IMG/VR virus record: IMGVR_UViG_3300048930_000437
Span: 1 to 36,534 of that record
Origin: a virus
Direction: 5' to 3' (one strand)
DNA: 36,534 nt
Made by a program: the position numbers and the translations under genes
Notes under the pieces: generated by a model
Told to the model about the DNA's origin: nothing
Seen by the model: the letters and a program-made list of their open reading frames with translations, nothing else
The model's database searches: none
In this document: positions 1 through 36,534 of the stretch, piece by piece
Numbering within the stretch: the stretch's first letter is position 1
Layout of the letters: the number at the start of each line of letters is the position of its first letter

Positions 1-127
1 GTAAATGCAAAGCGACATTTTCACTCGCTACTTCAAACGGCAAGGACAAGGAGGGCAACTACAGGCCGTCCGACTGGCACAGGATTGAGTGCTGGGAGAA
101 AACGGCGGAGCTTGTCGGCAAGTACGT
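1..127. repeat. terminal direct repeat, left copy (circular junction)
   Basis: These 127 bases are identical to 36408-36534. The repeat lies inside the SSB reading frame and joining the copies restores that frame, so it is most simply the overlap left when a circular assembly is written as a linear contig. A length of 127 matches a common largest assembler k-mer. It is not good evidence of a physical terminal repeat in the virion. Confidence 0.95.
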
Positions 128-341
128 CAAGAAAGGTTCTCAGCTTTTGATTGTTGGCGCTCTTAAGGAGAACCAATACGAGAAGGACGGTGAGAAAAAG
201 CGGTACACGTTTATCCAGTGTCAGGAGCTTCACTTTGGAGCGAAGGAGTCAGGAGGCGAGAGTGCTTCCGAGAATGCCCCGGTCAAAGAGCAGACAGCTC
301 AGCAAACCATCGATTACTCAGACGACGACATTCCATTCTAG
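1..341 (+). CDS. ssb: single-stranded DNA-binding protein, 3' part
   Basis: This is the C-terminal part of an SSB whose start is at the other end of the window (GTG at 36344). Joined across the 127-bp overlap the gene encodes 134 residues, shorter than the roughly 178 of E. coli SSB but normal for phage SSBs. The OB-fold region includes WHRIECWEKTAELV and KGSQLLIVGAL. A short polar linker follows, then the acidic tail ending DDDIPF, the peptide through which SSBs recruit partner proteins. It coats single-stranded DNA during replication and recombination. The next gene, a RusA-like resolvase, begins 8 bases after the stop, so the two are probably co-transcribed. Confidence 0.95.
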   Translation, partial: KCKATFSLATSNGKDKEGNYRPSDWHRIECWEKTAELVGKYVKKGSQLLIVGALKENQYEKDGEKKRYTFIQCQELHFGAKESGGESASENAPVKEQTAQQTIDYSDDDIPF

Positions 342-349
342 GGGGTCTC

Positions 350-1006
350 ATGGCTTACGCAGAGCGCAGGGATTTACTGGTTAAGAAATCACGCATTGAG
401 ATTGTGACCTCCGATAACGGGGACGTCCCTCAATGGACGTATCTCAGTTTCTTTGGACCAATTGCGAGAATCCCTTCACTCAAAAACTCTAAGTCAGCAT
501 TCGCGTTCATCAAGGACGGTCGGGCAAAGGTCGGGATGAGTAAGAGCTCAATTTCTGAAGCATGGGTTCGCGCTGCGACGGTGCTCTTTGAGAAAGCACT
601 CTTCGCGGCAGGGAGAAAGCCTTTCAGATACGACTGCAAGGTGTCGGGCTTTGCAGTTCACGGCAAGCGCTCATCAAATTTCGATGTCGATAATGCGACG
701 ACCACACTTCAAGACTTTCTTGAGCCTAGAGAAAAGCAAGTTGGTTCTGCTAAAAAGCAATTCGATCGCGGTTGGGGTTGTGGCTTAGTTGAAGATGACA
801 AGGACGTGAGGCTCTTTCCTCTCCTCGCTGCAGACTTTGGATTCAGCAGCGTTGAAACCACAGTCGTCATTCTCTCACCATTTGAGAACGTCAAGGAGCA
901 CATCTTCAAAGCCTACGCAGCACACTTCTGCGGCGCACCGTTCATGGTTAACGAGGAGAGTCAGCGGCAGCTTTGGGAGCCTGAATTGATTAAGGGGGGA
1001 AAATGA
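350..1006 (+). CDS. RusA-like Holliday junction resolvase
   Basis: The ATG at 350 is chosen because a strong purine-rich site (AGGGGG) lies just upstream and it follows the SSB stop closely; upstream in-frame codons would run into SSB. The product has 218 residues, longer than E. coli RusA (120). Around residues 110-150 it carries a RusA-type acidic pattern: FDVDN (Asp112, Asp114), then a lysine-containing stretch, then GLVEDDKDV (Asp149/150). RusA-family enzymes are dimeric nucleases that cut four-way DNA junctions. The N-terminal 40 residues and the C-terminal 40 are extra and not recognised. Its place after SSB fits the resolution of recombination intermediates before packaging. Confidence 0.75.
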   Translation: MAYAERRDLLVKKSRIEIVTSDNGDVPQWTYLSFFGPIARIPSLKNSKSAFAFIKDGRAKVGMSKSSISEAWVRAATVLFEKALFAAGRKPFRYDCKVSGFAVHGKRSSNFDVDNATTTLQDFLEPREKQVGSAKKQFDRGWGCGLVEDDKDVRLFPLLAADFGFSSVETTVVILSPFENVKEHIFKAYAAHFCGAPFMVNEESQRQLWEPELIKGGK

Positions 1007-1281
1007 ACGACGACTTCACAGAAAGCTTCAAAGAAAAGCTTGCAGCGAAAGAGTTTGAGAATGAGCAGAGTGCTGAGGCTGAGGAGTATTATCGCTTAGC
1101 AGGTCAAAGGGCTTGCGGCTTGATGAGGTGTAAGCACGAGCGTGCTCAATCACTCGCTGCAAGTTGCCTTGACTGGGATTTTTTGAGCGAGTGGATGCAA
1201 GAGCTGGCAATCGAGATTGAGATAATTGAGCCCGATGTATTAATCGAAAGAGCCACCGAAGCGCTTTGGGGAGATGTCTGA
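1003..1281 (+). CDS. hypothetical acidic protein, 92 aa
   Basis: I do not recognise this protein. The ATG overlaps the resolvase stop (ATGA) and has a very strong upstream site (AAGGGGGGAAA). It is rich in Glu and Ala, probably mostly helical, with two cysteines in RACGLMRC (about residues 37-42) and one more in ASCLDWDF. There is no signal peptide or membrane segment. It closes the resolvase-side operon just before a probable invading HNH endonuclease gene. Confidence 0.7.
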   Translation: MNDDFTESFKEKLAAKEFENEQSAEAEEYYRLAGQRACGLMRCKHERAQSLAASCLDWDFLSEWMQELAIEIEIIEPDVLIERATEALWGDV

Positions 1282-1282
1282 T

Positions 1283-1792
1283 ATGAGTCATTGGAAGCCA
1301 ATCATCGGGACAGGTAATCGATATTTAATTAGTAGATTTGGCACCGTCGTAAGTTTAAAAAATGGCAAGCCTAGACAACTTAAACCTCAAGTTTCGAAGA
1401 GGGGCTACCTCGTAGTTGACCTATACTACAGCGGTCGTCGATATCTATCTACAGTTCACCGTCTTCTATATAAAACCTTTGTTCAAGATATTGACTCATC
1501 AGTTTTCATTGATCACATAGACGGCAATCCTTTAAACAATTCACTTAGTAACTTGCGAGCGTGTCAGCATCGTCAAAATATGTACAACTCAAAAGCGAGA
1601 TCTGGGCACTCTAGTAAGTACAAGGGTGTTAGCTGGTGCGCGTGTACAAAGAAGTGGCGGGCTCAACTGAAGCGGGAGGAAGAGAGGAAGAGTCATATAG
1701 GGAGATTTAAGACGGAGGAGGAGGCTGCGCAAGCATACAATGAAGTAGCTGAGATCGCGCACGGCGAGTTTGCCCGACTCAACAATGTCTAA
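1283..1792 (+). CDS. HNH homing-type endonuclease with AP2 DNA-binding domain
   Basis: The product has about 169 residues. The first part, WKPIIGTGNRYLISRFGTVVS, resembles the NUMOD4 motif found before homing HNH nucleases. The HNH core follows (IDHIDGNPLNNSLSNLR). The C-terminal 55 residues form an AP2-like DNA-binding domain (YKGVSW...WRAQL...IGRFKTEEEAAQAYN). Such proteins are usually free-standing homing endonucleases that spread their own gene. ATG 1283 is preferred because GGGGAG sits 9 bases upstream; ATG 1274 is in frame and also possible. The gene is visibly richer in A+T than its neighbours (ATTTAATTAGTAGATTT near 1322), which suggests recent transfer. Confidence 0.88.
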   Translation: MSHWKPIIGTGNRYLISRFGTVVSLKNGKPRQLKPQVSKRGYLVVDLYYSGRRYLSTVHRLLYKTFVQDIDSSVFIDHIDGNPLNNSLSNLRACQHRQNMYNSKARSGHSSKYKGVSWCACTKKWRAQLKREEERKSHIGRFKTEEEAAQAYNEVAEIAHGEFARLNNV

Positions 1793-2165
1793 GCTCTACT
1801 TCCTAGTGCGAGAGACTGCAAGAGCTGAAGTGTTCATCGCGGTCGACGTACTTGAAGAGATGGGCGAACAGGTTAGGGTTAAGAGCAAAGAGACTGGGCA
1901 GATTGAGACAGTGCAGGTGAGTGAGGTTGTATGGGTGGAGTGTACGGAAAGGCTTGTGGACAACCGGGGTGCGGACACGTCATTGCTCGGGGTGAGCGGT
2001 ACTGTGCAGAACATCTACCACTCAACGAACCAACGCACGGATTCGGACGCAAGCGCAAAGTCAAGAATCAGTTCTACGACTCAAACGCATGGCGGCAGCT
2101 CAGGAAGTGGAAGTTCGCAAGGAACCCTGTTTGTCAAAGATGCGAGAGAAGTGCGGCGACAGTAG
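1785..2165 (+). CDS. hypothetical protein overlapping the packaging HNH gene
   Basis: The ATG at 1785 lies within the last codons of the homing nuclease gene, and the 126-residue frame is open to 2165. The first 60 residues look like a real beta-rich domain (LYFLVRETARAEVF, EQVRVKSKETGQIETVQVSEVVWVE). From about residue 65 the sequence becomes Ser/Thr/Gly-rich and low in complexity, exactly where the better supported HNH gene begins in another frame at 1931. The last 235 bases are therefore a two-gene overlap, and the C-terminal part may be an out-of-frame run-on after loss of an original stop. Function unknown. Confidence 0.5.
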   Translation: MSKLYFLVRETARAEVFIAVDVLEEMGEQVRVKSKETGQIETVQVSEVVWVECTERLVDNRGADTSLLGVSGTVQNIYHSTNQRTDSDASAKSRISSTTQTHGGSSGSGSSQGTLFVKDAREVRRQ

Positions 2166-2290
2166 TGCATCACGTTGAGCGAGTGGTTGATGCACCGGAA
2201 AGAAAGCTAGACCCGACTAACCTTGAAGCACTGTGTGCTTCTTGTCACAACAGAGAGAGTGCGAGGGAGAGACATGCTGAAGGTAAGTGA
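1931..2290 (+). CDS. HNH endonuclease, terminase-associated type
   Basis: This 119-residue protein has an N-terminal zinc-binding motif (Cys9, Cys14, Cys25, His28), then FYDSNAWRQLRKWKFARNPVCQRC, then the HNH site VVHHVERV (His80/81), DPTNLEALCASCHNRES (Asn98, Cys102, Cys105, His106). Small HNH proteins of this kind sit beside terminase genes in many HK97-like cos phages, where the nuclease is known to be needed for terminase cutting of DNA during packaging. Here one extra gene (2274-2972) separates it from the small terminase. The ATG at 1931 has a GAGGTT-type site and keeps the zinc motif near the N-terminus. Confidence 0.85.
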   Translation: MGGVYGKACGQPGCGHVIARGERYCAEHLPLNEPTHGFGRKRKVKNQFYDSNAWRQLRKWKFARNPVCQRCERSAATVVHHVERVVDAPERKLDPTNLEALCASCHNRESARERHAEGK

Positions 2291-2972
2291 AGAGCTAGTA
2301 ACGCAGGCGCGGTTGTATGATGGGAGAGTCTGTTGCGTTATTGGTGGAGGTAATCGTGAAGTGCTGACTGAACCGCTCTGGTCTTTCCCCGGTGTCACAG
2401 TCTCAGCGAACAATCATCACAGAGACGAAGCTACAACTTGGGATCTCGCGTTTCTAGCTGGTAGACCCTCCGATCATCCGACACGCAAAGCATCGCGCAT
2501 CTTCTTTGACTGGGGCGAGTACCAAGCTTGGGCGCAGACTTACGAATACCAAAGCGGTAAAGCATTTCCTTTCTACAATGCACGCTTTGAACAAAGCTCT
2601 GCACTGTTCATGCAGCTCCAACCGTTCTCTGGATTCGCTAACGTGCTTAAGTGCAGGCCGTTCACTGGAATCAATGCTGTCATGTGGGTCTCACTGCTTC
2701 CCGTTGCAAGCATCATCATCGATGGGTTTGATTTCTATTACAACGATGAGCGCGACGAGGTTCCTCTTCGCGGTGGTCCGCATGTTGTTAAGCCTCAAGC
2801 GCAGTGGCTTGCGAGACTTCTCGACAGTGACCCGAGGGTGAAGGTTAGCAAGCGTTTAACTCACGCGATTGAACTTGCACTTAAGCATCCTGACGCTGGC
2901 GGATGCGCGGTAAACACTGACGCTGATGGCCTATCGTGGCTCTCAGAGCAACGCAGCGCGAATCTTTGTTGA
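2274..2972 (+). CDS. sialyltransferase-like glycosyltransferase candidate
   Basis: The ATG at 2274 follows GAGGGAGA and overlaps the HNH gene by 17 bases, giving 232 residues. The N-terminal part has a nucleotide-binding-like strand-loop (CCVIGGGNREV, residues 20-30) followed by VTVSANNH. The middle has TGINAVMW (131-138) and IIIDGFDFYY (147-156). That order, a Gly-rich N-terminal strand, a TG-x-x-A motif and then an xGFDFY strand, is reminiscent of sialyltransferase families GT29 and GT42. PHVVKPQAQW near residue 170 could carry the later histidine. Donor, acceptor and activity are unknown; host surface glycan change is one guess. It interrupts the usual HNH-terminase adjacency, so it looks like an added cargo gene. 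Confidence 0.45.
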   Translation: MLKVSEELVTQARLYDGRVCCVIGGGNREVLTEPLWSFPGVTVSANNHHRDEATTWDLAFLAGRPSDHPTRKASRIFFDWGEYQAWAQTYEYQSGKAFPFYNARFEQSSALFMQLQPFSGFANVLKCRPFTGINAVMWVSLLPVASIIIDGFDFYYNDERDEVPLRGGPHVVKPQAQWLARLLDSDPRVKVSKRLTHAIELALKHPDAGGCAVNTDADGLSWLSEQRSANLC

Positions 2973-3106
2973 CGGGGGTAGGGGGTCAAATCCTTCACGA
3001 TCTCGCTCCTAGACCGCACCCCTTAGCCAAATTTTTGCACAGGATAATAAAACCGAGTCTCTGTAGGGGTATGGGGAAATAATAAACTCGCTGTCAACCT
3101 GTTTTC
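2973..3106. promoter_or_regulatory. probable packaging site (cos region) upstream of small terminase
   Basis: These 134 bases separate the last accessory gene from the small terminase. They hold a strongly G-skewed block (GGGGGTAGGGGGTC at 2974-2987), a 6-bp inverted repeat (ACCCCT 3018-3023 and AGGGGT 3065-3070) and an A+T-rich centre with TAATAA at 3045. G-rich sequence ending in GTCAAATCC directly before the small terminase is a pattern I associate with HK97-like cos phages. A weak promoter (TTAGCC, 16 bases, TAATAA) is an alternative or additional reading. The exact cut site cannot be read. Confidence 0.5.
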
Positions 3107-3580
3107 ATGGCGCGACAAGGGAGAAAACCGGAGCTTGACTCCGAACAATTTAAAACAAAAACTTCGAAGCAACTCGTCGCTTCAGTTTTGACCAACGAGA
3201 ATCCGGAACCTCCGATTGAAATCAGCGAGGATGCTCGGGTTTACTTCGATGACGTTTGTCGGAACCTTAAAGCTGCAAACCTTCTCGGCGATGCGGACCT
3301 GATAACCATTGCGCGTTATTCGCGCTTTCTCGCTGAGTACGAGGAACTCGTAAAGTTCATCAAAGAAAACGGCGTAAGCTTCACCAAAGACACAGTGCGC
3401 GGCGAGTTTATCTGTCGGCGGCCTGAGATGAACCGGCTCGAGAAGCTTGAGCTGCTTCTCTACAAACTCGAGAAAGAACTCGGGCGCACTCCTTACGCTC
3501 GGCTATCGATGAAGATTCCAAACAAGGCTTCCGGCACGCAAAAGGAAGAGGCAAAGGCTAGGCTTCTCAGAGCGAAGTGA
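3107..3580 (+). CDS. terS: terminase small subunit, P27 family
   Basis: 157 residues. The body (ISEDARVYFDDVCRNLKAANLLGDADLITIARYSRFLAEYEEL) matches the P27-type small terminase pattern, where helical regions bind the packaging site and assemble as a ring that presents DNA to the large subunit. The N-terminus is basic (MARQGRKPEL) and the C-terminus is a charged tail. No good ribosome site precedes the ATG at 3107, so the start is chosen from the family-like N-terminus. It overlaps the large subunit gene by 4 bases. Confidence 0.88.
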   Translation: MARQGRKPELDSEQFKTKTSKQLVASVLTNENPEPPIEISEDARVYFDDVCRNLKAANLLGDADLITIARYSRFLAEYEELVKFIKENGVSFTKDTVRGEFICRRPEMNRLEKLELLLYKLEKELGRTPYARLSMKIPNKASGTQKEEAKARLLRAK

Positions 3581-5274
3581 CGCTCACTAACTTTAATTGG
3601 GACGGAGTACCTGAGAACTGGGGCATGGGCGAGTACCGTCCCGTGACAGAGTGCAAGTGGATTCAGCTTGCAAGAGCGCGGCAAATCGCAGACTTAAAAC
3701 GCGCTGAGCTTGATGACACGTCATTCCCTTACCACTTCGACTCTGAAGCAGCCGATCAAGCAATATGGTTCTTCGAAGAGAATCTTGTACACACCAAGGG
3801 GAAGCAGTTCGCGAATCGTCCCTTCAAGCTTTCGGCGTGGCAGAAGTGGGATATCATCGCTCCTGCTTTCGGTTGGATGCACAAGGACGGCTCGAGGCGC
3901 TTTCACAGATTTCTAATTTACCTTCCAAGAAAGTGCGGGAAAAGTGCGCTCGGCTCAGGCATAGGCAACTACCTCGCATTCGGCGACGCAGAGCCCGGCG
4001 CTGAAGTTTACGCTGCGGCAACCAAAGAGCGGCAAGCTCGAATCGTTTGGGGTGAAGCAAAGCGGCAAATCAAACGCTCTCCTGTACTTTCTGACATGGT
4101 GAAATGTATGCAGCGCGAGCTCTACTGCGAAGAGCTTGAGAGCATCTTTACTGTTCTCGGTCGCGACTCAGACACGGAAGACGGGCTCAACGTTCATGGT
4201 GCCATCATTGACGAGTACCATGCACACAAGGACAACTCGATGCTGGGCGTTCTTGAAACTGGAGTTGAAGCGCGTGAGAACTGGCAAATCTGGATAATCT
4301 CAACTGCCGGGTTTTCTCCGAGCTCTCCGCTCAAAGACGAACTCTCTTACTGTGAGCGCTTGCTCGAGGGCAAGATTGAAAACGAGACCTACCTCCCGAT
4401 CCTCTACACGGTCGATGACCCTGAGCGCTGGCATGAGCCAGAAGAGATAATCAAAGCGAACCCGATGGTCGGTGAGATTATCAAGCTCGATGGCCTCATG
4501 AGCAAGGCGCAGCAAGCGCTCGACCAACCTTCAAAGAAACCCGGCTTTCTCGTCAAGCACTGCAACATCTGGATGACCTCCTCTGATCCATTCATTGACC
4601 AAATGGCTTGGGAAGCTTGCGCTGAGAAGGTGGATGAGAAGGCGCTCGAGGGACAGCGTTGCTGGGGCGGCTTTGACTACGGTCGAACGGAAGACCTGAG
4701 CGCGTTCGCTCTCGTGTTCAAGCACGAGGTTGCAGGCGAAGAGCCAGTCTATGACGTGCTCATGCGCTACTGGATGCCTGAAGAGCAAGACTTGCTCGCT
4801 CGCTCAAGAGCTGATGAAGCGGATTATTTTAAGTGGGTTGAGCTTGGACTTCTTAAACTCACTCCGGGCAAAGAGACGAGAAAGGACATCATCCGGCAGG
4901 ACATTCTCGAACTGCGTTCACGCTTCAAGATTGATCAGGTTGGTGTCGATGCTTGGGCGGTTGCCGACCTTTCCCAAGACCTCGCTGCAGACGGTTTGAC
5001 GATGGTCTCGATTGCTCAAACCATGAAGGGCATGAGCTTTTCGACTCAAGCGATGCGCGATCTGACCATCGCTCAGAGGCTCCGGCACGGTGGTCACGAG
5101 ATTCTCCAGTGGAATATCGCTAACGCGGTGGCTCGTTATGATGGGGAAGGGAACGTAAAGCTCATGAAGGACCTGTCAAAGAGGCGAATTGACGGGGCTG
5201 TTGCTTTATCCATGGCGCTAGGAAGGGCAATTCTCGCAAAGGATGCACCAAGGGTGCGCGTTAGAACTCTTTGA
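3577..5274 (+). CDS. terL: terminase large subunit, HK97 type
   Basis: 565 residues with a GTG start overlapping the small subunit stop (GTGA). The ATPase domain has LPRKCGKSA at about residues 116-124 as the Walker A-type loop and GAIIDEYHAH at about 208-217 as Walker B with its catalytic Glu. The C-terminal nuclease domain has GGFDYGRTEDLSAF (Asp near 367), VGVDAWAVADL (about 455) and RIDGAVALSMA (about 545), which supply the acidic metal-binding residues. It pumps DNA into the prohead and cuts it. Length and motif order match the Terminase_1 (HK97/phiC31-like) family, and the portal gene follows after 16 bases. Confidence 0.96.
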   Translation: MTLTNFNWDGVPENWGMGEYRPVTECKWIQLARARQIADLKRAELDDTSFPYHFDSEAADQAIWFFEENLVHTKGKQFANRPFKLSAWQKWDIIAPAFGWMHKDGSRRFHRFLIYLPRKCGKSALGSGIGNYLAFGDAEPGAEVYAAATKERQARIVWGEAKRQIKRSPVLSDMVKCMQRELYCEELESIFTVLGRDSDTEDGLNVHGAIIDEYHAHKDNSMLGVLETGVEARENWQIWIISTAGFSPSSPLKDELSYCERLLEGKIENETYLPILYTVDDPERWHEPEEIIKANPMVGEIIKLDGLMSKAQQALDQPSKKPGFLVKHCNIWMTSSDPFIDQMAWEACAEKVDEKALEGQRCWGGFDYGRTEDLSAFALVFKHEVAGEEPVYDVLMRYWMPEEQDLLARSRADEADYFKWVELGLLKLTPGKETRKDIIRQDILELRSRFKIDQVGVDAWAVADLSQDLAADGLTMVSIAQTMKGMSFSTQAMRDLTIAQRLRHGGHEILQWNIANAVARYDGEGNVKLMKDLSKRRIDGAVALSMALGRAILAKDAPRVRVRTL

Positions 5275-5290
5275 TTTTTGGGTGGCTTGA

Positions 5291-6865
5291 GTGCTGAAAC
5301 GCTTGTTTAACCGTGTATTCAGAGCCTCAAAGCTCGCGGGTCTTCATCCATCAAACCACAAAGCAGCTAGTTACTTCGGTTACAACCTACACGGGCATGA
5401 AGCAACGGCTGAGAATGCTCAGAATCTCTCGGCTGTCTTCAACGCTGTGACCATGATTTCTCAGTCGGTGGCTAAGATGCCGTTGCTTGTTTACCGGCGC
5501 ACTAGAAACGGCGGCAAGGAAAGGGCATCGGAGCGCGTCGAGTACAACCTCATGCACCGAAGACCAAACCCTCACATGACTCCGATTGAGCTCAAAGAGA
5601 TGATGCTCGTTCACTTGCTGATGCGCGGGGACTTCTTTGCTTACATCGAGAACTCTACCGATTCGAGACCGGGCCTCTCACTCTCCCCGATTCATCCTGA
5701 TTACGTGCGCGACGTGACAAGGAACTCCAGAACCGGGCGGCTCTCATACAAGGTGGGGATCGGGGCTGAAGAGATTACCACAGTTTCAAGCAACAGGATG
5801 CTGCACATTAAGGGCTTGCAGTCTAACGGGCTTCGGGGTCAGAGCGTCATTTCATTTGCAGCTGATTCACTAAGTGCTGCGATGGGGTCAGATAAGTTCT
5901 CGCGCATGTTCTTTGACAATGCGGCGGCTCCCTCTGGAGTGCTAACGCATCCGGGGACAATCCCTGATGAGACCTTCGACGAGATTAAGACTCAGTTTAA
6001 GAATCGCTATCAGGGCTCAGATAACGCATGGAAACCGCTCATTCTTGAAGGTGGCCTGCAGTGGTCTCCTCTCTCAATCAATCCAAAGGACTCGCAGTTC
6101 CTCGAGTCTCGCAACTTCAGTATTGAAGAGATTGCGCGTTGGTTTAACATTCCTCCGCACAAAATCAAGCATCTCGCTCGCTCAACCTTCAGCAACATCG
6201 AGCACCAGAGCCTTGAATACTTTGCAGACACGATCGAACCTTGGGCAAAGCGCATCTCTGACGCGCTCAATATGTTCTTCTTTCCTGACAGTGACGAACT
6301 GTTCTTCGAGTTCCTGTTCGATTCACTGCTCACAACTGATGTGAAAACGCGCTATGAGGCGCACAACTTAGCGCTCACCGGCGGTTGGAAAACTCGAAAT
6401 GAGATTCGGCGCGTTGAGAACTTAAACCCTGAAGTAGGGCTCGACGAATTCCTGATGCCTCTCAACATGGGCGAGGTCTCAGAGGGACCTGAAGAGAACT
6501 CGCGGCGCTCTGATGCTGAGGTGCTTAGAGAGATTCGCGAGGTTTACCGAGAACTCTTTAGCGACAAAGTGGAGGCGCTTCTCAAGGCTGACGTGCATCT
6601 CGCGTCAAAGTCTCCAAACGATTATCCCGAGCGCTCCAGTGAGAAATTCAAACGGTTCTTCTCCCCGGCTGTCTTTTCTTACGCAGAGCGTCTCGGGATT
6701 CCTACAGCCGACAAGCTCATGAGCATTGAAGCGCTCTCGAGCAACTGGCGCACACTTGCAGAGACTATCGGGGCAGAGGGAATCCAGAAGCAAAGCGCTC
6801 TCACGGTGGCAAACGAAATTGAACAGTTTTTATGGAGTAAACGAGATGGAACGACGACTGCTTGA
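5291..6865 (+). CDS. portal protein, HK97 family
   Basis: 524 residues from a GTG start preceded by GGGTGG. HK97 portal features include AVFNAVTMISQSVAKMPLLVYRR near the N-terminus, YNLMHRRPNPHMTPIELKEMMLVHLLMRGDFFAYIE, the NIPPHKIKHL and SNIEHQSLEYFADTIEPW segments and LTTDVKTRYEAHNLALTGGWKTRNEIRRVENL. The portal forms the dodecameric DNA gate at one capsid vertex. The C-terminal 130 residues after GEVSEGPEEN are an extra helical extension, making it longer than HK97 portal. It overlaps the protease gene by 20 bases. Confidence 0.95.
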   Translation: MLKRLFNRVFRASKLAGLHPSNHKAASYFGYNLHGHEATAENAQNLSAVFNAVTMISQSVAKMPLLVYRRTRNGGKERASERVEYNLMHRRPNPHMTPIELKEMMLVHLLMRGDFFAYIENSTDSRPGLSLSPIHPDYVRDVTRNSRTGRLSYKVGIGAEEITTVSSNRMLHIKGLQSNGLRGQSVISFAADSLSAAMGSDKFSRMFFDNAAAPSGVLTHPGTIPDETFDEIKTQFKNRYQGSDNAWKPLILEGGLQWSPLSINPKDSQFLESRNFSIEEIARWFNIPPHKIKHLARSTFSNIEHQSLEYFADTIEPWAKRISDALNMFFFPDSDELFFEFLFDSLLTTDVKTRYEAHNLALTGGWKTRNEIRRVENLNPEVGLDEFLMPLNMGEVSEGPEENSRRSDAEVLREIREVYRELFSDKVEALLKADVHLASKSPNDYPERSSEKFKRFFSPAVFSYAERLGIPTADKLMSIEALSSNWRTLAETIGAEGIQKQSALTVANEIEQFLWSKRDGTTTA

Positions 6866-7448
6866 GCCTTCCTTTCACACAAGGGAAGAGGATTCTGGGG
6901 ATGTAGTGCTTGAGGGGTACTCAGCACTATTCAACACCAGAACCACAATCGCGGGGCTATTCACTGAGAGCATTGCGAGTGCGGCGTTCGGCGAGTCTAT
7001 TCAGCGCGGCGAGACGGTGGGGCTGTTCAATCACGATTCAAGTCTTGTTCTTGGTCGTCAGTCAAATAAGACACTGAGGCTCTCTGAGAATGAGCGAGGG
7101 CTTTTCATCGAGCTGATTCCGAACCTGGGGACAACTACGGGGCGAGATGTGGTTGAGCTGATAAAGCGCGGCGATGTTGAGGGGCAAAGCTTCGCTTTCA
7201 CTATTGCTGAGGAGCGTTGGGAGTTTCCAGAAGGCGAGAGCGATGAGCTTCCCCACAGAACCATCACGCGCATTGGGCGACTCTTCGACGTTGGTCCAGT
7301 TACTTATCCGGCTTATCAAGAAACCTCAATCGGTATCAGAGAGCAAGCAAAGCAGCTCTTGCTTCAAAGAGCTGATCAGCAAGGCGGCAAACAATTCAAC
7401 CTCGCTCGCGCTCTCATGCGTAGGCTTGAACTCGAAGAGCTCACTTAG
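6846..7448 (+). CDS. prohead serine protease, HK97 (S78) family
   Basis: The ATG at 6846 follows GGAG with good spacing and gives 200 residues; longer in-frame versions would lie inside the portal gene. VLEGYSALFN opens the domain, and the catalytic His is in GLFNHD (about residue 63) and the Ser in VEGQSFAF (about 115), the spacing expected for this family. It trims the capsid protein N-terminal delta domain during maturation and then degrades itself. RIGRLFDVGPVTYPAYQETSIGIR is the usual family ending, followed by a charged tail. Confidence 0.93.
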   Translation: MERRLLEPSFHTREEDSGDVVLEGYSALFNTRTTIAGLFTESIASAAFGESIQRGETVGLFNHDSSLVLGRQSNKTLRLSENERGLFIELIPNLGTTTGRDVVELIKRGDVEGQSFAFTIAEERWEFPEGESDELPHRTITRIGRLFDVGPVTYPAYQETSIGIREQAKQLLLQRADQQGGKQFNLARALMRRLELEELT

Positions 7449-7588
7449 AGTTATGAACTTCTGAACTTCTGAACTTACACGGCAGGGGTCGGGACAAAGG
7501 TGTCTCTACCTCTCACGCTATTCACAAGCAGTGCTTTCCTGTTCGCGGTGCGAGCTGGGTTCACGGTGTAAGATTTACGAGGTGTAAA
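7449..7588. other. intergenic region before the capsid gene, with short tandem repeats
   Basis: These 140 bases contain no supportable gene. They hold almost three tandem copies of TGAACTTC (7454-7476) and two copies of GGTGTAA (7565-7571 and 7581-7587), the second overlapping the capsid gene ribosome-site region. The position is suitable for a separate capsid promoter, but I see no convincing -35/-10 pair. Confidence 0.5.
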
Positions 7589-8812
7589 ATGACTATAGCG
7601 ACTCTTATCGAAGAGCGTAAGGCAATCAATACTGAATGCCGTTCGATTCTTCAAAAGTCTATCGACGAGAAGCGCGACATGAGCACCGAGGAGCAATCAA
7701 AGTATGATTCTCTCTTCGGCAAAGCTCAGGCGCTAAAGAAGCAAATTGACGAACTTGACGCTCTTGAGCGCATGGAGAAGGAGGACGAATCTCGTGCTTC
7801 TACTCTTGATCAAGCTCTTTCAAAGGCTGTCTCGACGAATGAAAAAACTCAGGACAAGCGAGAGGCTCAAATTGCTGACGCATTCCAGCGAATGATTGCT
7901 GGTGATGTGAATGCAGTTGTTGAACTTCGAGACTTGTCAGCTTCGACTGGTTCACAGGGTGGATTTCTTCTCCCCGTTGAGCAGCGAGCTCCATTCATTG
8001 ACAAGGTTCAGGACGCAACATACTTGCTGCAGCGGGCTACTGTTTTTCAAGTACCCGACGCGCAAAGTCTTGGCGCTCCTGCGCTTGATAACGATCCGAG
8101 TGATGGCGATTGGACTTCAGAAGTTCCGACAACCACAGCATTAGACTCAGCTCTGAGCTTTGGTAAGCGAGAACTGAAGCCTTCCAACTTGGTCAAAGCT
8201 CTTGTTGCTTCCAGAACTTTCGTTCGAAAAGCAGGTCAGCAGGGTGTGAACTATGTTCAGAACCGACTGGCTTACAAGGTGGCGATCACTGCTGAAAAGG
8301 CAATGCTACTTGGAACAGGCGCGAATCAACCAATGGGGATATTCAACGCCAATGCTTCAGGTATCAGCACAGCTCGTGACGTATCAGCTGGCAACACAAC
8401 CACAGCTCCAACATTTGAAGGGCTGCTCTCTGCGCGCGGAGCATTGAAGCTTCAATACCGCAGAAACGCTGCTCTGATGATGCACAGAGACGCGATCACC
8501 ATTCTTTCAAAGCAGAAAGATGGTGACGATCGTCCGATGTGGGAGCCTTCAGTTGTAGCGGGTCAACCTGACACCTTCCGAGGGATGCCAGTACTTGAAA
8601 GTGAATATGTCCCGAACACGTTCACTTCAGGGCTTTACGTTGGCGTGATGGCTGACTTCAGTCACTACTGGGTCGCAATCTCACTGATGCTTGAGCTTCA
8701 AGTGTTGCTTGAAAAGTACGCAGAGAAGAACCAGATCGGGTACTACCTCCGGTCTGAACTAGACGGGATGCCAGTGCTTGAAGAGGCTTTCGTTCGTATC
8801 AAACTAGCTTAA
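7589..8812 (+). CDS. major capsid protein, HK97 fold
   Basis: 407 residues. The first 105 or so are a highly charged coiled coil (EERKAINTECRSILQ...DALERMEKEDE), the delta domain that acts as built-in scaffold and is removed by the upstream protease. The mature fold starts near LRDLSASTGSQGGFLLPVE. Later features include SFGKRELKPSNLVKALVASRTFVRKAG, a typical E-loop/spine region, and the C-terminal LLEKYAEKNQIGYYLRSELDGMPVLEEAFVRIKL. It forms the icosahedral shell. A GAGGT site precedes the ATG. Confidence 0.95.
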   Translation: MTIATLIEERKAINTECRSILQKSIDEKRDMSTEEQSKYDSLFGKAQALKKQIDELDALERMEKEDESRASTLDQALSKAVSTNEKTQDKREAQIADAFQRMIAGDVNAVVELRDLSASTGSQGGFLLPVEQRAPFIDKVQDATYLLQRATVFQVPDAQSLGAPALDNDPSDGDWTSEVPTTTALDSALSFGKRELKPSNLVKALVASRTFVRKAGQQGVNYVQNRLAYKVAITAEKAMLLGTGANQPMGIFNANASGISTARDVSAGNTTTAPTFEGLLSARGALKLQYRRNAALMMHRDAITILSKQKDGDDRPMWEPSVVAGQPDTFRGMPVLESEYVPNTFTSGLYVGVMADFSHYWVAISLMLELQVLLEKYAEKNQIGYYLRSELDGMPVLEEAFVRIKLA

Positions 8813-8827
8813 TAAGAGAGGGATAAA

Positions 8828-9250
8828 ATGTTGAATCAAGAGTTACTGAAAATTGACCTCTCTGCTGCTGCTGCTGGTTCTGCTGGCACTGCAGTTGATG
8901 GAGCGTCGGTTGATATGAGCGGCTACGAAGGTGCGATGTTTCATTGCACAATCGCAACCGCAAACGCTGGCAACTTCATTAAGGTGCAGGGCAGCGATAA
9001 CAACTCCGATTGGGATGACTTGGCGGACACTGCAGTAATTGCTGCAACCAATGCCGACATTGTTCTGATTGAAGTGCTTAAACCAAAGCATCGTTACCTC
9101 AGACCCGTTGTGATTCGCGCTGGTGCGAACACGGCGACAGGTGACCTCTACGCAATCCGATACGGTGCGCGGAAAGAGCCAGTCCAAAACGCTGAAGCTG
9201 GCGTGTTGGTTGAGGCTGCGGTTGTTACTCCTGAAGAGGGGACAGCCTAA
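8828..9250 (+). CDS. probable capsid decoration or head-associated protein
   Basis: 140 residues, Ala/Val-rich and probably beta-rich (GAMFHCTIATANAGNFIKVQGSDNNSDWDDL...HRYLRPVVIRAG). I cannot assign it to a named family with certainty. Its place directly after the capsid gene, 15 bases downstream with a strong GAGAGGGA site, and before a strong terminator, means it should be expressed at capsid-like level, as expected for a decoration protein. A head fibre or structural accessory role is an alternative. Confidence 0.6.
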   Translation: MLNQELLKIDLSAAAAGSAGTAVDGASVDMSGYEGAMFHCTIATANAGNFIKVQGSDNNSDWDDLADTAVIAATNADIVLIEVLKPKHRYLRPVVIRAGANTATGDLYAIRYGARKEPVQNAEAGVLVEAAVVTPEEGTA

Positions 9251-9257
9251 TAATTGA

Positions 9258-9289
9258 GACGGGGGCCTTCGGGCTCCCGTCGCTTTTCT
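9258..9289 (+). terminator. intrinsic terminator after capsid genes
   Basis: A 10-bp stem (GACGGGGGCC / GGCTCCCGTC, one G-U pair) closes on a TTCG tetraloop and is followed by GCTTTTCT. This is a textbook rho-independent terminator. It sits within the structural operon, so it probably attenuates rather than stops transcription, giving more capsid and decoration mRNA than tail mRNA. Confidence 0.85.
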
Positions 9290-9301
9290 GGGAGAAATCA
9301 A

Positions 9302-9529
9302 TTGAAAATTAAAGTTCTCAAAGTGCTAGCGGATCCAATGGGCATCACCCAACCGGGCACAATCATCGAAGTCAACGACAAGTTTGGCAAAGACCTCATC
9401 GCTCAGGGCGCCGCTGAAGTTGTCGAGATTAAGGCAGAAGAGGCAATCGTTGAAACCGCTGACGCTGCTCCTGACGGGCAAGGCAAGAAGGCAGTTCTCG
9501 CAAGAGCAAAGAAGGGAGCGGCTGAGTAA
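9302..9529 (+). CDS. small head-region protein, 75 aa
   Basis: The start is taken as TTG 9302, with GGGAG about 8 bases upstream and the terminator just before it. The sequence KVLKVLADPMGITQPGTIIEVNDKFGKDLIAQGAAEVV resembles small phage proteins encoded between capsid and head-tail connector genes, which have an SH3-like beta core. A Lys/Ala-rich tail follows. The stop overlaps the next ATG (TAATG), implying translational coupling. Function unknown. Confidence 0.65.
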   Translation: MKIKVLKVLADPMGITQPGTIIEVNDKFGKDLIAQGAAEVVEIKAEEAIVETADAAPDGQGKKAVLARAKKGAAE

Positions 9530-10092
9530 TGCGCTACTCTCTTGAAGTCGTGACTCCGGCTGCTACTACTCCGATCAGTGTTGCTGATTACAAGGCTGCG
9601 GCAAGAGTCACGGTTTCATCTGAGGACACTCTCATTGCGACGTATATCGAAGCAGCGACGAGGGTCTTTCAAGACGCGACAAACCTCCAACTTATTGACG
9701 CAGAGTTTAGGCTCACCCTGGACGACTTCTCAGGCTATCCAATTTCACTGAAAAAGAGTCGCGTCAAGTCAATCGAGAGTGTCAAATATTACGACTTGAA
9801 CAATGTTCAGCAGACACTATCTTCTGACATCTATGAGCTCAGAGACTCAAAGCTTGCAATCTTTGCTCCTCAGGTGAACAAGGACTTCCCAAGTGTGCAT
9901 GAGAGAATGCGAGCGGTTGAGATAAACTTCATTGCTGGCTTCGGCGATGCCGATGACATTCCTAAAGACATTCGCTCGATTCTTTTCCTCCTGACCTCCC
10001 AGTTCTATGAAGACAGGGAAGCTAGAGAGCTCTCTCCGTATTCCGAAGCAATGATGATGCTCATGGCTCCCTATAAGGTCTATTTCCCATGA
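9529..10092 (+). CDS. head-tail connector (gp6-like adaptor)
   Basis: 187 residues. The N-terminal pattern ISVADYKAAARVTVSSEDTLIATYIEAATRVFQDATNLQL is that of the HK97 gp6/phage connector family, which forms the ring beneath the portal. The central part is beta-rich (SLKKSRVKSIESVKYYD) and DIPKDIRSILFLLTSQFYEDREA gives the C-terminal helix. It starts at the stop of the preceding gene and overlaps the next by 4 bases. Confidence 0.88.
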   Translation: MRYSLEVVTPAATTPISVADYKAAARVTVSSEDTLIATYIEAATRVFQDATNLQLIDAEFRLTLDDFSGYPISLKKSRVKSIESVKYYDLNNVQQTLSSDIYELRDSKLAIFAPQVNKDFPSVHERMRAVEINFIAGFGDADDIPKDIRSILFLLTSQFYEDREARELSPYSEAMMMLMAPYKVYFP

Positions 10093-10412
10093 AAGCGGGC
10101 AAGATGGACAGGGAGATTCAGCTGCAGAGTCTCTCGACCGTGGCTGACGCAGTGGGGCATCCAACTCCAACATTCACGACTTACGCGACGGTGTGGGCTG
10201 AAGTGCGCGAGGCGACGGGTGCTGAGAATCTGCAGTTTGGCAGGGAGAACGCGAGCGGTTCAGCTTTGTTTCTCATTCGCTTCCGAACCGACATTAAAAC
10301 GACCGACCGCATCCGCTATCAGAACAAGTCATTCGACATCATTTCGATCAGGGAAATTGCAGGGCGCGATTCAGGGCTAGAGGTTCTCGCGAGAGTGCCA
10401 AGCAATGAGTGA
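10089..10412 (+). CDS. head closure / head-tail joining protein
   Basis: 107 residues. KMDREIQLQSLSTVADAVGHPTPTFTTYATVWAEVREATG is characteristic of the SPP1 gp16-like head-tail joining family, a small beta-barrel that seals the connector channel and docks the tail. The rest (IRFRTDIKTTDRIRYQNKSFDIISIREI) also fits. Gene order (connector, closure, gp10-like, terminator) is standard. Confidence 0.87.
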   Translation: MKAGKMDREIQLQSLSTVADAVGHPTPTFTTYATVWAEVREATGAENLQFGRENASGSALFLIRFRTDIKTTDRIRYQNKSFDIISIREIAGRDSGLEVLARVPSNE

Positions 10413-10848
10413 GGCTGATTTTGAAGTAAACTCCAAAGAGATTGAGAAGCTTGCAAGCGACCTTTCTCGGTTCTCCTCCAAGGCTCGCTCGAACATTGAG
10501 CGCAGGGGCTTAAGGAAGTTCCTCAGGACGGTTCTCGATAAGGCAAGGGGAGCGGCTCCCTTAGGGGACACCGGCAACCTCAAGTCAAGCTTCTCAGTCT
10601 CAGTGTCCTCAAAGCGCGGGCAAATCAGCGGCAGCGTAAAGAGCAACGCTCCTCATGCGCACTTGGTTGAGTTTGGATTCATCCACACAGGTCCAAAACC
10701 CAACAAAAAGAAGGGCGAAAAGGTCGAGGGGAAACCGTTCCTGCGTCCAGCCATATATGAAAATCAGGCAGAGCTCGCTGATGATTTCAGACGTGTGCTG
10801 ATGGAAGAGATTGCAAAGCAACTCAAAAAGGATGGCGGCTTTGATTGA
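10405..10848 (+). CDS. HK97 gp10-like neck/tail protein
   Basis: 147 residues. The segment DKARGAAPLGDTGNLKSSFSVSVSSKRGQISGSVKSNAPHAHLVEFGFIHTG is diagnostic for the HK97 gp10 family (tail completion or neck protein). KPFLRPAIYENQAEL near the C-terminus is also typical. It probably helps connect tail to head. It overlaps genes on both sides by 8 and 17 bases. Confidence 0.9.
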   Translation: MSEADFEVNSKEIEKLASDLSRFSSKARSNIERRGLRKFLRTVLDKARGAAPLGDTGNLKSSFSVSVSSKRGQISGSVKSNAPHAHLVEFGFIHTGPKPNKKKGEKVEGKPFLRPAIYENQAELADDFRRVLMEEIAKQLKKDGGFD

Positions 10849-11242
10849 GCAAGCGATTATTTCAAGACTTAAGGGAGCAGCGGGGCTCACGGCGATTGTC
10901 TCTCAGCGCATTTACTGGGGGTTTTTGTTGCAAGGCGCAACGCTCCCGGCTGTCACCGTTTCACGCGTCGCCACACCTGCGCTTGACCCTGTTCACAGCG
11001 AACCGCTCTCTGCTGTTCAAGCTGTCTTTCAGTGCACGGGCTACTCAACCAAGGAAGACGGACCTCTCAAGGCAATGCAAATTGCTGATGAGATTCGCAA
11101 GCTCTTTCAGGGGTATCGAGGGACTGTGTCGGCTACCTCAATAATGGACTCACGCATCATTTCGCAGATTGACTCAATCGATGTCGATCTTGGTTATGCG
11201 GCGATCATCGATATCGAAGTGCTTTACCGCTTCGCATTTTAA
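10832..11242 (+). CDS. tail terminator / completion protein (DUF3168-like)
   Basis: The ATG at 10832 gives MAALIEQAIISRLKGAAGLTAIVSQRIYWG, the usual opening of this family, and 136 residues in total. SRVATPALDPVHSEPLSAVQAVFQCTGYS and the C-terminal DLGYAAIIDIEVLYRF fit the small alpha-beta fold that caps the tail tube at its head-proximal end. It overlaps the gp10-like gene by 17 bases; the major tail protein follows. Confidence 0.83.
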   Translation: MAALIEQAIISRLKGAAGLTAIVSQRIYWGFLLQGATLPAVTVSRVATPALDPVHSEPLSAVQAVFQCTGYSTKEDGPLKAMQIADEIRKLFQGYRGTVSATSIMDSRIISQIDSIDVDLGYAAIIDIEVLYRFAF

Positions 11243-11254
11243 GGAGTCTTGAAA

Positions 11255-11674
11255 ATGTCTGAAACCGCAGCACGGGGCGCAGAGATTCAGGTGAGCAACG
11301 GAGCCAGCACTCCAGTGTTCGCTGAAATCACAGGCGTCTCATCTGGTCCTGATTTCGGGGGCTTCACGCAGAAGTTCATCGAGCAGGCTATTCACAGCAA
11401 CACGATTGACCGCGTGAAGAACATCGGGGTGACGCTTAATGCCGTTACTTTCGAGGTGCTTTACGACTCAACAAACACTCAGCACTCACAGCTCAGAGAC
11501 GCTGCGGAAGATTCAAGCTTGCTTGATTTTCGCGTGATTCTAACTGACGACGGCGCTGAGCAAGTTGCGTTTTCAGCGTGGGTCGACTTCAGCTTCAATG
11601 CGAATCCTGAAGACTTCAACCGTGCTTCAATCTCGCTTCGACCAGATCCAGACGCAGGCTTTGTATTTAGTTAA
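11255..11674 (+). CDS. major tail (tube) protein
   Basis: The ATG at 11255 has AAGGAG 8 bases upstream, the strongest site in this region as expected for an abundant protein; an in-frame TTG at 11249 is less likely. 139 residues, beta-rich (ARGAEIQVSNGASTPVFAEITGVSSGPDFGG ... FRVILTDDGAEQVAFSAWVDFSFN), matching tail-tube subunits that stack as hexameric rings. Its position between the tail terminator and the assembly chaperones supports this. Confidence 0.87.
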   Translation: MSETAARGAEIQVSNGASTPVFAEITGVSSGPDFGGFTQKFIEQAIHSNTIDRVKNIGVTLNAVTFEVLYDSTNTQHSQLRDAAEDSSLLDFRVILTDDGAEQVAFSAWVDFSFNANPEDFNRASISLRPDPDAGFVFS

Positions 11675-11692
11675 TTAAATTAGGGGAGAAAC

Positions 11693-12079
11693 ATGAACGA
11701 AGACAAAGCGCTACCAAGTGGCGTGGTGACAATTGGCGGGGAGGAATACCCAATCAAATTCACCATGAAAACCGATGTAATGTATAAGCGCTTGACTGGT
11801 GCAAGCGTCATCATGGGGTTTGGCGCTGACGCGAATCCATTCAAAGACATCGAGAACATTTTGGGGCTTATCTGGTGTTGCTTGCAGTGCAATGAGAAGT
11901 ACCGAGGCAGCATCGGCAAGGACGGGAAGTTTGACGCTGAAGGTGAACAGAAGTTTCTTGCGTTTTGCGAAGAGATCAAGAACACCGAAGTGATGCCTGC
12001 TTTCGGCGCGTGCTTAAAGCTTCTCGGTATTGAACCCAATGCGGAGACTGACAGCTCAAAAAAACCCAAGGAGAGTTAA
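11693..12079 (+). CDS. tail assembly chaperone (gpG-like)
   Basis: 128 residues in the zero frame with GGGGAG upstream. It has a short beta start (GVVTIGGEEYPIKFTM) followed by helices and ends soon after an A7 tract. Position and architecture match lambda gpG-type chaperones, which bind the tape measure protein before the tube polymerises. A minority of ribosomes is expected to shift frame at 12058-12064 to make the longer GT-like form. Confidence 0.85.
   Translation: MNEDKALPSGVVTIGGEEYPIKFTMKTDVMYKRLTGASVIMGFGADANPFKDIENILGLIWCCLQCNEKYRGSIGKDGKFDAEGEQKFLAFCEEIKNTEVMPAFGACLKLLGIEPNAETDSSKKPKES
12058..12064 (+). promoter_or_regulatory. -1 programmed frameshift slippery site
   Basis: The heptamer A AAA AAA, followed by C, is set in the zero frame so that both tRNAs can re-pair after slipping back one base. 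The zero-frame stop (TAA 12077-12079) lies 13 bases on. A Shine-Dalgarno-like GGAG at 12043-12046, about 11 bases upstream, is placed as in known stimulators such as dnaX. No clear downstream pseudoknot was seen. Confidence 0.85.
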
Positions 12080-12414
12080 AGGAGCAGACTGAATTCGATC
12101 ACCTTAATCATTGGTCGTTTGCAGTCGCAATTCTTAAGCTCTCGGACGAGGTGTATTGGGATCTGACTCCGGTTCAATACTTCGCACTCAGAGAGCGCTA
12201 CCTTGAGACTGTTGAGCTTGCAGACTTCCGAGCGGGATTACTTGATGCGCGTATTCGTTCGATTATGGGAGTTAAGAACGCGCATCCTTACGATGAGTTC
12301 CCTCACTGGAAAAAGAAGCTTGAACCTCAGCTCAAAAAGCAAAGGGTGAGAAAGCTCAAAGAGGGATTCCGTGCGATGGCTGCGCTGACTAGCAAGAGGC
12401 GCAAGAAGAAATGA
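12064..12414 (+). CDS. tail assembly chaperone, frameshifted C-terminal part (gpT-like)
   Basis: Reading continues in the -1 frame from the slippery site without a stop: TQGELKEQTEFDHLNHWSFAVAILKLSDEVYWDLTPVQYFALRERYL and on to a Lys/Arg-rich end. It has no convincing start of its own, so it should be made only as a fusion of about 240 residues with the upstream chaperone. The DLTPVQYFAL segment is typical of GT-type extensions that contact the tail tube protein. The tape measure gene starts at 12411, overlapping its stop. Confidence 0.85.
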   Translation, partial: TQGELKEQTEFDHLNHWSFAVAILKLSDEVYWDLTPVQYFALRERYLETVELADFRAGLLDARIRSIMGVKNAHPYDEFPHWKKKLEPQLKKQRVRKLKEGFRAMAALTSKRRKKK

Positions 12415-15400
12415 CCAAAGAGATTCGCATTGGTGGCATCCGCGTTGATGCGATTCTTGGGCTTAAGAAGTGGGACTCGGGGGCGCAGAAGTATTCGCGC
12501 TCTTTGAAGCAGATTCGCAGAGATACTGACGCATCGGCTAAGGCGATGAAGGTCGCTCTTACTGGTTCGGTCCTAGCAGCAGGCGCTGCAATCACGGCAT
12601 TTTCAATCAAAGCAGCAGCCGACTTTGATGCGGCTTCAAGAAGCATTCGGGTTGCAACTGGAGCAACTGGTAAAGCGCTTCAAGATTTAGAAAAGAGCTT
12701 TACAAAGACCCTCGCTTCGGTTCCAAACTCCGCTCGAGATGTTGCCACTGCAATCGGCGACCTCAACACTCGGCTCGGCTTAAGCGGCAAACCGCTCGAA
12801 GACCTCTCAACTCAGGTTCTTAACCTCTCTCGAATTACGCAAACTGAAGTCGGCGCACTCGTGCAATCTCAGACTCGAGTGCTCGGTGACTGGGGAGTTT
12901 CTGCTGAGGAAGCGGGGGGCAAGCTTGACTTGCTGTTTAAAGCTTCGCAAAGCACGGGCATCGGGGTTGATGAACTCGGGCGCAAGATTGTTCAGTTCGG
13001 TGCTCCGCTCAGACAGTTCGGTTTCTCACTTGAAGAAGCGGCTGCGCTACTAGGTAAGTTTGAGAAGGAAGGGGTCAACACGGAAGCGGTGTTCTCCGGG
13101 TTTCGAGCGTTGGCTCCGAAGCTTGCGAAAGATAACATTGATCTAGCTGAGGGCTTCCGCGCTTTAGCTGAGAGGGTCAAGGGGGCGAAGACTGAGAGCG
13201 AAGCGTTGGCGATTGCAATCGCGGGGTTCGGTTCTAGGGCTGGGGCCGACTTCTCAGCGGCAATTCGAGAAGGTCGCTTTGAAATAGACGGGCTAGTCGC
13301 CTCACTTCAAAAGTCTCCCGAAACCATCAACAAAGCAGCAGAAGACAGCAAGGGAGTCAAAGAGCAGTTTCAAGAGCTTTCCAATGTTGCCGGCGCAGTT
13401 TTGGGGCCGGGACTTCTCGCACTACTAGAAGACGTGACAAGCCTTGTCGGTGGCATCGGCGACCTTCGAACAATTATTCAAGAGGGGATTACTCAGCGCA
13501 CTGCAGAGTTCAACGCTGCGATGGAGAGCTTTAGCGAAGGTTTCAACACTTTCAAAGAAGGCGCTCAAGCTGCAAGGGACATTGTGGTTGAGCTCTTCAA
13601 GGCGCTCTCTCCTTTTAGCGATTCAAAGATTGACTTCTTGGGCGATCAGGGGATTGTCGAGCAGATTGCACGCATCAAGGTTGAGGAGCAACGGCTTGCA
13701 AAGGCAGCTGCAGAAGCTGCTGCGGCTGAAAGAAAGTCTTCGCTCGAGCGTAGAAGACTCATCAAAGAGCGGATCAATGACCGGAAGGAAGAGACTGAGG
13801 CAGTCAAAGAAGTTGGCACAGTCTCCGAAGAGACAGAAACTAAAGTTGACAAGTTTTTAAAAGGCACTCTATCAGGCTCTAAGGGCGCTATCGATGAAGT
13901 TAAGAAACTTCGCGACGAGTTCGCAAAGCTCGCGAGTTCCTTCGATTCTGGACAGGCTGAGGACTCTCTAAGGGGTCAAATTGAGAGCGCCATTGAGGGC
14001 GTTGACTCCGGCGCATTCACGAACCTACTTGCTCAGGGACGTGAGTTCTTCACCGATAAGTTCCTCGACGACTTAAGAGAAAGATTCGGCACAGCTATCA
14101 GCGAGAGCGATCTCGTTGCACTTGCTCAGAAGCAGAGCAAGGAAATTGTAGACGACTACGCAGAGCAGTTCGATAAGAAACAGCGTGAGGTCTATCAGGA
14201 AGGCGTCGACTTCTGGCGCAAGACTTTCGAGAACGCGATCACCGGGGTGAGTTTTGACCTCAAGGACTTGCTCAAGCAAATCGCGGTCGGATTCGCTGCT
14301 GAGTTTGCACAATCGCTCTTTGGAAGCGTGCAAGGTATCGGCTCTCCGCAGGACTTGGGCGGCTCCATATTCAATTCAATCTTTGGAGGCGGTGGCTTAG
14401 GCGACATCATTGGGGGCCTTACTGGTTCAGGTGGCGGCTCTGGTGGTGGAGGTGGTCTACTTGGAAGCGTTTTCAGTGGCGGTCTAGCAGGAAGAGCGCC
14501 GGGTGTTCAGGGGCCGTTACTCCCGGACGGCTCGTTTGGGACAAGCATTTTTGATGCAGGCACCAATTTTTCGGCGGCTCTGGACGCGACGGGATTCATC
14601 ATTGCAGCGACCAACGCAGCTGCAGCACTTGGGCAGCTTGGGGAGTCTACAGAATCGACCATCTCAGGGCTCGCGACAATTGGCGGGACGGCGATTGGTT
14701 CGATCTTTGGGCCTGAGGGCGCAGCCATTGGCTCAACAATTGGTCAGTTCGCAGGAGACTTCCTCGGCAGTGCATTCGGTGGCGGACCTACAAATCCCGA
14801 AACGCTTGCTCGAATTGCTGTCTTCAAGAAGCTCGATGAGCTGATTGGAAAGATTGGCGGTCTTAAATTCTTCGACTCTCAGGGCAATCTTCAGACGATC
14901 GACAAGTTCGATCTCGGCTCTGACAGCAGATTCAACGCGGGGAACTTTAGCGGCAGCGCTTTGTTTGATGAGTTTGGTGGCACTGTCAACGCGTTCACCG
15001 GTATCGGCGAAACTATCAAGGAACTTTTCGGCATCACTGAGGACATTGGTCAGCAGATTGGGGTGGTGCTGCTTGATCAATTCGGCGGCGACATTGAGGG
15101 GCTGAAAGCTCTTGTCGGTACGCTTGGAATCAGCTTCGAAGACGTGCGAAACGTGCTTCTCAATCTCGGCAAAGAAGGCTCTCAGTCTTGGCTCAGTATT
15201 ATCTCGCAAATCAATGAGGCTTCCAGAGCTTACGAGAAAGGGATCGAGGGCGTTGGTCAGTATCAGCAAGCGGCTCAGAACTTCTACAACACTGCGGGCC
15301 GTGGCCAGATATCACTCAACCAACTTCAGAACCTCGGCATTGAAGGTCTTGAAGCTGAGCTGACAACGACTGATGAACTGATTCAAAAGCTTAGGGAGTC

Positions 15401-16022
15401 GGGGAAGTTCAGCGAAGAGTTCCTCGCAGGCATTCAGGAAGGTCTCGAGCAGCAAGGCATCACAACTCTCGAACAACTTGCAAACGCTGGAGAAGAAACT
15501 CTTGCGCGAATTGTCGCGGCTACTGACGCAGCGATGCAGGACGCGGGCATCATCTGGGATGATCAGCTTGCGAAGGTGAAGGAGTATCAAGAGGCGATCA
15601 ATGAAGTTGATGGCGCAAAGATTAAAGTTGAGTTCTTCATTTCCTCGAAGCTTGATGCGAACACTCAGGCAGTCATTGACGCAGGTCTTCCATTACCGGG
15701 TGAGGGTAGCAGTGTTTCAACTCCATCAAGTGCGGGGCCTCCAGAAGAAAGGCTTGCAGCGGGTGGAATATTCTCAGGGCCGACGCGGTTCTTCGGCATG
15801 GGTCGGCAGGGGCTCATCGGTGAAGCTGGACCTGAAGCGGTTCTTCCTCTTCGCAGGAGTGGCGGCAAGCTTGGAGTTGACGCTTCCGGGATGACGGCAT
15901 CTCAAAGCATTCAATTCAACATTGACGCATCGGGCAATGGCATTGATACGGAACAGCGAATAGTTGACGCGCTCACTTCATTGAGAGAGCACATCATCGA
16001 GCAAGTGAGGTCTATGATATGA
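12411..16022 (+). CDS. tail tape measure protein
   Basis: 1203 residues, the longest gene. The N-terminal 330 residues contain the conserved tape measure core (TRLGLSGKPLEDLSTQVLNLSRITQTE, LFKASQSTGIGVDELGRKIVQFGAPLRQFG). Hydrophobic helices occur near residues 50-70 and 760-800 (ISGLATIGGTAIGSIFGPEG), which may line or cross the host envelope. The centre is coiled coil, there is a Gly-rich stretch near 660-690, and the C-terminus has the common GEAGPEAVLPLRR. At the usual 0.15 nm per residue it would set a tail of about 180 nm. The ATG overlaps the preceding stop (ATGA). Confidence 0.95.
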   Translation: MTKEIRIGGIRVDAILGLKKWDSGAQKYSRSLKQIRRDTDASAKAMKVALTGSVLAAGAAITAFSIKAAADFDAASRSIRVATGATGKALQDLEKSFTKTLASVPNSARDVATAIGDLNTRLGLSGKPLEDLSTQVLNLSRITQTEVGALVQSQTRVLGDWGVSAEEAGGKLDLLFKASQSTGIGVDELGRKIVQFGAPLRQFGFSLEEAAALLGKFEKEGVNTEAVFSGFRALAPKLAKDNIDLAEGFRALAERVKGAKTESEALAIAIAGFGSRAGADFSAAIREGRFEIDGLVASLQKSPETINKAAEDSKGVKEQFQELSNVAGAVLGPGLLALLEDVTSLVGGIGDLRTIIQEGITQRTAEFNAAMESFSEGFNTFKEGAQAARDIVVELFKALSPFSDSKIDFLGDQGIVEQIARIKVEEQRLAKAAAEAAAAERKSSLERRRLIKERINDRKEETEAVKEVGTVSEETETKVDKFLKGTLSGSKGAIDEVKKLRDEFAKLASSFDSGQAEDSLRGQIESAIEGVDSGAFTNLLAQGREFFTDKFLDDLRERFGTAISESDLVALAQKQSKEIVDDYAEQFDKKQREVYQEGVDFWRKTFENAITGVSFDLKDLLKQIAVGFAAEFAQSLFGSVQGIGSPQDLGGSIFNSIFGGGGLGDIIGGLTGSGGGSGGGGGLLGSVFSGGLAGRAPGVQGPLLPDGSFGTSIFDAGTNFSAALDATGFIIAATNAAAALGQLGESTESTISGLATIGGTAIGSIFGPEGAAIGSTIGQFAGDFLGSAFGGGPTNPETLARIAVFKKLDELIGKIGGLKFFDSQGNLQTIDKFDLGSDSRFNAGNFSGSALFDEFGGTVNAFTGIGETIKELFGITEDIGQQIGVVLLDQFGGDIEGLKALVGTLGISFEDVRNVLLNLGKEGSQSWLSIISQINEASRAYEKGIEGVGQYQQAAQNFYNTAGRGQISLNQLQNLGIEGLEAELTTTDELIQKLRESGKFSEEFLAGIQEGLEQQGITTLEQLANAGEETLARIVAATDAAMQDAGIIWDDQLAKVKEYQEAINEVDGAKIKVEFFISSKLDANTQAVIDAGLPLPGEGSSVSTPSSAGPPEERLAAGGIFSGPTRFFGMGRQGLIGEAGPEAVLPLRRSGGKLGVDASGMTASQSIQFNIDASGNGIDTEQRIVDALTSLREHIIEQVRSMI

Positions 16023-16621
16023 CGATTTCTTTTCCTATTGATTTTCCCAACAACGATTTTGCTCAGGTGCAGTGGCAGGAAGTGAGCTCAATAAGTGCGA
16101 GTGCGTCTCCCTTCAACTTTGCAACTCAAGTGTTCTCGTGGGGCGGTGAAACGTGGCGCGTGGCGGTGTCTCTGCGGAATATGGACCGCAGTGAATTTGG
16201 TCAGTGGAGCGCGTTCCTCAGTGCTCTGAGGGGACCAGAAGGGACGTTCCGTTGCGGGAGCGAGTTGCAGAAGATTCCTCTCGGCACTGCAGTAGGTACC
16301 CCGGTCATTGATGTCACGAGCATTGCAGGCGACAGAGTGCTCAGCACTTCAGGCTGGGGCGTTTCACAAGTTGTTCTTCAGCGCGGTGACCTGTTTCAGG
16401 TTGGGAATTCACTTTACAAGGTGCTTGCTGATGTTACCTCCGACGGCTCCGGCGTTGCTGAGATTGACGTTTGGCCTTCATCGCGGGGTCACGCAAGCGG
16501 CGCAAGCATTGTCACTTCATCACCGAAGGGGCTCTTCAGACTCGAGAGCGGCTCAGTCGGATGGAACGAGAGCGAGACAAGGCTCATGAATCTTTCGTTC
16601 GCAGGGATTGAGGCGCTCTGA
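16019..16621 (+). CDS. distal tail protein-like minor tail protein
   Basis: 200 residues. The N-terminal half (FSWGGETWRVAVSLRNMDRSEFGQWSAFLSALRGPEGTFRCG) and C-terminal half (GDLFQVGNSLYKVLAD...EIDVWPSSRG...SSPKGLFRLESGSVGWN) form the pattern seen in proteins encoded just after the tape measure in lambda/GTA-like tails, where a distal ring joins tube to hub. It overlaps both neighbours. The family assignment is by general resemblance only. Confidence 0.7.
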   Translation: MTISFPIDFPNNDFAQVQWQEVSSISASASPFNFATQVFSWGGETWRVAVSLRNMDRSEFGQWSAFLSALRGPEGTFRCGSELQKIPLGTAVGTPVIDVTSIAGDRVLSTSGWGVSQVVLQRGDLFQVGNSLYKVLADVTSDGSGVAEIDVWPSSRGHASGASIVTSSPKGLFRLESGSVGWNESETRLMNLSFAGIEAL

Positions 16622-18549
16622 TGAAGCAGCTTGGTGTTCGCGGCATAGTGTTTGATGGGGTCAATGATATTTTGACCACTCCGATCGCAGTTGATCCGAC
16701 GGGTGGATTTAGCGCAGTTCTTGTCATCAGAAGCCCCGTTGCAGACGGTTATTATATTCTAGCGGCTGATGGGGCAGGCGCTGGGCGGCGGCTGGATTTC
16801 ATCCTCTCTTCAACCGCAGGCCGCTGTATTGTGCGAGTGTACAACGGGGTGTCCAATTTTATCGGGAAGCAATACGACGGGGCCACCTTTTCCAATGTCC
16901 TTTCTGTTCTTGCTTTCACGTACACGGGGGGGGCTGTCCCAGCGGCTATTAAATTTTTTAGGCAGGGGGTAGAAGAATCATCGGCTGATCTAACTGGCGG
17001 CACTTACACATTGCCCGGCGCAGGCGACGTGCTCACAATAGCGGGGAGAAGTGGAGGGACGGCAAACCGCGTTAATGGCGTGTACTCAGACATTGCATAT
17101 TTCAACAGACAATTAACGGCTGATGAAGTTTCTCAAATCTCTTCAACGCTAATGAACAAGCACGGCATTGCAGGCGCTCCGCTCGGCAGTGATTATCATA
17201 AAGCGATCACTACTTATTCAGGGCTTCAAGGCTACTGGAGCGGAGACTCGTATACGCTCACAGCTTCTAAAGTTTCTCAGCTTAATGATCAGAGTGGGAA
17301 TGCTAATCACGCAACGCAGGGCACGGCGGCAAATAGGCCCATAATTACTAGGGCGGATTCGAGGGAGAATGTTCTTAGACATTCGAATGATTTTACAAAC
17401 TCAGCTTGGGTTAAGGGTAGAAGCGCCATAGCGGCGACCGGACTCCCCGATCCTGATGGTAAAAACAACGCATCTCACCTAGTAGATAGCACTGACAACG
17501 GGACACACCGAGTTTATCAACTCCCCGAAATCAAAACTCTTGGTTCAATTAGATGCAGTATTTCTCTTCAAGCGGCTGAATTTTCTAAAGCGAGAATTGC
17601 AATCACCAACCAAGTTGAAACTGCTAGGGGCTTAATAACAGTTGACTTAACCTCTGGTGCTGTCGAATTCCCATCTGGCGCTTCAAATATTGAAGTCGTG
17701 GATCAGGGCGCTGGATGGTTCAGATTTTCATTCTCTGCGGTAATGAATAGCGCTGACACAAACTCTGCTTTGTTCATATATATCAACAACGGTGCGGGGG
17801 TCAGCTATATCGGCACCGGTAGCGATGGCATTAATATTTACAAGGCGAGTCTGCGCTCAATCTCGGCGCTAGAATTCAAACCTCCCACCGGAGCAGTCTC
17901 GGAACATGCTTCACCTCATGCTCCATTCTTCAATGCACTCACGCAGCAAACCGTTTATCCTCGAATATTCGTCAAACTAGACCTTGCGACAACTCTTCAA
18001 TACTGGAGCGGTCAAGGGCTTCGCAACTTTTTGGGGCGCACTTACTTAGGCAACGGCTTCTTCCAAGGCATAGGACAGCTCAGCTCAATGACCTTCGACG
18101 ATTCGGGCAATCTTGAAATTGCTCTTGCTGGAGAGGTGACGGCACTTCGCGCGTTGATTCAAACGACGAGCAGATTCGCAACAGGCACGGTGTATCTTGC
18201 GCTCTATAACTCAGAGAATCAGCTGATTGGCTACGACACACTCTTCCAAGGTGAGCTCGATAGCGCTGAAATTAGTGGCGGCTTAGGCAGCACTCTTTCA
18301 CTGACATTCTCTCCGCTCGCTGAAACTCTTGGCGAGTTCACAACTCGGGTTTGGAGTAACGGTTTTCATCAATCGGAATTTCCCGACGACATTGCATTCG
18401 AGTACATGCCTCAGCTTGAGGAGTGGTCAGGGTATTGGGGCAAGCCTGACAATACTTTGAAGAAGAATCAGCAGGGCAAGAACAGAACGAAAGTGCGCGA
18501 GAGACGCAACAGAAGAACTGAGCGCGGGAGAAGGCGGAAGAATCGATGA
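16621..18549 (+). CDS. tail hub-associated protein with N-terminal lectin-like module
   Basis: 642 residues in distinct parts. Residues 1-170 look like a LamG/concanavalin-type module (IVFDGVNDILTTPI, GVYSDIAYFNRQLTADEVSQI). Residues 230-420 are another beta-rich, possibly carbohydrate-binding part (RHSNDFTNSAWVKG). Residues 435-615 (RIFVKLDLATTLQYWSG, YLGNGFFQGIGQLSSM, GYDTLFQGELDSAEISGG, FEYMPQLEEWSGYWG) resemble the DUF2163-like hub proteins of lambda/GTA-type tails. The last 30 residues are almost all Lys/Arg/Asn/Gln. The N-terminal modules use more A+T than the hub part and contain a G8 tract, suggesting a swapped-in receptor-binding module. Confidence 0.72.
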   Translation: MKQLGVRGIVFDGVNDILTTPIAVDPTGGFSAVLVIRSPVADGYYILAADGAGAGRRLDFILSSTAGRCIVRVYNGVSNFIGKQYDGATFSNVLSVLAFTYTGGAVPAAIKFFRQGVEESSADLTGGTYTLPGAGDVLTIAGRSGGTANRVNGVYSDIAYFNRQLTADEVSQISSTLMNKHGIAGAPLGSDYHKAITTYSGLQGYWSGDSYTLTASKVSQLNDQSGNANHATQGTAANRPIITRADSRENVLRHSNDFTNSAWVKGRSAIAATGLPDPDGKNNASHLVDSTDNGTHRVYQLPEIKTLGSIRCSISLQAAEFSKARIAITNQVETARGLITVDLTSGAVEFPSGASNIEVVDQGAGWFRFSFSAVMNSADTNSALFIYINNGAGVSYIGTGSDGINIYKASLRSISALEFKPPTGAVSEHASPHAPFFNALTQQTVYPRIFVKLDLATTLQYWSGQGLRNFLGRTYLGNGFFQGIGQLSSMTFDDSGNLEIALAGEVTALRALIQTTSRFATGTVYLALYNSENQLIGYDTLFQGELDSAEISGGLGSTLSLTFSPLAETLGEFTTRVWSNGFHQSEFPDDIAFEYMPQLEEWSGYWGKPDNTLKKNQQGKNRTKVRERRNRRTERGRRRKNR

Positions 18550-21500
18550 CGAGAGAGACTCCAGTAATCGGCAAAAAGCCTCGCGTTGATTCGCGCTTGC
18601 GAGTGACTCGCGATGAGGTGCTCTCCTTTCTTTCCTCGCGTGGATTACCCGACACCTTGCAGTTTAGAAAACGCGCTAGGAATCGGCTTAAGAAAAAGAA
18701 AGAGCGCTCACTGCTCCCTCGAGGACGTGAGATTTCACTTAGTGAAACTGACGCTCCTCAAAGCATCGTTTACGGGGAGGCGAGAGTTGGGGGCGTCATA
18801 GTCTTCGCTCACGTCACGAACAACAACCTGCGGCTCCACTACATTGTAGCACTTGCAGGTCACGAAATTGAAAGCATTGAGCAGGTCTATGTGAATGATA
18901 ATCGCATCGCTTGGATCTCAACACCGGAGCCTCGCACCATTCAGCGCTGGGCAGGTGCAGGAATTAAGCCTGATGGTACTGAAATCAACTATCTGAATCG
19001 CGTATTTGTTGGTGGCAACGTCGGCACAGACTCGCAAACCGTGCAGCCTGATGCCTTCGGTCAAATACCTACTTTCTGGACTGCTGAGCACAGAATGCGC
19101 GGTACTGCTCACGCTTATGTTCAGCTTGTGTGGAACGCAGCTGTATTTGGTGATGGCGGTGGCCCGACAATCTCGTTTGAGATAAAGGGCAAGCGCGTCT
19201 TCGATCCGAGAACGGGGACGACCGCATACAGCGCAAACGCTGCGCTTTGCATTCGGGATTTTCTACTCGATACAAAGCACGGGCTTGGAACGGTGCTTTC
19301 AAGTACGGCACTCGATGAAGAGAGTTGGATTCTTGCAGCAAACATCTGTGATGAGTCGGTAAATCTTAAAGGTGGTGGCACTGAACCGCGCTATCAGCTG
19401 GGCATTCACGTCGACAGCGAAGCTCCTCGCATTGACGTGTTGGAAGAGATGCTAGGCGCTTGCATGGGGCGGCTTTTTTGGTCTCAAGGGAAGCTCAAGA
19501 TTGTTGTCGGGGCTTGGCGAGAGCCAGTAGTTGAACTTACTCCGAGTGATTTCAGAAGCGAGCTTTCTTATTCTGAGTTCACTGATAGCGCTGACATTTT
19601 CAACTCGGTGCGCGGCAAGTTCGTTTCAAAGGCTGAGGGTTTTAAAGTAATCGACTTTCCTTCGCTTTCGAGCGCGACTCATATCGCAGAGGACGGCGGG
19701 CGAGTGCTCTGGGCTGAGGTTGATTTCCCGACTGTCATTTCATCCGCTCACGCTCAAAGACTTGCGGCTCTTGGGCTTAAGGCTGCGCGGTATCAAAGGC
19801 AGCTCGCAGTGGCGCTAGGGTTTAAGGGTTACGAGCTTGAGATTGGCGATGTGGTATTGCTCACAGTTCCTTTTCTCAACCTCAACCAAGTCGCTTTCGA
19901 AGTCGATGACATTGAGATGCGCATTGAGCGTGAGGGTGAAATCATTTTTGATGTCGTATTGCTTGAGACGAATGAAGCGGTGTTCTTCTGGGACCCCGAC
20001 AGCGAAGAGAACACGCTTGCGACTCCTCCGAATTTAGACCTCCCTGACCCGACCGTTGTCGGACCTCCTTCAAACCTCACGCTCGAGAGTGGGACTGCTC
20101 ACCTGTATCTCAAGGCAGACGGCACAGTGATGAGTCGCATCTTTGTGCAGTGGGACCCTCCAGATGACTCGTTTGTTCTTGATGGGGGCAGCATTGAGCT
20201 GCAGTTCCGTCGACAAGGTGCAGCGACTTGGCAAAACGAGGGGCTACTTGAAGGTGAATCAACTAATCACTATTTGTTTGATGTCGAAGACGGCATAATT
20301 TATCAAGTCCGAATTCGCTCTGTTAATGCACTCGGAGTAAAAGGCGCTTGGATTGGGCCAGTCGCTCAAGTTGTTGTCGGCAAAACGGAGCCTCCCTCTG
20401 ATGTTTCATCTCTAAGCTTTGTTGTTGACGAATCAGGTATTCGCTTCAACTGGACAGAGATTCCAGACCTCGACCGCTGGGAGTATGAACTGAGGCGCGG
20501 CGCGAGTTGGGACAGTTCGACTCTTATTGCTCGTCTTTCGGCGAACGAATACTTCTGGAACTTTCAAACTGCTGGCACTTACAACGTGATGATCAAGGCG
20601 ATTGATTCATCGGGTAACTATTCGGTGAACGCTCGAGCTGTCTCGGTTGAGATTGCGGGGCCGGGTGCTGTGCAGAATCTTAGGGCTGACACTATAGATA
20701 CACAGGTGCTCTTGTTCTGGGACGAACCTCTGACATCTCCTCTCCCCGTTGTCGAGTACGAGGTAAGAAAGGGCGCAGTCTATGCAAGCGCTTCGGTGCT
20801 TGGAACAGTGGGCGGAACCTTTGGAGCGTTCTTTGAAATCTCATCTGGCACTCAGACGTACTGGGTGGCGGCAAAGGATGCGGCGGGGAACCTTGGGCCT
20901 GAATCATCAGTTGAACTTGAGCTGACTCTCCCTGCTGGCTTCGAAGTCATAACGAATGAGACCTTTGAGACTTGGGACAGCTTCACCAATGCCTTTAAGG
21001 ATGACGAGTGTCTCTTTGGGCCGGTCGACACGACTCAGACCTTCGCAACGCATTTCAGCGGCAACTCTTGGAGCTCGTTCGCTGACAAGGCTGCGGCTGT
21101 CACTTACTTCATCGAACCGGGCGCTGCTACTGGCTCGGCTGTCAAAGAGATTGACCTCGGGACAATCGTGAAGAGTGTGGTGCTGAATTTCGATTACACC
21201 AAGAGCAACCTCGGGCCTGACAGAGCGTTCAGGTTTGATGTCGACTATTCAGACGACGGGGTGAGCTACACGACGATCACTGATGCTGAGGGGGCCTTTA
21301 TCCCTTCAGCTCGCTACATCGAAGTGACGCTTCAAATGGGGCTCTCAGACGGCGAACTTGGAGTTCTTTGTTTTGAGGACATATCACTCAGAATCAACGT
21401 CAAGACAATCGTTGACGGCGGGACGGTTGCGGTGCTTGCGGCAGATTCTGGGGGGACGACTGTCACCTTCGAGCGCGACTTCTCAGACGTACAGAGCATT

Positions 21501-21653
21501 ACGGCAACGCCACAAGGAACAACCTCGGCTCTGGCTGTAGTCGACTTCACCGATGTCCCTAACCCTGTATCATTCAAGATATTACTTTTTGACCTCGCAA
21601 CCGGGAACCGTCTCGACGGAAATGTTGCTTGGCAAGCTAAGGGCTCGACGTGA
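18546..21653 (+). CDS. tail tip attachment protein, gpJ-like
   Basis: 1035 residues. After a very basic N-terminal region (FRKRARNRLKKKKERSLLPRG, about residues 41-60), SIVYGEARVGGVIVFAHVTNNNLRLHYIVALAGHEIESIEQVYVND matches the gpJ/tip protein core that forms the central hub and fibre. Fibronectin type III-like domains follow at about residues 505-610, 612-705 and 710-795 (for example PPSDVSSLSFVVDESGIRFNWTEIPDLDRWEYELRRG). A C-terminal beta-rich receptor-facing part ends the protein. It likely contacts the host receptor. Confidence 0.9.
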   Translation: MTRETPVIGKKPRVDSRLRVTRDEVLSFLSSRGLPDTLQFRKRARNRLKKKKERSLLPRGREISLSETDAPQSIVYGEARVGGVIVFAHVTNNNLRLHYIVALAGHEIESIEQVYVNDNRIAWISTPEPRTIQRWAGAGIKPDGTEINYLNRVFVGGNVGTDSQTVQPDAFGQIPTFWTAEHRMRGTAHAYVQLVWNAAVFGDGGGPTISFEIKGKRVFDPRTGTTAYSANAALCIRDFLLDTKHGLGTVLSSTALDEESWILAANICDESVNLKGGGTEPRYQLGIHVDSEAPRIDVLEEMLGACMGRLFWSQGKLKIVVGAWREPVVELTPSDFRSELSYSEFTDSADIFNSVRGKFVSKAEGFKVIDFPSLSSATHIAEDGGRVLWAEVDFPTVISSAHAQRLAALGLKAARYQRQLAVALGFKGYELEIGDVVLLTVPFLNLNQVAFEVDDIEMRIEREGEIIFDVVLLETNEAVFFWDPDSEENTLATPPNLDLPDPTVVGPPSNLTLESGTAHLYLKADGTVMSRIFVQWDPPDDSFVLDGGSIELQFRRQGAATWQNEGLLEGESTNHYLFDVEDGIIYQVRIRSVNALGVKGAWIGPVAQVVVGKTEPPSDVSSLSFVVDESGIRFNWTEIPDLDRWEYELRRGASWDSSTLIARLSANEYFWNFQTAGTYNVMIKAIDSSGNYSVNARAVSVEIAGPGAVQNLRADTIDTQVLLFWDEPLTSPLPVVEYEVRKGAVYASASVLGTVGGTFGAFFEISSGTQTYWVAAKDAAGNLGPESSVELELTLPAGFEVITNETFETWDSFTNAFKDDECLFGPVDTTQTFATHFSGNSWSSFADKAAAVTYFIEPGAATGSAVKEIDLGTIVKSVVLNFDYTKSNLGPDRAFRFDVDYSDDGVSYTTITDAEGAFIPSARYIEVTLQMGLSDGELGVLCFEDISLRINVKTIVDGGTVAVLAADSGGTTVTFERDFSDVQSITATPQGTTSALAVVDFTDVPNPVSFKILLFDLATGNRLDGNVAWQAKGST

Positions 21654-22978
21654 CGGCAGACTTTGGAAAACCAGTAAACTCTGACGCGGTGACCGGCGTT
21701 CTTGAGCAGCTGAGAGACAACATCGATGCGGTAGCGGCGCTCGACACTGATACGGCAAGCAGCAAGTTTACGGGGATGCTTGACCTTGACCGCTCGACAA
21801 ACTCTCTTCGCAGCTGGAATGGTTCAAGCTTTGACGCGATTGCAACGCTTCTCGAGGATGGACATTTTGAAAGCGTGTTCACTCAAATCTGGGGAGGTTC
21901 TGCAGGAGGTAGCGCAAACGCTCGGACTGTGAGCTTGCCTGAAGCTCCTGATGCTTACTATGCAGGGCTTGTCGTTCTGTTCTCAGTTGCTTCGGCAAAT
22001 ACTGCAGCGATGACACTTGATGTAAACTCACTGGGGCCTGTCAGCGTTCTTCGCTGGGATGGCTCGGCGCTTGAGAGTGGCGACATCTCTGGAGTTGTGG
22101 CGGTGGTGCATAATGGTACGCACTTCAGAACTTTAACGGGCAAGGCAGGGCTTTCTTCTACTGCTTTCGTTCCTCAAGCAAGGACGATCACGGCGGGGGA
22201 TGGCTTAAGTGGTGGCGGGGACCTTTCGGCGAATCGTTCGCTTGCGGTTGATTCTACAGTTGTAAGGACTACTGGGACGCAGACGATCGCGGGAGCAAAG
22301 ACAATTTCATCCGCTCTTACTCTCAGCACTGCAGGGACTTCGACAGGTCACGCCGTAAGAGCTGACAGAACAATCACTGCAGGTGATGGGCTTAGTGGTG
22401 GCGGAAACTTGACTGCGAACCGGAGCTTGGCGGTTGATTCGACGGTTGTGCGGACGAGTGGCAATCAAACAATCGCAGGCACAAAAACTTTCTCTTCGCA
22501 GGTAAACGCTGGCGCTGGTTTAGACACTCCAGTCATTTCCAGCGGGACCAACCTCACCATGACGACTTCCCCGGCTGGGGTCATTGTCATGACCTGGCTT
22601 CCTTCAAACACAACAGCTTCAGCGGCCAATGTCCGCGTGAATCTTGCAAGCGGCGAGCTGCTTGCTTCGACATCTTTAAGAGCAGCCAAGAAAGACATCA
22701 AACCTCTTGAGCAAAGCGAATCAAGAAAACTCCTGAGTCTTAAACCTTCGACATTCAAATCAGCTTGCAAGGGTGATGACGACAGAACGCTTCTTGGTCT
22801 TATCGCTGAAGAGGTTGCAGAGTCTTGTCCCTTACTCGCGGAATACGACGAGAACGGCGTACTTAAGGGTGTTCAATATGAGCGCGTCGCGGTCGGGCTT
22901 CTCGCGTTGGTGCAGGAAATGCACTCAGAAATCAAACTACTAAAAGAACAAGTTCAAAACTTAAGGGGTACAAAGTGA
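21650..22978 (+). CDS. tail fibre with C-terminal S74 self-cleaving chaperone domain
   Basis: 442 residues from a GTG start overlapping the tip gene. The middle contains a 62-residue tandem repeat (ITAGDGLSGGG..L.ANRSLAVDSTVVRT) typical of phage fibre shafts. The last 100 residues form an intramolecular chaperone: STSLRAAKKDIKPL holds the Ser (about 342) and downstream Lys of the S74 dyad, and LGLIAEEVAESCPLLAEYDENGVLKGVQYERVAVGLLALVQEM is typical. Such domains trimerise the fibre and then cut themselves off. Confidence 0.88.
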   Translation: MTADFGKPVNSDAVTGVLEQLRDNIDAVAALDTDTASSKFTGMLDLDRSTNSLRSWNGSSFDAIATLLEDGHFESVFTQIWGGSAGGSANARTVSLPEAPDAYYAGLVVLFSVASANTAAMTLDVNSLGPVSVLRWDGSALESGDISGVVAVVHNGTHFRTLTGKAGLSSTAFVPQARTITAGDGLSGGGDLSANRSLAVDSTVVRTTGTQTIAGAKTISSALTLSTAGTSTGHAVRADRTITAGDGLSGGGNLTANRSLAVDSTVVRTSGNQTIAGTKTFSSQVNAGAGLDTPVISSGTNLTMTTSPAGVIVMTWLPSNTTASAANVRVNLASGELLASTSLRAAKKDIKPLEQSESRKLLSLKPSTFKSACKGDDDRTLLGLIAEEVAESCPLLAEYDENGVLKGVQYERVAVGLLALVQEMHSEIKLLKEQVQNLRGTK

Positions 22979-23259
22979 AAAGAGTTGCGATTGATATTGC
23001 TTCGGCAGGAACGTCGGATTTAGTTGCTGCGGTATCGGGCAAGCGAATCACGGTTCATGCCGTTGTTTTGACGCTTGCGAGTGAGAGCACTGCTCAGTTC
23101 TTGAGCGCTGCAAATGCGCTTACTGGTGTCATGACACTGAAGGGCGTGGTCGTTCCGATGAGTGGCATTGCTTATCTCGAAACAGCAATCGGCGAAGCTC
23201 TTCGGATCACCGTCGGCGCTGCAGCTGATGGCTTTTTAGTTTACGACGAGAGGGATTAA
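22975..23259 (+). CDS. small tail-region protein, 94 aa
   Basis: GTG start overlapping the fibre stop (GTGA). Beta-rich sequence with VSGKRITVHAVVLTLASESTAQFLSAANALTGVMTLKGVVVPMSGIAYLETAIGEALRITVGAAADGFLVYDE. Similar small proteins are common next to tail fibre genes, but I know no proven function. A fibre or spike accessory subunit is the natural guess from position. Confidence 0.7.
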   Translation: MKRVAIDIASAGTSDLVAAVSGKRITVHAVVLTLASESTAQFLSAANALTGVMTLKGVVVPMSGIAYLETAIGEALRITVGAAADGFLVYDERD

Positions 23260-23460
23260 GTGAAAGCTGAGTTGCAGATTGTTGAGGTGAGCGAGGTTGA
23301 TCTTGCTCGGGAGTTTGTTCGCTCTGCTACTGAGTTTCAAATTGATGGCGACACCTTAACTGTTTTTGTCAAAGAGAGAGGAGCCCCGACTGAGTGGCTA
23401 AGTTTTAGTTTTGATGTTGGGCGAGAAGTGGCTGAAGAACTTATATGCCAAGCGGGATAG
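23260..23460 (+). CDS. hypothetical tail-region protein, 66 aa
   Basis: It starts (GTG) immediately after the previous stop and overlaps the spike gene by 16 bases, so it is very likely translated in coupling. Short alternating strands (LQIVEVSEVDLAREFVRSATEFQIDGDTLTVFVKERGAPTEWLSFSFDV). Not recognised. Confidence 0.6.
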   Translation: MKAELQIVEVSEVDLAREFVRSATEFQIDGDTLTVFVKERGAPTEWLSFSFDVGREVAEELICQAG

Positions 23461-25196
23461 GGATTGACGAAGGTGAACCACTTGAACCAACTGAGTCACA
23501 GGAACCGGGCACAATGGCAACGATAACTTCAGCACAAGCAGGCTTCGCAGATGTAGGCAGCACTTGGGTGGGCGGCGTCGCTCCCGGCGCTAGTGATGAT
23601 ATTATCTTGGCGCATTCAGTTACGTTTAGAAACAACACGACTCTTGCCGGTCTGGTAATCAATGCTGGTGGTGTGTTCATTAAAGGCGTTGATGTCGTCA
23701 TCACGATGAACGGCAATATTGTCCAGCAAAACAGCAATCGTCTTCAAATCGATTGGCTTGAAGGCGGCGGCATGGAGTTCGGGAACGGTGGGTTTACATT
23801 CGGTACACCGTCTCAGTATCCCGGCTCAATACCCTCATTCAGAGTAAGAGGAACCGAGGAGAAGCCTTGTTTTTTAAGGACTGCGACGGGTGGAACACGC
23901 GCTTATTTCTCGGGCACATCTACCTATCACGGGCTCATGGATTGCGAGTGGTTGAATGTCTCTGAGTTCGATAATGGCTCCGGAGTCGCACACACAAGTT
24001 CTCTGAATTCCGACGGCTCGGTCGGTAACTCAAGCTTGATTCGTTTTGTAAATTGTACGTTTGACAACTGTGGTCGCTTTAGCTTTTCAGGATACGGGCC
24101 TCATGCTCGTTCAACAGTCCAAAACTCTAAGTTTACAAATTGCCTGGGGGACAGAGCTTTTCACTCAGAGGCAGTTTGGCCAATGTCAGAGGGAGGTATC
24201 CGGCTCTTTGACGGCGTGATTGCGGAAACTCGGGTGAACTTTAACAATCCTAGAGATTTCAGTGTCAGAAATTGCACGTTGAACGGATTCCAAACGAGCT
24301 CACCAGACGGCGAAGATGGCCTAGCTCAGTTCAAGAACAACATGATTTTTCTTCCCGACAATGGAGACCCGCTGATCTGCGCTTCGCTCAGTGAGGACAA
24401 CGTTGTCATCTATACGGACGTCGACAAGACCAACGCGCATTTTTGGGAGATCGGCAATTATGCCGATATTACAACTTATACAATCAGCGGCTTGATTATA
24501 GAGTTTCTGGGCAACGACACAGATGGAGACGGCCACATTGTTTCTGTCCCTTCGGTTCCTACTACTATCAATTTTGAGAGGGTCATTGTTCTCCCAAACG
24601 GCGCGGGCAATACATCGGCAACGCTTGCAAGCTTACTCGGAAACGCGAATGTCACGGCGAACTTTAGGAAGTCGACTATCCACACAGGCAGCAATGGTGG
24701 CATCGCGGTTGGCGAGACGTATGCAGGGCATCCGGGGATGGTTGGCGAGTGCGTTGACTGTATTGCTTGGGACACTGCGGGGCGCGGCTATCTCATGTTT
24801 GATTCTGGGGTGAATGATTCTGTTACTGACCTAATCGCGGCGTCAGATTTTGACTACAACTGCGCTCACAACATCGCAGGGTTTTCAAACAATCTCGAGT
24901 TCACGGGAACCCCTAATCAAAATTCAATTACAGAGAATCCGCAATTCAAAGACCCGACTCGTGACTTTCGTTCTTTCGATGTAGCCAATGGCGGTGACGG
25001 CAATGTCACAAATGCGCTCTCGAGGTGGTTCGCTGGAAACTACATTCCGCAGCAATTCATTGATTACATACATGAAGGCTTTACTCCTCAGAACGCAGCG
25101 CTGCAGGGCGCGGCGTCAGACGGTGGTGACATCGGGGCGGTTGCGGTCGTTCCAGCTAGTCGAGGCGTCGGGGTTATGACTATGGGCATCGAATAG
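23445..25196 (+). CDS. beta-helix tailspike-like protein
   Basis: 583 residues. The N-terminus is short and acidic, then ATITSAQAGFADVGSTWVGGVAPGASDDIILAHSVTFRNNTTLAGLVINAGG is the opening coil of a right-handed beta-helix as seen in phage spikes. Rungs with repeated N/C/G turns continue (LIRFVNCTFDNCGRFSF, STVQNSKFTNCLG, FSVRNCTLNGFQ). It probably binds and perhaps degrades host surface polysaccharide; catalytic residues cannot be named from sequence. Last of the tail genes, directly before the lysozyme. Confidence 0.8.
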   Translation: MPSGIGIDEGEPLEPTESQEPGTMATITSAQAGFADVGSTWVGGVAPGASDDIILAHSVTFRNNTTLAGLVINAGGVFIKGVDVVITMNGNIVQQNSNRLQIDWLEGGGMEFGNGGFTFGTPSQYPGSIPSFRVRGTEEKPCFLRTATGGTRAYFSGTSTYHGLMDCEWLNVSEFDNGSGVAHTSSLNSDGSVGNSSLIRFVNCTFDNCGRFSFSGYGPHARSTVQNSKFTNCLGDRAFHSEAVWPMSEGGIRLFDGVIAETRVNFNNPRDFSVRNCTLNGFQTSSPDGEDGLAQFKNNMIFLPDNGDPLICASLSEDNVVIYTDVDKTNAHFWEIGNYADITTYTISGLIIEFLGNDTDGDGHIVSVPSVPTTINFERVIVLPNGAGNTSATLASLLGNANVTANFRKSTIHTGSNGGIAVGETYAGHPGMVGECVDCIAWDTAGRGYLMFDSGVNDSVTDLIAASDFDYNCAHNIAGFSNNLEFTGTPNQNSITENPQFKDPTRDFRSFDVANGGDGNVTNALSRWFAGNYIPQQFIDYIHEGFTPQNAALQGAASDGGDIGAVAVVPASRGVGVMTMGIE

Positions 25197-25219
25197 TGCT
25201 CTTTTTGGAGTGGGTAATT

Positions 25220-25693
25220 ATGTACGCAAAACAGTTCTTGGGTAAGGAACAACACATCAACGATAAGGGCATTGCTCTGATTAAAGAGTTCGAGGGGCTA
25301 TCTCTCAAGGCGTACAAGTGCCCCGGCAACATTTGGACTATCGGCTACGGTCACACCAGAACCGTCACTCCAGATTTAGTGATCACAAAAGAGAGAGCTG
25401 AAGAGCTGTTACTTGAAGACTTGGAGTTCAGCGAAGACTCAGTTCGCAAGCTCGTCAGAGTACCACTAACATCAAATCAGTTCTCCGCACTTGTGAGCTT
25501 TGTATACAACTTGGGCGAGACGCAGTTTAGAAGTTCAACTCTGCTTAAGATGCTCAACGATCGCGACTACTCGGGGGCTTCGGTGCAGTTCTTGCGTTGG
25601 GTATACTCAAACAAGAAAAAGCTCAACGGTCTGGTGCGCAGACGTGAAGCTGAGATGAGGCTCTTTTTGGAGGACGACAGTGACGGCAGCTGA
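25220..25693 (+). CDS. endolysin: GH24 T4-type lysozyme
   Basis: ATG 25220 has GGAG 9 bases upstream and is preferred over an in-frame GTG at 25196. In the resulting 157-residue protein the catalytic triad follows the E-8aa-C-5aa-T spacing: Glu25 (EFEG), Cys34 (KCPG) and Thr40 (WTIGYGHT). Cys instead of Asp in the second position is a known variant. SNQFSALVSFVYNLG is the usual second motif. It cuts the glycan strands of peptidoglycan. No signal or SAR segment is visible, so release should need a holin. Confidence 0.95.
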   Translation: MYAKQFLGKEQHINDKGIALIKEFEGLSLKAYKCPGNIWTIGYGHTRTVTPDLVITKERAEELLLEDLEFSEDSVRKLVRVPLTSNQFSALVSFVYNLGETQFRSSTLLKMLNDRDYSGASVQFLRWVYSNKKKLNGLVRRREAEMRLFLEDDSDGS

Positions 25694-25937
25694 AAAGGTC
25701 AACAGCTTTGCGATTGTGGTGGTCGTGTGTTCTGCGCTCTTTGCGTTCTTTACTTTTGCCGCGACGCGGTGGATCGGGACTATGGAGCGCGAGGTTGACA
25801 GGGGACGCGAGAGAGATATCCGCATCTCAACTCTTGAGCACAAGATTGCGAGCGTTGATAACAAGCTCGGTCTGATGAATTCAAAGCTCGACAAATTGGT
25901 TGATAACTTAATCGAGGACCGTAGGGGTAGGGATTAA
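25680..25937 (+). CDS. small membrane protein with coiled coil (lysis region)
   Basis: 85 residues from a GTG overlapping the lysozyme end. One N-terminal membrane helix (about residues 8-28, FAIVVVVCSALFAFFTFAATRWI) is followed by a charged coiled coil with heptads (ISTLEHKIASVDNKLGLMNSKLDKLVDNLIED). This is the topology of an inner-membrane spanin (Rz-like) or of a holin accessory protein. With the lipoprotein at 26527 it could form a two-part spanin, but that lipoprotein may also work alone. Unassigned otherwise. Confidence 0.7.
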   Translation: MTAAEKVNSFAIVVVVCSALFAFFTFAATRWIGTMEREVDRGRERDIRISTLEHKIASVDNKLGLMNSKLDKLVDNLIEDRRGRD

Positions 25938-25964
25938 GCTCTCAGACTGCACCACACTTGCTGT

Positions 25965-26876
25965 GTGAGAACCTATTTCCTAGTTGGTCTCTTGGCCTTC
26001 TCTACGCTTGTTTGGGTGGAGAAGGCTTTTTCTGATTCGCAGACCACAGTCGGCGTCTCAGCACTTGCGAGCGCTTCTCCTCGTTTCAATTGCCGTCCGC
26101 TTCTTCGCTACTACCGAAGACAAAATGAAGTCTACCTCGGCGCTCTCTGGGCAAGCTTTGGCAGGTCGCGGCGTTGCTGGAAGAGAGTGATTGCTCTTGG
26201 TAAGCCTACGACGCTGCAAATCTACGCAACGAATGAGAACTGCAGGAAGAAGGGAAACTGCTTTAAGGGTGAGTTTTTGCCGACGGTTTCAGTTGGGGAG
26301 CTCGAGCGCAGGACTCTAAGCGGAGAGACTCGCACCGGCTCCCAGTGGGTTAGGCTCTTCCGCAGCATACGTTCATTCTGTGATGGCAATCTTGAGGGCG
26401 AGAGCCGTTGCTTGCTTGCGCTGGGTCTTGAGAGCCAGTGGTCGCGCAAAATGACGAACAAGCTTGTTGAGCTTGCAGCTTTTGCGGGGTGGAGTAGTGA
26501 ATACGTGGTCACGAATCCTTCAATCAATGCGGGGTTTCAAGGCCGCTCTCGTGCTGGGTTGCGTGAGCGTCATGTTACTACTCGCAAGCTGTTCTTCCCG
26601 GCAAGAGATTCGGGAAGAGAGATTATTACTCTCGACGGAGTTGCTGCAAGTTACGTGTGCAACAGATGGGCTGGTGATGAAATATCCGAGGAACAACTGC
26701 GAGAGTCGATCCGTCGAAACTGTCGAAGTAAAACTCGATATTTCGGCTTGTGGTGTCCAGAGTGGCAGGGACTCAGTGGCGACTCGTCCGTCGCTCCTCC
26801 TCCCCGTTCTCGAAAGCCTAGTGTTAATTACCGGAGCCTTTTTAGGTTTCACCAGATAACGAGAGAGGAGTGTTGA
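25965..26876 (+). CDS. secreted protein of unknown function, 303 aa, host of a nested gene
   Basis: A GTG start gives an N-terminal signal peptide (YFLVGLLAFSTLVWVEKAFS), so the product is exported. The body is Cys- and Arg-rich: FNCRPLLRYYRRQNEVYLGALWASFGRSRRCWKR, LQIYATNENCRKKGNC, ESRCLLALGLESQWSRK, then DGVAASYVC and YFGLWCPEWQG near the end. I recall similar uncharacterised secreted proteins in phages near lysis genes, but not a function; a hydrolase is possible. The C-terminal third is overlapped in the +1 frame by a lipoprotein gene (26527-26859). The ribosome site is weak. Confidence 0.7.
   Translation: MRTYFLVGLLAFSTLVWVEKAFSDSQTTVGVSALASASPRFNCRPLLRYYRRQNEVYLGALWASFGRSRRCWKRVIALGKPTTLQIYATNENCRKKGNCFKGEFLPTVSVGELERRTLSGETRTGSQWVRLFRSIRSFCDGNLEGESRCLLALGLESQWSRKMTNKLVELAAFAGWSSEYVVTNPSINAGFQGRSRAGLRERHVTTRKLFFPARDSGREIITLDGVAASYVCNRWAGDEISEEQLRESIRRNCRSKTRYFGLWCPEWQGLSGDSSVAPPPRSRKPSVNYRSLFRFHQITREEC
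26527..26859 (+). CDS. nested lipoprotein spanin (u-spanin-like)
   Basis: This 110-residue frame lies wholly inside the 25965-26876 gene, in the +1 frame. It begins MRGFKAALVLGCVSVMLLLASC, a signal sequence ending in a lipobox (LLASC, lipid on Cys22), and ends with a hydrophobic helix (about residues 86-106, LLLPVLESLVLITGAFLGF). Outer-membrane lipid at one end and inner-membrane helix at the other is the plan of unimolecular spanins such as T1 gp11, which fuse the two membranes in the last step of lysis. No strong ribosome site precedes the ATG, so coupling to the host gene is possible. If the C-terminal helix is not a true membrane segment, it would be an Rz1-like partner. Confidence 0.72.
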   Translation: MRGFKAALVLGCVSVMLLLASCSSRQEIREERLLLSTELLQVTCATDGLVMKYPRNNCESRSVETVEVKLDISACGVQSGRDSVATRPSLLLPVLESLVLITGAFLGFTR

Positions 26877-26877
26877 T

Positions 26878-27177
26878 ATGGGTTCATTCATTAACTTACT
26901 GAATAGGGCACTGAGCTTACTGCCTAAGAACGGGGGGAAGACTCAGGGCGGTCTTGTAGCAATGGGCATCTCGATGTTGCTCGGGCTTGTGGGGCAGTAC
27001 CTACCGGTGCAGCCTGATGCGGAGCAAGTCAACATGATCATGCTGTACGGTCAGCAGGCTCTTGAGGGCATCTCTCAAATCCTTGCAATATTCGGCATTT
27101 CACTCTTCGGCGTCGGCGCTACTCACAAAGCTGTGAAGGCGGTCGACAAGAAGGATGTTCCGATGTGGGACCGGTAG
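26878..27177 (+). CDS. holin candidate, two-helix membrane protein
   Basis: 99 residues, beginning one base after the stop at 26876 with GAGAGGAG upstream. It has two hydrophobic segments, GGLVAMGISMLLGLVGQYLPV (about residues 23-43) and ISQILAIFGISLFGVGATH (about 63-81), and a charged C-terminus, fitting a class II holin. Holins make the inner-membrane lesions that let lysozyme out. No family is recognised with confidence. It is the last gene of the late operon. Confidence 0.6.
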   Translation: MGSFINLLNRALSLLPKNGGKTQGGLVAMGISMLLGLVGQYLPVQPDAEQVNMIMLYGQQALEGISQILAIFGISLFGVGATHKAVKAVDKKDVPMWDR

Positions 27178-27182
27178 GCTCC

Positions 27183-27416
27183 TTACTGCAGCTCGGGTTC
27201 AATTGTATAGACACAAACTCCGAGCTCAGCTCGTCCCTTGCTCATAAGCTCACCAACAAAGCGCATCCTTTCCGATTCATCCTCGTGGCAAAAGATGACC
27301 GTCGTCAGGTCACAAATCAACTTCAAATCGTTCTTGTATGAGCCCCAACCTAGAAGCTTTGCTCTGGTCTGAGGGTCGTCACCTATCTGTCTGAGGGCTG
27401 CGAAAGTTTGGCTCAT
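27183..27416 (-). CDS. small reverse-strand protein of unknown function
   Basis: 77 residues on the - strand with a near-perfect site (AGGAGGT, complement of 27419-27425) 3 bases before the ATG, which strongly supports real expression. It contains KLICDLTTVIFCHEDESERMRFVGELMSKGRAELGVCVYTIE, probably alpha-beta. It is convergent with the late operon, with only 5 bases between stops, and sits beside attP, a common place for genes expressed from the prophage. Not recognised. Confidence 0.75.
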   Translation of the reverse strand: MSQTFAALRQIGDDPQTRAKLLGWGSYKNDLKLICDLTTVIFCHEDESERMRFVGELMSKGRAELGVCVYTIEPELQ

Positions 27417-27431
27417 GGACCTCCTAAAGTC

Positions 27432-27445
27432 GTTTCGAGCGAAAC
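27432..27445. repeat. inverted repeat upstream of the reverse-strand gene
   Basis: GTTTCG and CGAAAC are separated by 2 bases, a compact dyad just upstream of the ribosome site of the reverse-strand gene. It could be an operator for that gene or part of attP. Confidence 0.4.
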
Positions 27446-27493
27446 CCCTATTGGTCCCTGCTCTCCTAACTAATTAAGACATCGGAGCTTTCT

Positions 27494-27540
27494 TAGGTTT
27501 CCTAAACCTGAGGTCGCGCGTTCGAATCGCGCCGGGGGTA
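27494..27540 (+). other. attP: attP core: 3' half of a tRNA-Arg (CCT) gene
   Basis: The sequence folds as the 3' part of a tRNA: anticodon stem TAGGT/ACCTG with loop TTCCTAA (anticodon CCT at 27501-27503), variable bases AGGTC, T stem GCGCG/CGCGC with loop TTCGAAT, then the acceptor strand CGGGGGT and discriminator A. No proper 5' half precedes it. Temperate phages with tyrosine integrases often carry such a segment so that integration restores the interrupted host tRNA. No CCA follows (CTT instead), so the host would add CCA enzymatically. The integrase gene begins about 200 bases downstream. Confidence 0.88.
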
Positions 27541-27544
27541 CTTA

Positions 27545-27562
27545 ATTTTAACGTGTTAAAAT
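27545..27562. repeat. perfect dyad beside attP core
   Basis: ATTTTAAC and GTTAAAAT flank a 2-base centre, starting 5 bases after the tRNA-like end. It is a likely protein-binding site for recombination or regulation. Confidence 0.55.
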
Positions 27563-27620
27563 CTCAGCACTTTTACAGCAAATTCTCTAGAATACTCGTT
27601 TTTTTGGGGCAAAAAGCCTC

Positions 27621-27660
27621 GTTTCAGTTGGGTTCAGTTACGTTCAATTGGGTTCGCTAT
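27621..27660 (+). repeat. four 10-bp phased repeats (putative integrase arm sites)
   Basis: Decamers start at 27621, 27631, 27641 and 27651: GTTTCAGTTG, GGTTCAGTTA, CGTTCAATTG, GGTTCGCTAT. The last is degenerate. Ten-base spacing puts all copies on one face of the helix. They lie between the attP core and the integrase gene, where arm-type sites are expected. Confidence 0.65.
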
Positions 27661-27697
27661 TGTCTTTTGAGATGCTGCTAGATACGGTGACGTGCGT

Positions 27698-27732
27698 TGA
27701 GATTGGTCCCGAATGGGGCCCCGAAAATCTCA
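27698..27732 (+). promoter_or_regulatory. hairpin before integrase start
   Basis: TGAGATT (27698-27704) and AATCTCA (27726-27732) form a 7-bp stem, with a weaker inner pairing (GGTCCC/GGGGCC). It ends 12 bases before the integrase ATG, so it could modulate translation or mark protein-binding sites; there is no U tract. Confidence 0.4.
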
Positions 27733-27744
27733 GGTAAAGCGGAA

Positions 27745-28920
27745 ATGAATCAGTCGAAATTGCGAAAACTAATAGCTGAAGCTGGAGCCGAGGACCGCTC
27801 GGTAAAGGATACCGAACAGAAGGGGCTCCACATCAGGCTAAGGGATGGCAAGGGGACCTTCTACTTTCGGGCCACGCACCCTGAAACGGGGGAGAGGATA
27901 AAGAAGAGGATTGCGGGTTGCGATGAGGTGACACTTGAGCAGGCGCGGCGCATAGCGGCGAAGCTTATGTCGGATATGTACATGGGGCTCTTTGGGCTTA
28001 AGGAGAAGCCTCAGAAGACGTTGGCTGATGTTTTCGCAAAGTACATTAAGGATGAAATCGGGCCTCGAAGGGCAAGCAGTACGGTGAAGTATTATCGGAA
28101 CTATTTCGAAGCAATGCGGGACTACCACAGGATGCCGGTCGCTGCTTTCACTCCTGAGCTCTGCTCTCAGCTCCACAGGGAGGTGAAGGAGGCTCTGGGC
28201 AAGGATAGGAAGAGGGCGAGGACTGGAGGGCAGACGGGGGCAAACCGCACTCTGGCGGTGCTTAGCACGCTTCTGGGGTACAGCATGAAGCTTGGGCTTG
28301 TGACGGTGAACGCTGCGAGCACGGTGAGGCGCTTTAGGGAAACTCCAAGAGAGCGCTTTCTCTCACCTCAGGAGCTGAAACGCTTCTTTTTGGCGCTGCA
28401 GGCGCATGATGGGAGGCTCAGACATGCGCAGGACCTAACGATGCTTTTGCTCTTCTCGGGCCTCAGGAAAGGCTCAGGACTGGGGCTGCGCTTTGATGAG
28501 TGGGACAGGAAGGCTCGGAAATTGACCGTAACACGCACTAAGAGCGGCAAAACTCACGAGGTCTACTGTGTGGACCCCGTGCAGGAAATGCTCGTTAGGA
28601 GGCAAGCAGAGGGCTCTGAGTGGGTCTTCGCTAGGATAGGCAATAAGGGGAAACCCATGACGGACATCAAGCGGGGGTTCGCTTCGCTTTGTGAACTGGC
28701 GCAGGTGGAGAACTTCACGATACACGATCTGAAGCGGACATTCCTGACCTACGCTTACGAGTCGGAAGTAAACCCTCAAGTGGTGGCTGCAATGGGCGGT
28801 CACGCGGTGCCAGGCATTACTGCGCGTGTATACGGCAAGGTGCTTTGGAGCTCTTTAATAAAGGGCTATCAGCAAACTTTTGAGCTGATGGCTAGAATTG
28901 GCGGCTACTCGTCGAAGTGA
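27745..28920 (+). CDS. int: tyrosine-type integrase
   Basis: 391 residues from ATG 27745; a longer in-frame start at 27697 is less likely. An N-terminal arm-binding-like domain (LHIRLRDGKGTFYFRATHPETGERIKKRI) is followed by a SAM-like core-binding domain (about residues 90-190) and the catalytic domain. Catalytic residues: Arg241 (SGLRKG), Lys in TKSGKTHEV (266-269), His327 (IHDLKRTF), His353 (GGHAVPG) and nucleophile Tyr363 (ARVYGK). The second Arg of the family (HxxR) is replaced by Lys330, with Arg331 next to it. It should recombine the adjacent attP with a host tRNA-Arg gene. Its end overlaps the convergent repressor gene by 16 bases. Confidence 0.95.
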   Translation: MNQSKLRKLIAEAGAEDRSVKDTEQKGLHIRLRDGKGTFYFRATHPETGERIKKRIAGCDEVTLEQARRIAAKLMSDMYMGLFGLKEKPQKTLADVFAKYIKDEIGPRRASSTVKYYRNYFEAMRDYHRMPVAAFTPELCSQLHREVKEALGKDRKRARTGGQTGANRTLAVLSTLLGYSMKLGLVTVNAASTVRRFRETPRERFLSPQELKRFFLALQAHDGRLRHAQDLTMLLLFSGLRKGSGLGLRFDEWDRKARKLTVTRTKSGKTHEVYCVDPVQEMLVRRQAEGSEWVFARIGNKGKPMTDIKRGFASLCELAQVENFTIHDLKRTFLTYAYESEVNPQVVAAMGGHAVPGITARVYGKVLWSSLIKGYQQTFELMARIGGYSSK

Positions 28921-29183
28921 CGGGCGGCCTCATCGGATAGGACTTGTGCAATGCGAGAAGCGCTCCAATTGTATATGGATGCAGCTAAGGCGAAAGCTTT
29001 TAACGATGGCTGTTTCCCGTTGTTCCAGTGCGTCAACGTGGGCATTGGGAACCCCGTGCGTCTCCAGATGTCGGCCATGTTCGCTGGCTTAGACTCAGGG
29101 TTCTTCTTAGCCTTCAAGACATCCTCGGTCTCGAGCATAGCTCTGACGAACGGGCTGTCTGCAAATTTTTTTACTTTTCTCAT
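28905..29183 (-). CDS. Xre/CI-like HTH repressor, short form
   Basis: 92 residues on the - strand. The segment NMADIWRRTGFPMPTLTHWNNGKQPSLKAFALAASIYNWSASRIAQVL has the helix-turn-helix pattern of Xre/CI proteins (I..xTGxxxxTLxxWxxG). There is no C-terminal LexA/CI-like peptidase domain, so induction cannot work by RecA-stimulated self-cleavage of this protein. Being reverse to the early operon and beside the dyads at 29203-29417 makes it the likely lysogeny repressor. The ribosome site is weak. Confidence 0.75.
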   Translation of the reverse strand: MRKVKKFADSPFVRAMLETEDVLKAKKNPESKPANMADIWRRTGFPMPTLTHWNNGKQPSLKAFALAASIYNWSASRIAQVLSDEAARHFDE

Positions 29184-29202
29184 TTCAATCGCTTACGCGT
29201 TT

Positions 29203-29220
29203 TCTTTCCTCAAGGAAAGA
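29203..29220. repeat. dyad upstream of repressor start
   Basis: TCTTTCC and GGAAAGA are separated by TCAA. It lies about 20 bases upstream of the repressor ATG on the - strand and is a candidate autoregulatory operator or leader hairpin. Confidence 0.5.
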
Positions 29221-29357
29221 TTTCTGATTGACGGATTCTTAAACTCGTCGTAAATCTCTCACTGTCAGTTCTATGAGCGGCGTCATGTCACTCTTAAAAA
29301 CTGGTTTTTTTATTGGATTTATCAAGGTTGTGCAGACTAACTAGGAGAAGAAAAGCA

Positions 29358-29385
29358 CCGGCCATAAGCGCTAACTTATGACCGG
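29358..29385. repeat. large dyad, operator candidate 1
   Basis: CCGGCCATAAG (29358-29368) and CTTATGACCGG (29375-29385) pair over 11 positions with one mismatch and a 6-base centre. The half-site CATAAG recurs in the next dyad. As RNA on the - strand it would be followed by TGCTTTTCTT, so a leftward terminator is an alternative reading. Confidence 0.65.
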
Positions 29386-29392
29386 CAAAAAT

Positions 29393-29417
29393 AACATAAA
29401 GCTGAGCGCCTTATGTT
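29393..29417. repeat. dyad, operator candidate 2
   Basis: AACATAA (29393-29399) and TTATGTT (29411-29417) form a 7-bp inverted repeat with an 11-base centre, 8 bases after the previous dyad. Both dyads share CATAA half-sites, suggesting one dimeric protein binds both. Confidence 0.6.
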
Positions 29418-29530
29418 GTTGAATATAGTAATTGAGGTGCGTTATTGCAAGTTTGAATCCAGTTTCGTTCAGTTAGATGCTGTTCGGTGCTGCTTCGTAC
29501 TCTCAGGGCTAGTTCATCGCTTTTCTTTCT

Positions 29531-29547
29531 CCTCTATAAAACAGAGG
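29531..29547 (+). promoter_or_regulatory. hairpin covering the ribosome site of the first early gene
   Basis: CCTCT (29531-29535) can pair with AGAGG (29543-29547), the latter being part of the AGAGGGG ribosome site for the ATG at 29555. The loop contains TATAAA. If transcription starts upstream, the hairpin could lower translation of this regulator; if TATAAA is the -10 box, the hairpin would not form. Confidence 0.4.
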
Positions 29548-29554
29548 GGAAAGC

Positions 29555-29854
29555 ATGGAAAAACAATATCTTACAGTTGAAGAGGCTGTAAAAACCTTAA
29601 AATCAATGGGGATATGCGTCGGCAGAAGTGTCGTTCGCTCCCTAATCATCCAAAAGCGTCTTCCCGTCCTAGTTCTTGGGCGGCGGCAGTTCATTCAGAT
29701 TTCAGACCTTAAAGAATGTCTGAAGAAACTGGCTGCGGAATCGGGCGCAATCAACTTTGGAATACTTCTTAGCTGGTTCGGACTGGGACTGATACTCGCA
29801 GCATTCTGGGCCGTGGCGTCTTGGGCAGTTCTTGGCTTCATCGGTGCGCTATGA
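29555..29854 (+). CDS. excisionase-like HTH protein with C-terminal membrane segment
   Basis: 99 residues, the first gene of the rightward operon, with a strong site (AGAGGGGAAAGC). Residues 5-58 (YLTVEEAVKTLKSMGICVGRSVVRSLIIQKRLPVLVLGRRQFIQISDLKECL) match the winged HTH of MerR/excisionase-type proteins. Residues 66-99 (INFGILLSWFGLGLILAAFWAVASWAVLGFIGAL) are strongly hydrophobic, enough for one or two membrane helices. The position suggests a Cro- or Xis-like regulator; the membrane anchor is unexpected. Its stop overlaps the next ATG (ATGA). Confidence 0.72.
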   Translation: MEKQYLTVEEAVKTLKSMGICVGRSVVRSLIIQKRLPVLVLGRRQFIQISDLKECLKKLAAESGAINFGILLSWFGLGLILAAFWAVASWAVLGFIGAL

Positions 29855-30657
29855 GTCAGGCGTGCGGAGTATTCGAGGGCATTCCTGAGGCAGTGTACCG
29901 AGCTTGGGAGATGCCTTCCCAATCTACGCTCAAACACTTTGCAAAGTCACCGGCGCATGTTCGGCATTATCTGGACCGCAGCGAGTCGCAAACTGAATCA
30001 CAACTCATTGGTAGCGCAGTTCACGCAGCACTGCTTGAGCCTGATGTGTTCGCTTCTCAGTGGGGCACGTTGCCTGATGGTCTGAACCTCAGAACGAAAG
30101 CTGACAGAGCTACACGCGATGAGCTGGTGAGCTACTACGACGGCAAGCTTCTGAACTCCTATCAAATGTCGCGGGTCATGAAGTCGGTTGAGTCAGTGCG
30201 CGGTTGCACAAGTGCGATGCGGTATCTTGAGGGGCCGAAAGAACTGACAGCAGTTTTTGAGCATGAAGGCGTGAAGCTCAAAGCTCGGCTCGACTGCTTC
30301 ATTGAGAAGTACAATGTGGTGGTCGACATCAAGACAACCAAGGATGCAAGCAGAGCTTTTGAAAAGGACCTGTGGAAATACAACTACCCTTTTCAGGGCG
30401 CGTTCTACTGCGAGGCGATGAGGGCCAATCGGCTAAACGCTTCGCAGTTCTTAATCATTGCGGTTGAGACAGAGGCTCCGTTTGGCGCTCAATGCTTTCT
30501 GATCGATGAAAAGATTCTGGTCGGAATGCAACCGAAGGTCAGCGACTACGTGAAGCGCTGGCAATACTGCACACAAACAAACAACTGGCAGGGCTACGAC
30601 GATGTGATTCAACACGTCGCTTGTCCTGACTGGTTAAAACCAAAGGTGAATGTATGA
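29851..30657 (+). CDS. PD-(D/E)XK exonuclease-like protein (RecE/exonuclease VIII type)
   Basis: 268 residues. The N-terminal QSTLKHFAKSPAHVRHYLD and SQLIGSAVHAALLEPDVFASQW are typical of phage exonuclease VIII-like (DUF3799) proteins. The nuclease motif is KARLDCFIEKYNVVVDIKTTKDAS, giving Asp...Asp-x-Lys (D in ARLD, then DIKT), followed by YPFQGAFYCEAM. Such enzymes make 3' single strands for annealing or strand invasion. A Sak4-like ATPase and SSB in the same operon complete a recombination set. ATG 29851 is chosen from the ATGA overlap. Confidence 0.85.
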   Translation: MSQACGVFEGIPEAVYRAWEMPSQSTLKHFAKSPAHVRHYLDRSESQTESQLIGSAVHAALLEPDVFASQWGTLPDGLNLRTKADRATRDELVSYYDGKLLNSYQMSRVMKSVESVRGCTSAMRYLEGPKELTAVFEHEGVKLKARLDCFIEKYNVVVDIKTTKDASRAFEKDLWKYNYPFQGAFYCEAMRANRLNASQFLIIAVETEAPFGAQCFLIDEKILVGMQPKVSDYVKRWQYCTQTNNWQGYDDVIQHVACPDWLKPKVNV

Positions 30658-30800
30658 CAACGACAGACTGGTTCCAGCTGCGCAAGCAGCAATTCTTCAC
30701 AAAGCAAGAGCTTTTGTGGGTCAAAACGAGATGGTTTCTCGCAGGATTCGCAGGCGCTTCATTTGTGTTTCATGTGACTGCTTTGGTTATGGGGGCTTGA
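30654..30800 (+). CDS. small membrane protein, 48 aa
   Basis: The ATG overlaps the nuclease stop (ATGA), and the frame runs 48 codons to TGA at 30798. The N-terminal half is polar (TTTDWFQLRKQQFFTKQELL) and the C-terminal half hydrophobic (WFLAGFAGASFVFHVTALVM), a single membrane helix. Spacing to both neighbours supports a real gene. Function unknown. Confidence 0.6.
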   Translation: MTTTDWFQLRKQQFFTKQELLWVKTRWFLAGFAGASFVFHVTALVMGA

Positions 30801-30804
30801 GACG

Positions 30805-31674
30805 ATGGAAAATATGGAAGGGCTAATTACTTACGACATTACGGAAGGCGCGATCGCAAAGCTTCAGGCTGATTGCATGGGGCTTAAGGTCAGAGACTTC
30901 AACGACAAGGAAGGCTTTGAGCTTTGCAGAAAGGCGCGGATTGATGTGAAGGCGAAGCGCGTCGCGGTTGAGAAGCGCAGGAAAGAACTTAAAGAGGAGT
31001 CTCTTAAGTTTGGGCGCATGGTCGACAGCAGGGCGAATGAGCTTAAAAGCAAGCTCGTTGAAATTGAAACTCACCTGCAAGCACAGGAGGACGTTGTTCT
31101 CAAAGAGCTTGAGCGGCGGAAGGCTGAAGAGGAGCGCAAGAAAAAGGAGCGCATTGAGGCCCGTGCTGCAGAGCTTGCCAAGTACGGCGCGAGTGTTCCG
31201 TTTGCAGCGCTTGAAACGATGCCTGATGAGAAGTTCTCGGAGCTTCTCGCTGCTGAAAAGTCTCGCTTCGAAAAGCAAGAGGAAGAACGGCGCATTGAGC
31301 GTGAAAGACTCGCTGCGCTTGAAGCTGAAAGAAAAGAGCAGGAGGCGAAAGCTCGGGCTCAGGAAGAAGAAAATCGAAAGCTTCGTGAAGAGCTACTTGC
31401 AAAAGAGCGGGAAGAACGTGCTCGCGCTGAGCGTGAACTCGCTGAGCAGCGTAAAGCTCAGGAAGAAGAGAGGCGTAAGCGAGAAGAGCTTGAGGCACAG
31501 CAAAGAAAAGAGCAGCAAGAGAGAGAGCAGAAGGAAGCTGAGGCTCGCGCTCGCGCTGAGCGTGAAATTGCAGATAAGAAGTTGTTCGCGCAAATACAGA
31601 AGGACTTCCCAACGCTTGAAAGTGCTTGGGTTGAGATTGCGCGGTTGGTGAAGGAAATCAGGGGGCGGAAATGA
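30805..31674 (+). CDS. coiled-coil protein of the recombination operon
   Basis: 289 residues. Residues 1-90 form a helical head (LQADCMGLKVRDFNDKEGFELCRKARIDVKAKRVAVEKRRKEL). From about 95 to 265 the sequence is a nearly continuous Glu/Arg/Lys coiled coil (RAERELAEQRKAQEEERRKREEL), and the last 25 residues are folded again (IQKDFPTLESAWVEIARLVKEI). Similar proteins accompany phage recombination genes, but their role is not established. It overlaps the ATPase gene by 4 bases, so a partnership with it is plausible. Confidence 0.75.
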   Translation: MENMEGLITYDITEGAIAKLQADCMGLKVRDFNDKEGFELCRKARIDVKAKRVAVEKRRKELKEESLKFGRMVDSRANELKSKLVEIETHLQAQEDVVLKELERRKAEEERKKKERIEARAAELAKYGASVPFAALETMPDEKFSELLAAEKSRFEKQEEERRIERERLAALEAERKEQEAKARAQEEENRKLREELLAKEREERARAERELAEQRKAQEEERRKREELEAQQRKEQQEREQKEAEARARAEREIADKKLFAQIQKDFPTLESAWVEIARLVKEIRGRK

Positions 31675-32699
31675 GCTTATTCAAAGAACACACAAACGAA
31701 ATGGCCTTTCTAAAGATGGGATTCTTTGGGCGTGCTGGTGCTGGGAAGACTCACACAGCTTCAAGAGTTGCTCTCGGGCTCGTTAAGCTTCTGAGAGAGA
31801 AGGGACTCCCTCAAGCAGAGCGTCCAGTTCTCTTTCTCGACAGTGAGCAAGGCTCAGACTTTGAGAAGCCAATGTTCACCAGGGAGGGGATTCAGTTCCT
31901 TCAACACAAGTCGAGAAGCTTCGAGGATCTGGTTGCGGCAATCAAAGAGGCTGAGCGAAGTGGCTCGGTACTTATTGTCGACTCTGTGAGTCACTTCTGG
32001 ACCGAGCTCTGCGATTCTTATCAAGCCAAGCTCAAGCGCTCCTTCCTAAAGTTTCAGGACTGGGCTGTCATCAAGAAGAAGTGGGCTCGATTCACGGACG
32101 CTTTCGTCAACTCTCAGGCTCACGTCATTCTCTGCGGACGGCAAGGGGACGAGTATGAAGAGTTTGAGAATGAAAAGGGGAAAAAGGAGCAAAGAAAGAG
32201 CGGCATTCGAATGAAGAGCGAAAAGGAGACGGGCTATGAACCTAATCTTCTAGTCCTAATGGAGCGAGAAGAGTCTCCGGACGGCAAGCAAGTCGCTCGC
32301 TATGCTTATGTGCTCAAGGACCGCTCCAAGGTGCTAGACGGCAAAAGCTTCAAGAACCCGACCTTCAGAGAGTTCAAGCCTCATATTGACTTCCTCGCTC
32401 TCGGGGCAGTTCATCGCGGCTTTGACGCTGAGCGGAACTCTCAAAGCATCTTCACAGACGAAGACAAGGAAGCTGCTGGCGCAGGTGAGCTAGTGGAATC
32501 AAAGAAGCTCATGAAGGAGATCGGCAACGCGCTCAAGGAGCGATTTCCTGACTCGCTTGATGATTGCAAACCAAGGAGACAGCGACTCATTGAGGAGGTG
32601 TTTGGGGTGCTCAGTTTCGGAGCGCTCCAGAACCTTGAAGCGGACACGCTTCGGGCTGGACTGGTTACTCTCAGAGAGGAGGTTGCCAATGGACTATGA
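31671..32699 (+). CDS. Sak4/RecA-like ATPase, probable phage recombinase
   Basis: 342 residues. Walker A is GRAGAGKTH (about residues 20-28), with VLFLDSEQGSDF in the place of the RecA-type second strand and LIVDSVSHFW (101-110) as Walker B. VILCGRQGDEYEE gives a further core strand. The pattern is that of small RecA-fold phage ATPases of the Sak4 group, which promote single-strand annealing together with SSB. The C-terminal 120 residues are a charged extension. An SSB and an exonuclease-like gene in the same operon support the call. Confidence 0.82.
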   Translation: MSLFKEHTNEMAFLKMGFFGRAGAGKTHTASRVALGLVKLLREKGLPQAERPVLFLDSEQGSDFEKPMFTREGIQFLQHKSRSFEDLVAAIKEAERSGSVLIVDSVSHFWTELCDSYQAKLKRSFLKFQDWAVIKKKWARFTDAFVNSQAHVILCGRQGDEYEEFENEKGKKEQRKSGIRMKSEKETGYEPNLLVLMEREESPDGKQVARYAYVLKDRSKVLDGKSFKNPTFREFKPHIDFLALGAVHRGFDAERNSQSIFTDEDKEAAGAGELVESKKLMKEIGNALKERFPDSLDDCKPRRQRLIEEVFGVLSFGALQNLEADTLRAGLVTLREEVANGL

Positions 32700-32895
32700 A
32701 AAAGAGCTCACGGAGTTCGTCGCAAGGATTCAAGAGGATGAGGTGTCAAATTATGTTTTGCAGGTTTTGCTATCGAGGGTCACAGAGCCGGACTTCCTTG
32801 AGCAGCTGAAACACTGCTGCGTCATGGTGGCGACGAATCTTCTTGAGAGGGCAACCGAGGCAGAGAGCCTCATGAAACTGAGAGGGAAACTATGA
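32689..32895 (+). CDS. small acidic helical protein, 68 aa
   Basis: ATG 32689 follows GAGAGGAGG with ideal spacing and overlaps the ATPase end by 11 bases. It is mainly helical and acidic (YEKELTEFVARIQEDEVSNYVLQVLLSRV), with a CC pair (KHCCVMVATNLL). Not recognised; coupling suggests a role with the recombination proteins. Confidence 0.65.
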   Translation: MDYEKELTEFVARIQEDEVSNYVLQVLLSRVTEPDFLEQLKHCCVMVATNLLERATEAESLMKLRGKL

Positions 32896-33242
32896 AAAAT
32901 TCGGCAAGGGTGGCGGAGGAATACTTCGCATCAAACACAGCATCACAGGAGGATTTGCTTCCAGACCTCGACGAGGCGGCGAAAGCAATCGAGAAGCTGA
33001 GACGACCAACGACCTTCGAGACAAAGCTCACGCTGAGCCTCAAAGGGCGGAACGGTCGCTCAGGCACGGTCAACATCCCAATCCTCGAGCACGACAAGCT
33101 TCGCGGTGAGTATATCGTCGAGCTTTGCAGGTTCGCGCTCGAGAGCAAGGACATACTGACAGCGATCGAAGGGATCGCGGGGGAGCAGAGCTACAAGATC
33201 GGTAAGAGTCTCTTGTCAGTGCTTGAGCACGGCGAGCAGTAA
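32892..33242 (+). CDS. hypothetical early protein, 116 aa
   Basis: It overlaps the previous gene by 4 bases (ATGA). The N-terminal 40 residues are acidic and helical; the middle is basic and beta-like (TTFETKLTLSLKGRNGRSGTVNIPILEHDK); the C-terminus is helical. A nucleic-acid-related role is conceivable from the basic patch, but no family is recognised. Confidence 0.65.
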   Translation: MKNSARVAEEYFASNTASQEDLLPDLDEAAKAIEKLRRPTTFETKLTLSLKGRNGRSGTVNIPILEHDKLRGEYIVELCRFALESKDILTAIEGIAGEQSYKIGKSLLSVLEHGEQ

Positions 33243-33265
33243 ACGCTTAGAGGGGAGGTTTTGAC

Positions 33266-33661
33266 GTGATTTTTGACGGTCCGAAACATTTCAGACGTTC
33301 GATAGTTAAGTGGGCGAAATTCCGAGAGTTTGAGCTGCAACAGCTCTTCGCAGCACTCAGGGAGAAGGAAGAGGTGCTTCAAAAAGACCTCGGTTCTGAG
33401 CGCGATTTCTCAGTTGGGATAGTCAACTGCCTAACATCTCGCGATGATGTGGTTCGGGCCGCTTTTGCACTCGGAAGGCTTCACGAGGTTCAGTCTCAAC
33501 TAGCATGGATGGCGTGCAACGTCACCGGCTCAAGAGCTGAAGTCGAAAGGCGGCGCAGAGGGTTCGGGGGAGACAAAGAGCTCCTCATCGAAGAAGAGAG
33601 AGAGTGTTTAGACCCGCTTGAGAGGATGCGGATTGCACTTTCTGAAGTTGTGAAACGATAG
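33266..33661 (+). CDS. hypothetical early protein, 131 aa
   Basis: GTG start with GAGGGGAGGT upstream. Helical throughout (FRRSIVKWAKFREFELQQLFAALREKEEVLQKDL), with LTSRDDVVRAAFALGRLHEVQSQLAWMA in the middle and an acidic ending. Not recognised. Confidence 0.65.
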   Translation: MIFDGPKHFRRSIVKWAKFREFELQQLFAALREKEEVLQKDLGSERDFSVGIVNCLTSRDDVVRAAFALGRLHEVQSQLAWMACNVTGSRAEVERRRRGFGGDKELLIEEERECLDPLERMRIALSEVVKR

Positions 33662-33671
33662 GAGAAGAAAG

Positions 33672-33881
33672 ATGGAAGGTGTAGCTGCAACTTTGTTGTT
33701 CTTAATTGCCTTGGTGGTGATTTACTTCGCTCCGACAATAGTCGCGTGTCTTAGGAAGCACAACAACGATAGCGCCATTTTGGTTCTGAACTTCTTTCTC
33801 GGCTGGACCCTGATCGGATGGGTGCTAGCACTCGTCTGGGCCTTCACGTCGAACGTCAAAGCCGATTCCCTAAAGCAATAA
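33672..33881 (+). CDS. superinfection immunity protein (Imm family)
   Basis: 69 residues, with AGGAGAAG before the ATG. Two membrane helices (about residues 4-26 and 34-60) and the family pattern IYFAPTIVACLRKHNNDSAILVLNFFLGWTLIGWVLALVWAF. T4 Imm and relatives sit in the inner membrane and stop entry of DNA from later phages. Here it is embedded in the early operon rather than with lysogeny genes, so it should act at once after infection or induction; prophage expression is not shown. Confidence 0.9.
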   Translation: MEGVAATLLFLIALVVIYFAPTIVACLRKHNNDSAILVLNFFLGWTLIGWVLALVWAFTSNVKADSLKQ

Positions 33882-33927
33882 ACTAACGCGCTGACCTAAG
33901 CGCACATTGAAATGATTGAGTATTTAA

Positions 33928-33943
33928 CACGCAATTGAGCGTG
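33928..33943. repeat. short dyad before replication gene
   Basis: CACGC and GCGTG flank AATTGA, in the 82-base gap between the immunity gene and the replication gene, ending 4 bases before its ribosome site. It may be an operator or a translational hairpin. Confidence 0.4.
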
Positions 33944-33963
33944 AATAGGTGGAGTGTTGTCTG

Positions 33964-34908
33964 ATGAGTATAACTGACAGGGGTAACGAGTACGTGGAAA
34001 TTTTACTGCGGCACGACATCGTACCATTCGCCAAGTTCCCAACGTTTTTTTTATCAGCTCAAACAAGCTCATCAAAGAACGACGATCTGCTTCGGTTCAT
34101 GCTGTGGGCCGATCATTGGGCGACGCTAGAGAACCGTCCATACAAAGACCTGAACGGGAATCTTACTCCTTTAGAGGTCGGGCAATTCATGAAGAAGGGT
34201 GAGCAGCTTGCGGAGTATGGATTTTCTGCTCAAACAATGCGGCGCATCGTCAGAAACCTCGAAAGAAACATGTTCCTCCACTGCGAATCAATCCCGGGGG
34301 TTGGTCGCATTTTTACCGTTTTTCACAGGCTCCCGGTCCACTTAAGGCCTGTTTTCGTATCTAAGTTGGGCCGGAATTCGGCAATGATTTCGGAGCACTT
34401 AGTCGATGACGTGAATTTAGTCCAACAGGAAGGTCGCACGAACCCCAACACGAACCCCAACGTACTATATAATAAGACAGAAAACACACACACGGAGACT
34501 CAAAGTCGTAGTGTGTGTGTGTTTTCTGGCGAAGGACAGGGCTCCGACGGGCCTGTAGCCCTGAGCCCTGCCTCGCCAGTTGAAGAAGTTGGTGACCCGC
34601 TATTCCATTTTCATCACTCGCTCGACACAGAACGGAAAGGCTTCGCACTCACAATCAGCAAGTCACAGGGTGAGCTTCTCAGGAGGCGCATAACTGGAGA
34701 CCACCAAGACCGAGCAATTAAGCACCTAATAGACGATGTAATCGATTGGCTAGAGGCTAACCCTAGCAAACAGGAAACCTCGCAGGGGAGGCATTTCCGG
34801 AGGATTCTGGCGTTCTACAAAAGGAATCAGTCGAACGGTCTCAGGTTCTTTGAACATCCGGAGAACGGCTGGGGGTTTCACAAAGCACCTCGAAAGCGAA
34901 AGGGGTAG
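33964..34908 (+). CDS. replication initiator-like DNA-binding protein
   Basis: ATG 33964 has GGTGGAG about 9 bases upstream and gives 314 residues. The N-terminal 140 residues look like a winged-helix DNA-binding domain (FLSAQTSSSKNDDLLRFMLWADHW, YGFSAQTMRRIVRNLERNMFL, GVGRIFTVFHRLPV). A Ser/Thr/Asn-rich linker (about 160-210) coincides with the iterons and hairpins in the DNA. The C-terminal part is helical (LLRRRITGDHQDRAIKHLIDDVIDWLE). The layout parallels lambda O, an initiator with the origin inside its own gene, and the next gene encodes a helicase-type ATPase. The family is not identified exactly. Confidence 0.65.
   Translation: MSITDRGNEYVEILLRHDIVPFAKFPTFFLSAQTSSSKNDDLLRFMLWADHWATLENRPYKDLNGNLTPLEVGQFMKKGEQLAEYGFSAQTMRRIVRNLERNMFLHCESIPGVGRIFTVFHRLPVHLRPVFVSKLGRNSAMISEHLVDDVNLVQQEGRTNPNTNPNVLYNKTENTHTETQSRSVCVFSGEGQGSDGPVALSPASPVEEVGDPLFHFHHSLDTERKGFALTISKSQGELLRRRITGDHQDRAIKHLIDDVIDWLEANPSKQETSQGRHFRRILAFYKRNQSNGLRFFEHPENGWGFHKAPRKRKG
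34438..34461 (+). repeat. tandem 12-bp iterons (ACGAACCCCAAC x2)
   Basis: Two exact, adjacent 12-mers at 34438-34449 and 34450-34461 inside the replication gene. They are followed by A+T-rich sequence (TACTATATAATAAG, 34463-34476) and by large hairpins, the usual ingredients of an origin. Confidence 0.75.
34479..34527. repeat. 15-bp perfect inverted repeat with nested hairpin
   Basis: AGAAAACACACACAC and its exact complement GTGTGTGTGTTTTCT are separated by 19 bases, which themselves hold GACT-CAA-AGTC. Confidence 0.9.
34528..34576. repeat. compound G+C-rich hairpin
   Basis: CAGGGCTC (34537-34544) pairs with GAGCCCTG (34563-34570), GGGC/GCCC pair inside it (34549-34561), and GGCGA/TCGCC extend the stem outward with bulges. 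It begins right after the AC/GT stem. Confidence 0.75.
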
Positions 34909-34911
34909 TTG

Positions 34912-35874
34912 GTGCCTACTCCTGAAAAACTCATTCCGTTGCAAGAGCTGCTCGCTCAGGAGTTCCCAGAACGGGAGACTCTGATCGGACCAGTGCTGAG
35001 AGAGAAGGAGGTCACAATCATTCACGGCTCGGCTGGGAGGGGGAAAAGCTACTTTGCAATGAGCTTGGCTCACGCTTTAGCAACTGCAGGAGAATTCGCG
35101 AAATTTCAGGCACCCAAGAAAAGGAAGGTCGCTTACATCGACGGCGAGCTCTCACTCGACCAAGTTAAAGAGAGATTCTTGCAAATCGACAACGGCGCAA
35201 GTCTCAGATTCATGGGCGGGGACACCTTGGACATTCTCAGCTCGGACTCTCCAGACTCAGACGGTTCTGTTCGAAACCTCGCAGACCCTGACCATCAGCC
35301 TTACTACCTCGCACTGGCTGAAAAGTATGACGTGCTCTTCATCGACTCAATTCTCACTTGCTGCTTCCCGCTCAAAGGCGAAACGGAGTTCGACTGGTGG
35401 CCTCGTATGACACGATTTCTAAAGCAAGCTTCAAGGAAGCTCCGGTGTTCAATTGTTCTCGTTCACCATCAGAACAAAGAGGGCTCCTTTTCAGGCTCTC
35501 AGCTCAAGAAAAATGACTGCGACAACATGATAGGGCTTTACGCGCCGATTTTTGACGCTTGGCACGAGACGACGGTCAATGAGTTCAGGTGGGAGAAGGC
35601 ACGCTCGAGGGCAAAGCATGAGCAGCAGGATTTCTTTTTGGAGTTTGGCATTGATGGTCATGCAGAAGCTTCGCGCCTCTCTTGGACTTGGATCCCTCGA
35701 GATAGGGCTGAGGCGAAAATTTACCAAAGGGCAAGCAAGCACTTTGGAGATGCGAAGAAGGCAGCGACAGCGCTGCAGTTAAAGTCAAGTCAGTTTGAAG
35801 CTCTTAACCATGACACTTTTAAGGATGAGGCAGTGAAATACTTTAAGGAGGACGACGATGGGCTTCCGTTTTAA
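34912..35874 (+). CDS. RepA/DnaB-type replicative ATPase (AAA_25-like)
   Basis: GTG 34912 is preferred: AGGGG lies 6 bases upstream and it directly follows the initiator stop; TTG 34909 is also in frame. 320 residues with Walker A GSAGRGKSYF (about 39-48), VAYIDGELS (about 73-81), Walker B YDVLFIDSIL and the sensor-like CSIVLVHHQNKEGSFSGS. This is the RecA-fold pattern of RSF1010 RepA-like hexameric helicases and related phage primosome proteins. With the upstream initiator-like protein it forms the replication pair. It overlaps the zinc-ribbon gene by 17 bases. Confidence 0.82.
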   Translation: MPTPEKLIPLQELLAQEFPERETLIGPVLREKEVTIIHGSAGRGKSYFAMSLAHALATAGEFAKFQAPKKRKVAYIDGELSLDQVKERFLQIDNGASLRFMGGDTLDILSSDSPDSDGSVRNLADPDHQPYYLALAEKYDVLFIDSILTCCFPLKGETEFDWWPRMTRFLKQASRKLRCSIVLVHHQNKEGSFSGSQLKKNDCDNMIGLYAPIFDAWHETTVNEFRWEKARSRAKHEQQDFFLEFGIDGHAEASRLSWTWIPRDRAEAKIYQRASKHFGDAKKAATALQLKSSQFEALNHDTFKDEAVKYFKEDDDGLPF

Positions 35875-36295
35875 GGACAACGTGCCAGTTGTCGAGCAGC
35901 TCAAAAACATAACTCTTGAGGATGCCAAGGGACTTTGGAAATTGTTTGGATATGACAAGTCCAAGCTCCCCAAGAATGCTCAGGCGCAAATTAACAGGTG
36001 GTACGAGGATGTGCTCTCAGAAACCGATCGTGAGTGGCTAAAAGCCCTAATCGAAGCAGAACAGCAAGCGCAGGAGGCACAGGCTGAAGTAACCGAAGAA
36101 CAGATTCTGCGCCTCGCTGAGAGGATTCTTTGCTCGCGCAAGTATCTACCTCCCCATTTCAACAAAGTCTTCATCTGCAGCCAATGCGGCGTTTCTGGGC
36201 GGTCCGAATATTACGAGGAGAGGGGAGAGTGTCCCTTCTGCTTTGCTCAGGAACAGTGGGGCGATGACAACAGGCATCTCAGGGGTCGGGACTAA
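35858..36295 (+). CDS. zinc-ribbon protein, 145 aa
   Basis: AAGGAGG lies upstream inside the ATPase gene. The N-terminal 90 residues are helical (GLWKLFGYDKSKLPKNAQAQINRWYEDVLS...EAEQQAQEAQAEVTEEQILRLAERI). The C-terminal part has a CxxC-CxxC zinc ribbon (FICSQCG...GECPFCFAQ). Zinc ribbons of this kind often contact nucleic acid. Its place between the helicase-type ATPase and SSB suggests a replication accessory role, which is inference only. Confidence 0.7.
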   Translation: MGFRFKDNVPVVEQLKNITLEDAKGLWKLFGYDKSKLPKNAQAQINRWYEDVLSETDREWLKALIEAEQQAQEAQAEVTEEQILRLAERILCSRKYLPPHFNKVFICSQCGVSGRSEYYEERGECPFCFAQEQWGDDNRHLRGRD

Positions 36296-36343
36296 GGCTC
36301 AAAGCTGGTGTTTGTTAAGTTAAATTTATTGGGGAGAAGACCA

Positions 36344-36534
36344 GTGAACAAAATTACTCTTTTCGGGCGCGTCGGTAAGGACCCGGAACTTAAGTTTTTC
36401 GACAGCGGTAAATGCAAAGCGACATTTTCACTCGCTACTTCAAACGGCAAGGACAAGGAGGGCAACTACAGGCCGTCCGACTGGCACAGGATTGAGTGCT
36501 GGGAGAAAACGGCGGAGCTTGTCGGCAAGTACGT
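36344..36534 (+). CDS. ssb: single-stranded DNA-binding protein, 5' part
   Basis: GTG 36344 with GGGGAGAAG upstream begins NKITLFGRVGKDPELKFF, the usual first strands of the SSB OB fold. The frame continues through the 127-bp overlap to the stop at 341. The gene is complete when the ends are joined. Confidence 0.93.
   Translation, partial: MNKITLFGRVGKDPELKFFDSGKCKATFSLATSNGKDKEGNYRPSDWHRIECWEKTAELVGKY
36408..36534. repeat. terminal direct repeat, right copy (circular junction)
   Basis: Identical to 1-127; see the left copy. The unique genome therefore spans 1-36407. Confidence 0.95.

Follow-up and report, generated by a model that had tools for sequence, protein, structure and literature searches.

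Does a short frame lying wholly inside a phage gene for a secreted protein encode a spanin lipoprotein, or is it open by chance? The question is raised by a 36.5-kb virus record, which we analysed over its full 36,534 nucleotides (the window). Spanins, which breach the outer membrane, are the usual last step in the lysis of Gram-negative hosts by phages. An earlier note had described two frames over the same bases: (i) an outer gene for a larger exported protein; and (ii) a nested frame with the layout of a one-piece spanin. We recovered both ORFs with the coordinates given there, the nested ORF being in the +1 frame (offset 1). The record carries terminase, portal, capsid, tape measure and tail-fibre genes, together with an integrase at 27697 and recombination genes 3' of it, and is a temperate HK97-type siphophage. 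Its lysis cassette (25196-27177) consists of a lysozyme, an 85-aa protein with a transmembrane (TM) segment and a coiled coil, the 303-aa outer gene and a 99-aa holin-like protein (Table 1). Within the cassette no Rfam family passed its gathering threshold, and we found neither promoter-like nor terminator-like sites within the nested ORF. The longest form of the lysozyme gene begins at a GTG (25196-25225) that lacks a Shine-Dalgarno sequence, and an in-frame internal ATG at about 25220 has a better one, with TTTTTGGAGTGGG upstream; this ATG is probably the true start.

Table 1. Features of the lysis cassette (window coordinates)
Feature	Coordinates	Strand	Description
Endolysin	25196..25693	+	Phage_lysozyme (Pfam), E 8e-47
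85-aa protein	25680..25937	+	N-terminal TM (KD 2.58) and heptad coiled coil; overlaps lysozyme end; candidate i-spanin or holin-associated
Outer gene, 303 aa	25965..26876	+	GTG start; signal peptide with cleavage-like AFS/D; 10 Cys; remote L098 homologue; fold possibly TIM-barrel-like
Possible upstream in-frame GTG start, 120-aa form	26497..26526	+	Moderate Shine-Dalgarno, dG -6.3
Nested +1-frame ORF, 110 aa, candidate spanin lipoprotein	26527..26859	+	Signal/lipobox residues 5-22; Cys 44, 58, 75; hydrophobic helix 90-108
99-aa holin-like protein	26878..27177	+	Two TM-like segments; strong Shine-Dalgarno

We searched for relatives of both translations. Neither had a significant relative in Pfam, PHROGs, NCBIfam or tblastn searches of phages, peptide scans of IMG/VR and GTDB and degenerate Cys-motif scans found no relative of either, and a profile search of 369 genomes from the class of a Gammaproteobacteria MAG gave only short, low-scoring matches, several with stops. 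The closest of the terminase-based relatives (G001) ends before its lysis genes. The comparison with phage proteins that the earlier note had proposed therefore yielded no significant database match for either translation, but relatives of tail protein J led us to one homologue of the outer protein, a 286-aa product encoded at 14715-15575 of L098; whole-record profile searches of 61 relatives found no other. The L098 gene lies directly 3' of a transglycosylase-type endolysin gene and 5' of a small holin-like protein. Residues 6-225 of the outer protein align with it at 24% identity (pairwise E 2e-5, shuffle z about 8), and the two share an MR start, a signal peptide ending AFS/D or AFG/Q and an NExC...C motif. 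In an alignment that allows for frameshifts, frame 0 is retained up to base 26651, which lies 125 bases past the start of the nested ORF; similarity beyond this base is not significant. The WCPEWQG motif is in the outer frame, and the GTG start of the outer gene has no ribosome-binding site (dG +0.7). By these sequence comparisons the outer gene is real, at least over most of its length.

A two-sequence AlphaFold2 model of the outer protein was poor (pLDDT 45.5) and gave a low-confidence alpha/beta prediction. Foldseek with this model returned two uncharacterised uncultured-phage proteins at E < 1e-3 and a third at 6e-3; the three BFVD proteins of uncultured phages that resemble the outer protein are A0A6J5M538, A0A6J5SYH0 and A0A6J5MYV4. 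Against the PDB it gave a weak list of mostly TIM-barrel enzymes, all with E above 0.02. Based on the L098 homology, the signal site and the Foldseek and PDB matches, we prefer to read the outer product as an exported phage lysis-cassette protein, possibly with a TIM-barrel-like fold, and not as a coiled-coil Rz. This agrees with the earlier description of an exported protein unlike Rz, which now has a homologue in L098 and no typical coiled coil behind it. A phmmer match in the PDB to a ferulic acid esterase (E 0.47) was uninformative and was set aside. We note that the outer protein and its L098 homologue found a small uncharacterised family of exported, Cys-containing lysis-cassette proteins, to which the three BFVD proteins look related.

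The nested ORF runs from its ATG to a TAA over 110 codons, and its frame is open from 26464, giving 131 codons with a TTG start. The predicted product has a hydrophobic N-terminal core followed by the lipobox LLASC-SS, with Cys22 as the predicted lipidation site and Ser at +2, then three predicted periplasmic Cys, and finally a hydrophobic 19-mer (residues 90-108, mean Kyte-Doolittle 2.08, one Glu inside) that we call a TM segment from hydropathy alone, plus a helix in the model. In that AlphaFold2 model, made with no alignment, helices span residues 2-25 and 91-108, mostly with block pLDDT 73-79, and the middle is low-confidence; a fold search with it was uninformative. The signal sequence, lipobox and C-terminal helix that had been noted before are thus all present, and the lipoprotein signal is far beyond chance, as quantified below. 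The ATG has no ribosome-binding site (dG -2.2), though most genes of this phage have a clear one; the GTG at 26497 would yield the 120-aa form with the signal unchanged. Codons of the nested frame are poor against genome usage (z -4.1).

We asked whether the nested ORF could have arisen by chance from the codon composition of the outer gene, in a phage that is spanin-less or uses a non-lipoprotein route. Length does not speak against this reading: when the outer gene was shuffled with its protein or its codons preserved, 8-16% of the shuffles had a longest +1 ORF of 131 codons or more (P about 0.1), and since such openness is frequent, the length of the nested ORF is no evidence. A 123-codon antisense ORF is likewise open across the same bases, and the missing Shine-Dalgarno sequence at the ATG also fits a chance frame. 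The signals behave differently. Under the standard lipobox rule, randomising the outer gene produced an alternative-frame lipobox ORF in 0.02% of cases by synonymous swapping and in 0.19% by codon shuffling; a lipobox combined with a C-terminal TM appeared in 0 of 20,000 swaps and 1 of 20,000 shuffles. A permissive rule applied to the long ORFs of related phage DNA, 1.4 Mb in all, returned six nested lipobox ORFs, and a C-terminal TM was absent from each; five appear spurious, and the remaining one, a genuine Rz1 within Rz next to an endolysin (L095), served as the positive control for the scan. Across all six frames of the window, the permissive rule picked out no lipobox ORF of at least 40 aa besides the nested one, and the additional matches under a relaxed rule were all implausible. 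Because the whole window had been searched when the nested ORF was first singled out, the per-gene probabilities need relaxing; from 0 cases in 1.4 Mb we infer a chance probability under about 0.1 per 36-kb window, and well below this in the 2-kb lysis cassette. In the outer frame, synonymous codon use is unremarkable before the overlap begins (z +0.76) but shifted inside it (z -2.39), the pattern that a constraint from a second frame would produce.

The sole relative adds to the chance side. The +1 frame of L098 that matches the nested ORF has three stops, the L098 record has no plausible lipobox ORF in any frame, and we found no homologue of the nested protein. Hence conservation of the nested ORF could not be shown; L098 also gives no sign of another spanin doing the job, since it lacks any lipobox ORF. 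Relatives with an interrupted +1 frame but intact lysis genes had been named in advance as grounds for giving up the lipoprotein gene. The stops in L098 are mildly unfavourable in this respect, but with no lipobox ORF there and an outer protein only about 24% identical, L098 is too distant to decide on the nested ORF. Spanin-less Gram-negative phages do exist, according to a spanin survey (PMC6139136). Against chance stand the signal content, the position in the lysis cassette, the distorted outer-frame codons in the overlap, and the lack of a comparable case in 1.4 Mb of long ORFs even when the whole-window search is allowed for, and we consider the chance reading doubtful. Separately, the 37-kb phage contig L098 (G050), in which the outer homologue accompanies a transglycosylase-type endolysin, is a candidate spanin-less phage.

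We tentatively favour the reading that the ORF at 26527-26859 is a real gene for an outer-membrane lipoprotein, a putative spanin, lying within a lysis-cassette gene for an unrelated secreted protein, in its +1 frame; the sequence features set out above could well be explained in this way. By family searches the nested protein is placed nowhere firmly. Its lipobox end matched Pfam LysC (PF23793; E 0.18-0.26) and PHROG 456, 'Rz-like spanin' (E 0.1), neither significantly, and at 11.7-12.2 bits against a curated cut-off of 27 bits it is not a LysC member by score; o-spanin candidates of related loci did no better (E 0.06 or nothing).

We compared the candidate with T1 gp11 by the same measurement. 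Both have the lipobox Cys at position 22, and the TM spans residues 107-125 of 133 in gp11 and 90-108 of 110 in the nested protein, so that the two share an N-terminal lipobox signal, a C-terminal TM-like helix and a location in the lysis cassette. They differ in three ways: (i) there is no sequence match; (ii) gp11 has no Cys outside its signal, lipobox and TM, whereas the nested protein has three; and (iii) T1 gene 11 stands alone 3' of the endolysin gene, whereas the nested ORF is embedded in another gene. In the published survey, none of 58 u-spanins has a periplasmic Cys, an empirical trait that is not part of the definition (PMC6139136). The nested protein thus has the lipobox signal and C-terminal TM of a u-spanin and departs from the class in its periplasmic Cys. 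Analysis of the lipobox and C-terminal TM, with no other clear lipoprotein in the genome, suggests the plan of a one-piece spanin; we prefer this plan, not strongly, because the C-terminal helix would otherwise be unneeded. The one-piece spanin proposed at the outset is therefore upheld in its topology, which fits T1 gp11, and by the lack of another spanin lipoprotein in the record, and is weakened by the three periplasmic Cys and by the 85-aa protein as a possible i-spanin partner.

As a one-piece spanin, the nested protein would be exported by Sec and then lipidated at Cys22 (LLAS-C), and the Ser at +2 would direct Lol sorting to the outer membrane. The helix at residues 90-108 would anchor it in the inner membrane, so that, as in T1 gp11, a single protein would bridge both membranes. 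After the lysozyme has breached the peptidoglycan, this bridge would collapse and the inner and outer membranes would fuse. On a further and more tentative step, this may be a one-piece spanin newly arisen by overprinting in the +1 frame of an unrelated secreted-protein gene, with periplasmic Cys in a u-spanin topology, and L098 having the host gene and no lipoprotein.

The nested protein might instead be the o-spanin of a two-component system, with the 85-aa protein as i-spanin and the secreted-protein gene lying between the two and over the o-spanin. The 85-aa gene overlaps the end of the lysozyme gene, and its product combines an N-terminal TM with a strong heptad repeat and no periplasmic Cys; in lambda, Rz follows R. 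According to PMC6139136, an N-terminal TM is the criterion for a candidate i-spanin, periplasmic Cys are typical of two-component spanins, with 0 in the i-spanin and 2 in the o-spanin as the most common pattern, and the members of a pair can be as much as about 1 kb apart or have an unrelated gene between them. By its sequence signal the nested protein is a short outer-membrane lipoprotein, and its three periplasmic Cys would supply the at least one expected of such a pair; the 85-aa gene lies 590 bases upstream. An unrelated gene also lies between the separated spanins of T5-like Shivani, but here the intervening gene would overlap the o-spanin completely. On the other side, a C-terminal TM is not required of o-spanins and is absent from the o-spanin-like lipoproteins of related loci. 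In addition, 85 aa is short for an i-spanin, and this candidate has no homology support, with coil-level family matches alone (XhlA E 0.012) and no homologue found in phages. We regard a two-component system as unlikely.

An ordinary embedded Rz/Rz1 pair is very unlikely; in this reading the outer protein would retain its N-terminal helix to anchor it in the membrane and would act as the i-spanin. As in lambda-type Rz/Rz1, a +1-frame lipoprotein gene lies wholly inside a larger gene and ends near its 3' end (at 0.98 of the outer length), its product has periplasmic Cys, and the N-terminal TM of the outer protein fits the i-spanin criteria (PMC6139136). However, the host gene encodes a signal-peptide protein with, by the low-confidence model, an alpha/beta and possibly TIM-barrel-like domain and matches to uncharacterised phage proteins, and not a short coiled-coil type II membrane protein; the best coiled-coil score of the outer protein is 0.45 against 0.9 for the 85-aa protein. 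Moreover, both family members have a signal-peptidase-like AFS/D or AFG/Q site, the nested ORF starts at 0.62 of the outer length and not at the usual 0.4-0.5, and its product, unlike Rz1, has a C-terminal TM-like helix.

Finally, we rejected as highly improbable the idea that a frameshift has moved the real C-terminal coding part of the outer gene into the nested frame: nested-frame LQVTCATDGL does resemble L098 LDVTCSSDGL (pairwise E 0.009, shuffle P 0.002-0.009) and codon scores prefer +1 to frame 0 over the last 200 bases, but the frameshift-aware alignment stays in frame 0 through 26651 (SRA..E.H, LDG) at penalties of at least 18, places its shifts upstream at 14 and enters the nested frame only at an unrealistically low 10, the resembling stretches are about 20 codons out of register, and MAFFT aligns LW.P...LS and PP in frame 0 past 26651, although the C-terminal part alone is not significant. 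The likeness of the 12-residue nested-frame stretch LQVTCATDGLVM to LDVTCSSDGLTI of the L098 outer protein is unexplained; we treat it as coincidence because of this register difference and because sensible frameshift alignments do not use it.

If true, a spanin lipoprotein encoded within the gene of an unrelated secreted protein would put a known functional class into a new genetic arrangement, seen so far in one sequence. In the accessible part of PMC6139136, embedded o-spanins are defined as lying inside their own i-spanin gene and T1 gp11 is free-standing, and the arrangement proposed here would fall outside the embedded, overlapped, separated and unimolecular classes of that survey. The overlap would then not be tied to the co-evolution of two spanin partners, spanin genes could be born inside other cassette genes, and the two phages, this one and L098, might represent the states with and without a newly born lysis gene. 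Overlapping spanins often escape standard gene callers, and 196 of 528 o-spanins were unannotated (PMC6139136); annotation that seeks embedded spanins solely within i-spanin genes would overlook a gene of this kind.

Several observations were made elsewhere in the window and its relatives. An HNH homing endonuclease (HNH_3, NUMOD4 and AP2 domains) is encoded at 1274-1792, upstream of the terminase genes, and a 69-aa superinfection immunity protein at 33672-33881 (Pfam Imm_superinfect, E 2e-17). A 319-aa ORF at 33949-34908, which has no family match and the most deviant synonymous codons among the training genes (z -4.3), is possibly a recent arrival. In G001, an IS605-type OrfB/TnpB-like ORF (L089:4930-6285; Pfam OrfB_IS605, E 4e-28) interrupts the gene for tail protein J, and past this ORF the similarity to J resumes.
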